Origin: Vulcanimicrobiota bacterium
Lineage (GTDB): Bacteria; Vulcanimicrobiota; Vulcanimicrobiia; Vulcanimicrobiales; Vulcanimicrobiaceae
Direction: 5' to 3'
DNA length: 64,000 bases
NCBI GenBank assembly: GCA_003161435.1
Contig: PMOS01000007.1
Location: 1-64,000, forward strand
This document shows positions 1-64,000 of the stretch, in pieces (within the stretch, counting starts at the first letter, position 1; each line of letters opens with the position of its first letter). The notes under the pieces were generated by a model that did not search any database, was not told where the DNA came from, and saw only the letters and a list, made by a program, of their open reading frames with translations. Position numbers and translations under genes: made by a program.

Positions 1-92
1 GGAGCGGGGGACCACACAGGCAGGGGTAAACGCGCCGGTCGGCGCGCGGGCGATTCTTCCGTCCGAACCCGTCAACTAACCCCGTACGTGTG
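1..92 (+). promoter_or_regulatory. c-di-AMP riboswitch (ydaO/yuaA type), possibly 5'-truncated by the window edge
   Basis: The leader of the NlpC/P60 gene carries the signature blocks of the ydaO-yuaA aptamer in order: a G-rich 5' strand (GGGGGACC, 7-14), an AGGGGTAAAC block (22-31), a GC-rich hairpin (33-49), ATTCTTCCG, and the hallmark CCGAACCCGTCAACTAACC at 63-81 followed by CCCCG, which can pair back with the 5' G-run. The family binds cyclic di-AMP and usually turns off cell-wall hydrolase genes when the ligand is abundant. The position directly before an NlpC/P60 gene is its classic context. The 5' end may lie outside the window. Confidence 0.75.
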
Positions 93-108
93 GAAGAAGG
101 AGCAGTCT

Positions 109-756
109 TTGCATCGTTCCATCCTCACCGGGTTGTTCGTTTGCATTCTCTCGGCCGGCTCGTCCGCCGCAGCGTTTGCCTCCGAACCGGGTGACCAAGG
201 TGCTCCGGCCGTCGCGACGACGTCCGTAACGAGCGCCGCCGACGCCGTCGCGCCGACCGCGGGCGCCGACCTCGTCATGTGGAATGCCGGCCCGGCGCCG
301 GCCGACGACGCCGACAGCGCCAAGCCGGTCAAGGTTTCGCGCTTCGTGCACGTTCAGAAATTCGCCAGCGGGATCGCCGCCCGCGGCGCCGCCATGGCCT
401 CGAACCTCACCCGGAACGCGATGCGGTTCCTCGGCGTCCGCTACTCGTTCGGCGGCACGTCGCCGCACGGGTTCGATTGCTCGGGCTACACACAGCACGT
501 CTTCGCGATGATGGGCGTACACCTGCCGCGCATGGCCGACGAGCAGTTCTATGCCGGCAAGAGCTTCGCCGGTGAGCCGAAGCTGGGCGACCTGGTCTTC
601 TTTCACACGTACGCCCCCGGGGTTTCGCACGTCGGGATCTCGCTGGGCGGCGACAAGTTCGTCCACGCGTCGTCCAGCCATGGCGTGATGGTTTCGAGCC
701 TGCACGACTCCTACTGGAACGTTCGCTACCTCGGCGCAAAGCGCGTCGTCAATTAG
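109..756 (+). CDS. Secreted NlpC/P60 peptidoglycan endopeptidase
   Basis: A secreted cysteine peptidase expected to cut D-Glu-diamino-acid bonds in wall peptides. A signal peptide covers about residues 1-25, a low-complexity Ala/Pro/Asp linker follows, and the NlpC/P60 domain fills the C-terminal 115 residues. The catalytic Cys lies in FDCSGYTQHVF (about C124), the His in VSHVGIS (H174) and a third polar residue is H186, all in the usual order. I prefer the TTG at 109 because AAGGAG lies about 8 bases upstream and the signal peptide starts there; a GTG at 88 would fall inside the riboswitch. The upstream c-di-AMP aptamer implies control by wall stress or potassium signalling. Confidence 0.88.
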   Translation: MHRSILTGLFVCILSAGSSAAAFASEPGDQGAPAVATTSVTSAADAVAPTAGADLVMWNAGPAPADDADSAKPVKVSRFVHVQKFASGIAARGAAMASNLTRNAMRFLGVRYSFGGTSPHGFDCSGYTQHVFAMMGVHLPRMADEQFYAGKSFAGEPKLGDLVFFHTYAPGVSHVGISLGGDKFVHASSSHGVMVSSLHDSYWNVRYLGAKRVVN

Positions 757-814
757 GTGTGTTGGCGCAAAATGCGCCAACACTCGCGTTCGGCCCACGG
801 CCGATCCGCCGGTC

Positions 815-1216
815 ATGGGTAACGGCGGCGCGTCCGAAGAGATCCGACAACGAGCGGCCAACGCGTATGCGATCTGGCCGCTCGCGGTTTTGGATCTGTT
901 CCGCGAGCCGGCGGAGGCGACGGCTTGGTCGCGTCTGCACACGCGCCAGGCGTTCGTCTTCGGGATTGCCGGGACGGTCGCGTACGTCGTGCTGCTCGCG
1001 CTGCCGCTGCTGATCCTCATCGCCGTCCCGCCGCTGGCAGCCTCGCCGACGGGGACCGTCTGGCTGTACGCCGCCGGCCTGCTCGCCGACGTCGTCGGCG
1101 CATTCGTCCTGCTCGGGCTGATGCTCTCGTACCGCGCGCGAACGCTGCGCGGCGAGTTGTTCTCGATCCCGTGCGTCACGCCGATCGCGGACCGCCTCCT
1201 GCGGATCGCCCGCTAG
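815..1216 (+). CDS. Small integral membrane protein, function unknown
   Basis: A 133-residue protein with a soluble, charged N-terminus (about 45 residues), then two long hydrophobic segments around residues 47-73 and 80-104 joined by a short Pro-rich loop, and a basic C-terminus. The arrangement resembles DUF4870-type or RDD-like small membrane proteins, but no diagnostic motif is visible. It stands alone between the NlpC gene and the tRNA, in the same orientation. Codon use resembles the neighbours, so I think it is a real gene of unknown role. Confidence 0.6.
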   Translation: MGNGGASEEIRQRAANAYAIWPLAVLDLFREPAEATAWSRLHTRQAFVFGIAGTVAYVVLLALPLLILIAVPPLAASPTGTVWLYAAGLLADVVGAFVLLGLMLSYRARTLRGELFSIPCVTPIADRLLRIAR

Positions 1217-1280
1217 CTGCGGGAGCACGCCGCGGCGGGGAAGCCCGGCGACGGAGCGAAGGCATCGCATCGCAAACCGT

Positions 1281-1352
1281 TGGGGCGTCGCCAAGTGGTA
1301 AGGCAGCGGGCTTTGAATCCGCCATTCGTTGGTTCGAATCCAGCCGCCCCAG
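1281..1352 (+). tRNA. tRNA-Gln (anticodon UUG)
   Basis: A complete cloverleaf is visible: acceptor TGGGGCG/CGCCCCA (1281-1287 with 1345-1351), D-stem GCC/GGC with GTGG in the loop, anticodon stem GCGGG/TCCGC around loop CTTTGAA (anticodon TTG at 1313-1315), T-arm GTTGG-TTCGAAT-CCAGC and discriminator G at 1352. The U1-A72 pair and G73 are normal glutamine identity elements. The CCA end is not fully encoded, since the 3' flank reads CAG. Confidence 0.93.
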
Positions 1353-1377
1353 CAGAATTGCGTGCCTGCCACGATGC

Positions 1378-1406
1378 GGCGGATTCAAAGGCCGCTGCCT
1401 TACCAC
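1378..1406 (-). repeat. Inverted 29-nt copy of the tRNA-Gln D-loop/anticodon arm
   Basis: Read on the minus strand, these 29 bases match tRNA-Gln positions 1295-1323 with a single mismatch (C for G before the anticodon loop). Together with the tRNA they could form a long hairpin. It is a fragment and not a functional tRNA. Confidence 0.85.
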
Positions 1407-1468
1407 AGCGCAGGCGCTTGCGCCGCAGCGGACTTCAAACCAAGGGGGTTCCCATCGGGCTTGCACGA

Positions 1469-1527
1469 TGGGGCATAGCAGCGGGCTTTGAATCCGCCAT
1501 TCGTTGGTTCGAATCCAGCCGCCCCAG
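1469..1527 (+). pseudogene. Partial tRNA-Gln copy lacking the D-arm
   Basis: From GCAGCGGG onward this copy is identical to the intact tRNA-Gln over 52 bases (1478-1529 equals 1303-1354). The 5' acceptor strand TGGGGC is also present, but the D-arm is reduced to ATAGC, so the molecule would be 13 bases shorter and has a mismatched seventh acceptor pair. It looks like a recombination or integration scar that duplicated the 3' half of the tRNA; a processed D-armless tRNA is possible but unusual in bacteria. Confidence 0.75.
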
Positions 1528-1575
1528 CATATCGATGACCGCAGGAAGCGTTCGGCGGAGACGCAAGTCGCTGCC

Positions 1576-2595
1576 ATGCTGCCGCCGCTCGTACGTCTTG
1601 GCCGGCTGTTCGCCGCAGCGCTCCTGTGCGCCGGGACGCTGATCGCGGTTCCTCGGATCGCGGACGCCGCCGATGCGCCGGCGGGGTCGGCCGCCGGTGA
1701 TGCCGATGGCGGGTACCTCCGCGCACAGACGCTTTTTCGCGACCGCAAGTACACCGAGGCGGTCGCTGCGCTGAGCGCCTATCTGACCTCGCACCCGAGG
1801 GACGCGCGCGCTCTGGTGCTGCGCGGTGACGCCAAAGCCGATAGCGGCGACAACGACGGCGCGCTCAAGGACTACAACGTCGCGATTGCGATCGCGCCCG
1901 AATATCAGTACGCGTACGTCACGCGCTGCGAGACGCGGCTGCAGCTCGACGACACCGCGGGCGCCTTGACCGATTGCGACAACGCCGTGCGCCTCGACGC
2001 GACCGACGGACTGGCCTACGAAGATCGCGGCGACGTCCAGTTCCAGCGCGATGCCTACGATCTGGCGTTGAACGACTACGACAAGGCAGTCTCGCTGGGC
2101 CGTTCGACGTCGTACATCTTCGCGGCGCGCTGCGACGTCGAGCGTCTCGTCGGCAAGCGCGATCGCGCCAAACCCGATTGCGAGAAGGCGCTCGAGATCG
2201 ACCCCAAGAGCCGCCGCGGACTCTGGGCCCGAGCACGGCTCGCGATCGTCGAGACGCGCTACGTCGACGGGATCGCGGACCTCAACTCCTATATCGCGCA
2301 AAATCCGAAACTGTCGGACACCGCGTACTACTTTCGAGGCCTGGCCTATAACCGCATCAGCAAGTTTGCGCTCGCGCTCGAGGACCTGCGAACGTACGTC
2401 CAGCGTCAGCCGGCCGACCCCGACGGTTACCGGGAACGCGCCGTCGCCAGCTTCGGCACCGGTGACAAGGCCGGGGCGCTGGCCGACCTCGACATCGCGC
2501 AACGCGGGTACCGCAAGACCGGCGACCTGACCGAGGCGGACCGCGTCGCGGCGATGGTCAAGGCGATTTCGGACGGTAAAGCGCCCACGCCGTAA
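1576..2595 (+). CDS. Secreted/periplasmic TPR protein
   Basis: A 339-residue protein with an N-terminal signal peptide (basic MLPPLVRLGRL, hydrophobic core, cleavage near residue 33), then about eight helix-turn-helix repeats of the tetratricopeptide type with the usual Ala-rich spacing (for example ALVLRGDAKADSGDNDGAL). TPR arrays act as protein-binding scaffolds; no catalytic domain is present. The open frame reaches up to 1504, but that would start inside the tRNA-Gln copy, and the ATG at 1576 begins exactly at the signal peptide. The next gene follows after two bases, so the two are probably co-transcribed. Confidence 0.8.
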   Translation: MLPPLVRLGRLFAAALLCAGTLIAVPRIADAADAPAGSAAGDADGGYLRAQTLFRDRKYTEAVAALSAYLTSHPRDARALVLRGDAKADSGDNDGALKDYNVAIAIAPEYQYAYVTRCETRLQLDDTAGALTDCDNAVRLDATDGLAYEDRGDVQFQRDAYDLALNDYDKAVSLGRSTSYIFAARCDVERLVGKRDRAKPDCEKALEIDPKSRRGLWARARLAIVETRYVDGIADLNSYIAQNPKLSDTAYYFRGLAYNRISKFALALEDLRTYVQRQPADPDGYRERAVASFGTGDKAGALADLDIAQRGYRKTGDLTEADRVAAMVKAISDGKAPTP

Positions 2596-2597
2596 CG

Positions 2598-2942
2598 ATG
2601 ATCCGCCGGACTCTGGCTGCGGTTCTGGACGCGTTCGCGCGCGGCGAGCTTTCCGACGCGGCAGCGTATTTCTCTGAGGGCGCGACATACGCCGAGGCCC
2701 GCAAGGACGCCATTCGGGGCCGCACGGCGATCGCCGCCGAGTTCGCACGCTTCGCGGGCGCCGGCGTTCCCTTTCGCTTCGCGCTCGACGACGTGATCGC
2801 CGAAGGCGACCGTGCCTGCGTCGTCTACCGGTTCGCGGTCGGCGGAGGCGACGGGGAGCCCTGGCGCGAACGCGCGGGGTGCGCTACGGTCCGTTTCGAC
2901 GAGCGCGGCCAGATTGAGGAATGGCGGGAGTACGAAGGATGA
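2598..2942 (+). CDS. NTF2-like / SnoaL-fold protein
   Basis: A 114-residue protein with the layout of a nuclear-transport-factor-2-like (SnoaL) domain: an N-terminal helix followed by an acidic FxEGATY-type strand, the GRxAIAAEF helix, and a C-terminal curved sheet ending in GQIEEWREYEG, which is the typical end of these small ketosteroid-isomerase-like folds. No substrate can be assigned. Its TGA overlaps the ATG of the STAS gene (ATGA), so translation of the two is likely coupled. Confidence 0.7.
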   Translation: MIRRTLAAVLDAFARGELSDAAAYFSEGATYAEARKDAIRGRTAIAAEFARFAGAGVPFRFALDDVIAEGDRACVVYRFAVGGGDGEPWRERAGCATVRFDERGQIEEWREYEG

Positions 2943-3334
2943 ACGTCAACGGGACTACCGGTCAACAACAGCACCACGAGGATCTGTCGATTCACGTCCA
3001 TGTGATCGACGACATCGAAGCGTTCGAGCTTACCGGCTCGCTCGACATTGCGACGTCTCCTACGGTGCGCGCAGCGCTGACGAGCGCGTCCGAGCGTGGC
3101 GGCCACCAGCTCATCGTCGATCTGACGCAGGTCGATTTCCTCGACTCGACCGGCCTCGGTGCGCTGATCGGCGGACAGCGGCGCGCTCGCGAGTTCGGTG
3201 GTGAGGTGCGGATCGTCGCCAAGGAAGGTCAGATCCTCCGGCTGCTGCGGATCACCGGGCTGCTCAAGGTGTTCGCGGTCTATCCGACGCTCGAAGACGC
3301 CGTGAAGAACGGCCAGCGCGTCGGCGATTTGTAG
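2939..3334 (+). CDS. STAS-domain anti-sigma factor antagonist (SpoIIAA/RsbV-like)
   Basis: A 131-residue single STAS domain. The phosphorylatable serine lies in VDFLDSTGLGAL (S70), the motif by which anti-anti-sigma factors are regulated by kinase phosphorylation and phosphatase dephosphorylation. Family role: it binds a serine-kinase anti-sigma factor to free a sigma factor. No anti-sigma kinase is in the window, but a SpoIIE-type phosphatase occurs at 48546-49343. The start at 2939 is chosen for the ATGA overlap with the upstream gene; an in-frame ATG at 2921 is less likely. Confidence 0.88.
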   Translation: MNVNGTTGQQQHHEDLSIHVHVIDDIEAFELTGSLDIATSPTVRAALTSASERGGHQLIVDLTQVDFLDSTGLGALIGGQRRAREFGGEVRIVAKEGQILRLLRITGLLKVFAVYPTLEDAVKNGQRVGDL

Positions 3335-3338
3335 GCGC

Positions 3339-4640
3339 CTAACCCGATCGCGCTTTCAGGCTCTCGTCGAGCAACTCGACGACGTGCTTGACGACCACCT
3401 GAGAAGCGCCCGCGCGGTCCAATCCGTTGCGCATCTGAAGCGCGCAACCGGGGTTGCCCGTGGCCACGATCTCGGGTGCGACCTCGAGGATGCGGTCGAC
3501 CTTGCGCCGCTGCAGGCGCTGCGACATCTCCGGCTGCGTCACGTTGTAGATACCGGCGCTGCCGCAGCACAGCGAGGATTCGTCCATCTCGCGCAGGTCG
3601 ATCCCGGGAATCTGGGCCAGCAGCCGTCGCGGCGGTGCGGTGATGCGCTGCGCGTGGGCAAGGTGACACGCGTCCTGATAGGTGACGATCCCGCGTAGCG
3701 GGCCGAGGGAACCCTCCGGCAATCCGATCTCGTCGAGATACTCGAGCACGTCGTGCACCTTGGCCGAGAACGCGACCGCGCGATCGACCCATTCCGGGTC
3801 GTCCCCAAAGAGCTCCCCGTACTCCTTGAGCGCCGAGCCGCAGCCCGCCGCGTTGATCACGTATACGTCGGCGCCGCTGCGCTCGAACGCCGCGATGTTG
3901 CGCTTGGCGAGCTCGCGACCGCGCGCCATCTCACCGGCGTGGATCGTGATCGCACCGCAGCAGCCTTGGCCGCTCGGCACGATCGTCTCGACGCCGGTAG
4001 CACCCAGCACGCGCACCGTTGCCTCGTTCCAGGTCGCGAACGCGACGTGCATGATGCAGCCTGCGTGCAGGAACGCCGTTGCGCGCTTGGGTCCGCGCGG
4101 CGCGAACCGCTGATCGCGCGGGATGAAGAACCGGTCGGAAACCCGCGGAGCCAGCGCTTCGACGTCCTGCAAACCCAGCGCGCGCAAGAGTCCGGTGCGG
4201 CGCACCAGCGTTTGCAGGCCGCTGCGCTGATAGACCTTCAGCAGCCGTGCGGCCGCGCGCATCAGCGCCATGTTCGAGAACAGCATGCCGACCAGCACGG
4301 CGCGACCGAGGCGTCCCCACCACGAGCGCGCGGGGGCTTGAGCGCGCACGATCTGCGTGCGTGCCGGCTCGAGAATCCGCCCGTAGTCGACGCCCGACGG
4401 GCACACCGCCTCGCAGGCTCGACAGTCCAAGCACTCCGACATCTGGTGCACGAAACCGGGACTGAGCAGATCGAGCCGTTCTTCGGCGACCGCCTTGATC
4501 AGCGCGATGCGACCGCGGGGGCCGGACGTCTCGACCAGGGTTTCGACATACGTCGGACACGTCGGGAGGCACAAGCCACAACGGACGCAGCGGTCGAAAA
4601 CGTCGGCCGGAGGCACATCGGGGGCGACGAAGTTTTTCAT
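3339..4640 (-). CDS. glcF: Glycolate oxidase iron-sulfur subunit (GlcF-like)
   Basis: Electron-transfer subunit of glycolate (or related 2-hydroxyacid) dehydrogenase, 433 residues. Two ferredoxin-type [4Fe-4S] motifs lie at the N-terminus: CVRCGLCLPTC (C18, C21, C24, C28) and CLDCRACEAVC (C70, C73, C76, C80). Two CCG (DUF3400-type) modules follow, marked by GQGCCGAITIHAG and LCCGSAGIYN. A short membrane-associating basic/hydrophobic stretch lies between them. The FAD subunits GlcD/GlcE are not in the window, so it is unlinked or lies in a split locus. The open frame runs on upstream, but MKNFVAPD fits the family start. Confidence 0.88.
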   Translation of the reverse strand: MKNFVAPDVPPADVFDRCVRCGLCLPTCPTYVETLVETSGPRGRIALIKAVAEERLDLLSPGFVHQMSECLDCRACEAVCPSGVDYGRILEPARTQIVRAQAPARSWWGRLGRAVLVGMLFSNMALMRAAARLLKVYQRSGLQTLVRRTGLLRALGLQDVEALAPRVSDRFFIPRDQRFAPRGPKRATAFLHAGCIMHVAFATWNEATVRVLGATGVETIVPSGQGCCGAITIHAGEMARGRELAKRNIAAFERSGADVYVINAAGCGSALKEYGELFGDDPEWVDRAVAFSAKVHDVLEYLDEIGLPEGSLGPLRGIVTYQDACHLAHAQRITAPPRRLLAQIPGIDLREMDESSLCCGSAGIYNVTQPEMSQRLQRRKVDRILEVAPEIVATGNPGCALQMRNGLDRAGASQVVVKHVVELLDESLKARSG

Positions 4641-4670
4641 GTCAGCCTGAGCTTGTCGAAGGCACGATGA
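4641..4670 (+). repeat. REP-like dispersed repeat copy (a)
   Basis: Core CCTGAGCTTGTCGAAGGC followed by ACGATGA. The same core recurs, in either orientation and with a few changes, at 25342-25364, 59541-59571, 59619-59646 and 59686-59706, always between genes. Confidence 0.6.
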
Positions 4671-4700
4671 CCCGGCGTTCGCGAGCGCGAAGCGAGGCCC

Positions 4701-6386
4701 ATGCCCCCATCTCCCGATCCCACGCGCGCTCGCAGTTCGGTCGTCGTCGACGGGCGCGACCGCGCCGCGGCACGCTCGTTCTATCACGCGGTCGGCTTCA
4801 ACGACGAGGATCTGTCCAAGCCGCTCGTCTTGATCGCCAACACCTGGACCGACGCGATGCCGTGCAATTTCGGCTTGCGCGCGCTCGCCGACCACGTCAA
4901 GGCCGGGGTTCGTGCCGCCGGCGGCACGCCGATGGAGTTCAACACGATCGCGGTTTCCGACGGCATCACGATGGGCACCGAGGGGATGAAGGCGTCGCTC
5001 GTCTCGCGCGAGGTGATCGCCGACTCGATCGAGCTCGTCGCGCGCGGCTACGGTTTCGATGCGATCGTCGCGCTCGTCGCGTGCGACAAGACGATCCCGG
5101 CGGCGGGGATGGCGCTGCTGCGCCTCGACGTCCCGGGTTTGGTGCTCTACGGCGGGTCGATCGCGCCCGGTCGCTACAAGGATCGCGACCTGACGATCGG
5201 CGACGTCTTCGAGGCGATCGGCCAGCACGCGGCTGGCACGATCGACGACGCCGAGTTGCGCGCGATCGAGTATGCCGCCTGCCCGGGCGCGGGCGCGTGC
5301 GGCGGACAATTCACCGCCAACACGATGGCGACCGCGTTCGAGTTTCTCGGCCTCTCCCCGGTCGGCAGCGCTAGTCCCGGTGCGACCGACCCGCGCAAGG
5401 AGAAGGAAGGCTACCGCGCCGGTGCGATGGTGATGGACCTGCTGCGCGCCGGCATCACCCCGCGTCAACTCGCCACGCGCGCAGCCTTCGACAACGCGAT
5501 CGCCGCCGCGGCCGGCACCGGCGGTTCGACCAACAGCGTGCTGCACCTGATGGCGATGGCGCGCGAAGCCGGTGTTCCGCTGACGCTCGAGGACTTCGAG
5601 CGCATCTCCGAACGGACGCCGATCATCGCATCGCTGCGCCCCGGCGGTGAATACGTCGCGCTCGACGTCGACAAGGCCGGCGGCATCCAGCTCATCGCGA
5701 AGCGCATGCTCGACGGCAAGCTGATCGACGGTTCGACGCTCACGCCGAGCGGACGACGCCTCAGCGAGGAGCTCGCCGACGTCGTCGAGACGCCGGGTCA
5801 ACAGGTTGTCGCGACCGTCGACCATCCGTTCAAGCGGACCGGCGGTCTGAAGATCCTGCGCGGAAACCTCGCGCCCGACGGCGCGGTGACCAAGATCGCC
5901 GGCCACGAGCCGACGCTGCTGAGCGGCCGCGCGCGCGTGTTCGAGCGCGAGGAAGACGCGATGCACGCGATCGACGCGCGCGAGATCGTCGCTGGCGACA
6001 TCGTCGTGATACGCTACGAAGGACCCAAAGGCGGTCCGGGGATGCGCGAGATGCTCGGCGTGACGGCGGCAATCGTCGGTCAAGGGCTGGGCGAAAGCGT
6101 CGCGCTCGTCACCGACGGCCGCTTCAGCGGCGCGACGCGCGGGCTCATGGTCGGTCACGTCGCACCCGAAGCATTCGTCGGCGGACCGATCGCGATCGTG
6201 CGCGAAGGCGATACGATAACGATCGACGTCGAGAACAGCCGGCTCGCGATCGGTTTGAGCGACGAGGAGATCGCCGAGCGCCTGCGCGCGTGGCGGGCGC
6301 CTGCGCCGCGCTACGCGTCGGGTGTCTTCGCGAAGTACGCTGCGATGGTATCGTCGGCGGCCGAGGGCGCGGTCACTCGCGTATGA
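4701..6386 (+). CDS. ilvD: Dihydroxy-acid dehydratase
   Basis: Dehydrates 2,3-dihydroxy-isovalerate and -methylvalerate in valine/isoleucine synthesis. At 561 residues it is of normal length. Visible signatures are MPCNFGLR (C55), the ILVD/EDD motif [10 protein letters not shown] (C128), and [16 protein letters not shown] (C194, C200), supplying the cysteines that ligate the Fe-S cluster, plus a C-terminal half ending in the usual swivelling domain. It overlaps thrC by ATGA, giving the order ilvD-thrC-thrB, so isoleucine and threonine supply are transcriptionally linked. Confidence 0.95.
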
Positions 6387-7639
6387 TGACGCTGCGCTGC
6401 AGCGTCTGCGACGCGCTTCCGGGCGACGCCGACGCGTTGGCTTGCGCCGCGTGTGGCGAGCTTTTGGCGTTCGCGCTGGACTGCGCCGCGGTCGACGCGT
6501 ACGTCGTCGAAGGGAACGCGCGCTTACGCCGGGCATCGGCGGACCCGCGCGACCGCAGCGGCGTGTGGCGCTTTCGCGAGCTGCTCCCGCCGATCGCGGA
6601 GGACGCGATCACGACCCTGCGGGAGGGCGACGTTCCGCTGATCGATGGTCCGCGCGGTGCCGCGCACGCCGGCGTCGATCGCCTTGCATACCTGCACCTG
6701 GGCATGAACCCGACCGCGTCGTTCAAGGACGCCGGGATGACGGTCGCTATCTCGCACGCGCGCGAGCGCGGCGCGCAGGTCGCGGTTTGCGCGAGCACCG
6801 GCAACACCGCCGCCTCGATGGCGGCGTATGCGGCGCGTGCGGGAATGACCGCGGTCGCGATCGCGCCGGTCGACGGTATCAGCCCTGCCAAGGTTGCGCA
6901 GACCCTGGACTACGGTGCGCACGTCGTCGCCGTCGACGGCGACTTCGACGACGCGTTGCGCGTCGTGCGCGCGCTCGATCCGGCGACGGTCGCGGTCGTC
7001 AACAGCATCAACCCGTATCGTATCGAAGGCCAGAAGACGGCGGCGTTCGTACTGCTCGAGCAACGCCGCTGGCTCGCGCCCGACTGGGTCGTGCTACCCG
7101 GCGGGAATTTGGGCAACGCGAGCGCGCTGGGCAAGGGCTTTCGCGAGGCGCGATCGATCGGTTTGGCGATCAGGGTCCCGCGCCTGGCCGTCGTCCAGGC
7201 GTCGGGCGCGGCGCCGTTCGCGCACGCGTGGATCGCCGGCGGGGACGTGGTTCCCGTGCGTGCGCAAACCGACGCTTCGGCGATTCGCATCGGCGCGCCG
7301 GCATCGTGGAAGAAGGCGCGCGCCGAAGTGCGCGCCTCCGGCGGCACCGTGCTCGATGTTCCCGACGACGAGATCGCCGAGGCGCGCGCGGTCATCGGTC
7401 GCGACGGGGTGGGCTGCGAGCCTGCCTCGGCGGCGTCGCTCGCCGGCCTGCGGCGGCTCGTCGCCGCCGGCAGCGTCAGCCGCGATGCCGACGTCGTCTG
7501 CGTGCTGACGGGTCACGTGCTCAAAGATACCGCCTACGCCGAGCGCTATCACGCATCGTCCGCGCCGCAAGCGAACGCGATCGTTCGAGGCGTCGATCTA
7601 GCCCGCTACTTGAACGCGCTGCTGCTGACGCGCACGTGA
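6383..7639 (+). CDS. thrC: Threonine synthase
   Basis: PLP-dependent conversion of O-phosphohomoserine to threonine, 418 residues. An N-terminal zinc-ribbon-like knuckle (C6, C9, C21, C24) precedes the fold-type II PLP domain. The PLP lysine is in [12 protein letters not shown] (K115), the phosphate-binding STGNTAAS follows, and [12 protein letters not shown] is the glycine-rich loop. The start ATG at 6383 overlaps the ilvD stop, and an ATG three bases later cannot be excluded. The position between ilvD and thrB supports the assignment over cysteate synthase. Confidence 0.93.
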
Positions 7640-7649
7640 TCGGAGTCGC

Positions 7650-8558
7650 GTGATCGAGTTCATGGTATCCGCGCCCGCGTCGACTGCAAACCTCGGCGCC
7701 GGATTCGACGCGGTCGGGCTCGCATTCGAGCTGCGCATGACGGCGCGCGTCCGCACGCTCGCGCCGGGTCAGAGCGCCGAGTGGTCGTACAGCGGCACGC
7801 ATGCGCCGACGCACGACGGTCTGCGTGGTTGCATCGAGCGCGGGATCGAACGCATCGCGCCGGGAGCAGCCGCGTTGGCCATCGAGCTCGACAACGCGAT
7901 CCCGCTCGGCGCCGGGCTGGGCAGCAGCGCGGCGGCGTACGCGCTGGGCGTGGCGATCGGTGCGCGGCTGCTCGATCGGCCGCCGGCCGACGATCTGCTC
8001 GCGCTGGCCGTCGCGCAGTTGGAGGGACATCCGGACAACGCGCTCGCTGCATGGTACGGCGGCGCGGTCGTCGCGTCGCTGGACGGTGACCGGCTCACGT
8101 CGCTGCGTTTTGCGCCGCCGCCCGTGCACGCGGTTTTTGTCGTCCCGGAGCTCTCGCTGCCTACCGACGAAGCGCGGGCGATGCTGCCCGCGCGGTACAC
8201 GCGCGCCGACGCCGTCTTCAACGTGCAGCGCGCAGCGCTGCTCGGTGCCGCGCTCGCGAGCGGGCGCATCGAAGTGCTCAGGGAAGCGGTGCGCGACCGG
8301 TTGCACCAGCCCTATCGCGCGGCCGCGGTCGCCGGTTTGACGGAGATCCTCGAGCTCGACGATCCGGCGCTGGTTGCCGTCGCGCTGTCCGGGGCGGGAC
8401 CCTCGGTGCTGGCGCTTGCTCGTGCCGAGCCGGACCGCATCGGCGGCCTCATCGCGGCGGTCTTCGCGCGAAACGGTGTGCAGAGCTCGGTCCTGACCCC
8501 GCGCCTGGCTTCCGCCGGGGTGTCCGTCACCGAGGTAGGAGCGTACCGAGCAAGCTAG
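7650..8558 (+). CDS. thrB: Homoserine kinase
   Basis: GHMP-superfamily kinase that makes O-phosphohomoserine, the substrate of the preceding threonine synthase. It is 302 residues with the N-terminal substrate motif PASTANLGAGFDAVG, the ATP-binding PLGAGLGSSAA (about 85-95) and the C-terminal LSGAGPSVLA loop. The start is GTG at 7650 with CGGAG seven bases upstream. It lies ten bases after thrC in the same operon. Confidence 0.93.
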   Translation: MIEFMVSAPASTANLGAGFDAVGLAFELRMTARVRTLAPGQSAEWSYSGTHAPTHDGLRGCIERGIERIAPGAAALAIELDNAIPLGAGLGSSAAAYALGVAIGARLLDRPPADDLLALAVAQLEGHPDNALAAWYGGAVVASLDGDRLTSLRFAPPPVHAVFVVPELSLPTDEARAMLPARYTRADAVFNVQRAALLGAALASGRIEVLREAVRDRLHQPYRAAAVAGLTEILELDDPALVAVALSGAGPSVLALARAEPDRIGGLIAAVFARNGVQSSVLTPRLASAGVSVTEVGAYRAS

Positions 8559-8593
8559 AGGGGCAGCCTTCGGCCGGGAGAACGTGAGCGGTA

Positions 8594-9013
8594 ATGATTA
8601 GCGTCAACGTCGGTTCGCCGGCGGGCATGTGCACCGTGGCGAGCCCCGCGTTTTACCGCTACGTTTTGCGCTTGGCGGAGGCGCCGCTGCACGCCAGCGC
8701 CGGCGACCGGGCCCAGCTCGACATGCTCGCCAACGTTCCCCACGCCTACGCCGACGAAGAAGAGTGCTCCGGTGACGGCTGGCGCATCGTCCCGGCGATG
8801 TCCTACGAGGACTGGCCGGTGCTCGAAGCGACCCCGCAGCGGCTGCGAGCGGCGTTTCAAACCGCGCGCCGCCTGTTGTGGACCAACGCCGGGCCGGTCG
8901 GCATCAGCGCCGGCGACATGATCGCGGTCGACACCGAGATCGAATCGGTCCTGGGCGTCCTGCGCCAGGCCGAAGCCGGCGGCTTCAGCGTCAACGTCTC
9001 GTACGTGAGCTGA
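8594..9013 (+). CDS. Conserved-looking hypothetical protein, 139 aa
   Basis: A soluble, slightly acidic protein with no signal peptide or membrane span. Short runs such as NVPHAYADEEECSGDGW and the C-terminal FSVNVSYVS look structured, but I recognise no family. It follows thrB by 35 bases in the same direction and could be the last gene of that operon. Its codon usage resembles the neighbours, supporting a real gene. Confidence 0.55.
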   Translation: MISVNVGSPAGMCTVASPAFYRYVLRLAEAPLHASAGDRAQLDMLANVPHAYADEEECSGDGWRIVPAMSYEDWPVLEATPQRLRAAFQTARRLLWTNAGPVGISAGDMIAVDTEIESVLGVLRQAEAGGFSVNVSYVS

Positions 9014-9022
9014 TCCCGCGCG

Positions 9023-9406
9023 CTAGTGCAAGAGAACGAAGCTGCCGCCGTCGGTGAACAGGATGACGAGCAGCATCGAGATCAGCGTCAAGTCGTACGA
9101 CCAGCCGAGTCCGTCCTTGCCCCAAAAGCCGGTTTTCCAGACGACGATTTTCTTCTGGATCGCGCCGAGCATGACGAGGATCAAGCCGATCGCGGCAAGC
9201 TGCTGGAGCACGCCCAAGATCAATCCCACTCCGCCGGCGAGCTCGGCCAGGGCGAGGAAGATCGTGAAGCCTTTGGGCATCCCAATGCTCGTGCTGCGCG
9301 CGCCGGGGTCCTTCAGGTCGTTGTAGCCGCTGGCCGCGTAGATGACGCCGGCCATGATGCGCAGAAACAGCAAGCCGTAGTCGGTCAACCCGGCGAGATG
9401 CAACAT
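9023..9406 (-). CDS. DoxX-family membrane protein
   Basis: A 127-residue protein with four hydrophobic segments. The N-terminal LLFLRIMAGVIYAASGYNDL, the AELAGGVGLILG motif after the second span and the C-terminal hydrophobic span are the DoxX pattern. DoxX proteins are small quinone- or redox-associated membrane proteins; the substrate of this one cannot be told. It converges on the upstream plus-strand hypothetical gene with only nine bases between. Confidence 0.82.
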   Translation of the reverse strand: MLHLAGLTDYGLLFLRIMAGVIYAASGYNDLKDPGARSTSIGMPKGFTIFLALAELAGGVGLILGVLQQLAAIGLILVMLGAIQKKIVVWKTGFWGKDGLGWSYDLTLISMLLVILFTDGGSFVLLH

Positions 9407-9427
9407 GCGCTCAGCGTGCTCCGATAT

Positions 9428-9838
9428 CTAGCGCGTCACGATGAGGGCGGCGAGTCCGATCGCGACGAGATCTTCCACGATCGCCGCCGGATACGCGCCG
9501 ATACGAGCGATCGCCGCGATGCGCGCAGCATGACCGCCGAATGCGCCGATCATCGCCCCGATGATGCCGGCGATCGCGCCGAACGCTCCCGAGCCGCCGT
9601 GCATCGTGGCGATCATCCAGCCCACCAACGCGCCGCTGACGGCCCGAGCCGCGAGCCCCATCGGTCGCGTGCGCGATGGACAGTTCGGCAGCGCGTCGAT
9701 GACGTATTCCACGACCGCCGCGACTGCTGCGATGATGCCCCAGACGCCGCCGCGCACGAGCAACGCGGCGGCCACCGGCGTGAACACGCGCAGCCCCGAG
9801 ACGACGCCGAGGCCGAGAGCGAGTAAAAGAACCGTCAC
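9428..9838 (-). CDS. DUF4126-type integral membrane protein
   Basis: A 136-residue membrane protein with a GLRVFTPVAAALLV motif near the N-terminus, several Gly/Ala-rich helices and a PSRTRPMGLAARAVSGALVG segment, all typical of the DUF4126 family of unknown function. The GTG start at 9838 overlaps the stop of the AIM24 gene upstream (GTGA), so the two are translationally coupled. Confidence 0.72.
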   Translation of the reverse strand: MTVLLLALGLGVVSGLRVFTPVAAALLVRGGVWGIIAAVAAVVEYVIDALPNCPSRTRPMGLAARAVSGALVGWMIATMHGGSGAFGAIAGIIGAMIGAFGGHAARIAAIARIGAYPAAIVEDLVAIGLAALIVTR

Positions 9839-10728
9839 TGGCGCTGGTTGAACAAACCTCCGAGCACGCCGCCGACGTTGCTCGAGCCGCCGGCCTGTTG
9901 CGCGCCTTCGGCCTGCGGCGCGTGATAGGTCATCGACTGCAAGCCCAGCCGGCCGGGTCCGGTGAAGCGGTTCATCATCAGCGAGGCGCCGCCGACGAGC
10001 GCACCGAGCGCGCCCATGAACCCGCCGCCGCCGCCCGACTGCAGCACCGTGACGGTGTCCATCCGCACCGACGCGTCCTTCCACAGCCACGCACCGGGCT
10101 CGACGTCGAGCTGCTCGCCCGGGCCGAGCTGCTTCTCGAAGACGTTGCCGTACCCGTGGAGCAGCAGGAGCCCCTCGTCGGTGCTTGCGGCGAAACGATC
10201 GATGAACAGGCCAGTGCGCGAGAAGAACACGTTCGCCAATCCCGTCTGCCAATAGAAATCGTAGCCGACGTTGTTCGTCGCCATCAAGAACTGGTGCTCG
10301 CGAACGTCGACCATCTCACCGGGGCGCAGCTTGAGCGCGACGACCTGACCGGGCGCTTCGCGTGACATCGCGATATTGCCCGGACCTTGCGCGGTCGAGA
10401 TGAAGATCTGCAGGCCGGCGAAGAAGCGTTTCCCCGCGTTCTGCAAGCCCATGAAGCCGAGCCGCACCTGCGGCTGCTTCCACAGCAGGATGTGGTGCTC
10501 GAAGTACACGCTCGTTTGCGCGCCCAGCTCGATGTCGACCACCGGTACCAGCTCGCCTTCGACCCGGACCGTCGTGTCGCCGACACGCAGCACTTCCTTC
10601 GGATTGTCGCTCTCGCCGACGGGCTCTGCGTAGTTTCCGACCGCCACCGGTTGGGGAGCCGGCGCGCCGCAGCCCGGGCAGAAGCGAGAGGCGTCGGGGA
10701 TGGGGGTTTGGCAGCTCGGGCAAGTCAT
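9835..10728 (-). CDS. AIM24-family protein with N-terminal zinc ribbon
   Basis: A 297-residue protein. The N-terminus has a zinc-ribbon knuckle CPSCQTPIPDASRFCPGCG (C3, C6, C17, C20), then a linker and an AIM24/TIGR00266-type beta-rich domain (about 45-230; GDTTVRVEGELVPVVDIELG, PGEQLDVEPGAWLWKD). The tail is Gly-rich with a GGGGGFMGALGALVGG stretch that could associate with membrane. The biochemical role of bacterial AIM24 proteins is not established. It heads a two-gene unit with the DUF4126 gene. Confidence 0.82.
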   Translation of the reverse strand: MTCPSCQTPIPDASRFCPGCGAPAPQPVAVGNYAEPVGESDNPKEVLRVGDTTVRVEGELVPVVDIELGAQTSVYFEHHILLWKQPQVRLGFMGLQNAGKRFFAGLQIFISTAQGPGNIAMSREAPGQVVALKLRPGEMVDVREHQFLMATNNVGYDFYWQTGLANVFFSRTGLFIDRFAASTDEGLLLLHGYGNVFEKQLGPGEQLDVEPGAWLWKDASVRMDTVTVLQSGGGGGFMGALGALVGGASLMMNRFTGPGRLGLQSMTYHAPQAEGAQQAGGSSNVGGVLGGLFNQRQ

Positions 10729-10814
10729 GGGGGCGAGCGTTCGCCGCGGCGGAAACGGAGCCTATCCGCCGGCCGAGGAAAAAGCCCCGAACACCGGATG
10801 GGTACGGAGCGAAG

Positions 10815-10961
10815 ATGGAACGCGAAGCGAACGAACAGCACGGCCGTCGCGACCACCGGCCGGCCGAGACGGAGATCGTCGGCGAGGACGATCAGGAGTT
10901 TTCGTCGGTCGAGGACCTCGGCCCGGAACCCAGTGAGTCGCCCGCGATCGACGACGTGTAA
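10815..10961 (+). CDS. Small acidic protein, 48 aa
   Basis: A short open frame with a good ribosome site (GGAG about six bases before the ATG). The product is strongly acidic in its second half (EIVGEDDQEF, SSVEDLGPEPSES). It ends five bases before the TTG start of the methyltransferase-glycosyltransferase gene, so it would be the first gene of that transcript. There is no known family; it could be a leader peptide, a binding partner or a small regulator. Confidence 0.5.
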   Translation: MEREANEQHGRRDHRPAETEIVGEDDQEFSSVEDLGPEPSESPAIDDV

Positions 10962-10966
10962 CGTCC

Positions 10967-12751
10967 TTGGCAGATCGTCCCGCCGGGCACCAGCGGTTCT
11001 CGGTCTTTCACCGCTCCGCCGACGAAGAGGCCGGACGCCGCGCCTGGCACCACGCCTACGCCGATGTTTTCGCAGGGTTCGGCTCGGTGGTCGACGTCGG
11101 CTGCGGCACCGGCCTGTTTCTCGATATGCTGCGCGACCGCGGCGTGGTGCGGACGCTAGGCCTCGACCGCGATCCGGAGATGGTCGCCGACACTCGCGCG
11201 CGCGGGCACGAGGCACGCGTGCTCGACGCGCGCACCGAGCTCGGCGCCGTCGGCGAGCGTTTCGACGGCGTTCACCTTGCGTTCGTCATCGAAACGATGG
11301 ACGGCGACGAGGGAATCGGGACGTTGCGCGATTGTGCGGCGCTCCTCGCGCCCGACGGGATGTTGGTGGTGCGCACGCTCAACCCGCGCAACACGGCAGT
11401 GCGCGAAGGCGGATTCTGGTTCGAGCCGTGGGCGAAGCGGCCGTGGCCGCTCGAGACGCTCCACGTCGCGCTGACCGATCTCGGGCTGCGCGTCGTCGGC
11501 GCGGGGAACGAGCCCGACGGGTGGCAGCACGTCTACATCCTGGGTCGCGCGGCGAACGCGGCGCCGGCGGGCGACCGGGTGAGCGTCGCGTTTCAGGGCG
11601 AGTTCTTCGCCTACAACTCGATGGCGACGGTGAATCGCGAGCTCGCCCGCGCGCTGCTCTTGCAGCCGGATCCTGCGCGGGGGTCGGAACAGGCTGCCCG
11701 GTTGGTCGTCGTCGCCGACGAGCCGGCGCCCGAGCCGTCCGTCGCGGCCGACCCACGTTTTGCCGCACTACGAGCGGTGATGCGGCGCGGCGTGCCGCCG
11801 TGCGACGTGCTGATCCGGCAATCGAACGGCGCGGCTGACTTCCGCCGCGCCGCCGGCGTGCGGGCGATCGTCCAGATTCTGCCGTGGGAGTACGGCGCGC
11901 TCCCGCGCGCGTGGGTCGACGGCCTGCGCGCCGGCGGTGCCGACGAAATCTGGACGCCGACGGAATACTGCCGCTCGATGTTTCTCGATGCCGGGATCGC
12001 GCCCGAACGTGTCGCCGTCGTCCCCAACGGAATCGATCCCGACCGTTTCTCGCCGGATCGGCCGATCGAGCCGTACCCGCTCGCGACGCGGGCGACGTTC
12101 CGCTTTCTCTACATCGGCGGCGTGCTGCCGCGCAAAGGCGTCGACGTGCTGTTGGCCGCATACCGGCGCGCGTTCGGCGCCGCCGACGACGTCGCGCTCG
12201 TGCTCAAGCTGTTCGGCACGCGGACGTTCTATCAACCCGACGATGGCGGCGCCGCGATTCACGCGTTCGCCGGCGACCCCACGGCGCCCGAGCTGCTCGT
12301 CATCGATGACGAGCTGACCGACGACGATGTGGTGCGGCTGTATCGCAGCTGTGACGCGCTTGCGTTTCCGTACCGCGGCGAAGGCTTCGGTCTGCCGATG
12401 CTCGAGGCGCTGGCTTGTGGTTTGCCGGTGATCGCGACCGCCGGCGGCGCCGCCGACGCGTTTCTCGACGATGACGTCGCATACCGCGTGCCCGCGCGGC
12501 GCGTGCCGATCAGCGGCGTCGTTCGCGGCGAACAACTCGCCGGCGAAGGCTGGTGGCTCGAGCCCGACCTCGACGCCCTCGCCGCGACGATGCGCTACGT
12601 CGCGACGCACGGGGCCGAGGCGCGCGCCAAAGCGCAGCGCGGATCCGAGCGCGCGCGCCGCGACTGGACCTGGGAGCGCGCGGCCGAGATCGCGGCGGCG
12701 CGTCTACGCAGGCTCGCTTCCGACGACTACGAAGTGAAAGCAGCCCAATGA
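10967..12751 (+). CDS. Methyltransferase-glycosyltransferase fusion protein
   Basis: A 594-residue two-domain protein. Residues about 1-195 form a class I SAM methyltransferase (VVDVGCGTGLF at 41-51, acidic loop GLDRDPEMV, then MLVVRTLNPRN). From about residue 200 a GT-B glycosyltransferase of family 4 follows: YIGGVLPRKGVDVLL as the nucleotide-domain strand and GEGFGLPMLEALACG (about residue 470) as the retaining GT signature. It probably methylates and extends a surface glycan or secondary metabolite, and the acceptor is unknown. The start is TTG at 10967, since no closer in-frame ATG or GTG precedes the methyltransferase fold. Confidence 0.85.
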   Translation: MADRPAGHQRFSVFHRSADEEAGRRAWHHAYADVFAGFGSVVDVGCGTGLFLDMLRDRGVVRTLGLDRDPEMVADTRARGHEARVLDARTELGAVGERFDGVHLAFVIETMDGDEGIGTLRDCAALLAPDGMLVVRTLNPRNTAVREGGFWFEPWAKRPWPLETLHVALTDLGLRVVGAGNEPDGWQHVYILGRAANAAPAGDRVSVAFQGEFFAYNSMATVNRELARALLLQPDPARGSEQAARLVVVADEPAPEPSVAADPRFAALRAVMRRGVPPCDVLIRQSNGAADFRRAAGVRAIVQILPWEYGALPRAWVDGLRAGGADEIWTPTEYCRSMFLDAGIAPERVAVVPNGIDPDRFSPDRPIEPYPLATRATFRFLYIGGVLPRKGVDVLLAAYRRAFGAADDVALVLKLFGTRTFYQPDDGGAAIHAFAGDPTAPELLVIDDELTDDDVVRLYRSCDALAFPYRGEGFGLPMLEALACGLPVIATAGGAADAFLDDDVAYRVPARRVPISGVVRGEQLAGEGWWLEPDLDALAATMRYVATHGAEARAKAQRGSERARRDWTWERAAEIAAARLRRLASDDYEVKAAQ

Positions 12752-12776
12752 CGACCGACGATGCAGTGGCCGATTC

Positions 12777-13823
12777 GTGCAGACGCTGAGCGATCAGCCG
12801 ATCGGGTTTCGTCGCATCCTGTTCGGGCCGCTGCGGGCGGCTTTCGCCGCGTTGGAGTTGGCCGGGCCTGTCGCGCTGCTCGGCACGCCGCGCTCGCTCG
12901 CTGCGATCGACGACGATGCGCTGCCCGGGCTCGCACTGCACCGGTTCGACGGCGTGCGACAGCACAATCCGCGCGCGGTCGTCGAAGCGGCGGGCGCGTT
13001 CGTCGACGAGCACGGCTGCCGAACCGTTATCGCGATCGGCAGCTCGAGCGCAAGCGATTTGGGCAAAGCCGTCGCCGATGGCCGCGACGTCGTGCTGGCG
13101 CTCGTGCCGACCGCGCTCGGCGGCGCGGAGATGTCCCGGGGCTACGGCGTCCTCGAAGGCGACAGTAAAGCTGGTGGGCGGCTCGCGTCGCCGGCCCCGA
13201 TCGTCGTGTACGATGCCGCGCTGCTCGCGACGCTGCCGCCGCGGGAGCTCGGCTCGATCGGCATCAACAGTTGGGCGCATACGATCGAAGCGGCGTACGC
13301 GAAAATGCAGCACGCGCTCGGAACCGCCGCAGCGGTCGAAGCCGGACGCCGCCTGCCCTCGCTGCTCAAAACCGCCGCCACCGATCGCAGCGACGCACTG
13401 CACCAGGCCCTGTTCGAAGCGGCGCACCTCGCTGGGTTCGCGCTCGACACGCGCTCGATGGGGCTGCATCACGCGGTGTGTCACGTCATCGGCGGCCTGA
13501 CGCGGTTTCCGCACGGCATCAACAACGCGATCGTGTTGCCGCACGCGGTTCGCGCGAACGCGGCGCTGGCACCCGATGCGGTTGCCGCGGTGGCCGAGGC
13601 GTTCGGCATCGCCGACTTGGCGGCGGAAGCAAAAGCGATCGCCGCAGCCTACGCTCTGCCGCGGACATTCGCCGAACTCGGCGCGCCGCCCGATCTCGTA
13701 GAGCGCGCGCTGCCCCGCGTGATGGAGCAGACGCTATTGCGTAACAATCCGGCATTCCCCGACGAGGCGACCGTGCGCCAGCTCTTGCAGCGCGCCTACG
13801 GCGGCCCCGCAGGCAAAGGTTAG
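12777..13823 (+). CDS. Iron-containing alcohol dehydrogenase family (maleylacetate reductase-like)
   Basis: A 348-residue dehydroquinate-synthase-fold protein. It has a nucleotide-binding GSSSASDLGKAVAD segment and the Fe-ADH metal region SMGLHHAVCHVIGG followed by FPHGINNAIVLPH, which is the form seen in maleylacetate reductases and relatives. The usual GGG of the cofactor loop appears as GSSS, as in that subgroup. The start GTG at 12777 is not certain. It follows the glycosyltransferase fusion by 25 bases and may share its transcript, but no aromatic-degradation genes are nearby. Confidence 0.75.
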   Translation: MQTLSDQPIGFRRILFGPLRAAFAALELAGPVALLGTPRSLAAIDDDALPGLALHRFDGVRQHNPRAVVEAAGAFVDEHGCRTVIAIGSSSASDLGKAVADGRDVVLALVPTALGGAEMSRGYGVLEGDSKAGGRLASPAPIVVYDAALLATLPPRELGSIGINSWAHTIEAAYAKMQHALGTAAAVEAGRRLPSLLKTAATDRSDALHQALFEAAHLAGFALDTRSMGLHHAVCHVIGGLTRFPHGINNAIVLPHAVRANAALAPDAVAAVAEAFGIADLAAEAKAIAAAYALPRTFAELGAPPDLVERALPRVMEQTLLRNNPAFPDEATVRQLLQRAYGGPAGKG

Positions 13824-14464
13824 CCGAGCACCTCGAGGCGGTCGTCGGCGAAGATGCGCAAGCGGGTGTGGAAGGTGCGGATCGCGTTGGTCGCGCGCAG
13901 GCGGCTGACGACGGTAATGTCGCGGACCCGGCGTCCGTCGGCGAGCTCGAAGACCGGTCCCATCTCGAGCCGGATCAGCGGCGCCGAGGAACCGTTGGGG
14001 GCGTTGAGCCGCTTGAGGCGGACGAGTTGCTCGACGACCCTGGTGACGATGTGGGCCGGCAGAGAGCGGGCGTCGGGCGAGAGCGCGCTCTCGATCAACT
14101 CCGGCTCGGGCGTGTTCTCGACGTAGCGGCCGACGGCGTCCCAGTCGTCGGCGGCAATGGTCGTGAACGAGCACAGGTAGCGGTGCACCGTCCGCGCCGC
14201 GGCCCGGATGTGTTCGTCCTTGACGATTCGAACGCGGCTCGGGATCGTACGGCGGCGGATCGTGAAGGTCAGCGGCACGTCGGTCCCGTGGACCTCGACG
14301 TTGGAAACGAAGGCTAGCCCCTCGCGCGCGATCTTGGTGCCGACGACGGGGATGCGCTTACCTTCGCTGAGCGCGACAGCGTTGAACGCACCCTCACGCC
14401 CGTGCTCGCTCTCGAACCACAGCGGATGCTCCCACCTTCTAAAGAGCTGGTCGAACAAATGCAT
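13820..14464 (-). CDS. Hypothetical protein, possibly PilZ-related
   Basis: A 214-residue soluble protein. Residues about 35-80 (KRIPVVGTKIAREGLAFVSNVEV, then VPLTFTIRRRTIPSRVRIVKDE) resemble a PilZ-like beta-barrel strand order, but the RxxxR and DxSxxG motifs are incomplete, so c-di-GMP binding is not supported. The C-terminal part shows an alternating beta pattern. It overlaps the end of the Fe-ADH gene by four bases in convergent orientation. Unknown function. Confidence 0.55.
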   Translation of the reverse strand: MHLFDQLFRRWEHPLWFESEHGREGAFNAVALSEGKRIPVVGTKIAREGLAFVSNVEVHGTDVPLTFTIRRRTIPSRVRIVKDEHIRAAARTVHRYLCSFTTIAADDWDAVGRYVENTPEPELIESALSPDARSLPAHIVTRVVEQLVRLKRLNAPNGSSAPLIRLEMGPVFELADGRRVRDITVVSRLRATNAIRTFHTRLRIFADDRLEVLG

Positions 14465-14605
14465 CGTAAACTATGTTTCGGCACTTTTGTTCACGCCAGG
14501 AGCGGGGAGCGAGCCGACCGGGGGGAGGATTCTTCCCTAGCGCTCAGTAACGGAAATACCGATTATCGTCACTCGAACAGCGCGGCAGAAGCCCAAAGGA
14601 CGATC

Positions 14606-15580
14606 GTGAGCAAAGCCCGCCGGCGGTACGACCTTGCCGCTTTCGTTTCGACCGACCCGGCCATCGCGCGCTTCGCGCAATATCTTGACCTGCGCCGGAT
14701 GAGCCCGCGGACCGCGGTGGCGTACCAGCGCGATCTCGAGAGCTTCGGTTCGTTCCTCAAGGCGCGTGCGGATCAGCTCGACCTGGACGCGCATCACGAG
14801 CCGCCGTACGACGCGCTCGAGTCGGCCGCGACGTCCGACGTGCTGGCGTACCTCACCCGCCTCAACGGATCGCGCGCCTATGCGCCGCGCTCGATCCGGC
14901 GCAAGATCTCGGCCCTGCGGACGTTCTACAAGCAGCTCAAGTTCGACGGCCGCCGGGCAGACAATCCGGCCGCGGACGTTCCCACCCCCAAGATCGGTAA
15001 GCCGCTCCCCAAGGCCCTCACCGAGAGCGACGTCACCAAGCTATTCACGATGCGGGACATCGCCGGGCTCTCGGAGGCGCAGCGGTTGCGCGACCGGGCG
15101 ATCCTCGAGTGCCTCTACTCCAGCGGCGTGCGCCGCTCGGAGCTGCTCGGCCTCACGCTGGGCGAAGTCGACCTCGAGGCGCGGACGATGCGCGTCGTCG
15201 GCGGCAAAGGCAACAAGGACCGGCTCGTCCCGCTCACCCAAGTCGCCGCCGACGCGATGAAGGCCTACTTGGGAGTACGACCGCGGACCGCCAGCGATGC
15301 GTTCTTCATCGGACGAGGCGGCGCGCGCTTGAGCGAGTCGGGTCTGTACAAGATCGTACGAACCTACATCGAGATCGCCGGTCTGGCCGGACACGCATCA
15401 CCGCATACGATGCGGCACTCGATGGCGACCCATCTGTACGAGCACGGCGCCGACTTGCTGGTGATCAAAGAGATCTTGGGCCACGAAAGCCTGGCGACGA
15501 CGCAGGTCTACACGAAAGTCGCGAAGAGCCGCATGCTCGAACAGTTCGACGCGACGCATCCGCGCAGCAAGCGCCCGTGA
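14606..15580 (+). CDS. xerD: Xer-type tyrosine recombinase
   Basis: A 324-residue site-specific recombinase, of normal XerC/XerD length. The N-terminal SAM-like core-binding domain (about 16-115) is followed by the catalytic domain with the complete set: R176 in GVRRSELLGL, K201, H267 and R270 in HTMRHSMATHL, H293 in GHESLATTQ and the nucleophile Y302. Such proteins resolve chromosome dimers at dif; no adjacent mobile cargo suggests an integrase. The GTG at 14606 has AAAGGA five bases upstream. It could equally be XerC. Confidence 0.88.
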   Translation: MSKARRRYDLAAFVSTDPAIARFAQYLDLRRMSPRTAVAYQRDLESFGSFLKARADQLDLDAHHEPPYDALESAATSDVLAYLTRLNGSRAYAPRSIRRKISALRTFYKQLKFDGRRADNPAADVPTPKIGKPLPKALTESDVTKLFTMRDIAGLSEAQRLRDRAILECLYSSGVRRSELLGLTLGEVDLEARTMRVVGGKGNKDRLVPLTQVAADAMKAYLGVRPRTASDAFFIGRGGARLSESGLYKIVRTYIEIAGLAGHASPHTMRHSMATHLYEHGADLLVIKEILGHESLATTQVYTKVAKSRMLEQFDATHPRSKRP

Positions 15581-15638
15581 ACCGGCGTGCGGGGTGCCGG
15601 TCGGCGTGACCGGGCACCCCGCGCGTCTCCGTTTGCGG

Positions 15639-15797
15639 CTAGACCCTCGCGCCGCGACCCGTGATGATGTTGAATACGAGCAAGACGAGCGCGATGACCA
15701 GCAGCAAGTGGATCAGACTACCGCCGATATGGATCGCGAAGCCGAGCAGCCAAAGCACGAACAAGACAACGATGATTCCCCAGATGAGTCCAGCCAC
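15639..15797 (-). CDS. lmo0937-family small membrane protein, 52 aa
   Basis: A 52-residue protein, missed easily because of its size. It starts with GTG at 15797 behind a strong GGAGG. Two hydrophobic helices (GIIVVLFVLWLLGF and LLLVIALVLLVFNII) flank the signature HIGGSLIHLLL, which matches the widespread lmo0937 family of tiny membrane proteins of unknown function, often linked to stress. It stands alone between the Xer gene and a hypothetical gene. Confidence 0.8.
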   Translation of the reverse strand: MAGLIWGIIVVLFVLWLLGFAIHIGGSLIHLLLVIALVLLVFNIITGRGARV

Positions 15798-15930
15798 GGT
15801 TGGTTCCTCCCTCGGAGCCTTGGTTGCCCGGCCGGGAAGCCTTTTAATCCTCGATCCCCTTCTCGACCCGAACTACTAGATGTGACCGGGGTCGCGCGAC
15901 TCGTCATCGGCCCGCGGGAACGAATGCAGC

Positions 15931-16656
15931 ATGACCACCCCACTCGCGCGCCTCGCGTGCGCCGTCGACCCGTTCGCGGCGCGGCAAGAGCTCGGCGAGC
16001 GCCTGTGGCGGCTGGTCGGTGAAGCCGGCGCGGCGGAGCCTCGGCGACCGGGCGGCGACGTACGCAGCGCGACGTTCTTCTCGTTCACGGCTCGACGCGA
16101 GCCGCACGCCCCGAGCCTGGCGCAACATCGCTGGACGCGCACGATGCGGGCGGCGCTCGAGATGATCGGGGCGGCCGAGAACTTGCGGCGCGCGGCGCTG
16201 GTTTCGCGCCGTATCGCTCTACCGCGGGCGACCGACGTCTCGTCGTACGAATCCCATGTTCGCGCTCGTGCCGTCAGGATGCGCGACGATGCGATCCGGG
16301 AAACCGCGCATGCGCCCGAGCGCTACGAGGCCACGTTGCGCGCGAAGCTGGCGACGCTGCGCGCCGAGTTGCCCGAACTGCACGCGCAACTGCGGCGCGT
16401 TCGGTCGGAGAACGACGCGGTGCGGATCGAGCACGTGCGGCTGTCCAGCGCCGAAACGGCGAGCCGAGCCCGCAGCGCCGGGGTACGCGCTGCGCTCCTC
16501 TGGCTGGAGACGATCGTGGGGGAACCGATCGTCGTGATGGGACTCGATGCGGTGCCGCCGGTGCTCGACGACCCCGCGCGTGCGACGGACTTTCTGCGTG
16601 CGGTCGCGACGCTGGCACGCGAACTACCGCGCACGGCGCAGGCGATCGCCGTCTAG
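15931..16656 (+). CDS. Hypothetical helical protein, 241 aa
   Basis: An Arg- and Ala-rich, mostly helical protein with a long charged heptad-like stretch (about 105-175, for example RAKLATLRAELPELHAQLRR) that may form a coiled coil. There is no signal peptide or recognisable domain. It ends four bases into the convergent panE gene. Coding is likely on this strand because frame and codon bias are consistent throughout, but the ribosome site before the ATG is weak. Confidence 0.5.
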   Translation: MTTPLARLACAVDPFAARQELGERLWRLVGEAGAAEPRRPGGDVRSATFFSFTARREPHAPSLAQHRWTRTMRAALEMIGAAENLRRAALVSRRIALPRATDVSSYESHVRARAVRMRDDAIRETAHAPERYEATLRAKLATLRAELPELHAQLRRVRSENDAVRIEHVRLSSAETASRARSAGVRAALLWLETIVGEPIVVMGLDAVPPVLDDPARATDFLRAVATLARELPRTAQAIAV

Positions 16657-17573
16657 TCGTAGCTGCCGAGCGTCTTGCGCGTGAACTCGCGCGCCTTCAC
16701 AAGTGCGGCGAGCGTTTCGTTGTAGGGCGTCGGAACGGCGGCGCGCCGGCCTGCGGCCGCGACCGCGCCGTTGATGAAGTCGACTTCGGTCGGCACGCCG
16801 GCGCGAAGATCGTACAGCATCGAGTTGTCGAGCTCCGCCGTCTGCTCGACGATCGTGCGCACGTACGACCACGGATCGGTGAAGGGCAACGGTATCCGCA
16901 TCGCGTTGGCGACCGTCGCGGCTTCTTGCGCCAGGGAGCGTGCGACGTCGCCGGCGTGCTCGTTGGTGAGCACCACGCCGTTGGGCCGATCGAGCAACGC
17001 GGCGACCGGGTTGATCGCCGCGTTCGCGATCAGCTTGCCCCACAGGTGCGGTCGAATGTCGTAGGCGGCACTGGCGCGAAAGCCGGCTTCGGTCAACAGC
17101 CGGACGACGCGGTTGACGACCTCGGGCGATGCACCTGCGCTGCCCAGCACCGTCGTGCCGTCGCCGATGCGGCGCACCTCGGCAGGACCGACGGTGAGCG
17201 CCGACTCCGTCGTCGCGCCGATGACCAGCGGGATCGTCCCGCCGAGCGACGTCTTGATCGCTTCCTCGTTGCCGAGACCGTTCTGCAGCGAGACGATCGC
17301 GGTCGCCGGGCTCAACTCCCCGGCGAACGGCCGCAGCGCGCGGAGCGTGTCGGTCGCGCGAACGAACACGAACAGCGCTTGCACGCCGTACAGTTCGCGC
17401 GGTTCGGCGGTCGCACGCGCCGCGCGCGACTCACCGTCGACCCGCAGCCCGTGCTCGCGGATCGCCTCGACGACCTCGCGCTTGCGCTCGAGCAGCACGA
17501 CCTCGTTGCCGGCGGCAAGCCGCTGTCCGAACAGCGCTCCGAGTGCCCCCGCGCCGACGATCCCGATCCTCAC
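16653..17573 (-). CDS. panE: 2-dehydropantoate 2-reductase family protein
   Basis: An NADPH-dependent ketopantoate reductase-type enzyme of pantothenate synthesis, 306 residues. The N-terminal Rossmann motif GIVGAGALGALFG (4-16) and the SLQNGLGNEE loop are followed by the C-terminal helical domain with the conserved lysine in LWGKLIANAAINP. It lies 25 bases after mlaD in the same direction and is probably read through from the Mla operon. Paralogues acting on other 2-keto acids exist, so the exact substrate is not proven. Confidence 0.85.
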   Translation of the reverse strand: MRIGIVGAGALGALFGQRLAAGNEVVLLERKREVVEAIREHGLRVDGESRAARATAEPRELYGVQALFVFVRATDTLRALRPFAGELSPATAIVSLQNGLGNEEAIKTSLGGTIPLVIGATTESALTVGPAEVRRIGDGTTVLGSAGASPEVVNRVVRLLTEAGFRASAAYDIRPHLWGKLIANAAINPVAALLDRPNGVVLTNEHAGDVARSLAQEAATVANAMRIPLPFTDPWSYVRTIVEQTAELDNSMLYDLRAGVPTEVDFINGAVAAAGRRAAVPTPYNETLAALVKAREFTRKTLGSYD

Positions 17574-17598
17574 CGCGCTCGCGCTCTCCTCTTCGGCG

Positions 17599-19209
17599 TC
17601 AGAATTGGTATTGCAGACCGAAGGCCGTGCGCCGGCCGTTGTGCAGCGCGTCGCGCTCCCCGCCGAACAACGTCAACCCGTTGCCGAGCCCGTAGTTCGC
17701 GTACGCGTCGGCCGTCGGGTGGCGCGGGTCGTAGATCAGCGCGTCGAAGCCGAGTCCGCGGCTCAGCGCCGGGGAGTAAACGGCGCGCGCGCCGAGTCGA
17801 GAGTACACGATGCCGCCGCCGATCGAGAGGTGCGGCACGACGCGCTGCATGGCGGCGAAGTTCACCGTCGACGCGGGTCCACCGACATCGTTGAACCCGG
17901 TGTAGAGGTACGTCGAACCGTTCGGCAGCGCGATGATGTTGACGTCGGTCGACGGTCCGCGGTCGCGGGTCAGCAGCGCCGACGCGCTCGTGTTGGCGTG
18001 CTGCTGATCAAGCTCGGTGACGCGAACCTGCAGCGCGATCAAACTGCGCACCAGGCTGCCGACCTTGTTCTTGACGTTTGATTGCGGGCTGCCGGGCGCC
18101 GGCGTCGCACCAGCGGCACCGGGTCCGCCGGCGCCCGGTGCGCCGGGCCGCGACGTGCCGGAGGCCGGTGCGGGCGTTGCGCCGCGGTCGACGCCGTAGA
18201 CGCTCGACCGGCCGCCGAACTGCGCGAGCAGCGAGTTGGCCTTCTGGGACGCCGCGTCGACGTTGGCGATCGTATCGCGCAGCTGCGCCTGCGTCTGGGG
18301 ATTCCCGCTCACGTTGCGCAGGTCGTTAGCGATTGAGGCGAAGGTGGTCGCCGTCTGCGCGATCCCTTGCGTCGTCTGGAGGATGTTGGCGTGCAGCTGC
18401 GGATCAGACGCGAGCGCCGTGACTTGATCGGCGGTCCGGTTGAGGTCGCGCGACGATGCATCCAGCGCGGCGACGATCGCGTCGAAGTGGCCGGCGTTGC
18501 GACGGACCGTCGCGTCCAGCTCGCCGGTCACGTCGTTGAGGTTCGCGCTGCCCGCGACGAGCGCGACCTGCAGCGTCGACGTCAGCGAGTCCAGCCGGCG
18601 CGAGAGGTTGGTGAACGAACGGTCGGCGGTGACGCTGACGTGGTTCGCGTTGTCGAGCGCCGACTGCAAGGTGTTCAGGAGCGCGGGCTCCTTCTTCTCC
18701 AGCTGCGCGAGCATGCGGTCGAGCCTGCGCGTTTCGCCCTGGCCTTGGTCGACCAGATCCTGGATCGTCGCAGGATTCGTCCCTTGCGGCTGCTGGTCGA
18801 TCGGGACGACTTCGCGCGGTAAGACGGCGACGGTGCGCGGCGCGTTCGTCGGCTCCGTCATCCCCGGCGATTGCGGCGGTGGCACCACGGGAACGATCTC
18901 AAGATCGGCGTCGCCGGTCAGCGGAGCCTGGATGATGAATCGCGCGTTGCGCGGCACGTCGACGTTATTGTTGATCGCCATGACGACTTCGACCGTGAAG
19001 TCTTCGAGCAGGTTCGTCTGGTCGATCACGCCGACGACGACGCCGCTCTCGTACACGAGCGCGCCCTTGTGCAGTCCGGACGCGGACTTGAAGTGGACGG
19101 CCGTCTTGTAGCGTCCCTCCGGTCCGACGTTGGCGAGCACCAAGAAGAAGCCGAACAGCCCGATCAGGGCCGCGACGGTGAAGATGCCGACGATCGCTTG
19201 TCTGTTCAT
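17599..19209 (-). CDS. mlaD: MlaD-family lipid-transport substrate-binding protein
   Basis: A 536-residue periplasmic component of a phospholipid ABC transporter. One N-terminal membrane helix (about 7-26) is followed by the MCE domain (GRYKTAVHFKSASGLHKGALV onward). A long helical stretch (about 160-350) comes next, then a Pro/Gly-Ala low-complexity linker and a C-terminal beta-rich region (NGSTYLYTGFNDVGG, FGLQYQF) that resembles an outer-membrane barrel or MlaD C-terminal extension. It is much longer than E. coli MlaD and has the build of the tunnel-forming MCE proteins of diderms. It is the last gene of rph-(coiled coil)-mlaE-mlaF-mlaD. Confidence 0.87.
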   Translation of the reverse strand: MNRQAIVGIFTVAALIGLFGFFLVLANVGPEGRYKTAVHFKSASGLHKGALVYESGVVVGVIDQTNLLEDFTVEVVMAINNNVDVPRNARFIIQAPLTGDADLEIVPVVPPPQSPGMTEPTNAPRTVAVLPREVVPIDQQPQGTNPATIQDLVDQGQGETRRLDRMLAQLEKKEPALLNTLQSALDNANHVSVTADRSFTNLSRRLDSLTSTLQVALVAGSANLNDVTGELDATVRRNAGHFDAIVAALDASSRDLNRTADQVTALASDPQLHANILQTTQGIAQTATTFASIANDLRNVSGNPQTQAQLRDTIANVDAASQKANSLLAQFGGRSSVYGVDRGATPAPASGTSRPGAPGAGGPGAAGATPAPGSPQSNVKNKVGSLVRSLIALQVRVTELDQQHANTSASALLTRDRGPSTDVNIIALPNGSTYLYTGFNDVGGPASTVNFAAMQRVVPHLSIGGGIVYSRLGARAVYSPALSRGLGFDALIYDPRHPTADAYANYGLGNGLTLFGGERDALHNGRRTAFGLQYQF

Positions 19210-19213
19210 GATC

Positions 19214-19966
19214 TTAAATCGGGATCGGCCCGACCTCGCTCCCCTGCAAGAACTGCTGGACGATCGGATTCGGTGACCGCCGAATCTCGTCGACGGTTCC
19301 ATACGCAACGATCGCGCCCTCGAACAGCATCGCGATGTAGTCCGCCATGATGTAGATGCTTTCGAGATCGTGCGAAACCACGACCGCCGTGCCGTTGAGC
19401 TTCTCGCGGAGCTTGACGATCAGGTCGGTCAGCACGTGGGTGATGATCGGGTCGAGCCCGGTCGTCGGCTCGTCGTACAGCACCGCGGCCGGGTTCGACA
19501 CGACCGCGCGCGCGAAGCCGGCCCGCTTGACCATCCCGCCCGAGAGTTCCGACGGAGAGCGCTCTTCGACGTGCGCCAGCCCGACCGAGTCGAGCGTCTC
19601 GCTGACGAGCTTGCGAATCTCCCCGTCGTGCATTTTGGTGTTCTCGCGCAGCGGCAGCGCGACGTTCTCGCCGATCGTGAGCGAGTCGAACAGCGCGGAG
19701 AACTGAAACGCGAAGCCGATCGTGCGGCGCAGATCGATCAGGTCGCGTTCGCGCATCTCGGTGATGTCCTTGCCGCGGACGAACACGCGACCGGTGTCGG
19801 GCTTCTTGAGCCCGTTGAGCAGGCGCAGGATCGTCGACTTGCCGGCGCCCGAGAGGCCGATGATGCAGGTGATCGCACCCTCGACGATGTCGAGCGAGAG
19901 ATTCTGCATCACGATCTTGGGACCGTAGCGTACGCAAACGTCGTCCAGGCGCGCCCAAAGTGCCAC
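19214..19966 (-). CDS. mlaF: Mla-type ABC transporter ATPase
   Basis: The ATPase that powers lipid transfer with the adjacent permease, 250 residues. Walker A is GLSGAGKST (about 38-46), the signature is LSGGM, and Walker B is AVLYDEPTTGLD followed by the H-loop SHD. The start ATG overlaps the mlaE stop, and five bases separate it from mlaD. Confidence 0.93.
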   Translation of the reverse strand: MALWARLDDVCVRYGPKIVMQNLSLDIVEGAITCIIGLSGAGKSTILRLLNGLKKPDTGRVFVRGKDITEMRERDLIDLRRTIGFAFQFSALFDSLTIGENVALPLRENTKMHDGEIRKLVSETLDSVGLAHVEERSPSELSGGMVKRAGFARAVVSNPAAVLYDEPTTGLDPIITHVLTDLIVKLREKLNGTAVVVSHDLESIYIMADYIAMLFEGAIVAYGTVDEIRRSPNPIVQQFLQGSEVGPIPI

Positions 19967-20742
19967 TATGACGAACCGAACAGCACGTACGAGAGGGCGA
20001 AGTTGAACATGAAGATCAGGATGATCGAGGTGACGACGGCGCCGGTCGTCGCCTTGCCGACGCCCGCGGCGCCTCCGCGCGTCTGCAAGCCTTGATACGA
20101 GCCGATCATCGCGATGATGACCGCAAAGACCACCGACTTGAACAGCCCTTTGAGGACGTCATCGAACGGCACCGCCGCGCGCGCCGAGGTGATGAACGAT
20201 TCCTGCGAGATGTGCGCGTAGACCCCGGCGACCCACATCCCGCCGACGATCGAGACGATGTCGGCCAGGACGGTCAACAGCGGCAGCATTACGACCAGCG
20301 CGAGCAGCCGCGGGACGACCAGCATGCGCGTCGGCGAAAGGCCGAGCGACTGCAGGGCCTCGATCTGTTCGGTGACGACCATCGAACCGAGTTCCGCGGC
20401 GATCGCAGCACCGGTGCGACCGGCGACGACGACCGCCGAAAGCATCGGACCGAGCTCGCGCGCCGCGGTGAACGCCACCAAGCCGCCGACCAGGTTGCCG
20501 ACGCCGTACGAGACGGCCTGATTGGCGCTCTCGAGCGAGAACACCATTCCGGTGAACAGTGAGGTGAGGATGACGATCGAGAGCGATTGCACGCCCAGCA
20601 GGAAGGCCTGATCGAGCGTCTCACGGACCCGGATTCGGAGGCCGGCGATGAAGCGGAGCGCGTCCCCGAGGAGCTCCGCGACGCCGCCGGCGTAGGCGAA
20701 GGCGCCGATCGTTCCGCGACCGACCTCTTCGAAGACCTTCAT
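19966..20742 (-). CDS. mlaE: MlaE-type lipid ABC transporter permease
   Basis: A 258-residue MlaE/YrbE permease with five to six hydrophobic segments. It contains the conserved VVVAGRTGAAIAAELGSM loop that contacts the ATPase and the C-terminal TRGGAAGVGKATTGAVV motif. It overlaps both the coiled-coil gene upstream and mlaF downstream, so the genes form one transcript. It indicates an outer membrane in this organism. Confidence 0.93.
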   Translation of the reverse strand: MKVFEEVGRGTIGAFAYAGGVAELLGDALRFIAGLRIRVRETLDQAFLLGVQSLSIVILTSLFTGMVFSLESANQAVSYGVGNLVGGLVAFTAARELGPMLSAVVVAGRTGAAIAAELGSMVVTEQIEALQSLGLSPTRMLVVPRLLALVVMLPLLTVLADIVSIVGGMWVAGVYAHISQESFITSARAAVPFDDVLKGLFKSVVFAVIIAMIGSYQGLQTRGGAAGVGKATTGAVVTSIILIFMFNFALSYVLFGSS

Positions 20743-21074
20743 TCCGCGCGGAGTTCCGCGAGCGCCCCGAGGACGCCTCGCACCGCCTCGATACGCTTGG
20801 CGACGACGCTGCGCTCGGCGGCGAGATTGAACTGCTGTAGGTAGAGCCGCTCCAGCTCGCGGTCGACGTGCCGCAGCTGCCCCTGAGCCTCGCGCTCGTA
20901 CGGCGCGAAGTAGCGCCGGACCGCCGCCAGGTACGCCCTGGCTGCAGCCTCGTCGACCTCGCCGCCGGCCAGCGCTTGCTCGATGCGTTGCTGAGCCGAC
21001 CGCATCGTCCGGTCGGCCAGGTGGAAAGCGCCGACCGCGGCGGCGAGAGCGGCCAGCGCAGCGCGATCAGACAC
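20739..21074 (-). CDS. Small coiled-coil protein inserted in the mla operon
   Basis: A 111-residue, mostly helical charged protein ([39 protein letters not shown]) with an N-terminal short hydrophobic [17 protein letters not shown] stretch. The GTG at 21074 overlaps the rph stop, and its own stop overlaps the mlaE start. A longer frame upstream is simply inside rph. I do not recognise a family; the location suggests a part of or a regulator for the lipid transporter. Confidence 0.6.
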
Positions 21075-21789
21075 CGAGCCCGAGCACCTCGCGCTGCGCC
21101 GCGAAGAGCCTTCGAATCCCGCCTTCGGCCAGTCCCAGCAGCCCGTCGAGTTGCGCGCGGGTGAAGGGCTCGCGTTCGGCCGTCCCTTGAACCTCGACGA
21201 AGCCCCCCGCATCGGTCATCGCGACGTTCATGTCGACCTCCGCCCGGCTGTCCTCTTCGTACGGGAGATCCAACACCGGCGTCCCGTCGACGATGCCGAC
21301 CGAGACCGCCGCGATTTGGCCGATCAGCGGCCATTTCGGCTGCTTCTCCGGGTCGAAGTGCTTGCGCAGCGCGAGCGACAACGCCACCCACGCGCCGGTG
21401 ATCGACGCGGTCCGCGTTCCGCCGTCGGCGCCGATGACGTCGCAGTCGACCAGCACGCTGCGTTCTCCGAGCTTCTCCATGTCGACCACCGAACGCAGCG
21501 CGCGGCCGATCAGACGCTGGATCTCGTGCGTGCGCCCACCTAGTCGCCCTTTGGTGGCCTCGCGCTGGTTGCGCTCCGGCGTGGCCTGCGGGAGCATCGC
21601 GTACTCGGCGGTCACCCAGCCGGTGCCTCGGCCGCGCATCCACGGCGGCACGCGCTCCTCGATCGTCGCGGCGCAGATCACGCGCGTCGCGCCGAGCGAG
21701 ATCAGCACGCTGCCGTCCGCGAACGGCAAATACCCCGGCTCGAAGGCCAAGGGACGAAGTTCGTCGGGGGCACGACCGTCAGCACGCAC
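21067..21789 (-). CDS. rph: Ribonuclease PH
   Basis: A phosphorolytic 3'-5' exoribonuclease that trims tRNA 3' ends, 240 residues. The start [14 protein letters not shown], the active-site region [19 protein letters not shown] and [19 protein letters not shown] are all typical, and the Asp residues for phosphate/metal binding lie in [17 protein letters not shown] start at GTG 21789 because family homology starts there; a GTG at 21819 preceded by AGGCGGA is an alternative. It leads the mla operon, an uncommon neighbourhood. Confidence 0.93.
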
Positions 21790-21890
21790 AGCCGACCGGG
21801 ATTCGGCCCGGCCGTGCACGTTCCGCCTGACCGTGGCCGGGAGAGTTCGTCGTGCCGGGACGCGGCGGAGCGTACTAAGAAGAATACGGC

Positions 21891-22544
21891 GTGGATGACG
21901 CTAGGCGCGACGCGCTCGCTCGGCGCACGTTGATCGAGCCGCTCTGGCAACTCCCCGAGGTGCGCAACGACCTGTCGGCGGCCGCGCGCGAGGCCTTCGA
22001 CGCCGGCGACGAGTGGGTGCCGTCCGATCTGCTCGACGCCGCGCGGGCGGATGCGCTCGCTCGCCGCCCGATCGGACGGCGCATGCTGCACGACGGCGCG
22101 GCGTACGCGTTCGTTCTGGACGCGGTTCGACTGGAGCCCTACGTTCAGGTCCTCGTCTTCGACGCGGACGAACGCCTCAAGCATTTTGCCGTGAACCTGA
22201 TCCCCGACGAAGGCGACGTTTGGCACCATGCCTGGAGCATCGCCGGCTCCGTGACGGCGAAGGCGGCGCAACTCGGGCTCACACCGCAGCTCGCCGTCTC
22301 CCGCGGCGGCCGGCGGCACGTCGTGACCTTCTCCGTCGAGCGGCTGAAATGGCAAAACATCGATCTGACCGAGCGGCAGCGCATCGTCGCGACGCTCTTC
22401 GAGCTCGCGCGTGACAACGAACAAGTCTCGGTCGCGCACCAGGGTCCCGTCTTGCTTCGATTGACGCTAGCCGACGCGAACAGCACGCTACGAAACAGCG
22501 CCTCGACGGAATCCGTCTACGAAGAAGAGCTGCCGGCTATCTAG
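21891..22544 (+). CDS. Hypothetical protein, 217 aa
   Basis: A soluble protein with no recognised domain. The centre is beta-rich ([38 protein letters not shown]) and the end is acidic ([13 protein letters not shown]). The start is GTG at 21891. It diverges from rph and converges with glmS, leaving only short gaps. Real gene by codon use; function unknown. Confidence 0.55.
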
Positions 22545-22574
22545 GCCGCGCCGCGTCCGCCGGCGGCGGCGGCG

Positions 22575-24413
<1,839 letters not shown>

Positions 24414-24428
24414 GCTCGGTTCCTCCCG

Positions 24429-24647
24429 TTATTTGATCCCTTCTCGAGTCCGCTTGTACGGGATCTTGCCGAGACGTACTTCGTTGAACGCGGTCGAGAC
24501 GGGCTTGTTGGGGTTGACGCGCTCGGTGAGCGGAGGCGCGCCGTTGTTGAGCTGCTTGGCGCGCTTGGTCACGACGTTGACCAGGGAGAACTTCGAGTCG
24601 ACGTGACGGAGCAGTCCGTCGAGGTCGCCGAATACACTATCGCTCAT
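24429..24647 (-). CDS. rpoZ: RNA polymerase omega subunit
   Basis: A 72-residue omega subunit. KFSLVNVVTKRAKQLN is the conserved helix that clamps the beta' C-terminus. It follows gmk by two bases, the very common gmk-rpoZ order. Confidence 0.88.
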   Translation of the reverse strand: MSDSVFGDLDGLLRHVDSKFSLVNVVTKRAKQLNNGAPPLTERVNPNKPVSTAFNEVRLGKIPYKRTREGIK

Positions 24648-24649
24648 CT

Positions 24650-25276
24650 TTAGCTGTCTTCCAATTCTTTTAGACGGGTTTCGGGGTAGCGATGGATGCG
24701 GTACCGTTCGGCCCGCACGATCGCTTCGAGGTCGTCCACAGCCTGTTGAGGCTGGGCTTCCTCATTGATCACTAGGTAGTCGAACCGGCGAACGAAGGTG
24801 AACTCGTCGTGCGCGATTTCGAGCCGCGCGGCGATCTGCTCGTTCGTCTCGGTGCGCCGCGCCTCGAGGCGGGAGCGGAGATACGAGAATTTGTCGGGGA
24901 CGATGAAGATCAGGACCGCGTCGGGGAACTGCGCCTTGAGGGCCAGCGCGCCGTTGACTTCGGGCTTCAAGACGACGTCGTAACCGTCCCGAAGCTTCTC
25001 TTGGATGAACGAGCGCGGGGTGCCGTACAAGTGTCCGTTGTACTCGCGCCATTCGAGGAAAGCGCTCTCGGAGAGCCGGCGCCGAAACTCTTCCACCTCC
25101 AAGAAGAAGTAATCAGTGCCCTCTCGTTCACCTGGACGCGGCTCGCGCGTCGTGGCCGAAACCGAGTACAGGAGCCGCTCGCGGCGGGCCTTGAGGCCCT
25201 CCACCAGGGTGTCTTTCCCCGCACCTGACGGGCCCGACACGACGAACAAGAGACCGGGCCCGGTCAGAACGGTCAT
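24650..25276 (-). CDS. gmk: Guanylate kinase
   Basis: Phosphorylates GMP to GDP. It is 208 residues with the P-loop GPSGAGKDT (15-23), the GMP-binding region SVSATTREPRPGEREGTDYF and the C-terminal NEEAQPQQAVDDL helix. The start at 25276 fits the family. It heads the gmk-rpoZ-glmS set and is divergent from the NFACT gene. Confidence 0.95.
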   Translation of the reverse strand: MTVLTGPGLLFVVSGPSGAGKDTLVEGLKARRERLLYSVSATTREPRPGEREGTDYFFLEVEEFRRRLSESAFLEWREYNGHLYGTPRSFIQEKLRDGYDVVLKPEVNGALALKAQFPDAVLIFIVPDKFSYLRSRLEARRTETNEQIAARLEIAHDEFTFVRRFDYLVINEEAQPQQAVDDLEAIVRAERYRIHRYPETRLKELEDS

Positions 25277-25341
25277 CCTCCCTTACGAACGGGTCAAACA
25301 CAGAAGAATACGCAAGAGGCGGGAAAGCACCTGCTCCCCTC

Positions 25342-25364
25342 TGCCTTCGGCAAGCTCAGGACAC
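25342..25364 (-). repeat. REP-like dispersed repeat copy (b)
   Basis: Minus-strand reading CCTGAGCTTGCCGAAGGC matches copy (a) at 17 of 18 core bases. It lies in the gmk/NFACT divergent gap, directly before the TTG start of the NFACT gene. Confidence 0.55.
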
Positions 25365-25366
25365 CC

Positions 25367-27097
25367 TTGACCACCGATTGGATTCTGATTCGCCGCGCGG
25401 CGGCCGAACTCGATCGCGCCCTGGCCGGCGGCCGGGTCGTCGACGTCGGCCTGCTCGACGACGGCCGGATCGGCCTGCGCCTCGGGGGCCTTCGACGGGC
25501 AAGCGACCAGGGCGGGCGAACGGCGACGCTGGCGATCGACGCCTTCTCCTCGCCGCCGATCGTCACGCTGGACGACGCCGAGCTGGCCGTCGGCGTCGAT
25601 CCGGGCTGGCTACGCTCCGCCACCGCGACCTTGCGCGGGACGCGCCTCACCGAGGTGCGCGCGCGCCCCGGCGACCGCGTGCTCGTGTTGGCGTTCGCTA
25701 CCGCCTCGCGGTTCGGCGTGGAAACCGCGTCGCGGCTGGTCGTCGAACTCGTTCCGCGCTACGGCAACGTCGTGCTGCTGCGCGACCGCGTCGTCGTCGC
25801 CGCGGCCAAGCAGTTCTCGCCGGCCGACAACGAGGCGCGTTCGGTCCAGGTCGGGCTGCCCTACGAAGCGCCGCCGTTGCCGCAGCCGACGTTGGACCTC
25901 GCCGCGTTCGCCGCGGCGCTCGAAGCTGCGGGGGACGCGTCCGCTCGCGCGCGAGCACTCGGCGGCTACGTACCGGAATTGCCGCGCTTGCTCGCAGCAT
26001 CGCTCGTCGCGGCCAGCGCGGATCTCATCGAGCTTGATGCCGCGGCGCAAGCTGCCTCGCTCGGCGAGCGCGCGCGAACGCTGCTGGCTCAGGCGGAACG
26101 CGCCGCCGAAGAACCGGGCGAGCTGCACGTCTACCGCGACGACAGCGCGGCGATCGTCGCGGCCCACGTCGTGCCGTTGGCGCAATATGCCGCGCTCGCG
26201 CACGCGCGCGTATCGTCACTGCTCGAGGTGTTCGCGGAAGAGCGCACGGCGACGCTGCGCGCACGACGCGGCGACGCGACCGAGCGGCGCCGCACGACGC
26301 TCCTGGCTCGCATCGTAAAGCGTGCCGCCGCGGTCGACGGCGAGCTCGCCGCGCTGGCAGCGCGCATCGTCGACGACGCCGCGCGCGACCGGTTGCGTCA
26401 GATCGGCGACGCGCTCTTCACCTACGGGCACGAGATTGCGGCCGGCGCGGTGGCGTACATCGCGCCGACCGACCCGGCATTGACCATCGTGCTCGATCCC
26501 GAGCTCGACGCGAAGGAGAACGCGCAACGCTACTATGCCCGGTACCGCAAGGCGGCGGACGCGCTGCCGCATCTCGAGCGCCGGCGCGAAGCGTTGGTGA
26601 CGCGACGACGTGCGCTCGACGTGCTTGCATTCGAGGCCGAACGGGCGGACTCACCGACGATCCCCGAGCTCGAAGCGGATCTCGACGCGCTCGAAGGGCG
26701 CCCGCCGCAACGTGCCCCCGCGGCGAGTGCACGCCGTCGTCCGCCGCTGCGGGTCGAGCGACCGTCCGGCGCACGCATTTACGTCGGCCGGTCGCCGCGC
26801 GAGAACGCCGAAGTCACGTTTCGCATCGCGAAACCGGACGATCTGTGGTTTCACGCACGCGGCATCCCCGGATCGCACGTCGTCCTCCAAGCACCGCCCG
26901 GCAGCGACCCCGGCGACGACGACCTCGACGCCGCGGCGAATCTGGCTGCGGCGCACAGCAAAGCGCGCGCCGCACCGCGAGTCGAGATCGACTACACCGA
27001 ACGCAAGCACGTCCGCAAACAGCGCGACGGCGCACCGGGGTTGGTGTGGTACACCAACGCCCGCACCAGAATCGGTCGCCCAACGAGCGATTCCTAA
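25367..27097 (+). CDS. rqcH: NFACT-family ribosome quality-control protein (RqcH-like)
   Basis: Bacterial Rqc2/NEMF homologue, expected to bind stalled 50S subunits and add C-terminal Ala tails. It is 576 residues: the NFACT-N domain in the first 230, a coiled-coil pair (about 240-450) and the NFACT-R domain at the end with DLWFHARGIPGSHVVLQ. The TTG start at 25367 gives MTTDWILIRRAAAEL, where the family begins. The N-terminal Asp-Arg pair needed for tRNA contact is not clearly seen (RAAAELDRALAG), so activity should be treated as probable. There is no linked RqcP. Confidence 0.85.
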   Translation: MTTDWILIRRAAAELDRALAGGRVVDVGLLDDGRIGLRLGGLRRASDQGGRTATLAIDAFSSPPIVTLDDAELAVGVDPGWLRSATATLRGTRLTEVRARPGDRVLVLAFATASRFGVETASRLVVELVPRYGNVVLLRDRVVVAAAKQFSPADNEARSVQVGLPYEAPPLPQPTLDLAAFAAALEAAGDASARARALGGYVPELPRLLAASLVAASADLIELDAAAQAASLGERARTLLAQAERAAEEPGELHVYRDDSAAIVAAHVVPLAQYAALAHARVSSLLEVFAEERTATLRARRGDATERRRTTLLARIVKRAAAVDGELAALAARIVDDAARDRLRQIGDALFTYGHEIAAGAVAYIAPTDPALTIVLDPELDAKENAQRYYARYRKAADALPHLERRREALVTRRRALDVLAFEAERADSPTIPELEADLDALEGRPPQRAPAASARRRPPLRVERPSGARIYVGRSPRENAEVTFRIAKPDDLWFHARGIPGSHVVLQAPPGSDPGDDDLDAAANLAAAHSKARAAPRVEIDYTERKHVRKQRDGAPGLVWYTNARTRIGRPTSDS

Positions 27098-27116
27098 CGT
27101 GGGCAGGTCGAACATT

Positions 27117-27154
27117 TTGGCGCTCCCGAGGGCGCCATGTGGTATAATCCCGTC
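27117..27154 (+). promoter_or_regulatory. Extended -10 promoter and operator-like palindrome before the toxin-antitoxin genes
   Basis: TATAAT stands at 27143-27148 preceded by TG two bases earlier (extended -10). An imperfect inverted repeat GGCGCTCCCGAGGGCGCC covers 27119-27136, a likely autoregulatory operator. Transcription should begin about 27155, which is the first base of the ATG, predicting a leaderless message. A -35 is poor (TTGGCG, spacing 20). Confidence 0.6.
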
Positions 27155-27577
27155 ATGACCGGCGCTCAGCGTGTTGTCCGGATCCTTGGGCTCCCCGAAC
27201 GCCAACGGCAGAAATCGCTCGTCGATCTGGTGCGAGGCGGGTTGCCCGTCTCGGCGTTCGAGCACCTGGCGTCGTACACGCAACTCACGCGCGAACTGCT
27301 CGCCGACGCGGCAGCAATTCCGCTACGTACCGTGCAACGGCGGAAAGCCTCCAAGCAACGGTTCCAGCCCGACGAGTCGGACCGTCTTACGCGGATCGCA
27401 CGCCTCTACGACCATGCCGAAACCGTGCTCGGCTCTCGCGAAAACGCCGCGACGTGGATGCAGGCGCCGAACTGGGTGCTGGACGGCACACGCCCGATCG
27501 CGCTTGCCGACACCGAGGTCGGAGCCCGGGAGGTCGAAGACGCGCTCGGACGCATAGACGATGGGATCTTCGCCTAG
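27155..27577 (+). CDS. ParS/Xre/MbcA-family antitoxin (DUF2384)
   Basis: A 140-residue antitoxin partner of a RES toxin. Residues about 45-80 hold a helix-turn-helix-like TRELLADAAAIPLRTVQRR, and the C-terminal half is the DUF2384 toxin-binding domain (DHAETVLGSRENAATWMQAP, WVLDGTRPIALA). It probably represses its own promoter through the palindrome upstream. An ATG at 27137 lies upstream of the -10 box and is unlikely. The toxin gene follows after three bases. Confidence 0.85.
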   Translation: MTGAQRVVRILGLPERQRQKSLVDLVRGGLPVSAFEHLASYTQLTRELLADAAAIPLRTVQRRKASKQRFQPDESDRLTRIARLYDHAETVLGSRENAATWMQAPNWVLDGTRPIALADTEVGAREVEDALGRIDDGIFA

Positions 27578-27580
27578 CAG

Positions 27581-28117
27581 GTGCAGCTCTTCCGCGTAAC
27601 CCGCCGGCACGATCCGGCGGCCGCCTTCGATGGTTTCGGTTCGGCGAGCAGCCCGGGTCGCTGGAACGAGCGGAGCCGCCGTGCAGTCTACACCTCGACT
27701 CGGATCCCGCTTGCCATTCTCGAAGTGATCGTGCAGGCCGGTACGACGTCGCTCGACGGCTACGTGGCCTTTCCGGTCGAAATCCCTGATGCGCTGCTGA
27801 CGCCGCTCGATCGAACGCGTCTCTCGCCGCTTTGGCGCACCTTCTCGGGCCGCGACGAATGTCGTGCCTTCGCGGAAGAATGGCGTGTGGGAAAGACGAG
27901 CCTCGGCCTCATCGTTCCCAGCGCCGTCCTACCCGAGGCGTACCCGTTCGGCGATGTGAACGTCGTCTTGGATCCAGAGCACCCAGACATCTCCAAGCTG
28001 AAGATCGGAGCGCCGATCGCACTCGAAATCGATCGGCGAATTTCAGCGTTGCTCGGAGTGTCCTTCGCGCCCCGGCCTTCGAGGAGCCGCCCGCGACGGA
28101 CGAAGTCGCCACGATGA
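27581..28117 (+). CDS. RES-domain toxin
   Basis: A 178-residue toxin of the RES family; family members degrade NAD+ (as phosphorylase or glycohydrolase). Residues of the fold are visible: an N-terminal LFRVTRR, the GRWN motif (26-29), VYTSTRIPLAILEVI with the conserved Glu (E48), and the Ser/Leu-rich centre around VPSAVLPEAY. The GTG start overlaps its ribosome site AGCAGG. The basic tail (PRPSRSRPRRTKSPR) is longer than usual. It pairs with the DUF2384 antitoxin. Confidence 0.85.
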   Translation: MQLFRVTRRHDPAAAFDGFGSASSPGRWNERSRRAVYTSTRIPLAILEVIVQAGTTSLDGYVAFPVEIPDALLTPLDRTRLSPLWRTFSGRDECRAFAEEWRVGKTSLGLIVPSAVLPEAYPFGDVNVVLDPEHPDISKLKIGAPIALEIDRRISALLGVSFAPRPSRSRPRRTKSPR

Positions 28118-28142
28118 GTATGGCGGGCGGCGCTCGCGATCG

Positions 28143-28496
28143 CTATGATAGCCCGGCGCGATACTCGCGAACCTGGTCGGCGACGCGGGCATACGCGGCG
28201 TCGATCGCGTCGATGCGCTCGCGCGTCCCCGTGAGATTGCCGGCGCGCGCGCGTTCGTCGAGCTCGATCGCCAGTTCATAGACGACGGTCGCGCCGATGG
28301 TTCCGGCGCTCCCTTTGATGCCGTGCGCGGCCCGTGCGACGACGGCGGGGTCCGCGCTCGCTAGACCTTCCTCGAGCAGCCGGCGATGTTTCTTCCCGGT
28401 TTCGAGTGCCATCTCGAGCAGCTCGGCGATCCCGGTGCGATCGTCTTCGAACGCCTCTTCGAGCCGGGACAGGTCGAGGACGGCCTTATCCGGCAA
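28143..28496 (-). CDS. HPt (histidine phosphotransfer) protein
   Basis: A 117-residue four-helix phosphotransfer protein. LDLSRLEEAFEDDRTGIAEL opens the domain, and the phospho-accepting His is in ARAAHGIKGSAGTIGA (H58). The TTG start at 28496 overlaps the end of the hybrid kinase gene, so the two are coupled. It would receive phosphate from the kinase's receiver domain and pass it to a response regulator that is not in the window. Confidence 0.85.
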   Translation of the reverse strand: MPDKAVLDLSRLEEAFEDDRTGIAELLEMALETGKKHRRLLEEGLASADPAVVARAAHGIKGSAGTIGATVVYELAIELDERARAGNLTGTRERIDAIDAAYARVADQVREYRAGLS

Positions 28497-30657
28497 CCCG
28501 TACCCCGCGAGCGAAGCGCTCGACGAGCGCTCCCAGCGCGGCGAGCTGCACCGGCTTGGCGAGATAGTCGTCCATCCCCGCGGCGAGGCACGCATCGCGA
28601 TCGCCCTCGAGCGCGTTGGCGGTCATGGCCACGATCGGCACGTGCCCGCCGCGCGCGTTCTCGGCACGCCGGATCGCGCGCGTGGCCTCGAATCCGTCGA
28701 CCTCGGGCATCTGGCAATCCATCAGCACGAGATCGTAGTTGCCGTGCGTGACCGCTTCGATCGCCTCGCGCCCGTCGGTGACGGCGTGCGCGCGATAGCC
28801 GAGCTTCTTGAGTTGCTGCAGCGCGAGCTTGCGGTTCACCGGATTGTCTTCGGCGACGAGCACGAGCATGTCGCCGCCGCGCTGCGTGACGACGCCGTCG
28901 AACGTCGCGACCGGGATCGTCGGCGCGACGGCGCCGTCGATCGCCGCAACCAAGGCATCGTGCAGGACACTGCGGCGAATCGGCTTGCGGACGACGGCCG
29001 CGAAGCCCTTCGCGCGCGCTTCGTGCAGGCTGGAGGTTTCGTTGGCGCCCGTGACGAGGACGAGCGGAACCGCTTCGAGGCCCGCGATGGCGTGGAGTCG
29101 CGCGCCCAGCGCGAAGGCGTCGTCACCGGCACCGCGGTCGACGATCACTGCATCGTAGGCGCCGCTGCGCGCGACCGCAGCCTTTGCCAGCTCGAGTCCG
29201 TGCGCGGCGTTCGCCGTGCTCGAGGCGACGACTCCCCAAGCGAACAGATACTGGTCGACGGCCTGGCGCGCCTCGCCCTCCGGATCGACGACGAGTACGC
29301 GAGCGCCGCGCAGCGCGCCGGTTCGCATCCCTTCGCCGTCGCGAACGACCTGCGCGAACGGAACCGTGAACCAGAATGTCGCACCGCCGCCGACGGTGCT
29401 CTCGAAGCCGATCGAACCACCCATGAGCTCGACCAATCGGCGTGAGATCGAGAGCCCCAGTCCCGTGCCGCCGTAGCGACGGCGCGTCGACTGATCGGCC
29501 TGCCGGAACGGCTCGAACAGATGACCCGCGGCGTCGGGCGCGATCCCCGGCCCGGTATCCGTCACCGAAAAGCGCAGCACGACGGTCTTCTCCGGTTCGA
29601 CGCGTTCCACGACCGCGCGAACCGTCACGCTGCCGCGTTCGGTGAACTTCACCGCGTTGCCGATCAGGTTGAGGAAGACTTGACGCAGGCGGTCGGCGTC
29701 GCCCAGCACTCGGCGCGGAACGTCGGGTGCGACGTAGGTCGCGAGCGAGAGCCCCTTCTTGCGCGCTGCGGCGCCCAGGATATCGGTCGCGTTCTCCAGC
29801 GCAGCGACCGGCGCGAACGGGATGCTCTCGAGATCCATTCGACCGGCTTCGATCTTGGAGAAGTCCAAGATGTCGTTCACGACCGCGAGCAGCGAGTCGG
29901 CGGAGTCGCGCACGGTGACGGCGTAGTCGCGCGCCTCGTCGGACAGCGGCGTGCCCAGCAACAGCTCCGACATCCCGACCACGGCGTTGATCGGCGTGCG
30001 AATCTCGTGACTCATCGTCGCCAGGAACTGCGACTTGATCTCGGCCACTTCGACGGCCCGATCGTGCGCCGCCCGAATCGCCTCTTCGGCAGCCTTGCGC
30101 TGCGTGATGTCGCGCAGAATGATGATTCGCTCGTCGCCCAGCCCGGCGGTGACGTCGCGACCGCGAGCGAACTCCACCGGGAAGAGCGTCCCGCGCGCGT
30201 CGCGTCCGACCGTCTCGACGATCGTCGCTTCCTGCTGCCCGGCGACGCTCGTGTAGTCGGGCAGCATGCGCGTGACCGACGTGCCGATCATCTCTTCGGC
30301 GACGAAACCGAACAGCGCCGCCGCGGCGCGGTTCACCGACACCACCGCGCCACGCGCGTCGACCGAAACCAGCGCGTCCGCGACGCCGTCGACGATCCCG
30401 CGCAGGCGGCGCTCGTTGGTCGCGACAGCGCGTGAGAGCCGGTGGGTCTCGCTGAGGAGCGCAACGACGAGAAACGTCGTGGCGACCAGCCAAACGATCC
30501 AGATGTATCCGGCTCGCGTCCCGGCCCCACCGGCGATTTGGAAGAACGACGCGCTGCCCAACGCGACGACCAAAAACACCGCGCCCGCGAGCACGGCGAT
30601 GCGACGTCGCTGCGGCGAGTGGGGAAGCGTCGCCGGATCGAGAGCGGAAGGATTCAC
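28486..30657 (-). CDS. Hybrid sensor histidine kinase (BarA-type)
   Basis: A 723-residue membrane sensor. Two hydrophobic helices (about 19-40 and 51-69) with a very short periplasmic loop precede a PAS domain (82-190, ILRDITQRKAAE). The HisKA domain has H217 in ATMSHEIRTPINAV, and HATPase follows with DADRLRQVFLNLIGNAVKF and GGTGLGLSISRRLVE. A first receiver domain (about 455-570) keeps an Asp and KP but lacks the usual MP after the acceptor, and the second (about 595-715) is canonical with D647 in VLMDCQMPEVDG. With the HPt gene it forms a phosphorelay; no signal is evident. Confidence 0.9.
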   Translation of the reverse strand: MNPSALDPATLPHSPQRRRIAVLAGAVFLVVALGSASFFQIAGGAGTRAGYIWIVWLVATTFLVVALLSETHRLSRAVATNERRLRGIVDGVADALVSVDARGAVVSVNRAAAALFGFVAEEMIGTSVTRMLPDYTSVAGQQEATIVETVGRDARGTLFPVEFARGRDVTAGLGDERIIILRDITQRKAAEEAIRAAHDRAVEVAEIKSQFLATMSHEIRTPINAVVGMSELLLGTPLSDEARDYAVTVRDSADSLLAVVNDILDFSKIEAGRMDLESIPFAPVAALENATDILGAAARKKGLSLATYVAPDVPRRVLGDADRLRQVFLNLIGNAVKFTERGSVTVRAVVERVEPEKTVVLRFSVTDTGPGIAPDAAGHLFEPFRQADQSTRRRYGGTGLGLSISRRLVELMGGSIGFESTVGGGATFWFTVPFAQVVRDGEGMRTGALRGARVLVVDPEGEARQAVDQYLFAWGVVASSTANAAHGLELAKAAVARSGAYDAVIVDRGAGDDAFALGARLHAIAGLEAVPLVLVTGANETSSLHEARAKGFAAVVRKPIRRSVLHDALVAAIDGAVAPTIPVATFDGVVTQRGGDMLVLVAEDNPVNRKLALQQLKKLGYRAHAVTDGREAIEAVTHGNYDLVLMDCQMPEVDGFEATRAIRRAENARGGHVPIVAMTANALEGDRDACLAAGMDDYLAKPVQLAALGALVERFARGVRVAG

Positions 30658-30765
30658 TGCCCGTCGCGTTCTCGGCCAAGGCCCGAGCGCCCGTGGAAAC
30701 GATGGCCAGTTGCGCTAAGAATGCGTAACTTTCAGCCTCGCTTTGAGGGCCTGCGGGCTGATTCT

Positions 30766-31860
30766 TTACGCTCGCTCGACAAACATCGCGTCGCCGAAGG
30801 AGAAAAAGCGATATTCGTGCTCGATCGCCTCCCGATAGGCGTCGCGCACGCGGTCGTATCCGGCGAACGCCGCCACCAGTACGAGCAGCGTCGAGCGCGG
30901 CAGGTGGAAGTTGGTGAGCAGCGCGTCGACCACCGCAAACGCGAACCCCGGCGTTACGAAGAGATTTGTTTCCGCCTCGCCGGCGTGCACGATGCCGTCG
31001 TGCAGCGCGGCACCTTCGAGCGCGCGCAGCGCGGTCGTCCCGGCGGCGACGATTCGCCGGCCGTCGCGCCGCGCCGCCGCGACCGCGGCAGCCGTCTGCG
31101 GCGGGATCGCGTAGCGTTCGGCGTGCATGACGTGCTCGTCGATCGCCGCGCCGTTCATCGGCCGGAACGTCGCGATCCCGATGTCGAGCACCAGTGGCGC
31201 AATCGTGACGTCCCGCGCGCGAATCTCGGCTAGGATCTCTTCGGTGAAGTGCAGCGACGCAGTCGGTGCGGCGACGCTGCCCGGGACGCGCGCGAAGACC
31301 GTTTGGTAGCGCTGCGCTCGCGCGGCGTCGGCGTCACCGGCCGATGCGCCGCGCGCGACGACGTACGGCGGCAGCGGCACCTCGCCGTGCCGTTCCAGGA
31401 GCGCGCCGACGTCGACACCGTCGTCGAACCGGAGCACGCGCGGTCCGTCCGGGAGGACGTCGACGATCGTCGCGCCCGCGCCGCCCGCGTCGATGCGCGC
31501 GCCCGCCCGCAGCTTGCGCCCCGGCCGCACGAGCGCCAGCCACTCGCGCGCCGCCGGATCGAATCGCGCTTGGGCGCGCGGGCGCAGCAGCAAGATCTCC
31601 GCCTCGCCGCCGCCGTCGCGCGTCGCGCGCAAGCGGGCGCGCACGACGCGCGTCTCGTTGACGACCAGCACGTCCCCCGCGCGCAGCAGCGTGGGAAACT
31701 CGGCGAACGTTCGGTGCTTGGGCGCGCCGTTCGGCGGGACGACCAGCAACCGCGCCGCTTCGCGACGCGCGGCCGGCTCCTGCGCGATCAGGTGCGGCGG
31801 CAGCGCGTAGTCGTACGCTGCGACGTCACGCGGCGCTCGCGCTCCGTCTCGAACGCTCAG
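30766..31860 (-). CDS. queA: S-adenosylmethionine:tRNA ribosyltransferase-isomerase, probable CTG start
   Basis: Adds the cyclopentene moiety in queuosine synthesis. With the CTG start at 31860 it has 364 residues and keeps the essential N-terminal motif YDYALPPHLIAQEPAARR before LLRAGDVLVVNETRVVRARL; the first ordinary start (TTG 31749) would remove it. The CTG overlaps the TGA of the PilZ gene (CTGA), in the same style as the ATGA and GTGA overlaps elsewhere. The C-terminus has NFHLPRSTLLVLVAAFAGYD, the family signature. It is the last gene of a long minus-strand operon. Confidence 0.92.
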   Translation of the reverse strand: MSVRDGARAPRDVAAYDYALPPHLIAQEPAARREAARLLVVPPNGAPKHRTFAEFPTLLRAGDVLVVNETRVVRARLRATRDGGGEAEILLLRPRAQARFDPAAREWLALVRPGRKLRAGARIDAGGAGATIVDVLPDGPRVLRFDDGVDVGALLERHGEVPLPPYVVARGASAGDADAARAQRYQTVFARVPGSVAAPTASLHFTEEILAEIRARDVTIAPLVLDIGIATFRPMNGAAIDEHVMHAERYAIPPQTAAAVAAARRDGRRIVAAGTTALRALEGAALHDGIVHAGEAETNLFVTPGFAFAVVDALLTNFHLPRSTLLVLVAAFAGYDRVRDAYREAIEHEYRFFSFGDAMFVERA

Positions 31861-32198
31861 CTCGGCGCCCGTTGGCGTTCGATCTCCATGAACTGCCGCA
31901 GCCGTCCCAGGTCCGCTTCAGACACGTCGAGGAACTGCACGCCGACCGCGAACGTGTCGCGCTCGAACGCGCGCACCCACCGCACCTCGCCGCGGAACAC
32001 GAAAAACGGCGTGCGCTTGAAGGTGAACGTGTAGACCGTGCGCTTGGGCAGATACTGATCGGAGATCACCCGCATCCCGGTCGGGCCGATGTCGGCGATC
32101 GAGGCGCGGAAGAGCGTGAACGAGACTTTGTCCTCGACGAGCACGTCGATGAACTTGCGCAACCGGATCGCATCCTCTGGGAGATTGTCGTCAACCAT
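31857..32198 (-). CDS. PilZ-domain protein
   Basis: A 113-residue protein with an all-beta PilZ-like pattern: VSFTLFRASIADIGPTGMRV (the D/NxSxxG strand), then a TFKRTPFFVFRGEVRWVR sheet and FAVGVQFLDVSEADLGRLRQF at the end. The RxxxR arm is partial (RLRKFIDV), so c-di-GMP binding is plausible but not certain. It overlaps the SpoIID gene by eight bases and queA by three. Confidence 0.75.
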   Translation of the reverse strand: MVDDNLPEDAIRLRKFIDVLVEDKVSFTLFRASIADIGPTGMRVISDQYLPKRTVYTFTFKRTPFFVFRGEVRWVRAFERDTFAVGVQFLDVSEADLGRLRQFMEIERQRAPS

Positions 32199-33189
32199 TC
32201 GTCACCGACGTCCCGGGGAAATAGAACGCGAGGATCGCGGCAGCCGAGCCTCCCGAGGACGCGAAGAAGCGCGCTCCCCATTGACACAGCCCCACACCGT
32301 GGCCACGTCCCGCACCTTCGATGACGAGCCGCGGCGCGGCCTGCGTCGCGTCGATCCGTACCGCGCGCAGCCACGAGCTGCGCACCAGATCCGAGCCGAG
32401 CGCACGCCGGAACTCGGCGACCGGGATCGTCGCCTCCGCCGTACCGAGCAGCGAAACCGTTCGCGGTCGTCCGCTCGGATCGGGTTCGCCGAGCGCGGTT
32501 CCGACCAGCGTTCCCCCGGTGCGCGCGCCGAACGCCGCCAACACCCGGTCGAGCCCGGTGCTCCGCGTCCAGCGATAGTCGGGCGCGGGATTGCAGTACG
32601 GATCGGCGACGCCGCGCAAGTACGGGAACGCGACCCCGCCCCACGCCGAGCCGCTGTCGGCGGTGTGACCGCCGCAGCACGAACTGTAGAACGCGGATGC
32701 CGGCCCACCGCCGTAGGCCAGGGTGCGGCCGCGCGTCGCCCGGACGGCGGCGGTCGACGCCGGGTGCTCGGCATCGACCCCGCCCCAGCGCTGATCGGAG
32801 TCGTTGGCCTGTACGTCGTACGGGCGCGAGAGCGATCGGCGGCCCAGGGCGAACGTGCGCGCCAGGATCGCCTGCGCCTCGAGCGCGGCCGCGGGCCACG
32901 ACGGCGGTGACTCGAGCGGGACGACGCCCTGCAGATACTGATCGACGTCGATCGTCGTCACCAGCGCGAACTTCCCATCGGACGTCCCGACGGTCGAGGG
33001 CGCGCCGCGCCAGCGTTTGCCGGCGAAGCCGAACGTGCCGTCGGCGTAGACCTGCGGCGTCTCGCCGCGCGCGTCGGTCGCGACGAGCACGCGGATCTGC
33101 GGCGAGAGCGGATCCCATAGGTCGAGCCCGCCGGTCGCGATCGTCGTTGCTCCGGCGATCCCCTTCAGGAACGCCGCGCGCGCGATCAC
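32191..33189 (-). CDS. SpoIID/LytB-domain protein
   Basis: A 332-residue, apparently exported protein (hydrophobic N-terminus about 4-20, with a poor signal). The SpoIID/LytB domain covers most of the rest: DVDQYLQGVVPLESPPSWP, then AILARTFALGR, FYSSCCGGHTADSGSAWGG and GAGRGHGVGLCQWGA with the conserved HGVGxxQxGA motif. In sporulators SpoIID is a lytic transglycosylase, and homologues occur in non-sporulating bacteria. Its place beside a PBP and PASTA kinase fits a wall-remodelling role. Confidence 0.88.
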   Translation of the reverse strand: MIARAAFLKGIAGATTIATGGLDLWDPLSPQIRVLVATDARGETPQVYADGTFGFAGKRWRGAPSTVGTSDGKFALVTTIDVDQYLQGVVPLESPPSWPAAALEAQAILARTFALGRRSLSRPYDVQANDSDQRWGGVDAEHPASTAAVRATRGRTLAYGGGPASAFYSSCCGGHTADSGSAWGGVAFPYLRGVADPYCNPAPDYRWTRSTGLDRVLAAFGARTGGTLVGTALGEPDPSGRPRTVSLLGTAEATIPVAEFRRALGSDLVRSSWLRAVRIDATQAAPRLVIEGAGRGHGVGLCQWGARFFASSGGSAAAILAFYFPGTSVTNG

Positions 33190-34262
33190 AGCAAGCGCGG
33201 CTGGGCGCCTTCGCGCATGACGATTCCCAGATGCGCGTGCGCGGCGGCGGTCGACTTGCGACCGCTTGCGGTTCGCTGCACGAAGCCGCTCTTGAGCAGG
33301 TAGGGCTCGACGACGTCTTCGAGCGTCTCGACGTCTTCGGTCAGCGTCGCGGCGATCGCGGCGATCCCGACCGGACCGCCGCCGTACTGCTTGGCGATCG
33401 TTTCGAGGTAGGCGCGGTCGAGGCGGTCCAGGCCGAGCTCGTCGACGCCTTCGCGGCGCAGGGCCTCGCCGGCGACCTCGGCGGTCACCACGCCGTCGGC
33501 GCGCACCTCCGCGTAGTCGCGCACGCGGCGCAGCAACCGGTTCGCGATGCGCGGTGTCCCGCGGCTGCGCTCCGCGATCGTCCGCGCGCCGTCGCGCTCG
33601 ATCGCGATGTCGAGCACGCGCGCGCTGCGCTCGACGATGCGCTGCAGCTCGGCCGGCTCGTAGTACTCGAGGTGGTGCACGATCCCGAAACGATCGCGCA
33701 GCGGCGCCGACAGCATTCCGGCCCGCGTCGTCGCACCGACCAGCGTGAAGCGCTTGAGCGGGAGCTTGAGCGTCTTCGCGTAGGCGCCGCGGTCGACGAC
33801 GAAGTCGATCTGGAAGTCTTCCATCGCGGGATAGAGATATTCTTCGACGACCGTGCCCAGCCGGTGGATCTCGTCGATGAACAGCACGTCGCCATGCTCG
33901 AGCGCGGTCAGGATGCCGACCAGGTCCTTGGGCTTCTCGAGCGTCGGGCCGGAGGTCGGTCGCAGCGTACCGCCGGTTGCGCGCGCGATCAGGTTCGCCA
34001 GCGTCGTCTTGCCCAAACCGGGCGGCCCGGAGAACAGCACGTGCTCGAGCGGCTCGTTGCGCCGCGCCGCCGCGTCGATCGCGATGCGCAGGTTGTCGAC
34101 GATCTGCTCTTGGCCGACGTAGTCGCCGAACGTCCGAGGGCGGAGCGTCGCACCGTAGACTTCGTCCTCGAGCGACGCGTCGGCACCGATGATGCGCGGC
34201 GCTTCTTCTTCGGCCGGCGCATCGGCGGGGCCGGCGATCTTCTTGCGCACCGAGTCACTCAT
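33186..34262 (-). CDS. ruvB: Holliday junction branch-migration ATPase RuvB
   Basis: A 358-residue AAA+ motor. Walker A is FSGPPGLGKTT (78-88), Walker B is LFIDEIHRLG, the sensor loop is VGATTRAGMLSAPLRDRFG, and the C-terminal winged helix carries GGPVGIAAIAATLTEDVETLE. The N-terminal 40 residues are slightly longer than usual. The start ATG at 34262 overlaps ruvA by eight bases, and a further upstream ATG lies inside ruvA and is unlikely. Confidence 0.95.
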   Translation of the reverse strand: MSDSVRKKIAGPADAPAEEEAPRIIGADASLEDEVYGATLRPRTFGDYVGQEQIVDNLRIAIDAAARRNEPLEHVLFSGPPGLGKTTLANLIARATGGTLRPTSGPTLEKPKDLVGILTALEHGDVLFIDEIHRLGTVVEEYLYPAMEDFQIDFVVDRGAYAKTLKLPLKRFTLVGATTRAGMLSAPLRDRFGIVHHLEYYEPAELQRIVERSARVLDIAIERDGARTIAERSRGTPRIANRLLRRVRDYAEVRADGVVTAEVAGEALRREGVDELGLDRLDRAYLETIAKQYGGGPVGIAAIAATLTEDVETLEDVVEPYLLKSGFVQRTASGRKSTAAAHAHLGIVMREGAQPRLL

Positions 34263-34890
34263 GCGCGGTGGTCGCTGTGTTGCGGTGACGATAGATCTCG
34301 GCCAACAAGGCCTCGGCATCGTCGACTTGCGGCGCGCGCTCGAGCGTCTGGGCGATCATCGCTTCGGCTTCGGTGCGGCGGTAGGCGAGTTGCAGCAAGA
34401 CCGCTAGCGCCTCGCCGGCGAACTCGGGCATCGGCGGCTGCTCGAGGATCGCCCGCTGCGGCGCGTCCTGGATCAGCAAGAACCGAGCGACCTTCCCTTG
34501 CAGCTTGGCGACGATGTCGCGCGCCTTCTGCTGTCCGATCCCCGGCAACGTCTTGAGGAAGTTGTGGTCGCCCTCGTCGATCGCGCGCGCGATGCGCGCC
34601 ATCGGCGCCGAGAACGCGCGCGCCGCCGACTTCGGTCCGATCGACGCGACCGACAGCAGCGACTCGAAGAACTCGCGCTCGATCCCGTTGCTGAAACCGA
34701 AGAACGTGAAACGTCCGGCGTTGCCGTCGAGGGCGAAGTGCGGGTAGATCTCCAGCGTCACGGCCCCGCTCTCGGGGACCTTCGCGATCACGCTCGGCGG
34801 CAGAACGACGTCGTACACCAAGCCGCTTGCGTCGACGCGCACGATCTCCCCCGCGCGCTCGAGCACGGTCCCGGAGATGCGAGAGAACAC
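34255..34890 (-). CDS. ruvA: Holliday junction DNA helicase subunit RuvA
   Basis: A 211-residue tetrameric junction binder. The N-terminal OB-fold is FSRISGTVLERAGEIVRVDA and the helix-hairpin-helix region includes DHNFLKTLPGIGQQKARDIV. The third domain, which contacts RuvB, is the acidic C-terminal part ending in TTAHE. The start GTG at 34890 overlaps the ruvC stop (TAGTG). Confidence 0.92.
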   Translation of the reverse strand: MFSRISGTVLERAGEIVRVDASGLVYDVVLPPSVIAKVPESGAVTLEIYPHFALDGNAGRFTFFGFSNGIEREFFESLLSVASIGPKSAARAFSAPMARIARAIDEGDHNFLKTLPGIGQQKARDIVAKLQGKVARFLLIQDAPQRAILEQPPMPEFAGEALAVLLQLAYRRTEAEAMIAQTLERAPQVDDAEALLAEIYRHRNTATTAHE

Positions 34891-35441
34891 TATGCGAGCC
34901 GGCTGGCTCTGGAACGGCGCTGGGGCATCACGACGCCGAGTTCGGCAAAGCGGTCGCGTTGTGCTTCCACGTTCGAGAACGCGATCGCCAGCGCCAACGC
35001 GTCGCTCACGTCGTCGGGATGCGGGGGCGTGGCCAGGCCGAGCAGCCGAACGACCATTCCTTTGACCTGCGCCTTGCTCGCCGAGCCGCTTCCCGCCAGC
35101 GCGCGCTTGACCATCGAATGCGCGAGATCGTGCACCGGCAGGCCGTTGGCGCCGGCGGCGAGCGCGAGCACGCCGCGTGCGTGGCCCATCAGCACCGCGG
35201 TCTGTGGGTGCTCGTACGACGTCCACAGCTCTTCGACCACCATGCAGTCGGGGCGCGTCGCGCGCACGACCTCGACCATTGCGTCGTGCAGTTGGACGAG
35301 CCGCTGCGCCAGCGGCGCGGCCGGCGCGGGCTGCAGCACGCCGCCTTCGATCAAGCGCAGCGCGCCGTCCCGCACTTCAATGACGCCGTAGCCGGTCGTG
35401 CGCAGCCCCGGGTCGACGCCCAAGATGCGGCGCACCATCAC
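34890..35441 (-). CDS. ruvC: Crossover junction endodeoxyribonuclease RuvC
   Basis: A 183-residue resolvase. The catalytic acids are visible as D10 in ILGVDPGLRTTGYGV, E70 in VVEELW, and D144/D147 in HPDDVSDALALAI. It is normal in length. The ATG at 35441 overlaps the pknB stop. The genes run ruvC-ruvA-ruvB on the minus strand. Confidence 0.93.
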   Translation of the reverse strand: MMVRRILGVDPGLRTTGYGVIEVRDGALRLIEGGVLQPAPAAPLAQRLVQLHDAMVEVVRATRPDCMVVEELWTSYEHPQTAVLMGHARGVLALAAGANGLPVHDLAHSMVKRALAGSGSASKAQVKGMVVRLLGLATPPHPDDVSDALALAIAFSNVEAQRDRFAELGVVMPQRRSRASRLA

Positions 35442-37531
35442 GGGCCGTTCGTGCGCATGACGTAGAGGTTGACCGTCTCGCCGGGCTTCACGCTCGAGTT
35501 CGCCTCGGGCTCGGTGCGCACGACCTGTCCGTCCTGGACCGGGCTCTCGTTGGTGTACGCGATGTTGCCGATCTGATAGCCCTGCGCGATGAGTGCCGCC
35601 TTGGCGGCATCGAGCGTCATTCCGGTCACGTCGGGAACGGTGCCCGAGACGCTCAAGTAGATCGTCACCTTGGAGCCCTTCTTCGCGGGCGTGTTCGGAT
35701 CGGGCTGCTGCAGCGCGATCTTCTGCGTCGGGTTCGCCGCGTCGACCGTATAGGCGCGCGTCACGTCGAACCCCGCGCTGCGTAGCGCGGCCTCCGCGGC
35801 GTCCGGATCGAGCCCGACGACGTTGGGTACTTGCACGCTGGCCGGGCCGTTGCTCAGTACGACCGTCACGCCGGATTTGGGAGCGACCGTCGTGCCGGGA
35901 TCGGGGTCCTGCGACATGATGACGTTGGGCGGAACGGTGTCGCTCTCGGTGGATTGCCCCACCGTCAACGACAAACCGGCTGCGGCAAGGCGCCGGCGCG
36001 CGTCGTCGAGCGTCGCGCCGACGACACCGGGGACGACGATCGGTTTCGTGCCTTTCGAGACGGTCAGCGTCACGATCGCGTTCTCTTTCACCGACGTGCC
36101 GACGTCCGGGTTGAGCGCGATGACTTGTCCGGCCGGCACCGTGGCGCTGTACGCGTCGACGGTCTTGAAGCGGAGCTTGGCGTCCTGTAGCCGGCGCTCG
36201 GCGTCGGCGACGTTGTAGCCCTTCGCATCGGGGACGTTCACGCGCGGCGCGCCGCCCGAGACGACCAGCGCGACGGTGTCATCCCGCCCGATCTTCGTCC
36301 CCGGCGCGGGGTCTTGCCGGATCACCCGGTCCTGCGGGACGGTTTCGCTGATCTCGGTCGCGACCGTCGACTTCACGCCCAGGCTGAACAGCGTCTGCTG
36401 CGCTTGGATCGCGAGCTTCCCCTGGAGATCGGGGACGTCAATGGTCTTGGCGGGCGCGAAGATCGGTCCGTGGAGCGCGAAGTAACCGAGTGCGATCGCG
36501 AGCAGCAACAACAACGGGAAGGCGATCCAGCGAGGGTCAGGGCCGTGGCGCTCGCGCTCGAGGAGCTCGACCGGCTCCGCGGCCCGCCGATCGCTGAGGT
36601 CGGGCGCAACCGAACGGCGGGGCGGCGGCCCGGGCGGCACTTTGGCTGCACCGAGCCGCGAGGTGGGTGCATCGGCGAACTCGCCCGGCGGCTGGGCGAC
36701 GTTGGGGCGCTCGCGCGCCTCGCGCAGCGCGCTCGCGAGCTCGGTCGCCGACGCAAAACGCTGCTCGGGGTTCTTGCGCAGCAGCCGCGCGACGATCGAC
36801 GCGACGGCCGGGCTCACGCCGCTCGTCGCAGCGTCGATCGGCGGCGGTTCGACCGAGACATGCTTGAGCGCGACCGCTACGGGCGTATCGCCGGAGAACG
36901 GCAACGACCCCGTCAGCATCTGGTACAGCACCACGCCCACCGAGTAGAGGTCGCTGCGCTCGTCGATGTCGTGGCCCTGCGCCTGCTCGGGCGAGATATA
37001 CGCGACGCTGCCCATCACCATCCCGGGCTGCGTGACGCCCAAGGTGTGTTCGGAGACGGCGCGCGCGATGCCGAAGTCGCTGAGCTTGACCACGTCGTCT
37101 TTGGTCACCAGGATGTTGGCCGGCTTGACGTCGCGATGGAGCAGGCCTTGACGGTGCGCGTTGGCGAGCCCGCTGGCGATCTGAACGGCGTAGTCGACCG
37201 CGACCGGTTCGGGCAGGACGCGTTCGTCGCGCATGATGTCGCCGAGCGTCGCGCCGTCGACCAGCTCCATCACGATGTAGTACGAGTGATCTTCTTGCCC
37301 GAAGTCGTAGACGTTGACGATGTTCGGATGCGACAGCTTCGCCGCCGACTGCGCTTCGTAGGAGAAGCGCTTGACGAAATCATCGTCCGAGGCGTACTGC
37401 TCCCGCAGCACCTTGATCGCGACGCGCCGGCGCAGCAACGTGTCGGTACCGACATAGACGTTGGCCATCCCGCCGTTGCCGAGGTTGCCGTCGACGCGAT
37501 ACCGGCTGTTGAAGATCTTCTGTGTGTCCAC
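35438..37531 (-). CDS. pknB: PASTA-domain serine/threonine protein kinase
   Basis: A membrane Hanks-type kinase of 697 residues. The kinase domain (about 10-275) has the GNLGNGGMANVYVG loop, K40, LLHRDVKPANILV (D134), DFG (152-154) and YISPEQAQG. A single membrane helix (about 338-357) is followed by five PASTA repeats (about 363-690), each about 66 residues with the VPDV/VPNVVG start. The domains sense muropeptides or lipid II in relatives. The neighbours are a class B PBP and, further on, SpoIID, matching a wall-growth signalling unit. Confidence 0.95.
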   Translation of the reverse strand: MDTQKIFNSRYRVDGNLGNGGMANVYVGTDTLLRRRVAIKVLREQYASDDDFVKRFSYEAQSAAKLSHPNIVNVYDFGQEDHSYYIVMELVDGATLGDIMRDERVLPEPVAVDYAVQIASGLANAHRQGLLHRDVKPANILVTKDDVVKLSDFGIARAVSEHTLGVTQPGMVMGSVAYISPEQAQGHDIDERSDLYSVGVVLYQMLTGSLPFSGDTPVAVALKHVSVEPPPIDAATSGVSPAVASIVARLLRKNPEQRFASATELASALREARERPNVAQPPGEFADAPTSRLGAAKVPPGPPPRRSVAPDLSDRRAAEPVELLERERHGPDPRWIAFPLLLLLAIALGYFALHGPIFAPAKTIDVPDLQGKLAIQAQQTLFSLGVKSTVATEISETVPQDRVIRQDPAPGTKIGRDDTVALVVSGGAPRVNVPDAKGYNVADAERRLQDAKLRFKTVDAYSATVPAGQVIALNPDVGTSVKENAIVTLTVSKGTKPIVVPGVVGATLDDARRRLAAAGLSLTVGQSTESDTVPPNVIMSQDPDPGTTVAPKSGVTVVLSNGPASVQVPNVVGLDPDAAEAALRSAGFDVTRAYTVDAANPTQKIALQQPDPNTPAKKGSKVTIYLSVSGTVPDVTGMTLDAAKAALIAQGYQIGNIAYTNESPVQDGQVVRTEPEANSSVKPGETVNLYVMRTNGP

Positions 37532-37571
37532 GCGCTACAGCCTGGAAAGCACTCGCTGCGGCATCGATCCC

Positions 37572-38966
37572 TTACGTTCGCGGCCGGGCGAGCGCGACCC
37601 GCAGGACTTCCCGCGCGATCGGCGCCGCGTACGTTCCGCCGTAGCCCACGTTCTCCACGACCACCGCGACGGCGACGCGCGGCGCCTGGGCCGGCGCGAA
37701 GGCGACGAACCACGCGTGCGAGCGGCCGTGCGGGTTGGTGGCGGTCCCGGTCTTGCCCGCGACCGTGATGCCGGGCAACCGGGCCGGGGTCCCCGTCCCG
37801 CGCTGCACCACGGCGATCATGAGATCGCGCACTTCGCGCGCGGTATCGGGTGAGATCGGCTCGGCGATCGTCTCGGGCCGTGTCGCGATCGCGGTGTCGC
37901 TCCCGGCGATGCGCCGTACCAGGTACGGTCGTAACGTCGTGCCGTCGTGCGCGATCGTCGTGCCGACGAGCGCCATTCGCATCGGCGTGACCAGCAGCGA
38001 GGCCTGACCGAAACCGAGTTGCGCCAAGATCCCGCTGCTGACCGATGCTTTGGCGGGAACGTGATCGCGCGCAACGGGCAGATCGAAATCGACCGGACGG
38101 CCCAAGCCCCAGCGCGCAGCGTAGTCGAACCAACGATCGACCCCGATCTCGAGTGCGATCCGAGCGAAGTCGACGTTCGAGCTGAGGGCGAACGCGCCGG
38201 CGAGATCTTGATTCCCGGTGACCTCTTCCTCGTCGTTGCGTACGGTGAAGTTACCGATGGAGAAACCGCCCGTGTCGTTGAATCGCGACGCCGGCGTGAC
38301 GACGTTCGCATCGAGCGCGTCCGAGACGGTGACGATCTTGAACGTCGAACCCGGCGGGTAGAGGCCGCCGGTCGAGCGGTCGAGCAGCGGTGAGGCCGGA
38401 TCGCTCAGCAGCGCCGCCCAATGCGCATCGAGCGAGTTCGGGTCGTAGGCCGGTACCGAAGCGATCGCCAGGATCGCGCCGCTGCGGGGATCGATCACGA
38501 TCCCGGCGGCGCGCTCGTAGCGGCGCAGCTGCGCGACCAGCGCGCGTTGCACGGTGAGATCGAGCGTCGTGACGACGTCGGCGCCGCGCGGCGCGCTGCG
38601 CGTCCCCGCGAGGATCTGGCGCAGCTGGCCGATCGGATCGAGCGCGTCGGCACGGGCGGTCAGGACGCGGTCGAATGCGTCCTCCAACCCCGACGTACCG
38701 TAGCGCGACGACGCGTAGCCGACCGCGTGCGCGACGAGCGAACCCTGCGGGTACACGCGCTTATCGCCTTGGGTGATCGCGAGCGGCGTGCCGTCTGAGG
38801 CGAGGATCGATCCGCGACCGGCGGCGGTCGTCGCGTGACGCGGGTTGTAGCGGTTGTCGGCCAGCGACGGCCCTTCGATGACTTGAACCCAGAGCTGGCG
38901 CAGCACGAGCAGCGCGAACAGCGCGACGAAGACGGCGCCCAGCCGCGCGATCGAGCGATCGGTCAG
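37572..38966 (-). CDS. pbpA: Class B penicillin-binding protein (transpeptidase), probable CTG start
   Basis: Peptidoglycan transpeptidase, 464 residues from the CTG at 38966. The N-terminal membrane anchor (about 10-29, AVFVALFALLVLRQLWVQVI) would be lost from the first ordinary start (GTG 38906). The catalytic motifs are PPGSTFK (S207, K210), SSN (262-264) and KTGTA (405-409). It is short for FtsI/PBP2 and similar to PbpA of the PASTA-kinase clusters. The CTG overlaps the TGA of the gene before and has GGAGAG about seven bases upstream. Confidence 0.9.
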   Translation of the reverse strand: MTDRSIARLGAVFVALFALLVLRQLWVQVIEGPSLADNRYNPRHATTAAGRGSILASDGTPLAITQGDKRVYPQGSLVAHAVGYASSRYGTSGLEDAFDRVLTARADALDPIGQLRQILAGTRSAPRGADVVTTLDLTVQRALVAQLRRYERAAGIVIDPRSGAILAIASVPAYDPNSLDAHWAALLSDPASPLLDRSTGGLYPPGSTFKIVTVSDALDANVVTPASRFNDTGGFSIGNFTVRNDEEEVTGNQDLAGAFALSSNVDFARIALEIGVDRWFDYAARWGLGRPVDFDLPVARDHVPAKASVSSGILAQLGFGQASLLVTPMRMALVGTTIAHDGTTLRPYLVRRIAGSDTAIATRPETIAEPISPDTAREVRDLMIAVVQRGTGTPARLPGITVAGKTGTATNPHGRSHAWFVAFAPAQAPRVAVAVVVENVGYGGTYAAPIAREVLRVALARPRT

Positions 38967-39736
38967 GACGGCTCTCCGCTGGTTCGTTCGCCGGCCCGCT
39001 CGCGCAAGAGCGTGTAGCCGCCGCTGGTTCGAACCGCGAGATGTGCGCGCGCGTCGTCGGCGGCGATCGCTTCATTGATGAGGCGGTGGGCGAGCTCGTC
39101 GTCGAGACCCTCGAGCGCGAGCACGGCGTCCACGCCAATATCGTCCAACAGCGGGCCCGCAACGTACGCCGCCTGCGGGATCGTCTCCCACAGCCGTTCC
39201 TCGTACGGCGCACCGCGCCACGGGCCGCGTTTTCCAAACACCGTCGCATGGAAGTCCCACGCGCAGAGCCGGCGTTCGTTCCACACGAAGTGATCGCGCA
39301 CGCACGTGCGACGGCAGATCGCACACTGCACGAGCGCCTCGGGCCCATGGGAAAGCCCGTCCAGGATGTCCTCCGGCAAATCGTCCGGGTTGACGATCGT
39401 GGCTTCACCGAGAGCATCGGGAACCGCGGCTGACCAACCGATCCGCGCCAGCAGATCGAGCTCCCGCAGCGACGACACGAACGACCGCTCGTCCGAGGGT
39501 TCGAAGGTCTGGTCGGTCCAGCCGCCCAGGTTGTCCGCGGCGATACCGACGCGCTGCCAGTTCTCGCCCAGCACGACGCCGATCGGCGTCCAGGCGAGCG
39601 GCACCAGCCACGCCGTCACCTGCCGGTTCTCCGCGACGAGGCTCGAGGTGAAAGCGAGCGTGCTGGCGTTACCGCCGAGAATGTACGCGCGCGCTTCGGT
39701 CTTGGGCGCGGGGTCGGCGGCGTTCGGGGTGCTCAC
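38963..39736 (-). CDS. Unknown protein with CxxC-type cysteine cluster
   Basis: A 257-residue soluble protein that I do not recognise. A compact cysteine region CAICRRTCVRDHFVWNERRL continues with CAWDFH (about 155-180) and could bind zinc or iron. The N-terminal part (YILGGNASTLAFTSS; WTPIGVVLGENWQRVG) looks like a beta-rich fold. The GTG start is at 39736. Its TGA overlaps the CTG start of the PBP gene, making it the first gene of a nine-gene chain; a wall or cell-cycle role is only an inference. Confidence 0.5.
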   Translation of the reverse strand: MSTPNAADPAPKTEARAYILGGNASTLAFTSSLVAENRQVTAWLVPLAWTPIGVVLGENWQRVGIAADNLGGWTDQTFEPSDERSFVSSLRELDLLARIGWSAAVPDALGEATIVNPDDLPEDILDGLSHGPEALVQCAICRRTCVRDHFVWNERRLCAWDFHATVFGKRGPWRGAPYEERLWETIPQAAYVAGPLLDDIGVDAVLALEGLDDELAHRLINEAIAADDARAHLAVRTSGGYTLLRERAGERTSGEPS

Positions 39737-39795
39737 CCGCCGCTGCGTTTGGCGCGGCGTGCATGCCCTCCCGCCGCTGCCTCCGGCCGCCCGCG

Positions 39796-41082
39796 CTAAC
39801 CGGCTTGTCCGAGAAGGGTCAGCACGCCCATCCAGAGGCCCAAGCCGACGCACACGATGCCCACGCCGACGGTCACCACGTTGCCCAGCGGCGAGTTCAC
39901 GCGATCGCCGAGGATATTCTTGTCGTTCGCCATCACCAGCAGAAAGCCGAGTACGATCGGCAGCACGAACGCGTTGAGCGCCTCGACCCAGACCGTGATC
40001 CGAATCAGCGGCAGATGCGGGATCAGCACGACGCCGGCCGCGATGAGGACCATCCCCGCATACATGCCGTAGAAGCGCTTTGCCTCGTAACAGGCGGCGT
40101 TGAGCGAGCAGCGCCAGGCGAACGCCTCGCCGAACGCCCACGCCGTCGCGAGCGAAACGACCAGTGCGCCAATCAGCGCAGCGCCCAGCAGCCCCGCACC
40201 GAACGCGATCCCGGCCAGCTTCGACCCGGTCAGCGGTACCAATGCGAGCGCTGCGTGGGCCGCATCCGATACGCTCTCGTGTCGCACGAACAACGTCGCC
40301 GCGCAGGTGATGATGATGGCGGCCATGATGATCTGCGTGAGCACCGCGCCGAGCGCCGTATCGATGCGCGCGAACGTCAGGTCCTTCGCGCGCAGTCCCT
40401 TGTCGACGGTCGCCGACTGCTGGTAGAAGATCATCCACGGCATGATGACCGCGCCGATGTTGCCGGCGACGAGCAGTAGGTAATCGCGATTGGCCAGCGG
40501 CTGGCTGCCGAACAGTCCTTCACGTACGACCGTCGCCGGATTCGGATGTGCCGCGAAGGCGGCGGGGATGAACAGCAGTTCCAACAAGCACAGCGCCAGC
40601 GCGAAGACTTCGGCACGTTTGTAGCGACCGCTGAGCACGACGCCGATCAACAGTGTCGCGCCGGCCGCGACCATCGGCAACACCGGCACTCCGAACACGA
40701 GCGCCGCGCCGGCGATCCCGATGAACTCGGTCACCAGCGCGGCGAGGTTCGTGAACAGCATCGTGCCAAGCGAGATCCACGTCCAGGTCAAGCCGTAGTG
40801 CTCGCGGATCAACTCCGCGTGGCCCTTGCCGGTGACCGTCCCGAGCCGCACCGCCATCTCCTGGATGACGAACAGCGGCACGATGAGCAGCACCTGGAGC
40901 AGCACCAGTTTCATCCCGAACTGCGCGCCCGAGGTCGCCGCCGTCGTCACGCTGCCGGCCTCGGTATCGGCGAACGCGACGATCAGTCCGGGTCCGGCGA
41001 CGGCGAGGTAGCGCCAGAGCAGGTTGCGCGAAGCCGGCCGTGCGGCGCCGGGTGGGTGAACGGAGGAGACCGCGGCCATCAT
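39796..41082 (-). CDS. NRAMP-family divalent metal transporter, non-canonical
   Basis: A 428-residue membrane protein with about eleven hydrophobic segments in NRAMP order. The core metal-site motifs deviate: the usual DPGN in helix 1 is DTEAG (AGPGLIVAFADTEAGSV, about 29-45), and the usual MPHN of helix 6 is MPWM (NIGAVIMPWMIFYQQSA). The Asp and the first Met are kept, while the Asn and His are not. The family generally takes up Mn2+/Fe2+ with protons, and divergent clades transport Mg2+ or other ions, so the substrate is open. It reads away from the mobile element. Confidence 0.85.
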   Translation of the reverse strand: MMAAVSSVHPPGAARPASRNLLWRYLAVAGPGLIVAFADTEAGSVTTAATSGAQFGMKLVLLQVLLIVPLFVIQEMAVRLGTVTGKGHAELIREHYGLTWTWISLGTMLFTNLAALVTEFIGIAGAALVFGVPVLPMVAAGATLLIGVVLSGRYKRAEVFALALCLLELLFIPAAFAAHPNPATVVREGLFGSQPLANRDYLLLVAGNIGAVIMPWMIFYQQSATVDKGLRAKDLTFARIDTALGAVLTQIIMAAIIITCAATLFVRHESVSDAAHAALALVPLTGSKLAGIAFGAGLLGAALIGALVVSLATAWAFGEAFAWRCSLNAACYEAKRFYGMYAGMVLIAAGVVLIPHLPLIRITVWVEALNAFVLPIVLGFLLVMANDKNILGDRVNSPLGNVVTVGVGIVCVGLGLWMGVLTLLGQAG

Positions 41083-41136
41083 GACTCCAGGCTGTGAGGT
41101 GTTCCTAACAACTTACTGAGGTCGGACGAAGTTCCC

Positions 41137-41144
41137 CTGCGCCA
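41137..41144 (+). repeat. Left target-site duplication CTGCGCCA
   Basis: The 8-mer CTGCGCCA precedes the left inverted repeat and recurs after the right one at 44061-44068. Depending on the exact terminal base the duplication is six to eight bases. Confidence 0.65.
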
Positions 41145-41145
41145 A

Positions 41146-41163
41146 AGGCTTTGCCCACAAAGG
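41146..41163 (+). repeat. Left terminal inverted repeat (18 bp)
   Basis: AGGCTTTGCCCACAAAGG, continued by GCCG; perfect inverted match to 44045-44062. Confidence 0.8.
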
Positions 41164-41176
41164 GCCGATTCCGGCC

Positions 41177-41210
41177 GATTTAATGGGCAGGTTCCCGATT
41201 TTATGGGCAG
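41177..41210 (+). repeat. Left iteron pair (GATTT-A/T-ATGGGCAG)
   Basis: Two 14-base units, 41177-41190 (GATTTAATGGGCAG) and 41197-41210 (GATTTTATGGGCAG), begin 20 bases apart. A matching pair with the same spacing lies at the right end in the same orientation, so they are not part of the inverted repeat. They probably bind the transposase or an accessory protein. Confidence 0.7.
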
Positions 41211-41227
41211 CCGACACGGGGCTTCCC

Positions 41228-41252
41228 CGGCTATACCTAGTAGGTATATAGG
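41228..41252 (+). promoter_or_regulatory. Operator-like palindrome before the membrane gene
   Basis: CGGCTATACCTAGTAGGTAT overlaps a CTATACC/GGTATATAG inverted repeat and is framed by GGCTTCCCC and GGGGAAGCC arms. The first 12 bases (CGGCTATACCTA) recur exactly at 43073-43084 before the transposase gene, suggesting a shared regulator. Confidence 0.55.
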
Positions 41253-41828
41253 GTGGGGAAGCCATCCCGCGCCGCATGGCCGGGAATCGCCAAATGCCTC
41301 AGGATCGCCGATATCCCGGCGGGGCTATTAGCCTTGCTCGCCCTTTCGAGTGGAATCTTTCCGGCCTGGACGGAGTGCCACCGCTCGCTCCTCTTTACCA
41401 TTGGCGTTGCCTTGACCATAGTCTATTTTTGGTTTGCTATTCGGGGCAGCTACGAACAGACGCGGCATGAGGCCCGGACGGACGCGTCGTTAGCAATTCT
41501 TAGAGCGCGCCGCGAAATGTCACCAATCGCTATAAATAAGCGCGTGACAGAAATGAAAAATCAGCTAAACGAGCTTGATTACCGTGCTTCCAACGATCCA
41601 TCTCAAGAAGATTGGCAGAAAGTTCAGTACGGGTTTTGGGCACTCCGGGAAGAACTCGCGAAGTGCTTAGATGACCTCGAAAGCGTTAAGATCGCGGACT
41701 CGTGGCTATCGTTCTATCATTGGATGCCCCGAGATATTAACGCAACTGATCGCGCTCAGCTTCATAAAACGGCGAAGAAGTTTAAGGTCCTGGTGGACCG
41801 CTTCGCGATCGCGGAGATGAAGCAATGA
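41253..41828 (+). CDS. Membrane and coiled-coil passenger protein of the transposon
   Basis: A 191-residue protein: two hydrophobic helices (about 20-38 and 45-63) followed by a charged, probably coiled-coil cytoplasmic region (RREMSPIAINKRVTEMKNQL). Codon use is much more AT-rich than in the host genes (ATGAAAAATCAGCTAAACG and similar), which points to foreign origin. The start is GTG at 41253 just after the operator, and a later TTG is possible. Function unknown; it might be an abortive-infection or entry-exclusion type effector, but nothing in the sequence proves it. Confidence 0.55.
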   Translation: MGKPSRAAWPGIAKCLRIADIPAGLLALLALSSGIFPAWTECHRSLLFTIGVALTIVYFWFAIRGSYEQTRHEARTDASLAILRARREMSPIAINKRVTEMKNQLNELDYRASNDPSQEDWQKVQYGFWALREELAKCLDDLESVKIADSWLSFYHWMPRDINATDRAQLHKTAKKFKVLVDRFAIAEMKQ

Positions 41829-41836
41829 GTTCGACT

Positions 41837-43060
41837 TTAGGCCGCTCCCCAGAACGTCGCCTCAACACCAAGTTCGTAAAACGCACTAACGAGGCAGCAT
41901 AGATTATGGCAGAGGACCTTACACAGAAGCTCGTTCACTTGCGCGACCGCCGTCTTCGACCGGATACGCGTCCCGAACTTGGCCTTGATCATGCTGAAGG
42001 TCGTCTCCACATTCGACCGCTTGTGGTAGTGCGCCGAGAACTCCTCGCGGCGATACATGAAGAAGAAATACATGCGGCGCCAGAGGTCCGCCCCGTCGCC
42101 TTTCGCGTGGAAGGCGCGCGAGTTACTCTTGAATGGAATCAGCGGGAACGCCCGCGCGTCGTCAATAGCGACGAAGTTGCGCTTCGTGAGGTACGCCTTG
42201 TCGGCGGAAACCATTTCGACGCCGAAGCCGCGCTGGACCGTCGTGTTGAGGAGGTCCGGTAAGTGGAGCGTGTCCTGCGCGTCCGGCCCGTAGTTGTCGG
42301 TCACCTTGACGGCGGTCACGACATTGGTTTTCGTGCCGACCATGACGTGTGCTTTGAGCCATTTCGCGCGCGACATTTCCTTGCCGTACTTGGCGCTGAA
42401 CCACCGCTGATATTCGCTCGTCGTGAAACCGGACGAATCGACGGCAAAGTCGGTTTCGAGGGCCGCGAGAGGCCGCGCGCTCTCCTCGACCATCGCGGTG
42501 AGGATCGGCGTGAGGTCGGGATTTTCGAGCGCGTTGAAAACCGAGTTGTAGTGGGGTGCGCGGTCGATGTAGCCTTTGGCGGCGTAGTCGCGCAGGTCGG
42601 TCATTGCACGACGGCCCGACGTTCCGCCGTACACCTTCATGGCGGCGCAGAAGGCCGCATCGGAGAGCGGTAGGCGCGGCCGTCCGCGGCCTTGGACGGG
42701 GTTGTCGATAGCCGAGCACAGGTCGCGCAGCAGGCCCGCAACGCGCTCCTTTTCGTGAACCTGCGCGGCGTTGTACGCGGGCCATTCCTGCCGGTAGGTC
42801 AGGCGAAGCTGCTCAGCCACTACCGTTCCATCCGGCGCGACCGTTTCACGGCGCATCGTGAACTCGACGGCGAAAACGTGCTTGCACGACGCCTGCCGCG
42901 TTTCGTAGTCGGGGCAGGTGCAGGTCGCCCCGCGCGCTTCGGTCGGGTCAACGACGTAGGTTCCCGCGCCCGCCTGGGACGGCACGACCCACAGGTCGCC
43001 CTTTTGCCTCAGCTTCTTCGTAGCGGCGATTTCCAGACCACGCTGCTCCCGAACGTCCAT
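41837..43060 (-). CDS. DDE transposase with N-terminal SWIM zinc finger
   Basis: A 407-residue transposase. The SWIM motif CTCPDYETRQASCKH (CxC...CxH, C47, C49, C59, H61) lies at the N-terminus, and the RNase H-like catalytic core has D208 (FAVDSSGF), D287 (VSADKAY) and E352 (SNVETTFSMIK). The length is normal for an IS4/IS5-like transposase, and the frame is intact. The start ATG has GAGGAGG upstream and a TTGACC-17-TATACT promoter. The SWIM finger probably binds DNA ends. Confidence 0.85.
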   Translation of the reverse strand: MDVREQRGLEIAATKKLRQKGDLWVVPSQAGAGTYVVDPTEARGATCTCPDYETRQASCKHVFAVEFTMRRETVAPDGTVVAEQLRLTYRQEWPAYNAAQVHEKERVAGLLRDLCSAIDNPVQGRGRPRLPLSDAAFCAAMKVYGGTSGRRAMTDLRDYAAKGYIDRAPHYNSVFNALENPDLTPILTAMVEESARPLAALETDFAVDSSGFTTSEYQRWFSAKYGKEMSRAKWLKAHVMVGTKTNVVTAVKVTDNYGPDAQDTLHLPDLLNTTVQRGFGVEMVSADKAYLTKRNFVAIDDARAFPLIPFKSNSRAFHAKGDGADLWRRMYFFFMYRREEFSAHYHKRSNVETTFSMIKAKFGTRIRSKTAVAQVNELLCKVLCHNLCCLVSAFYELGVEATFWGAA

Positions 43061-43072
43061 CCCGAACCTCCT

Positions 43073-43095
43073 CGGCTATACCTACTAGTAGTATA
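43073..43095 (-). promoter_or_regulatory. Operator-like site over the transposase promoter
   Basis: CGGCTATACCTACTAGTAGTATA here shares CGGCTATACCTA-TAG with 41228-41244 and overlaps the transposase -10 box, which fits autoregulation. Confidence 0.5.
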
Positions 43096-43118
43096 CCTAA
43101 CGGGATGCTCGTGGTCAA
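43090..43118 (-). promoter_or_regulatory. Transposase promoter (TTGACC-17-TATACT)
   Basis: On the minus strand the -35 TTGACC (43118-43113) and -10 TATACT (43095-43090) are separated by exactly 17 bases, an excellent sigma-70 type match. Confidence 0.7.
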
Positions 43119-43133
43119 CCCTTTGGGGATATA

Positions 43134-43161
43134 TTGACGGTATATTCCTGTTGGATGTAGT
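43134..43161 (+). promoter_or_regulatory. Promoter of the zinc-ribbon gene (TTGACG-16-TGTAGT)
   Basis: TTGACG (43134-43139) and TGTAGT (43156-43161) would start transcription a base or two before the ATG at 43170. There is no ribosome site, so the message is probably leaderless. Confidence 0.45.
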
Positions 43162-43169
43162 CTATCGGC

Positions 43170-43307
43170 ATGGCAAAGGTGAAGCTTAGCGGTTATCGCT
43201 GCGACCGCTGCGAGCACGAATGGCTCCCGCGCGACAGGGACCAGGACCCGAAGGTCTGCCCCAAGTGCAAGTCGCCGTATTGGAACACCCCACGACGCGT
43301 AAAGTAG
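43170..43307 (+). CDS. Zinc-ribbon protein, 45 aa
   Basis: A tiny protein with two knuckles, CDRCEHEW and CPKCKSPYW (C11, C14, C30, C33), and basic ends. This short MAKVKLSGYRC-type family occurs widely in archaeal and bacterial mobile DNA as a presumptive nucleic-acid binder. It diverges from the transposase gene. Confidence 0.75.
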   Translation: MAKVKLSGYRCDRCEHEWLPRDRDQDPKVCPKCKSPYWNTPRRVK

Positions 43308-43311
43308 CGCG

Positions 43312-43782
43312 TCATTCGGCTTTAGACAGGTCGGCGAGGCGACCCAACAGGACGTAATGCCCGTTGGCGAATCGCTCGATCTTCAGCCCCTTCTTCCGAA
43401 GGTTGGCGATCCCGAATTGAGTAGCGCGTAGCGGGTCCGCCATCGACGTTTTGGCCCCGAACCGCTTTGCGATCTCCCACAGCGCGGGGAGCGTTGCGCC
43501 TCGTGCCCCGGACATAATCAACGCACGCTCCAGCGCGTCGTTGAGCGTAACGTTTTCCGGCTGTGCGGCGACCTCGTCGGCTTTTGGCTCGGGGGGCTCA
43601 GCCCAGGGCATTGCCTGGTTCTCTACCGCGGTCGCGCCTGCGGTTTCCAAAAGCTCCTCAAGCCCGGACACGACCTTTTGTAGCGCGCGGGCTCGCTTCG
43701 TCCACGCCTCTAGCATGCGGGTCGCCTCAGCGTGCTCTCCTCGGTGCTGATCTAGCTCGGTTTGAAGCTGCTCGCGGTCCAT
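43312..43782 (-). CDS. Coiled-coil/winged-helix-like transposon protein
   Basis: A 156-residue protein. The first 55 residues are a heptad-patterned coiled coil (LQTELDQHRGEHAEATRMLE), then an acidic Pro-rich linker, and the C-terminal 80 residues (LNDALERALIMSGARGATLP; TQFGIANLRKKGLKIERF) look like a winged helix-turn-helix. It is convergent with the zinc-ribbon gene, with four bases between. It may bind the iterons or the tRNA-like RNA. Confidence 0.55.
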   Translation of the reverse strand: MDREQLQTELDQHRGEHAEATRMLEAWTKRARALQKVVSGLEELLETAGATAVENQAMPWAEPPEPKADEVAAQPENVTLNDALERALIMSGARGATLPALWEIAKRFGAKTSMADPLRATQFGIANLRKKGLKIERFANGHYVLLGRLADLSKAE

Positions 43783-43792
43783 TTTGCCTCGC

Positions 43793-43821
43793 TTGACCTA
43801 TTTCGCTAGGTCCCGTAGAAT
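43793..43821 (+). promoter_or_regulatory. Strong promoter (TTGACC-17-TAGAAT) of a short transcript
   Basis: TTGACC (43793-43798) and TAGAAT (43816-43821) are exactly 17 bases apart. The terminator at 43915-43948 defines a transcript of about 120 bases. Confidence 0.65.
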
Positions 43822-43831
43822 AGGGAAAAGC

Positions 43832-43901
43832 TGGTGGACCACAGGGGAATCCAACCCCTCGCCGTGCCCCGTGACATGAGGCGGCGGAGCAGTCGTGGCC
43901 C
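43832..43901 (-). tRNA. tRNA-Asp-like structure (anticodon GUC) lacking a D-arm
   Basis: Minus strand: acceptor GGGCCAC pairs with GTGGTCC (one G-U), discriminator A and an encoded CCA follow. The anticodon stem GCCTC/GGGGC holds a seven-base loop ATGTCAC with U33 and anticodon GTC (complement of 43873-43875), and the T-arm is AGGGG-TTGGATT-CCCCT. The T-loop has G where C56 is normal, and only 12 bases take the place of the D-arm. It is more likely a tRNA mimic or decayed tRNA than a working one. Confidence 0.4.
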
Positions 43902-43914
43902 GTTAGCTTGCCGA

Positions 43915-43948
43915 GCCGACCGTGACGAAAGTCGCGGTCGGCTTCTTT
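43915..43948 (+). terminator. Intrinsic terminator, 12-bp stem with GAAA tetraloop
   Basis: GCCGACCGTGAC, loop GAAA, GTCGCGGTCGGC, then TTCTTT. The stem has a single G-T pair and is the strongest terminator I see in the window. Confidence 0.85.
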
Positions 43949-44005
43949 AGTGTACGGATGCCTGAGTCGCGAGTCAACTCAAAACTCAAAATTCAACACA
44001 CTCGC

Positions 44006-44039
44006 GAGTTTATGGGCAGCGCGGTGATTTCTTGGGCAG
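44006..44039 (+). repeat. Right iteron pair
   Basis: GAGTTTATGGGCAG (44006-44019) and GATTTCTTGGGCAG (44026-44039) are again 20 bases apart and in the same orientation as the left pair. Confidence 0.65.
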
Positions 44040-44044
44040 ACCGG

Positions 44045-44062
44045 CCTTTGTGGGCAAAGCCT
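44045..44062 (-). repeat. Right terminal inverted repeat (18 bp)
   Basis: The reverse complement reads AGGCTTTGCCCACAAAGG, identical to the left repeat. Confidence 0.8.
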
Positions 44063-44201
44063 GCGCCAGCTCGCTCTGCTCCAGGCGAGCCATCCGGATC
44101 CGCGCGTCGTCGGCGAAGGCAGCTGGCCGTGCGACTGTCGCGCGTTCGCGCGCCCCGAAAACGACTATCTGTGGGTTCCCTGCGGGCAGCACCAGCCGTA
44201 A
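44061..44201 (+). pseudogene. 3' part of a small host gene cut by the transposon
   Basis: The frame ctg-cgc-cag runs open to TAA at 44199-44201 with protein-like residues: GEGSWPCDCRAF, then YLWVPCGQHQP. Upstream in this frame there is only transposon end and a stop. Joining it to the left flank at CTGCGCCA extends the frame back to at least 41106 (residues NNLLRSDEVPL). I see no ATG or GTG start in that extension, and a CTG at about 41115 is possible. The cysteine pairs suggest a small metal-binding protein, otherwise unknown. Confidence 0.45.
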
Positions 44202-44251
44202 AGATGGTCGTCGCATCGTCCGGCTCGCGGTGTCGGATGCCGATGTAGGCG

Positions 44252-44731
44252 TCAGGCGATCGGGAAGTCGGATCCCGCGACGAGCAACTGCGCAGCGGCT
44301 TCCAACAACCGCCGGTCGTCGTCGTGAAAGCGGTCTTCGAGCGGGCTGTCGAGATCGAGCACACCCAACAGGTTGTCGCCGTCGATGAGCGGGACGACGA
44401 TCTCTGAACGCGACGCGAGATCGCACGCAATGTGACCCGGAAAGGCGTTGACGTTCGGAACGACGAGCGTGCGCCGTTCTGCTGCAGCGCGTCCACACAC
44501 GCCGGCGCCGAGGGCGATCCGCGCGCAGGCGGGCTTGCCTTGGAACGGTCCGAGCACGAGCTCGTCACCGCGCCGAAAATAGACGCCGACCCAATTCAGC
44601 CCGGTCAGCGACATGAAGAGCAGCGCCGAGAGATTCGCGGCGTTGGCGACGGGGTCGCGCTCGCCGTCGATGAGGCCCCGACCTTGCGCCACGAGCATCT
44701 CCACGTCCACTTGCTGCATGAAATCCCGCAT
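44252..44731 (-). CDS. msrC: Free methionine-(R)-sulfoxide reductase (GAF-type)
   Basis: A 159-residue single-GAF-domain enzyme that reduces free methionine-R-sulfoxide. The three redox cysteines C69 (GKPACARIALG), C79 (GVCGRA) and C103 (GHIACDLAS) have the same 10 and 24 residue spacing as in the E. coli enzyme, and SEIVVPLIDGDNLLGVLDLD is the family core. The ATG at 44731 gives the usual length; 44719 is an alternative. It is divergent from the ModE gene. Confidence 0.92.
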   Translation of the reverse strand: MRDFMQQVDVEMLVAQGRGLIDGERDPVANAANLSALLFMSLTGLNWVGVYFRRGDELVLGPFQGKPACARIALGAGVCGRAAAERRTLVVPNVNAFPGHIACDLASRSEIVVPLIDGDNLLGVLDLDSPLEDRFHDDDRRLLEAAAQLLVAGSDFPIA

Positions 44732-44827
44732 TTTCCAGGGACGCTCCGAGGCACCTCGGGCGACCCACGCGATGCGAAACCGCGAGCGCCGGGAGGTGCG
44801 CGCTGCGGGTGCCGTGGAGACAGCGAC

Positions 44828-45202
44828 GTGAGCCGCCGGCCCATCATCCGTATTCGTGTCGTTCTGCACGAGGGCGCAGCCCTGGGGCCGGGCAAGGCCG
44901 ACTTGCTCGCGGCGATCGCCGAGTACGGCTCGATCGCCGCCGCGGGCCGCAGCATGGGGATGAGCTACCAGCGCGCCTGGTCGTTGGTCGACGAACTGAA
45001 CCGGTACTTCCGCTCGCCGGTGGTCGAGGCCACGCGCGGCGGCGCGGGCCGCGGCGGCGCTCACCTTACGAGCGTCGGGCGCGAGGTTCTCGCAACGTAC
45101 CGTTCGATCGAACAGAAAGCGACGAAATACTGCGGCGCCGAGGTCGAGCGTCTGCGGCGACTCGCGCCGCCCGAAGGCCCCGACATCTCGGCTCCAAAGT
45201 AG
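44828..45202 (+). CDS. ModE-type winged-helix regulator
   Basis: A 124-residue DNA-binding protein equivalent to the N-terminal domain of ModE, without molybdate-binding (Mop) repeats: GPGKADLLAAIAEYGSIAAAG, then GMSYQRAWSLVDELNRYF and the wing GGAGRGGAHLTSVGREVL. It ends next to a convergent TRAP-type gene. Ligand unknown; the GTG start has GGAGA upstream. Confidence 0.8.
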   Translation: MSRRPIIRIRVVLHEGAALGPGKADLLAAIAEYGSIAAAGRSMGMSYQRAWSLVDELNRYFRSPVVEATRGGAGRGGAHLTSVGREVLATYRSIEQKATKYCGAEVERLRRLAPPEGPDISAPK

Positions 45203-45205
45203 CGG

Positions 45206-46222
45206 TTACGCGAGTTTGCCGGTGTAGCCTTCGAGCAATCCCCACGCGGTGTCGCCGAACTCGCCTTTCCAATGCTTGTAGTAGTCGCCCAGCTTCGCTT
45301 TCATGCTCGCGCGGTCGGCGGCGGATAGCGTGTTGACGGTCATTCCCTGCGATTGGAGCTTGCCTACCAGCGAGTCGTTGAGCTTCATGATGTCGCGCCG
45401 TTGGCGATCGGTGATCGTCGACGCGTTGCGGGTGATGATCGCCTGCGCGTCGGCGGGGATCTTCGCCCACCACTCGTTCTCGGCGAGCAACCAGTAGCCG
45501 CCCCACATGTGGCCGCTCATGCTCAAGTACTTCTGGACTTCGAAGAAGCGCGCGAACTCGATGTTCGCCAACGGGTTCTCCTGGCCGTCGACGACCTTCG
45601 TCTGCAGCGCGGTGTAGAGCTCGCTGAAATTGATCGGCGTCGGTGCGGCGCCCAGTGCCTTGAACAGATCGAGCGCCATGCGGCTGTTCGGCGTGCGGAT
45701 CTTCATCCCGGAGATGTCGGCGGCATTGCGGACGGGCCTGGTGCTCGCGGTTATCTCGCGCATCCCGTTCTCCCAGATCTTGTCGAAGGCGTGCAGCCCC
45801 TTCGCCGCGATCTCGCCGCGCACGTACGCGCCCAGCTTGCCGTCGAACGCGCGGAACGCCGCGGCGGAGTCGGGGAACGCGAAGCCAACGCTCTGAATCG
45901 CTCCCACCGGCACGACGGCCTCGAGGATCCCGCCGTCGAGCGTCATCACTTGCAGCGCGCCCGAACGCAGCTGCTGAAGCATCGCGGTGTCGCCGCCGAG
46001 CTGGTTGTTCGGGAAGACCGTGACGTCGACGCGTCCGTTCGTCTCTTTGCGAACGGCGTCCCAGAGGTCTTTCATCGCGATGCTGAGCGGATGATCGGGA
46101 GGCTGGTTCGTCCCCGCCTTGCCGGTGAAGTCCGCCGCCTTCGCCGGCGAACGGACGAACGCGATCGACGCGAATGCTCCAGCGGACGAGGCGATAAAGG
46201 CGCCGCGCGAGTTGCCGTTCAT
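45206..46222 (-). CDS. TRAP transporter solute-binding protein (DctP family)
   Basis: A periplasmic binder of 338 residues with a signal peptide (about 1-28, ending at SPAKAADF). DctP-type landmarks are LGGDTAMLQQLRSGALQVM, then the Arg-anchored MKIRTPNSRMALDLFKALG and INFSELYTALQTKVVDGQENP, where the conserved Arg binds the carboxylate of the ligand. The membrane subunits DctQ/DctM are absent from the window, so it is an orphan or they lie elsewhere. A strong GGAGG precedes the ATG. It is divergent from a CoA-transferase gene. Confidence 0.9.
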   Translation of the reverse strand: MNGNSRGAFIASSAGAFASIAFVRSPAKAADFTGKAGTNQPPDHPLSIAMKDLWDAVRKETNGRVDVTVFPNNQLGGDTAMLQQLRSGALQVMTLDGGILEAVVPVGAIQSVGFAFPDSAAAFRAFDGKLGAYVRGEIAAKGLHAFDKIWENGMREITASTRPVRNAADISGMKIRTPNSRMALDLFKALGAAPTPINFSELYTALQTKVVDGQENPLANIEFARFFEVQKYLSMSGHMWGGYWLLAENEWWAKIPADAQAIITRNASTITDRQRRDIMKLNDSLVGKLQSQGMTVNTLSAADRASMKAKLGDYYKHWKGEFGDTAWGLLEGYTGKLA

Positions 46223-46294
46223 GAAGGACCTCCTAAAAATCGAATGCATCGGTTTGACGAGGAGTAGAGTGCGGCGGTTGGGCAATCCTCTCTC

Positions 46295-47494
46295 ATGGGC
46301 TCCGCTCCGCCGCTTGCCGGTATCCGCGTCGTCGAGGTCGGCAACTTCATGGCCGTGCCCTTCTGCGGCATGCAGCTCGCCGATCTTGGCGCCGAGGTGA
46401 TCAAGGTCGAGAACCCGCAAGGCGGCGACCTCACGCGTTCGACCGGACCGTTCATCGATGGCGAGAGCTCGAACTTCGTGCGGCTCAATCGCAACAAGCG
46501 CAGCGTTGCGCTCGATCTCAAGTCGAGCGAGGGGAAGCGCATATTCGAGCGGCTCGTCGCGACGGCCGACGTCGTGATCGAGAACTTGCGGCCAGGCACG
46601 ATGGATGGGCTCGGGCTCGGTTACGCGGCACTGGCCGCCGGCGCGCCGCGGCTGATCTACCTGGCGGCGACGGGCTTCGGCAACGACGGTCCGTACGCGC
46701 AGCTGGCCGGACTCGACATCATCGCCCAAGCGATGTCGGGGCTGATGAGCATCACCGGCGAGCCTGGGGCGCCGCCGGTCAAGGTCGGCGTTCCGATCGC
46801 CGACCTCAGTTGCGCACTCTATGCGACGATCGCAGTGCTCGCCGCGCTGCGCGCGCGTGACCGCGACGGGCAGGGTCAGTTCATCGACGTCTCGCTGCTC
46901 GAGTCGGCGGTGTCGTTCGCCGTATGGGAAGCGGGTCGCTATTTCGCGACCGGCGACGTCCCCAAGCCGTCAGGTTCCGCGCACCAGGCGATCGCGCCGT
47001 ATCAAGCGGTGCGTTCCGCCGACGGTTACTTCACCTTCGGGGCCAACGCGCAAGCGCACTGGCTGCGCGCCTGCGCCGCCCTCGGTCTCGACGAGCTCGC
47101 CTCCGACGAGCGCTTCACGACTAACGAGCTGCGGCTGGCGAACCGTCCGGCGCTGATCGCGGCGATCGAGGCCGCAACCACGACGCGACCGTCGGCGGAG
47201 TGGACGGCGCGATTGACGCAGGCCGGAATCCCGTGCGGACCGATCCTCACCTTCGACCGCGTCTTCGAGGATCCGCACCTCGCGCAGCGCGAGTTCTTCG
47301 TCGACGCGCCGCATCGCACGCTCGGCCCCGTACGCCAGCTCGGCTCGCCGATGCGTTTCTCCACGACGCCCGTCCGGATCGAACGCGCCGGGCCATTGCT
47401 CGGCGGTGATTCGGCCGAGGTGTTGCGCGAGATCGGGATCGGCGACGAAGAGCTCGCGCGCTTGGCCGGCGACGGCGTTACGGTGCTCGTGTGA
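46295..47494 (+). CDS. Family III CoA-transferase (CaiB/BaiF)
   Basis: A 399-residue acyl-CoA transferase. The N-terminal LAGIRVVEVGNFMAVPFCG, the NKRSVALDLKSSEGK motif, the catalytic Asp in VGVPIADLSCALYA (about D170) and the C-terminal GPILTFDRVFEDPHLAQRE all match the family. Transfers CoA between acyl-CoA and a carboxylate; the substrate is not visible. It overlaps the enoyl-CoA hydratase gene by four bases, so both act in one degradation route, and the divergent DctP binder may bring in the acid. Confidence 0.92.
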   Translation: MGSAPPLAGIRVVEVGNFMAVPFCGMQLADLGAEVIKVENPQGGDLTRSTGPFIDGESSNFVRLNRNKRSVALDLKSSEGKRIFERLVATADVVIENLRPGTMDGLGLGYAALAAGAPRLIYLAATGFGNDGPYAQLAGLDIIAQAMSGLMSITGEPGAPPVKVGVPIADLSCALYATIAVLAALRARDRDGQGQFIDVSLLESAVSFAVWEAGRYFATGDVPKPSGSAHQAIAPYQAVRSADGYFTFGANAQAHWLRACAALGLDELASDERFTTNELRLANRPALIAAIEAATTTRPSAEWTARLTQAGIPCGPILTFDRVFEDPHLAQREFFVDAPHRTLGPVRQLGSPMRFSTTPVRIERAGPLLGGDSAEVLREIGIGDEELARLAGDGVTVLV

Positions 47495-48264
47495 TCCGCG
47501 TCGAACGCCGCGAGCCGGGAATCGCCTGGGTTACCATCGACCGGCCCGGCGCGCGTAACGCGATGACGTTCGCGATGTGGGCGCGCTTGCGCGAAACCGC
47601 GGTCGAGCTCGATGCCGATGCGTCGGTGCGCGTCGTCGTTTTCACCGGCGAAGGCGACGAGGCGTTCGTCGCCGGCACCGACATAGCCGAGTTTCGCGCA
47701 TTCACCGGCGCCGGCGACGGCGTCGCCTACGAACGCCGCATCGACGCGACGATCGGCGCGCTCGACGCTATCCGCGTCCCGACGATCGCCGCGATCGCCG
47801 GCGCGTGCACCGGCGGCGGCGTGAGCATCGCGTCGACCTGCGACCTGCGGATCGGTGCGCCCAACGTGCGCATCGGCATCCCGATCGCGCGTACCCTAGG
47901 CAACATCGTCTCGCCGCGCAACGTCGCGCGCGTCGCCGAGCTGATCGGGCTCGACGCGGTGAAGGCGTTGCTGATCACCGGCAAGCTGTTGCGCGCCGAC
48001 GAGGCGCTGCGAGCCGGGTTCCTGAGTGAAGTCGTCGAAACCGCGCCCGCGCTTCTTCCGCGGGCTCAGGCCGTGGCCGAATCGATCGCAGGCTTGGCCC
48101 CGCTCACCGTGCGGGCGAGCAAAGAGATCGTCCGCCGGATCCGTGCATCGCGTGAGCTGCCGGATGCCGGGGATTTGATTCGCGCGTGTTACGGCAGCAA
48201 CGATTTTCGCGAAGGGCTGACTGCGTTCTTAGCCAAGCGTCGAGCCGACTGGACGGGTTCCTGA
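47491..48264 (+). CDS. Enoyl-CoA hydratase/isomerase family protein
   Basis: A 257-residue crotonase-fold protein with the oxyanion-hole segments FVAGTDIAEFRAF and GACTGGGVSIASTCDLRI. The usual glutamate pair of hydratases is not obvious (IGIPIARTLGN stands where many have a Glu), so it may be an isomerase or another crotonase reaction. It starts with GTG at 47491 inside the CoA-transferase stop region. Confidence 0.87.
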   Translation: MIRVERREPGIAWVTIDRPGARNAMTFAMWARLRETAVELDADASVRVVVFTGEGDEAFVAGTDIAEFRAFTGAGDGVAYERRIDATIGALDAIRVPTIAAIAGACTGGGVSIASTCDLRIGAPNVRIGIPIARTLGNIVSPRNVARVAELIGLDAVKALLITGKLLRADEALRAGFLSEVVETAPALLPRAQAVAESIAGLAPLTVRASKEIVRRIRASRELPDAGDLIRACYGSNDFREGLTAFLAKRRADWTGS

Positions 48265-48295
48265 CGCGCCGCGTCATGCGGCCGGCTCGTTGCGC

Positions 48296-48493
48296 CTACG
48301 ACGCCGTGGAAGCATCCAATGTGGAACCGCGTTGGATGCGCCAGCCGTCGCTGGCCGCCGCGGAGATCGCGGCTTCGAGTGCTTCCGCTTTGGTCAGAAG
48401 GCACGAACACGAGTGCACGTCATCTCCCGCGCAGCCACGCTCATCGTGGCGTTCTAGGTTGTGGTAGCACGTGCAAAGGACCAAGTACTGCAT
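48296..48493 (-). CDS. Small cysteine-rich protein, 65 aa
   Basis: A short protein with CTCYHNLERHDERGCAGDD and HSCSCLL, giving five cysteines and two or three histidines in a row of likely metal ligands, followed by a helix (KAEALEAAISAAASDGW). I start it at ATG 48493; longer frames run upstream without a ribosome site. No family recognised; it could be a zinc-finger regulator. Confidence 0.45.
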   Translation of the reverse strand: MQYLVLCTCYHNLERHDERGCAGDDVHSCSCLLTKAEALEAAISAAASDGWRIQRGSTLDASTAS

Positions 48494-48545
48494 GGTTCGC
48501 CCACTTTCCGATCCATCTATTCTAGCACGAATCAGTACGGCAACG

Positions 48546-49343
48546 TCACGCAACCTTTACCACGAGGGCCGCGACGTCATCGTGGAGCTGTTGCGCCGCG
48601 TATTCGTACGCGTGCAAGGTAACCGCTTCAGCCTGGCGTTCTGCTTCCCATCCGCGGCTCCGCTCGATCACCGGCACGAGCGCGTCTGGACCCAGGAATT
48701 CCAGTGCGGCGTTGCGCGCTTCGGAAAAGCCGTCGGTGACCGCTGCAACGATGCTCCCCGGAGCGAGGGCCACAACGCGGTGGTCGAACGCCGAATCGTC
48801 ATCCATGAGTCCGATGATCGGGCCGGTTGCGGCTAGCGGTTTCGTCCCGTCGCGCGCGATGATGTATGCCGCCTCGTGGCCCGCAGAGACGTACTGCATG
48901 CTTCTTCGATCCGCGTCGACGATCGCGAAGAACACCGTCGCGAAGAACTCCTCGTCTCCTTCGAACGCGCTGTTCTCGATACACAGACGATTGAGCCTCC
49001 GAACGGACTGCCGGGCATCCAGTCCCTGCGAGGCGTAGGCGCGCAGCGCGTGCTTGGCGAGTCCAGCGTTTGTCGCCGCCCGTATCCCGTGACCGGTGAT
49101 GTCGACGACCGCGAGTGAGGTGCAGCCGTCGCCGTAGCGGAAGACGTCGACCATGTCGCCGCCGTAGCGAAACTCCGTCGTGGCACTGCGGTATGCGCGG
49201 CCGATATCAAGACCCGGCAAGCGCCGCACCGGGGGTCCGTAGATCGCCTCGACGATGTGCCGCATCTCCATCTGCAGAGCGTTTTCTGCGGCGTCCGTGC
49301 CGCCTCGCGCGGCTGCCCGGTGCTCCCGGAGCACGAACGTCAT
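48546..49343 (-). CDS. SpoIIE/PP2C-type serine phosphatase (RsbU-like)
   Basis: A 265-residue phosphatase domain. GRAYRSATTEFRYGGDMVDV and SLAVVDITGHGIRAA carry the metal-binding Asp residues, followed by VSAGHEAAYII and VTDGFSEARN. There is no sensor domain. The family dephosphorylates STAS proteins such as the one at 2939, though this link is inference. The ATG at 49343 overlaps the Crp-like gene's stop (ATGA), and a longer frame to 49388 lies inside that gene. Confidence 0.87.
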   Translation of the reverse strand: MTFVLREHRAAARGGTDAAENALQMEMRHIVEAIYGPPVRRLPGLDIGRAYRSATTEFRYGGDMVDVFRYGDGCTSLAVVDITGHGIRAATNAGLAKHALRAYASQGLDARQSVRRLNRLCIENSAFEGDEEFFATVFFAIVDADRRSMQYVSAGHEAAYIIARDGTKPLAATGPIIGLMDDDSAFDHRVVALAPGSIVAAVTDGFSEARNAALEFLGPDALVPVIERSRGWEAERQAEAVTLHAYEYAAQQLHDDVAALVVKVA

Positions 49344-50047
49344 CCGAGGAGTGCGATCGCGAACGCGTGCTTGCACGCTGCGTAGCATTCACAGGCGGTG
49401 GCGTTGAGCAGATCGGCGTCCAACACGGTGACGCGGCCGCGGCGGTACGTGATCGCACCTATCTTCTGCAACGCGTCAGCCGCCTCGGAGACGCCGGCCC
49501 TTCGAATGCCCAGCATGATCGACAGAAAGTCGTGCGTGAGCGTAAAATTCGTGCTGCCGACGCGGTCGGCCGTCATCGAGAGCCACCGCGCGCAACGCTG
49601 CAGAACGGCGTGCTTCGTATTGCAAGCAGTGAACTGCTGGGCGGTGAACAGCGAGGCTTGTACATTGCGGCGCATCAGGCGCGCGAACGCCACGCTGGTT
49701 CCCATCCGGTGATCGAAGCACTCGATCGACATGCGCAGCACCGTGCCGCGGACTTGGCAGAACGCGGTACGTCGCGAGAACGACGAATTCAGCGCGGCAT
49801 CCGTTTCGACGAAACCTTCACTCCCGGTCGTGCCGACTTCGACGGTATCGCCGTTCTCGAGCGTGGCGACGACCGACAATACCGCGTCGACCGGAAAGTC
49901 GACGTGGCTCATCACCGAGCCGACCGACTGCGTGAATTGGTGCGCGGCAAGCTCCACCGTTTGAAGCTCGGCTCTGAGATCCGCGAGATCTTCTTGCGGC
50001 AGCGCATCCAACAGGCGGTTTCCGGTGAGGTACGCGGTCGAGTTCAC
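49340..50047 (-). CDS. Crp/Fnr-family transcription regulator
   Basis: A 235-residue regulator with a cyclic-nucleotide-binding-like beta-roll (about 20-120, PVDAVLSVVATLENGDTVEV, GTTGSEGFVE) and a C-terminal helix-turn-helix (LTHDFLSIMLGIRRAGVSEA). Ligand residues of true cAMP binders (an RxAA-type motif) are missing. Four cysteines lie near the C-terminus (NATACECYAACKHA), an unusual position. It is coupled with the downstream phosphatase gene, suggesting one signalling unit. Confidence 0.88.
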   Translation of the reverse strand: MNSTAYLTGNRLLDALPQEDLADLRAELQTVELAAHQFTQSVGSVMSHVDFPVDAVLSVVATLENGDTVEVGTTGSEGFVETDAALNSSFSRRTAFCQVRGTVLRMSIECFDHRMGTSVAFARLMRRNVQASLFTAQQFTACNTKHAVLQRCARWLSMTADRVGSTNFTLTHDFLSIMLGIRRAGVSEAADALQKIGAITYRRGRVTVLDADLLNATACECYAACKHAFAIALLG

Positions 50048-50415
50048 GCCGCCTCGACGTAAATGTCGGGGTCAGCGCCGAGCGCGAACCACGACGGGGA
50101 ACGTGCGCCCATGGCGCCTCCTTCGAGCCAACGGCGTGCGCACCGTAACGAGCGACCGGATGCCGGGCAAGCGGGCGGTGAAAGGGGCCGAGGCTCCGTG
50201 TACGGTTCCGTACGCAACGGCGCGCACCTGCGGCAGCATGTCAGCCGCGATCCCCATCTCCGGGTGCGTCGAGCGGGCCTCGTGGAGCGTCTCGAACGCC
50301 GCCGAATCGGGGCCCTCGAGCCGGCCGGACGAGCGAATCGGCCAGACCCTTTAACGCCAAGCGAGCGCCCGAGAGCACAGGCGCGAAATCCGACGCGTGT
50401 TTTCGCTGAGGCGGA
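50048..50415. other. Intergenic region, 368 bp, with a short palindrome
   Basis: I find no convincing gene. The only structure is GTACGGTTCCGTAC at 50200-50213, a possible operator. The gap separates the Crp-like gene from the PII-like gene. Confidence 0.4.
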
Positions 50416-50721
50416 TCAGCCGCGCGGGGTCATGGCCCCCCGGAGCTCGGGGACGAAGTACTCGCCGCGCACGACCTGGACGTCGGTGATCAGCACGACG
50501 CCCGAGCGCTGGTTGAGCATCGGCAGCAGGTGGTCGAGGATCGGGTCGATGTGGTCGCGCGTGACGACCGTGACGAGCAGGATGATGTCGCCCTCACGCA
50601 TCCCGTGGTGGCCGAAGCCCGTAACGTCGGGGATCACCGTGTAGCCGGTCGAGCGCTGGTCCAACACCGCCCGCACCGCCGGCAACTGATCGCGCTCGAC
50701 GACGATCTCGAGCCGCTTCAT
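50416..50721 (-). CDS. PII-like signalling protein
   Basis: A 101-residue protein with the ferredoxin-like PII fold: MKRLEIVVERDQLPAVRAVL, then the T-loop region GFGHHGMREGD and IILLVTVVTRDHIDPILDHL. The T-loop lacks the canonical uridylylated Tyr, so it is a PII-like (CutA/SbtB-type) family member rather than GlnB. An ATG at 50745 is an alternative start. It lies 70 bases downstream of the TPR gene at the end of the nickel/DUF4331 operon. Confidence 0.7.
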   Translation of the reverse strand: MKRLEIVVERDQLPAVRAVLDQRSTGYTVIPDVTGFGHHGMREGDIILLVTVVTRDHIDPILDHLLPMLNQRSGVVLITDVQVVRGEYFVPELRGAMTPRG

Positions 50722-50791
50722 CGTGTTGAGAATCCGGCGCCGCATGCGGGGTCATTCGCAGTCCGCCGTCAGATTCCGCGTGGCGCGAACG

Positions 50792-52141
50792 CTATAGCGC
50801 TGCCAGTTTGGCCCGCGCATCGTCGGCATAGAACGGGTGGAACTGCGGGTTGAGGGCCAACGCGCCGGCCAGCCGATCTTTTGCCACGACGCGGTCGCCG
50901 AAGTGGAGGGCGACGACCCCGGCATGGTATTGCAAGAGCGAGTTTTCCGTATCGTAGCGGAGGGCTTTGGCGCTGCGAATACGCGCTTCGTTCCAGCGCC
51001 CGTCCATCGCCGCGGCCCAGGCCAGGGTGTCTTCGGTGAAGATGTCGTCGCGCACGTTCAGTTCGCGCTGCGCGATCGCGTACGCGTCGTCCAAATGCTC
51101 GCCGTGCTCGGAGTAGTAAATCGCCAATAGCCGGTCGGAGATGTGTTGCGCGTTGCCGATTCGCTCGACGGTCTGGATCAGGTCGTCGGTCTGCGCCGCC
51201 GCGCTCGCGTCGCCGAGCGCGCGCTGCGCATCGACCTCGTAGCCGAGGACCTCGGGGTAGGGGACGACGGCCGCCGAGGCCTTCGCCGCGTCGAGACATT
51301 CCTGCCAGCGGTGCAGCGCGCAGTCGACGCGCGCCAGCATCCGGTTCGCCTCGGAGTAGTTCGGGAACACCGCGAGCGCGCGCCGTTCGTCGGCGATGGC
51401 CGCGTCGTTGTCGCCCGCCTCGAAGGCGAGCTCGCCGTCACGAAAGTAGAACCAGGCTCGCTGCTGCGCCGGAGCGTCGAACTGGGCGTTGCCGTAGGCC
51501 GTCACTCGCTCGAAGCGCTCCCGCGCGCGGGCAAGGTGGCCGGTCAGCTCGTCGTACCGCACGATCAGCGTGTCGGCGGGCACCGTCTCGTCCGCGTTGG
51601 CAGCTGTGCGCGAACGCCGGCTGAGATCGTCGACGGTGACCTTCGCTTGCCCGTATCGGCCGAGCTCGAGATCGACCGACGCCTCGCGAATCTGCATCGC
51701 GGCGTCGTTCGGGTCGTAGGTTTCGATGTGGCGAGTGACCGCCAGCGCCTCCTTGAAACGGTGGAGGGCGACCAGCGCGGAGCCGAGCGCGACCTCGGCG
51801 GATGCGTTGCCGTAGCGTTGCGCCCGCAGCGATGCTTCGGCCTCGTGCCCGGCGCGAGTCACGTCGCCGATATCACCGCGTTCGCGGAAGCGCTGCAGAT
51901 ACAGCGCCGAAAGCGTACTCGGGCTGAGCATATCGCCGCGGTGGTGTTCGCGGACGGCCTTCTCCCAGAAAGCGATCGTTTTGTCGCGTTCGAGGTAGTC
52001 GGCGTTCACCGGCGCCGGCGACGGCAACGCCGCAGCGCGCGCGGCGACGACGCTCCCGTGGACGTACCACGGCCACGCGACGATCGCTCCCAGAGCGACC
52101 GCCACGATGACCCAGATGACCGCCTTCTCGAGTCGAATCAT
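50792..52141 (-). CDS. Membrane-anchored TPR protein
   Basis: A 449-residue protein with one N-terminal membrane helix (about 8-25) and then about ten TPR-like helical repeats (ASAEVALGSALVALHRFKEAL; ARIRSAKALRYDTENSLLQY). It is probably exposed outside the membrane as a scaffold. It follows the DUF4331 lipoprotein gene by 12 bases and is presumably its partner. Confidence 0.8.
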   Translation of the reverse strand: MIRLEKAVIWVIVAVALGAIVAWPWYVHGSVVAARAAALPSPAPVNADYLERDKTIAFWEKAVREHHRGDMLSPSTLSALYLQRFRERGDIGDVTRAGHEAEASLRAQRYGNASAEVALGSALVALHRFKEALAVTRHIETYDPNDAAMQIREASVDLELGRYGQAKVTVDDLSRRSRTAANADETVPADTLIVRYDELTGHLARARERFERVTAYGNAQFDAPAQQRAWFYFRDGELAFEAGDNDAAIADERRALAVFPNYSEANRMLARVDCALHRWQECLDAAKASAAVVPYPEVLGYEVDAQRALGDASAAAQTDDLIQTVERIGNAQHISDRLLAIYYSEHGEHLDDAYAIAQRELNVRDDIFTEDTLAWAAAMDGRWNEARIRSAKALRYDTENSLLQYHAGVVALHFGDRVVAKDRLAGALALNPQFHPFYADDARAKLAAL

Positions 52142-52153
52142 CCTGTCGAAGAC

Positions 52154-52789
52154 CTAGTGGGGACCTGCCAGGTACGGGAAAGAGACGGTCTTCATCTGCG
52201 TTGGATTCTGTGCGACGTTTTCCACGCTTATGCAGTTGTTCTCTTGACCGTCGTCCGCCAGCACGCCCAGCTTGCTGAGGGTGTTGCCGAACAGCGCGCC
52301 GAGATCGATATCGATCACGTCGTCGTTCGGGTCGCGGCCGCCGAACTTGCCGCCGGTTGCGCCGCCTGTTTCGACGCCGAGGTACGATGCGTTGTCGGCC
52401 GTGTCGGCGAGGTTGACGGCGATCTCGTTCGGATAGAGGATCGTCTGCAGCGTCGCGCCGTAGTCCGTGCCGCCCTTCGGCGGCCGCACCGTGTCTTCGG
52501 TCGACTTGATCTCGGCGAAGAGCGGATCGGCCGGCGCTCCGGCGTACGGTTCGACCGCGTTGGTCGTCTTGTGGTCGTTGAAGTTCTCGAGTGCTTCTTT
52601 GACGGCGGGGCGGGAAAGCAACTCGATCTGTACGTAGGACGCGGTGCTGGTCGGCGGGTTCCCCGGCTGCGGCGTTGCGAAGGCGCTGCCGGTATTGAAT
52701 CGCGGTGCCGACGTGGATGCGCCGTTGCAGCCGGCGAGACCTAAGCTTATTGCGCCGAGCGCGGTCAGGACGAAAAGAGTGTTCTTCAT
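52154..52789 (-). CDS. DUF4331-related lipoprotein
   Basis: A 211-residue lipoprotein: signal peptide with lipobox LAGC (Cys about 21), a Thr/Pro linker, and a domain with AVEPYAGAPADPLFAEIKST, then YPNEIAVNLADT and GGRDPNDDVIDIDLGALFG that resembles the C-terminal half of DUF4331 proteins. It is 12 bases after the other DUF4331 gene, as if a single DUF4331 protein had been divided into a secreted and a lipid-anchored piece. Function unknown. Confidence 0.75.
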   Translation of the reverse strand: MKNTLFVLTALGAISLGLAGCNGASTSAPRFNTGSAFATPQPGNPPTSTASYVQIELLSRPAVKEALENFNDHKTTNAVEPYAGAPADPLFAEIKSTEDTVRPPKGGTDYGATLQTILYPNEIAVNLADTADNASYLGVETGGATGGKFGGRDPNDDVIDIDLGALFGNTLSKLGVLADDGQENNCISVENVAQNPTQMKTVSFPYLAGPH

Positions 52790-52801
52790 CTGCGGTGGCC
52801 C

Positions 52802-53695
52802 CTATGACCCGGTCGACGAGTTCGACGTCGCCCACACGTGGATGTTCGAGCTGGTATAGCCGGTGGTGAGCATCGAGCGCGGTACTTCGACGACGAACGA
52901 CAGCACGTTGAAACCACCGGCAAGGTCGGCGAGGGTGTTCATCGACGCGTTCGTGCTGCACGCGTAGTTGCCGAGCGCCGAACCTGCGCCGGCGGTCGTG
53001 CCGGCTGGGAAGCCGTTGAAGCTCGGATGAGCGGGGTTCGCCGTCTTGTCGTAGGCCGGCGCGAAGCTCGCCGGCACGCCGACGTTGTCGCCGTTGAACA
53101 GCGGACCCGCCGTCTCCGGACCGGGATCGGCTTGCGAACTGTGCGTGGCCCAGTTGCGGTCGCCGAGGAACGTGAAGAACGCGAAGAGATCGAAGTAGAA
53201 CGGGTCCGCCCGCGGTCCCGCAAAGACTTTCACGCCGTTGTTGAGCTGCGTGGCGGTGTTGTAGCTGAACGACCCGCTCACGGGGACGAACGTGTTCGAG
53301 GTGCCGACCTCGTTCGGCTTCGCCGGCCCGTACATGGTGATCGTCTGGGTCGCGCCCGTTCCGGTCACGCCGAATTGCATGACCTGGTCTTCGGGCGACG
53401 TCGCACCGTGCGAGATCTTGAACTGCCACATCAGCGTCGGATCGAAAAACCTCGCGGTGCCCATCCCCGCCGGGATCAGCGGCGAGACGTTCATCGCGAA
53501 CACGACGTTGGCCGCGTTGGACGGCGAGGGGAAGACGTACACGTCGGTGATGTCGGCCCAGGTGTTGGAGCGGTTGGCCAGGTTGAACGTGTCTTGGTGG
53601 TCGGAGCCGCGCACCGGATGCGTCGTGTAGAGCAGCGCTGCCGCCGCAACCGCGACGACCGCCGCCAGCGGCGCAATAATTCGCCGAGCGTTCAT
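52802..53695 (-). CDS. DUF4331-family secreted protein
   Basis: A 297-residue exported protein with a signal peptide (about 1-30, ending near VRGSDH). The SDHQDTFNLANRSNTWADI and TDVYVFPSPSNAANVVFAMN motifs are the DUF4331 start, followed by FAGPRADPFYFDLFAFFTFL. The conserved DH and Asp-rich loops suggest metal or ligand binding, not experimentally shown. It lies 34 bases after a Ni/Co-type transporter gene. Confidence 0.85.
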   Translation of the reverse strand: MNARRIIAPLAAVVAVAAAALLYTTHPVRGSDHQDTFNLANRSNTWADITDVYVFPSPSNAANVVFAMNVSPLIPAGMGTARFFDPTLMWQFKISHGATSPEDQVMQFGVTGTGATQTITMYGPAKPNEVGTSNTFVPVSGSFSYNTATQLNNGVKVFAGPRADPFYFDLFAFFTFLGDRNWATHSSQADPGPETAGPLFNGDNVGVPASFAPAYDKTANPAHPSFNGFPAGTTAGAGSALGNYACSTNASMNTLADLAGGFNVLSFVVEVPRSMLTTGYTSSNIHVWATSNSSTGS

Positions 53696-53729
53696 GCAGT
53701 AGGACCTCTCGAGGAGGGAGAGCGTGATG

Positions 53730-54542
53730 TCATGGATGTTCTCCTAGGGTGGCCGCCGCTGCCGGCGGCGCATCGGTGGCGGAGCGTCGCGTACGCACGA
53801 AGACGTAGGCGAACACGAGGACGAGCGAGGTGACCAGAACGGCGCTCACTGCGAGATCGCTGAGCGGCGACCGCCACCCGAAAAGCTGCGCCATCTCATA
53901 AACGGCGACGACGACCGCTAGGATTGTGACCGACGCAATCCAGACGCGCATCAGCGCCGGCAGACGGTTCGAGCGGTACGAGATGAGGCGGTGGACGAGC
54001 ACCGAGTCCAGCGTGTCGGTGCAGATCATCCCAGCCGAGAACATCGCGCCCACCACGAGCGCGCCGGCGACGCCGGCGTCGGCGCCGAACGCGACCGCGT
54101 ACGCCGCGATTTGACTGGACGTCTCGAAACCGAAGCCGAACAGTAGCCCGATCGGGATCGCGACCAGCGCGCTGGAGCCCTCGCGCAGGCGTCTGGGCAA
54201 GAGCCGCGTCTTGGCGCCCGCCACGCGGCTGTCGCCGCGGCGCAGCGCGTGCACGTTCATGGCGGCGACGAACAGCAGGACGACGATCGAGATCCAGGTC
54301 CCGATCGTCTCGATCAGCGCGCCGTGCGCCACGAAGTGCGCGCCGAGCAGCCCGACCAGCACCGAGATCGCCAGCACCATCACCGTATGGCCGCCGGCAA
54401 AGAACGTCCCGACGAAGCGGCTGAGCAGCGGCGTCTTGACGTAGGCATTGCGGGTGACGTTGTCGATCGCCGCCAGGTGGTCGGGATCGGCGCCGTGCCG
54501 CATCCCGAGGACGAATACCGTGAACGCGCCCGGGCCGATCAT
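53730..54542 (-). CDS. NicO/HoxN-like nickel-cobalt transporter
   Basis: A 270-residue membrane protein with six or seven helices. The signature HGADPDHLAAIDNVTR (HX4DH) of NiCoT transporters lies at about residues 16-31, and FGFGFETSSQIAAYA and GMICTDTLDSVLVHR, the other NiCoT motifs, are present. Usually high-affinity Ni2+/Co2+ uptake. Its ATG overlaps the upstream gene's TGA. Confidence 0.87.
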   Translation of the reverse strand: MIGPGAFTVFVLGMRHGADPDHLAAIDNVTRNAYVKTPLLSRFVGTFFAGGHTVMVLAISVLVGLLGAHFVAHGALIETIGTWISIVVLLFVAAMNVHALRRGDSRVAGAKTRLLPRRLREGSSALVAIPIGLLFGFGFETSSQIAAYAVAFGADAGVAGALVVGAMFSAGMICTDTLDSVLVHRLISYRSNRLPALMRVWIASVTILAVVVAVYEMAQLFGWRSPLSDLAVSAVLVTSLVLVFAYVFVRTRRSATDAPPAAAATLGEHP

Positions 54543-56122
54543 GCTTGCGCGCCGGACGGCACGGCGTGCCGGTGCCAAGCGAACGCATGCCCGATGACGG
54601 CGGCGAGGATGAGCGCCGCGACCAGCGGGACCGGAACGGCCAGGCCTTGGGCGGCGAACCCTTGACCGACCATGACCGCGCCGACGGTCGCGATGACGAG
54701 CGCGGTGACCAGCGGCGCCCACCGCGCGGCGCGATCGAAACGCGGTCGCGAAACCAGCCACGCGGCGCTGCGGACGACCGCGATTCCGAGTACCGTCAGG
54801 ACGGCGGCCAGCCCGATGCTGAACGCGACGATCAAGACCATGCCGTACCCGACGCGGTGCAGCCCGATCGCTGCGAGCAACACGACCAACGCGGCCGGAC
54901 ACGGCGCGACGTTGCCGCTCGCCGCCGCGAGCACGGCGCTGCGAAACGTCAGCGGCGCGGTACCCGGAATGGCGTGTTCGCGCGCGTGGGAGGCGTCGTC
55001 GAGCGCGGCATGATCGGCCACCTCGTCGTGATGGTGGTGGTGCTCGCCGCTTGCGTGCACGTGATCGTGATCGTGCGGATGAGCGTGCGCGTGCGCGTGC
55101 GCGTGGACGTGCGCGAACGGCAGCCGGACGCGGACCTCGCGCGCGACGGCGCGCGCACCGAGCACCGTCACCAGCACGCCCGACGCCAGCGTGATCCAGG
55201 GATAGATTTGTTCCGGAACGATCCAACGCGCGGCCAACAGCAGCACGGCGCCGAGCGCGAGCACGCCGGCGGTGTGCGCCACGGTCAGCGCGGTCGCCAG
55301 GATCACCGCTTGGCGCGGCGTCGCGCGAGCGCCGACGAGCGAGACGGCGAGCAGCGTCTTCCCGTGTCCGGGCTCGAGCGCGTGCAGCGCGCCCAGCGCG
55401 ATCGCGAGCAGCAGCGCGCCCAGCACGATCAAGGGATCGCTCGCGCCTTTGGCGAGCACGTCGGAGAGTGCGTTCGAACGCGCCAGCGCCGTCGAGCTGC
55501 TCCCGTCGTCGGCCGACACGTCCGCGGCCGACGAATCGACCGCGAGGCGTCCGGCCGCGTCGACGTCGGCGACCAGCCCGGTCCGCGAACGCGGCGATCC
55601 GATCAGCGCGCTCGGATATACGCGCAGCTCGTCGGTCGGCTCGCGCATCGTGCCGGCGACGACGTCCTTCCAGCCCAGCCTTCCGGGCTCGGTGGCGTCA
55701 CGGTAGGTGGTGCGGTGTGGACCCGGCCCGAGCGCGGCGACGTAGGCTGCGCTGAGATAGAGCGTGGGCAGACCGCCGGCGCCCGGTCGCGTGCGGACCG
55801 TCGAACCGGCGGGCGTCAAGCTGACCGCACGGCCGTCGACGATCAAGTCGAGCTGCGGCGCGATCGCTCGCGCGTGATCGTCGGCCCAACCGGCGAGGGC
55901 CGCCTGTGACGGCGTGCCATGCGGATCCAAGGAGCGGTCGAGCGCGAAGGTCGGTATCTCGGCCATGTCGAGCACGTAGCGCACGTGCAAGGTCCCGCGC
56001 TCGAAGCTCAGCCGCGAGAGGTGGTTGACCGTAAAGTTGCCCAATGGATGCGCGGCCGACGCACTCGCCGTAGCGAGCACGATTGCCGCGACCGTTCCGG
56101 CTATCCGGAAGAGACGACGCAT
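54539..56122 (-). CDS. RcnA/NicO-type metal efflux or uptake protein with His-rich loop
   Basis: A 527-residue membrane protein with a signal peptide (about 1-23) and an N-terminal periplasmic domain (about 25-240: FTVNHLSRLSFERGTLHVRY; LGPGPHRTTYRDATEPGRLG). The NicO-type transporter domain has LEPGHGKTLLAVSLVGARAT and ASGNVAPCPAALVVLL. Between helices is a very His-rich loop of about 25 residues (HAHAHPHDHDHVHASG), which binds metal in family members. It is the first gene of the nickel/DUF4331 cluster. Confidence 0.86.
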   Translation of the reverse strand: MRRLFRIAGTVAAIVLATASASAAHPLGNFTVNHLSRLSFERGTLHVRYVLDMAEIPTFALDRSLDPHGTPSQAALAGWADDHARAIAPQLDLIVDGRAVSLTPAGSTVRTRPGAGGLPTLYLSAAYVAALGPGPHRTTYRDATEPGRLGWKDVVAGTMREPTDELRVYPSALIGSPRSRTGLVADVDAAGRLAVDSSAADVSADDGSSSTALARSNALSDVLAKGASDPLIVLGALLLAIALGALHALEPGHGKTLLAVSLVGARATPRQAVILATALTVAHTAGVLALGAVLLLAARWIVPEQIYPWITLASGVLVTVLGARAVAREVRVRLPFAHVHAHAHAHAHPHDHDHVHASGEHHHHHDEVADHAALDDASHAREHAIPGTAPLTFRSAVLAAASGNVAPCPAALVVLLAAIGLHRVGYGMVLIVAFSIGLAAVLTVLGIAVVRSAAWLVSRPRFDRAARWAPLVTALVIATVGAVMVGQGFAAQGLAVPVPLVAALILAAVIGHAFAWHRHAVPSGAQA

Positions 56123-56277
56123 AGGACCCTCGAGCCAAGGATGACGCTTCGGCGTTCGGCTTGCCCGCAGAACGGGCCGAACCGTCACGCGGATTGGCCT
56201 CGTCTGCCCAGTCGGAATGCCGCCGTCGCCGGAAGAGCGCCCGCTTGGCCGCCGCTTATCGTGCGCGGCGTGGACGA

Positions 56278-56727
56278 TCAAAAGGTGCGGCGCGTGTCGA
56301 TCAAGATCGTCACCGGGCCGTCGTTGACCAGCGCGACGGCCATCTCGGCGCCGAAGCGGCCCGTTCCCACGGCCAGCCCGTCGGCGCGCAGGCCCGCCAC
56401 GACCCGCTCGTAGAGCGCTTCGGCGCGCGCTCCGCGGGCGGCCGCGATGAACGAAGGGCGCCGCCCCTTGCGCACGTCGCCGAGCAGGGTGAATTGCGAT
56501 ACCGCCAAGACCGCGCCGCCGACCTCCGCCAAGGCCAGGTTCATCGCGCCCTGCGCATCGTCGAACACGCGCAACCCGGCGATCTTGTGCGCGAGCGCGT
56601 CGGCATCGGGTTCCCCGTCGTCGGCCGCGACCCCGATAAGAACGACGAAGCCACGCTCGATGGATGCAAGCTCCGCGCCGTCGACCGAAACGGACGCCTG
56701 CGTCACGCGCTGGACGACGGCTCGCAT
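56278..56727 (-). CDS. dtd: D-aminoacyl-tRNA deacylase
   Basis: A 149-residue proofreading enzyme that removes D-amino acids from tRNA. MRAVVQRVTQASVSVDG, the SQFTLLGDVRKGRRPSF active-site motif and NDGPVTILIDTR (with the GP/Thr motif) are complete. It sits between the nickel cluster and the alcohol dehydrogenase on the same strand. Confidence 0.95.
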   Translation of the reverse strand: MRAVVQRVTQASVSVDGAELASIERGFVVLIGVAADDGEPDADALAHKIAGLRVFDDAQGAMNLALAEVGGAVLAVSQFTLLGDVRKGRRPSFIAAARGARAEALYERVVAGLRADGLAVGTGRFGAEMAVALVNDGPVTILIDTRRTF

Positions 56728-56764
56728 CAGGCGGCCGCGGCGCGCTGCCGCCGCTGCGCGGGCG

Positions 56765-58051
56765 TCACCAGATCGTCATCGCGTCGCTGAAGAGCGTCGT
56801 GAGCTCCGCTTCGCCGGTCGGACGCGGCGCGTTCGCGAGCAGACGCTGCTGCGCGAACGCGCCCGCGACGAGTGCCGGGACGTCGGCGTCGGTATAGCCG
56901 AGCGCGCGAAGCCCGTTGGGCATCGCGGTCGCGCGCATCAATCGCGACAACGCCGCCGCCAGCGCCTCGCCGGCCTCGTCGTCGCGGACCATCCCAGCAC
57001 CGAGCAAATCGGCAACGCGGCGGTGCTTGGCCGGCGCGGCGCTTGCGGTGAACCGCGCGACGGCGGGTGCGCTCACGATGACCGACATGCCGTGCGGTAC
57101 CATCGCGTGGTCGGCTTCGTATCCGGCCGGCACGAACGCGTGGACCAAGCCTGCCACCGCATACGCCATCCCGTGCGGAACGTGGACGCCGGCGTTGCCG
57201 AAACCGATCCCGGCCAGCGTCGCAGCGTACATCACCGCTTCGCGCGCATCGTCGTCGCGCGCGTCGTGCACCGCGCGCTCGAGGAACGCGCCGAGCAGCC
57301 GCAGCGCCTCGACGCAGGCCAAGTCGCTGTACGGGTTCGCGCCTTGCGAGAGCGGGCGCACGAGCGGCGTGGCGGGACGCGCGCGTTGCGTGTACGGTTT
57401 CGCGGTGAACGACTCGAGCGCGTGCGCGAGCACGTCGAAGCCGCTCGACGCTACGACCGGTGCCGGCAGCGTGCGCGTCGCGTCGGGATCGACGACGCCC
57501 AGCGTCGGCCGCAGGCGCCGCGATGCGATCCCGGTCTTCACGTCGTGCGCCTCGAAATCGAAGATCGCGATTCCTGTGCACTCGCTGCCGGTTCCGGAGG
57601 TCGTCGGACACGCGATGTGCGGCGCGAGCGGGCCGGGAATCGGCGCACCCTCGCCCAGCGGCGCGTTGACGTAGCGCTCGAACGGCGCCGGATAGGTCGC
57701 GTACAAGTTCGCCGCCTTCGCCGTGTCGATCACCGAGCCGCCGCCGACGGAGACGTACCCGTCGGCGCGCGCTCCCCGCGCGAAGGCCGCCGCCTCGCGA
57801 AACGACGCGTCGGTCGGTTCGATGCGCACGCGATCGAACTCGGCGACGTCGACGCCGGCCGCGCGCAGCGAGCGCCGCGCGCGTTCGACGAACTCCAATC
57901 TCGCGAGGTGCGCGTCGGTGAACAGCGCGACGCGGCGCAGTCCGAGCGCGGCGGCTTCGCAGCCGAGCTCGTCGATCGCGCCTCGACCGAACTTTACCCT
58001 TGGGGCTTCCATCTCGAGGACGGTTTCGTGTTCGTGCGGGGTCGGCGTCAT
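56765..58051 (-). CDS. Iron-containing alcohol dehydrogenase (hydroxyacid-oxoacid transhydrogenase type)
   Basis: A 428-residue Fe-ADH with the NAD loop [37 protein letters not shown], the metal ligands in [15 protein letters not shown] and [15 protein letters not shown], and AMVPHGMSV. The order and the LFTD start are typical of the ADHFE1/HOT group that couples 4-hydroxybutyrate to 2-oxoglutarate, though other substrates are possible. It diverges from livG; the open frame starts at 58051. Confidence 0.86.
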
Positions 58052-58071
58052 CGTGGGTGGAAGTCCCGCCC

Positions 58072-58823
<752 letters not shown>

Positions 58824-58824
<1 letters not shown>

Positions 58825-59516
58825 TGCTCGAGCTGCGCGAGGTGCACGCCTATTACGGTGAGTCGCACATCCTGCACGGGATGACGTTGCGGGTCGAGAG
58901 CGGCACGGTAGCGACGCTCGTCGGTCGCAACGGTGTCGGCAAGACGACCACGCTGCGCACGATCATGGGGATTCTGCCGGCGCGCGGCGGCGCGATCGAG
59001 CTCGACGGAACCTCGATCGTCGGCCTGCCGTCCGACCGGATCGCCAAGCGCGGCTTGGGTTACGTCCCCGAAGAGCGCGGCATCCTCTCGACCCTCAGCG
59101 TCTACGAGAACCTGACCCTCGCGCCGATCGTCGGCCCGAGCGGTTGGACCGTCGAGCGGATCTTCGACGAGTTCCCGAACCTGCGCGAACGCGCGAAGGC
59201 CGGCGGTACGACGCTGTCGGGCGGCGAGCAGCAGATGCTCGCCATCGCGCGCGTCCTGCGCTCGGGGGCGCGCACGGTGCTCCTCGACGAACCGACCGAG
59301 GGGCTCGCGCCGGTGATCGTCGAGCGCATCGGCGAGCTCATCCGCGCGATGAAGGCCGACGGGATCACGGTGCTGCTGGTCGAGCAGAACCTCCGCTTCG
59401 CGACCGGCGTCGCCGACTGCCACCACATCGTCGACCACGGCAGCGTCGTGCAGACCCTGAGCAACGCCGACGTGATCGCCCGCCAAAACGAGATCCTCGA
59501 GCTGCTCGGTGTCTGA
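58824..59516 (+). CDS. livF: Branched-chain amino-acid ABC transporter ATPase LivF-like
   Basis: A 230-residue ATPase, second of the pair. Walker A GRNGVGKTT, the LivF-typical GYVPEERGILSTLSVYENL, signature LSGGEQQMLAIAR, and LLDEPTEGLAPVIV. It ends just before a cluster of three REP-like repeats. Confidence 0.93.
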
Positions 59517-59540
59517 CGGTACATGAAGATCGACCCCGAA

Positions 59541-59571
59541 GTCATCCTGAGCCCGTCGAAGGACGAACGAC
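59541..59571 (+). repeat. REP-like dispersed repeat copy (c)
   Basis: CCTGAGCCCGTCGAAGGACGA core; first of three copies in the 200-bp livF/epimerase gap. Confidence 0.6.
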
Positions 59572-59618
59572 GTTTGCGTGTTTCGCATCTACGCACCGCG
59601 CTATTCCAGCATCCGGAT

Positions 59619-59646
59619 GTCGTTCTGAGCGTGTCGAAGAACGACC
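59619..59646 (+). repeat. REP-like dispersed repeat copy (d)
   Basis: GTCGTTCTGAGCGTGTCGAA followed by GAACGAC; a diverged second copy in direct orientation, itself partly palindromic. Confidence 0.55.
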
Positions 59647-59685
59647 GTAGAAATGCGACGAATGCGGCTCCGGTAGATGTGTCGA

Positions 59686-59706
59686 CCCTTCGACGAGCTC
59701 AGGATG
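59686..59706 (-). repeat. REP-like dispersed repeat copy (e)
   Basis: On the minus strand TCATCCTGAGCTCGTCGAAG followed by GG, inverted relative to (c) and (d); copies (c) and (e) could pair into a long hairpin. Confidence 0.6.
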
Positions 59707-59716
59707 AAAGACTGAT

Positions 59717-60472
59717 ATGAAGATTGCGGTGACGGGGTCGGCGGGAACGATCGGGCGGCCGTTGTGTGCCGATCTGGCGCACGATCATGACGTGGTGCGC
59801 ATCGATCTCCACGATGCCGATGTGATGCTCGATGTCCAGGACGTCGATGCGCTCGAGCGCGCCTTCGCCGGCTGCGAGGCCGTCGTCCATCTGGCCGGCG
59901 TCGTCAGCGTCGAGGCATCATGGGCGGACGTAGCCGGCCCGAACATCGCCGGAACCTACGCCGCGTTCGAAGCGGCGCGGCGCGCCGGCGTGCGGCGGGT
60001 GATCTTCGCCAGCTCGAACCACGCGGTCGGGATGCACGAGATCGACAACCTTCCCGCGATCTACGAGCCGGGCTTCGGCTTGGTCGTTCGCACCGACACA
60101 CCGTACCGGCCCGATTCGCTGTACGGCGTGTGGAAGGCATTCGGAGAAACGCTCGGGCGGTACTACAGCGACAACCACGGCTTGCAGGTCACCTGCGTCC
60201 GGATCGGGTCGATCACCCAAGCCGATGACCCGCGCGATCCGAGCGTGGCGCAGAGCTCCGGTTGGCTGCCGCTGAACGAGGCGCAGAAGTTCGCGCGCTA
60301 CGCGGCGACCTGGATGTCGCAGCGCGACTTCGCACGCCTCGTGCGGGCCATCCTGGCGCGCGACGTTTCGTATGCCGTGGTGTATGGCGTCGGCGACAAC
60401 GCGACACGGTTCTGGGACCTCGAGCCCGGCCGCGCGATCTTCGGCTTCTGGCCGCTCGACGGGGCGAAATAA
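59717..60472 (+). CDS. NAD-dependent epimerase/dehydratase family protein
   Basis: A 251-residue extended SDR protein. The Rossmann motif is GSAGTIGRPL (about 7-16), and the catalytic YxxxK is YGVWK preceded by a Ser in FASSNHAVG. The short size and the ASSNHAVGMH and RIGSITQADDP motifs resemble uronate dehydrogenases and related short sugar dehydrogenases. The stop overlaps the DUF302 gene (TAATG). Confidence 0.87.
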   Translation: MKIAVTGSAGTIGRPLCADLAHDHDVVRIDLHDADVMLDVQDVDALERAFAGCEAVVHLAGVVSVEASWADVAGPNIAGTYAAFEAARRAGVRRVIFASSNHAVGMHEIDNLPAIYEPGFGLVVRTDTPYRPDSLYGVWKAFGETLGRYYSDNHGLQVTCVRIGSITQADDPRDPSVAQSSGWLPLNEAQKFARYAATWMSQRDFARLVRAILARDVSYAVVYGVGDNATRFWDLEPGRAIFGFWPLDGAK

Positions 60473-60873
60473 TGGCAATCGTGCGACAGAGCCGCTATTC
60501 GTTCGGCGAGACGACGGCGCGGCTCCGCAACACGATCGCCGCCGCGGGTGCTACCGTGTTCGCGACGATCGACCAGGCGGCCGCGGCGGTTTCGGCCGGG
60601 CTCACCTTGCGGCCGACGACGCTCATCGTCTTCGGCAATCCGAAGGCCGGGACCGCGCTCATGCAGCGGTTTCCGCTGATCGCGCTCGACCTTCCGCTCA
60701 AGATCCTCTTTTGGGAAGAAGCGTCGTCGGTCAGCGTCGCGTACACACCCACGTCCGAAGTGGCAGCACGCTACGGTGTCAGCGAGATGGACGCCGTGAT
60801 CCACGCGATCGACGCGAGCCTCGCCTCGCTCGCCGATTCCGTTTGCGCGCTGCATTCACCGGAATCCGCGTAG
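60472..60873 (+). CDS. DUF302 protein
   Basis: A 133-residue protein with the DUF302 pattern: RYSFGETTARLRNTIAAAG, then PTTLIVFGNPKAGTALMQ and LPLKILFWEEASSVSVAYT. Unknown function, commonly a small soluble domain in redox or heme contexts. Coupled to the epimerase gene. Confidence 0.88.
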   Translation: MAIVRQSRYSFGETTARLRNTIAAAGATVFATIDQAAAAVSAGLTLRPTTLIVFGNPKAGTALMQRFPLIALDLPLKILFWEEASSVSVAYTPTSEVAARYGVSEMDAVIHAIDASLASLADSVCALHSPESA

Positions 60874-60879
60874 GCCGCT

Positions 60880-61075
60880 TCAGCGAGCCAGGCGTGCATC
60901 GACGGCGGCGCAGGCCGTTCCGCACGCGAAGACGATCGCCGAGAACAGCGGCACCGCCGCAAGCCCCAGGCGATCCGCCACCACGCCCGCCGCAAGCGGC
61001 CCAGCAGCTGTCCGATTCCGAAGACCGTGTTCGAACTCGCGTCCAAGGACGAACGCAACCCGTCCGGTCGTTTCC
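60880..61075 (-). pseudogene. Broken MFS transporter remnant (YbfB-like C-terminus)
   Basis: On the minus strand the frames join as SSNTVFGIGQLLG, then (other frame) PLAAGVVADRLGLAAVPLFSA and ACAAVDARLAR followed by TGA. This is the last two helices of a major-facilitator protein with at least one, probably two, frameshifts. The N-terminal parts are missing, so it is a decayed gene. Confidence 0.45.
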
Positions 61076-61350
61076 GTGACTGAGATAGCGAATCAGCGCC
61101 CCTTGGGTACGTCCGCACCTTCGCGAAAGGGCACGCGCATCGTATCTCCTGATGGAGGCGGCGGAGCGGAAGTTGAAGCGTTGCCCAGGCTCGATCCCGA
61201 GCGGACCGTCATCGCGTGTTCCGCGCGCAGGGATCCTGCTAGGTCCTGCGACCGGATCGGTACCGTCCCGGCGATTCGTTGCCGCTCCATGGAGCACCGC
61301 GCGGGTCTTGGTTTCGGGCTCATCGACTCGAGCCGAATGCACACCCCGGG
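61076..61350. other. Unassigned spacer
   Basis: No gene I can support. Short frames on both strands lack ribosome sites and protein-like composition; it may include further decayed remains of the transporter. Confidence 0.3.
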
Positions 61351-62304
61351 CTACTCCTTCGCGCGCTTTGTCCGCAGGGCGAGGAGCTCGCCGACGATCC
61401 CGCGGCGGAACAGCAGCACACACAACGCGAAGATCGTGCCCATCACGATGTTGGTCTTGTCGCCGATCGGCGTCTTGGAGACGAAGTAGTCCAGCGATTC
61501 GTAGACGCCCGCGCCGACGAGCGGCCCGAAAACCGTGCCGATCCCGCCCAAAATCGTCATGATGACGACCTTGCCGCTGGTGTGCCAATCGACGCCGTCG
61601 AGGCCCGAAAGGCGGTTGCCGACCGCGAACAGCACGCCGGCCAGACCCGCCAGCGTCCCGGAGAGCACGAACGCCACCAGCTTGTAGCGGTCGACCCGGA
61701 AGCCCAGCGCAATCGCGCGTTGCTCGTTTTCGCGCATCGCGCCCAGCACCGAGCCGAACGGCGACCGAACGACGCGCACCACGAACCAGACGCCGAGTGC
61801 CGCGACGACGAGCACCGCGTAGTAGAATACTTTGTCGTCGTCGAGCCGAATCCCGAACAGCGTCCCGCGCGAGCTCACCTGCACGCCGTTCTCGCCGCCC
61901 GTCCAGTCGCCGAGTTGGAAAGCCACGAAGTACTGCAGCTGCGCGAGCGCGAGGGTGATCATCGCGAAATAGATCCCTTGCCGACGGATCGCAATCACGC
62001 CGACCACCACCGCGCTCAAGGCGGCGTAGACGAGCGCGGCGGCGACCGCGACCGGGAACGGCGCGCCGGCCTTCGCGATGAGGATTGTCGCGACGTAGCC
62101 GGCGCCGCCCCAGAACATCGCGTGGCCGAACGACAGCAGACCGGTGAAACCCAGCAGCAAATCGAACGCGACCGCGAACAACGCGTATGCGACAATGTCG
62201 ATCGCCAGCACGGGATAGACGAACCACGGCAGCAGCGCACCGACGATCGCCAGCACGATCGCGACTGTCATGCCGCGCCGGCTTCCGAGCAGCGCGAGCG
62301 TCAT
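61351..62304 (-). CDS. livM: Branched-chain amino-acid ABC permease LivM-like
   Basis: A 317-residue permease with eight to nine hydrophobic segments. It has the LivM-type GFTGLLSFGHAMFWGGAGYVA motif, the RRQGIYFAMITLALAQLQY loop and AMRENEQRAIALGFRVDRYK, the cytoplasmic loop that contacts the ATPase. ATG 62304 overlaps the livH stop. The gene ends by the transporter remnant. Confidence 0.92.
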   Translation of the reverse strand: MTLALLGSRRGMTVAIVLAIVGALLPWFVYPVLAIDIVAYALFAVAFDLLLGFTGLLSFGHAMFWGGAGYVATILIAKAGAPFPVAVAAALVYAALSAVVVGVIAIRRQGIYFAMITLALAQLQYFVAFQLGDWTGGENGVQVSSRGTLFGIRLDDDKVFYYAVLVVAALGVWFVVRVVRSPFGSVLGAMRENEQRAIALGFRVDRYKLVAFVLSGTLAGLAGVLFAVGNRLSGLDGVDWHTSGKVVIMTILGGIGTVFGPLVGAGVYESLDYFVSKTPIGDKTNIVMGTIFALCVLLFRRGIVGELLALRTKRAKE

Positions 62305-63179
62305 TTGGCGCTCGCCGGGCTCCCGAACAGGCCGCTGGGCCGGATCAGCAGCACGACAATCATCACCAGGAAGATCAGCGTGTCGTTGAAGGCCGGGAAG
62401 ATCACCGCACCCAGCGTCTGCAAGAGTCCGATCGCGAAGCCGGTGATCACCGAGCCGCCGATCGAGCCGAGCCCACCGATGACGACGATCGCGAAGGTGT
62501 TGATGATGATCTTGTCGCCCATCGTCGGCTCGACGTTCTGGTTGGGCGCCGCCAGCACGCCGGCGAGCGCGGCCAGCGCGACGCCGACCGCGAAGGTGAT
62601 CGAGACGAGCCGTTGCGTGTCGATGCCCAGCGCGCGCACCAGCGTCGGCGCTTCGGTCGCGGCGCGGATGCGCGCGCCGACCGGCGTGCGCTCGAGCACG
62701 AACCAAACGACGGCGCACACCGCGATCGCAGCGCCGATCACGAACAGACGATATGTCGGGAACACGGTGAAGCCGAGGTTGGTGACGCCGGCCAGCGACG
62801 GCGGCGCCGAGTACGGCGATCCGAGCGCGCCCGCGGCGAGGCGCATCGCGTCCTCGATGATCAGCACGAGCGCGAACGTGAAGAGCAGACCGTAGAGCGG
62901 ATCGAGTCCGTAGAGCCGGCGCAGGAACGCCACCTCGACCAGCAGCCCGAACACGCCGACGACGACCGGTGCGACCACCAGCGCGGCATAGAAGGGCAGG
63001 TGGAACAACTGTGCACCGTAGTACGCGACAAAGGCGCCGAGCATGAACATCGCGCCGTGCGCGAAGTTCACGATCCGCAGCATCCCGAAGATCACGCTCA
63101 GGCCCAGCGCCAACAGGGCGAAGTACGCCCCGTTGACGAGGCCGTTGAACGCCTGCGTGAGGAGGTAGTCCGGGGTCAG
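62301..63179 (-). CDS. livH: Branched-chain amino-acid ABC permease LivH-like, probable CTG start
   Basis: A 292-residue permease from the CTG at 63179. The N-terminal QAFNGLVNGAYFALLALGLS, which is the first conserved helix, would be largely lost from the first ordinary start (TTG 63113). The motifs GMLRIVNFAHGAMFMLGAF and GARIRAATEAPTLVRALGID are clear. The CTG begins one base after the TAG of the binder gene, with AGAAGGA about ten bases upstream. Confidence 0.9.
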   Translation of the reverse strand: MTPDYLLTQAFNGLVNGAYFALLALGLSVIFGMLRIVNFAHGAMFMLGAFVAYYGAQLFHLPFYAALVVAPVVVGVFGLLVEVAFLRRLYGLDPLYGLLFTFALVLIIEDAMRLAAGALGSPYSAPPSLAGVTNLGFTVFPTYRLFVIGAAIAVCAVVWFVLERTPVGARIRAATEAPTLVRALGIDTQRLVSITFAVGVALAALAGVLAAPNQNVEPTMGDKIIINTFAIVVIGGLGSIGGSVITGFAIGLLQTLGAVIFPAFNDTLIFLVMIVVLLIRPSGLFGSPASAK

Positions 63180-63180
63180 G

Positions 63181-64000
63181 CTACCAGTCCTTCTTGCACA
63201 CCGACTGCGACTCGGGACGGAACGCGCGGGCCGGCGGGATGACCTGCACGACCTTGAACCACGCGTGCGGCTCCTTCACTTCTTCCTTGGGCAGCACGTC
63301 GACGACGTACATCTCGTGCAGCACGCGATGATCGCGGGCTCGCCACTCGCCGCCGCGCGCGTAGAAGTCGTTGAACTGCCGGCCGTCCAGGTACTGCTGG
63401 ATCTTGTCCGCGTCGGTCGAGCCGACCGCCTTGACCGCGCTCAGCCATTGCCACGCCGCCGAGTAGTCGGCCGCCTGGATGTCGGTCGGGCGCAGTCCGT
63501 TCATGCGCTTGGCGTATTTGTCGGCCCACGCGCGCGCCTGCTTGTCGTAGTTCCAGTACCAAGACGTCGTGATGCGCGAACCGGCGAAGACGTCGGGCAA
63601 GGCGTCGACATCGCTCAAGAACAGCAGGCCGACGGCGATCTTCATCGTCTTGTCGACGCCGAACTGCTTCGCTTGCTTCATCGAGTTCACCGTGTCCGCA
63701 CCGGCGTTGAACAGTCCGAGCACCTGCGCGCCCGAGTTCTTGGCGGCCAACAAGTACGACGAGAAGTCGGTCGTCGGTCCGAACGGGTAGAGATCGGCCT
63801 TCTGAACTTTACCGCCTTTGTCTTCGATTGCGGCGGTAAAATCAGACAGCATCTGCTGTCCGAACGCGTAGTTGGCGACCAGCGCGTACCACGTCTTGCC
63901 GTTCGACGCCGACGCGATGTTCGAACCGGTCGAGTGCGCGAGCGCGTAGGTGTCGTACGCATAGTGGTACGTGTAGCGGTTGCAATTCGCACCGGTCACC
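63181..64000 (-). CDS. Branched-chain amino-acid type substrate-binding protein (partial, 5' end outside window)
   Basis: The C-terminal 270 or so residues of a periplasmic-binding-protein type 6 (LIV) receptor. The frame is open to the window edge, so the signal peptide is missing. YALVANYAFGQQMLSDFTAA, then GAQVLGLFNAGADTVNSMKQ and YAKRMNGLRPTDIQAADYSA are typical. It is the first gene of binder-livH-livM; livG-livF are 1.8 kb away on the opposite strand. The ligand may be an amino acid or another small organic compound. Confidence 0.88.
   Translation of the reverse strand, partial: VTGANCNRYTYHYAYDTYALAHSTGSNIASASNGKTWYALVANYAFGQQMLSDFTAAIEDKGGKVQKADLYPFGPTTDFSSYLLAAKNSGAQVLGLFNAGADTVNSMKQAKQFGVDKTMKIAVGLLFLSDVDALPDVFAGSRITTSWYWNYDKQARAWADKYAKRMNGLRPTDIQAADYSAAWQWLSAVKAVGSTDADKIQQYLDGRQFNDFYARGGEWRARDHRVLHEMYVVDVLPKEEVKEPHAWFKVVQVIPPARAFRPESQSVCKKDW

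Follow-up and report, generated by a model that had tools for sequence, protein, structure and literature searches.

The window (the whole stretch of DNA that was analysed, 64,000 nucleotides) contains a copy of a small, widespread transposon whose core is retained while its other genes are exchanged. Relatives were found in bacteria of several phyla, in archaea, and on viral contigs. With a probability of roughly 0.78 it is an IS903-like SWIM transposon with clade-specific targeting to promoter edges and exchangeable, often defence-type cargo. It would be a DNA transposon akin to the IS903 branch of the IS5-like elements, extended by an N-terminal SWIM zinc finger. Its core would comprise inverted ends starting with GGCTTTG, internal TGGGCAG repeats, the transposase, and a zinc ribbon transcribed divergently from it, and the remainder of the 2-8 kb would be cargo open to exchange, frequently genes of restriction-modification or toxin-antitoxin type. 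Within the family of Eremiobacterota (Vulcanimicrobiota) each transposase clade seems to have its own fixed place just upstream of a core promoter, the putative targets being ribBA, argF, and the metal-box promoters of FTR1 and, in the window, Nramp.

Element boundaries and transposase

The following features define the element and its core:

41147..44061, no strand: whole element, 2915 bp, ends set against 29 relatives with 9-bp target copies matching at 9/9
41138..41146, +: target copy at the left end, TGCGCCAAA, 7/9 identical to the copy at the right end
44062..44070, +: target copy at the right end, TGCGCCAGC, 7/9 identical to the copy at the left end
41146..41163, +: left inverted end (transposase-3', towards Nramp), 18 nt, 100% complementary to 44045-44062
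44045..44062, -: right inverted end (transposase-5'), perfect 18-bp partner of 41146-41163
41173..41211, +: two subterminal ATGGGCAG-type repeats, with similar repeats near the ends of relatives
44002..44020, +: subterminal repeat of the right end
41837..43060, -: SWIM-DDE transposase, 407 aa, with a DDE_Tnp_1 match
43170..43307, +: 45-aa zinc ribbon, recurrent accessory, divergent from the transposase (tblastn)
43077..43096, +: operator-like sequence in the divergent promoter of transposase and zinc ribbon, 18/20 to a pattern derived from relatives by visual inspection
41232..41251, +: second operator-like sequence directly 5' of the membrane gene, 17/20 to the same by-eye pattern

Comparison with relatives shows that the element proper begins with GGCTTTG at 41147 and stops at 44061. 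The sequence-only reading had described a well-bounded transposon of 2.9 kb with perfect 18-bp inverted ends, and such an element is indeed present. The direct repeat described outside the ends is corrected from 6-8 bp to 9 bp (41138-41146 and 44062-44070), with copies that are 7/9 alike. The relatives share such ends and 9-bp target copies: the copies agree at 9/9 in 29 of 34 end pairs, compared with 2/5974 at 8/9 or better in a shifted control, the end pairs in part of the surveys having been chosen partly by their target copies. The target duplication of the family is 9 bp. For one fixed pair the chance of at least 7/9 matches, as found in the window, is 0.0013. The repeat had also been called fresh and the insertion recent; however, because the window's target copies differ at 2/9, a recent insertion is unsupported. 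One element-bearing scaffold (G063) also has the uninterrupted site with a single target copy.

The transposase matches DDE_Tnp_1 (PF01609) in Pfam with 70.7 bits at a cut-off of 23. The residues claimed for an intact DDE triad and a SWIM finger were confirmed: D208, D287, and E352 as well as the CxC...CxH residues C47, C49, C59, and H61 are invariant in 28 aligned transposases (window and 27 relatives), and the N-terminal finger scores 18.5 bits, slightly below the Pfam cut-off of 19.6. The fold is Tn5-like, and the comparison with PDB by sequence returned weak chitinase-type matches only. The best IS5 model of NCBIfam (NF033579, an equivalog) reaches 119.5 bits, under its cut-off of 140. Transposition activity is predicted.

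The zinc ribbon is linked to the transposase: by tblastn it is present in 18/34 elements, and in 17 of these 18 it adjoins the transposase in divergent orientation. It probably assists in the control or the targeting of transposition. The operator-like pattern occurs at 17/20 or better at only two places in the 64-kb window, 43077-43096 and 41232-41251. An operator conserved in all relatives was rejected, the sequence being clear in L074, L075, L077, L084, and L095, four of which were used in drawing the pattern by eye, and weak or at chance level elsewhere.

Cargo of the window copy and of its relatives

Besides its core, the window copy carries the following features:

41253..41828, +: 191-aa membrane protein, copy-specific cargo, two predicted hydrophobic stretches starting at residues 18 and 45
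43312..43782, -: 156-aa coiled-coil-like protein with a possible C-terminal winged helix
43793..43950, +: candidate small RNA (prediction), promoter-like sequence at 43793-43821 and terminator-like sequence at 43913-43944

The SWIM-DDE transposon carries non-resistance cargo, as had been proposed. The "passenger set" of unknown role has to be narrowed: the zinc ribbon recurs beside the transposase as its partner, and the membrane and coiled-coil genes were found in this copy only. The 191-aa protein could be placed in none of the Pfam, NCBIfam, and PADLOC families at E<=0.01 and has a single weak PHROG match (E 0.003), and among 149 genomes of its phylum it matched only itself. The search with the 156-aa protein returned itself and one weak match (E 6e-4); judged by eye only, it resembles proteins of other elements. 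The proposed winged helix did not find support in this protein, its sole such match in Pfam being HTH_91 at E 0.46, with none in NCBIfam. In these searches a second copy with this cargo was not found, and the idea of the same cargo moving as a unit is not borne out. Neither gene was found without the transposase in what was searched, and the refuting case set out in the sequence-only reading did not arise there. A known anti-phage system was not recognized, the membrane and coiled-coil proteins having no PADLOC match at E<=1. Both genes may nevertheless serve in defence or persistence. The small RNA is a prediction from promoter-like and terminator-like sequences and a stable predicted fold (z -3.09, none of 200 shuffles equally stable); it has no relative among the fetched loci and no Rfam match near the gathering score.

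Across the family the cargo turns over between elements. DNA methyltransferases are carried by 10/33 elements, and others have AIPR, Panacea, PIN, or IrrE genes. On the transposase tree the methyltransferase label changes 7 times (shuffled mean 7.2), which corresponds to random scatter. In 19/33 elements no restriction, abortive-infection, or toxin-antitoxin domain was seen among the 25/31 Pfam families listed. Helix-turn-helix domains show no excess in cargo over flanks (HTH_3, 7/118 compared with 6/110 ORFs). Membrane proteins were considered as a general cargo feature and dismissed, with 24/118 cargo and 23/110 flank ORFs and no enrichment. A gene with predicted hydrophobic stretches lies beside the 3' end in the window, L039, L043, L046, L074, L075, L076, L077, and L082.

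The element could be a plain insertion sequence of the IS5/IS903 family that trapped its neighbours by chance, in which case cargo and site would be meaningless. The IS903-like ends, the 9-bp target copies, and the window cargo without known family would fit, as would the smallest elements, L031 (2.1 kb) and L028 (2.5 kb), which contain little besides transposase and zinc ribbon. However, DNA methyltransferases are found in 10/118 cargo ORFs but only 1/110 flank ORFs (Pfam, among the families listed), and the exact insertion place is repeated at three promoters, so that this explanation is already strained and we consider it improbable.

Insertion at promoter edges

The site of the window copy is given by two features outside the element:

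39796..41082, -: Nramp-type metal transporter adjoining the insertion, named by eye
41095..41108, -: TTAGGAACACCTCA box in the promoter of Nramp, at 38 bp from the end of the element, like a box in many relatives' Nramp leaders

Unexpectedly, elements of the host family lie at fixed distances upstream of promoters. An element is present in 9/81 ribBA leaders, with TTGACA 17-18 bp from its end, in 5/30 argF leaders, with TTGCAT at 10-11 bp, and in 3/30 FTR1 leaders, where the TTAGG box is exactly 38 bp away in all three. Usually the transposase-3' end faces the gene. The target class follows the transposase: it changes 3 times on a tree on which 5/20 rows are less than half filled, while the shuffled mean is 5.5 and 0/200 shuffles were as low. 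The ribBA-class transposases form a single branch (96/93), within which L077 and L041 are nonetheless not sited at ribBA. In the viral and archaeal copies no promoter rule was seen by eye. A riboswitch as the target was rejected, 8 loci (including the ribBA loci L039, L046, L081, L082, and L084) giving no Rfam match at the gathering score; near the window site no Rfam match came close to it.

An Nramp relative is present in 83/99 family genomes. In none of the 27 Nramp leaders that could be read (29 relatives fetched) does an element end occupy the position found in the window, and three weak end matches with two mismatches were located elsewhere, 17, 112, and 153 bp upstream of the start codon. 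A full empty site for the window copy was not found: relatives keep the near flank and the box, and the far flank aligns unclearly in seven relatives (9 to 174 of 200 shuffles as good). Across the element from Nramp, the methionine-sulfoxide-reductase-like gene has its G004 relative in a locus that lacks Nramp.

A single ancient insertion at ribBA, passed on by vertical descent while its cargo was exchanged in place, would agree with the one branch of ribBA-class transposases. We regard it as very improbable given that target copies are identical within an element but differ between genomes, and that 72/81 ribBA leaders lack an element end at the place. Alternatively, other insertions might have been lost, and the survivors might sit where they are harmless or helpful to expression. 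In Escherichia coli, according to excerpts of PMC11894529, the IS5 insertions recovered under selection share a single position and orientation upstream of glpFK or fucAO. However, base-pair-exact spacings (17-18, 10-11, and 38) are hard to reach by tolerance alone, and the target class tracks the transposase clade, which makes selection rather unlikely as the explanation, although less so than the other two alternatives.

Within the preferred reading of a transposon with clade-specific targeting, a promoter recogniser may take part in site choice. Tentatively, transposition could be promoter-directed, the SWIM finger or the zinc ribbon recognising the promoter or a promoter-bound host protein, so that each clade would insert at a fixed base pair on the upstream edge of a single housekeeping promoter (ribBA, argF, or metal-box genes). 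The promoter edge might then be a safe harbour from which exchangeable defence modules spread, and the protein with two transmembrane stretches might be a new defence effector. The family bears on how small defence modules spread among distant microbes and on how a simple transposase evolves new, precise target sites. A natural comparison for tracing what determines targeting is provided by clades of a single transposase family that differ in their fixed promoter targets, and new anti-phage genes could be sought among the orphan cargo.

Comparison with known systems

Among the publications listed by a literature search that included the IS903 end, none describes a SWIM-DDE transposon of this type in prokaryotes. 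Of 94 plasmid records the 12 listed are annotated as IS5-like (26-31% identity), and the 12 phage records as transposase (26.5% identity). Of two plasmid relatives inspected, one has GGCTTTGTTG ends and the other only a weaker end pair. IS903B has GGCTTTGTTGAATAAATC ends and a 9-bp repeat, as given in excerpts of PMC10569121, and the end of the L104 element, GGCTTTGTTTAATAAGTA, is close to it. The element shares with IS903 and the IS5 family the GGCTTTG... inverted ends, the 9-bp target repeat, and the DDE_Tnp_1 core, but differs in having a SWIM finger at its N terminus, internal repeats, a zinc ribbon in divergent orientation, cargo that is exchanged, and fixed sites at promoter edges, and in scoring under the NCBIfam cut-off. 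The absence of passenger genes, a trait of the IS903 group, does not apply to the window copy and most relatives, which have extra ORFs; L031 and L028 have little.

The passenger-carrying insertion sequences (tIS) combine simple ends, one transposase, and unrelated genes. The element has the same simple layout and adds recurring restriction-modification or toxin-antitoxin-type cargo and a zinc-ribbon partner. The Mutator-like elements (MULEs) have SWIM fingers and target repeats of about 9 bp. These eukaryotic elements insert in or near genes and acquire host gene fragments, as stated in the consulted part of PMC6446971. Near-gene insertion and acquired genes are alike in both groups. However, because the SWIM finger of the element is N-terminal, its core is IS5-like, and the transposase has no Pfam match to a Mutator/IS256-type catalytic domain at E<=1, the likeness is a parallel and not membership. 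Fixed target places are also known from ISAjo2 and the IS1202 family, which use dif sites according to the available text of PMC10132070. These elements and the E. coli IS5 at fucAO occupy a fixed place relative to a conserved site, as is the case here. Unlike them, the present family uses several unrelated promoters that differ among the transposase clades.

Layout and ends of the elements

At the level of sequence, the comparison demonstrates a family of transposons that have a recurrent core, vary in cargo, and, in the host family, the Vulcanimicrobiaceae, occupy fixed insertion sites. The 18-bp perfect inverted ends that the sequence-only reading had described for the element of the window (41147..44061) were confirmed. 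From left to right this element carries:

41253..41828 (+), membrane gene
41837..43060 (-), transposase
43170..43307 (+), zinc ribbon
43312..43782 (-), coiled-coil gene
43793..43950 (+), candidate small RNA

The candidate small RNA (window:43793-43950) follows the coiled-coil gene and precedes the right end; its sequence looks like a promoter-terminator unit and folds stably (z -3.09), and a search for relatives found none.

The family ends, set by comparison with relatives, read GGCTTTG... A pattern search of the own genome (83% complete, 44 contigs) found a pair of ends at this element only; elsewhere contig C1 has a lone exact end, and C13, C14, and C25 hold relics. The 9-bp target copies are identical in 29 of 34 end pairs, which is not a rate because pairs were accepted partly on target-copy match (at least 7/9 and at least 8/9); in the shifted-pair control, 8/9 or better was reached in 2 of 5974. 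The target copies match at 7/9 positions in the window and only with a shift of one at locus L079, and are without match at L083, L092, and L096. Past a gap in a scaffold of genome G063, the 5' flank, a single GCCTCAGGT, and the 3' flank form an unbroken string, which is a natural empty site, though it is situated at a scaffold join.

Insertion sites at host promoters

ribBA, assigned by Pfam, was met five times among the flank-control ORFs; the names argF, FTR1, Nramp, and groES were assigned by eye from translations. In the genomes G027, G034, G021, G100, G020, G060, G112, and G104 the element ends 49-52 bp before codon 1 of ribBA and 17-18 bp before TTGACA. G063 keeps a 17-bp spacing to a first TTGAC, and because of the scaffold join the distance to codon 1 is 85 bp. 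Nine of the 81 placed distinct ribBA leaders (82 tried) are occupied; the ambiguous G106 is not among these nine. The leader L209 has a weak two-mismatch end match 152 bp away. At the start of contig 46 of G106 (L080/L240) are an element end and 24 bp that resemble the ribBA promoter, yet an intact ribBA leader is also present; perhaps occupied and empty alleles are mixed in this assembly. At the ribBA promoter of G112 there is also a 420-bp, MITE-like pair of family ends with no transposase match (L237:166-585), with a second end from 596.

At argF the element ends 10-11 bp before the TTGCAT of a promoter that is palindromic and resembles an arginine box. The copies at this site (G003, G008, G001, G102, and the own-genome relic on C13) occupy 5 of 30 leaders examined (of 75 places), and four of the five belong to the window's genus. 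At FTR1 the element stops exactly 38 bp ahead of a TTAGGNNNNCCTAA box in G078, G112, and G063 (3 of 30 leaders examined); three more degenerate ends at 46, 46, and 32 bp were not counted as occupied. In the window, the element ends 38 bp before TTAGGAACACCTCA of Nramp (39796..41082, -), and none of the readable Nramp leaders of relatives (29 retrieved) has an end at this place. One copy, L076, is found 11 bp before the promoter-like hexamer TTGCAG of groES.

Of 14 cases, one of which is the ambiguous G106, 13 have the transposase-3' end turned towards the promoter (one-sided chance 0.0009). Mapped onto the transposase tree, the target class needs 3 changes compared to 5.5 when shuffled, and none of 200 shuffles was as low (13 labelled rows). 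The ribBA class forms a single branch (support 96/93), and L077 and L041 are inside this branch yet not at ribBA. Within these rows the target class tracks the transposase tree. The promoter-site rule was not seen, by eye, in viral and archaeal copies.

Location in general could be explained by selection, if insertions survive where they do no harm or are of use; PMC11894529 discusses this for the insertion place of E. coli IS5. However, such selection leaves both the base-pair precision and the link to transposase clades unexplained. The transposase, perhaps with help from the zinc ribbon or by means of its own SWIM finger, may recognise the DNA of the promoter or else a regulator or polymerase bound to it.

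Zinc ribbon and regulation

The zinc ribbon is present in 18 of 34 elements, adjoining the transposase and divergent from it in 17. Within the window's genus it is encoded by 3 of 11 genomes at five places, three of which adjoin a transposase or its remnant; the remaining two are on C14 of the own genome and C12 of G004. An operator-like sequence is common to two promoters of the window:

41232..41251, membrane-gene promoter
43077..43096, divergent transposase/zinc-ribbon promoter

Within the 64-kb window, only those two places score 17/20 or more against the pattern, which was derived by eye from L074, L075, L077, and L095 and is not clear in most other relatives. The common sequence suggests joint control of the two promoters, which would be exerted through the zinc ribbon.

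Cargo content

Cargo genes were taken as the longest non-overlapping ORFs, a crude definition under which some ORFs are surely not genes. The set comprises 118 ORFs of at least 80 aa from 33 elements (L079 excluded, the L028 ORF hand-picked). Among the best 25 of 31 Pfam families are N6_N4_Mtase (5), N6_Mtase (3), P63C and IrrE (2 each), and C5 methylase, D12 methylase, BstXI endonuclease, AIPR, SocA_Panacea, and PIN_10 (1 each). DNA methyltransferases are carried by L033, L034, L035, L081, the second element of L029, L088, L095, L097, L102, and L104, and PIN or IrrE domains by L038, L077, L092, and weakly L107. Domains of restriction-modification, abortive-infection, or toxin-antitoxin type occur in 14 of the 33 elements. 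In the flank control (110 ORFs), the best 25 of 69 families include a single methyltransferase (D12) and a single DruA; HTH_3 is equally frequent in flanks (6) and cargo (7). Cargo matched 299 PADLOC models versus 29 for the flanks; many of the matches, given as the best 25 per set, are redundant methyltransferase models, and among the matches listed for the flanks are also DarG, pVip, and a single restriction-enzyme model. The window's membrane gene, compared with 149 genomes of the phylum, matches nothing but itself; the coiled-coil gene matches itself and, weakly, one other.

Cargo is, by its distribution on the tree, freely exchanged, because the methyltransferase label needs as many changes (7) as shuffled labels (mean 7.2; 299 of 500 shuffles as low; 22 labelled rows, from which sequences interrupted by stop codons, L034 for instance, are excluded).

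Spread of the family

The genome scan yielded 11 loci in Eremiobacterota, Rokubacteria, Blastocatellia, Chloroflexi, Micrarchaeota, Marsarchaeota, and Methanothrix. A further 26 loci are on viral contigs, with the look-alike sets L091/L092/L109/L112 and L102/L103 each entered once. The transposase model matches in 19 of 99 host-family genomes (1e-20), some matches being distant. L100 and L101 are in very large IMG/VR contigs classed as viral (452 and 619 kb), and L096 and L099 share one 123-kb viral contig. At L029:205-10551 two different members adjoin, one with a restriction-modification-type pair, and the target GAACCATAG is common to both in an overlapping 17-bp spacer.

Comparison with known elements

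A literature search, with most subscription papers outside its reach, found nothing on the combination of these parts, and we know of no precedent for it. Every single part of the element has precedent.
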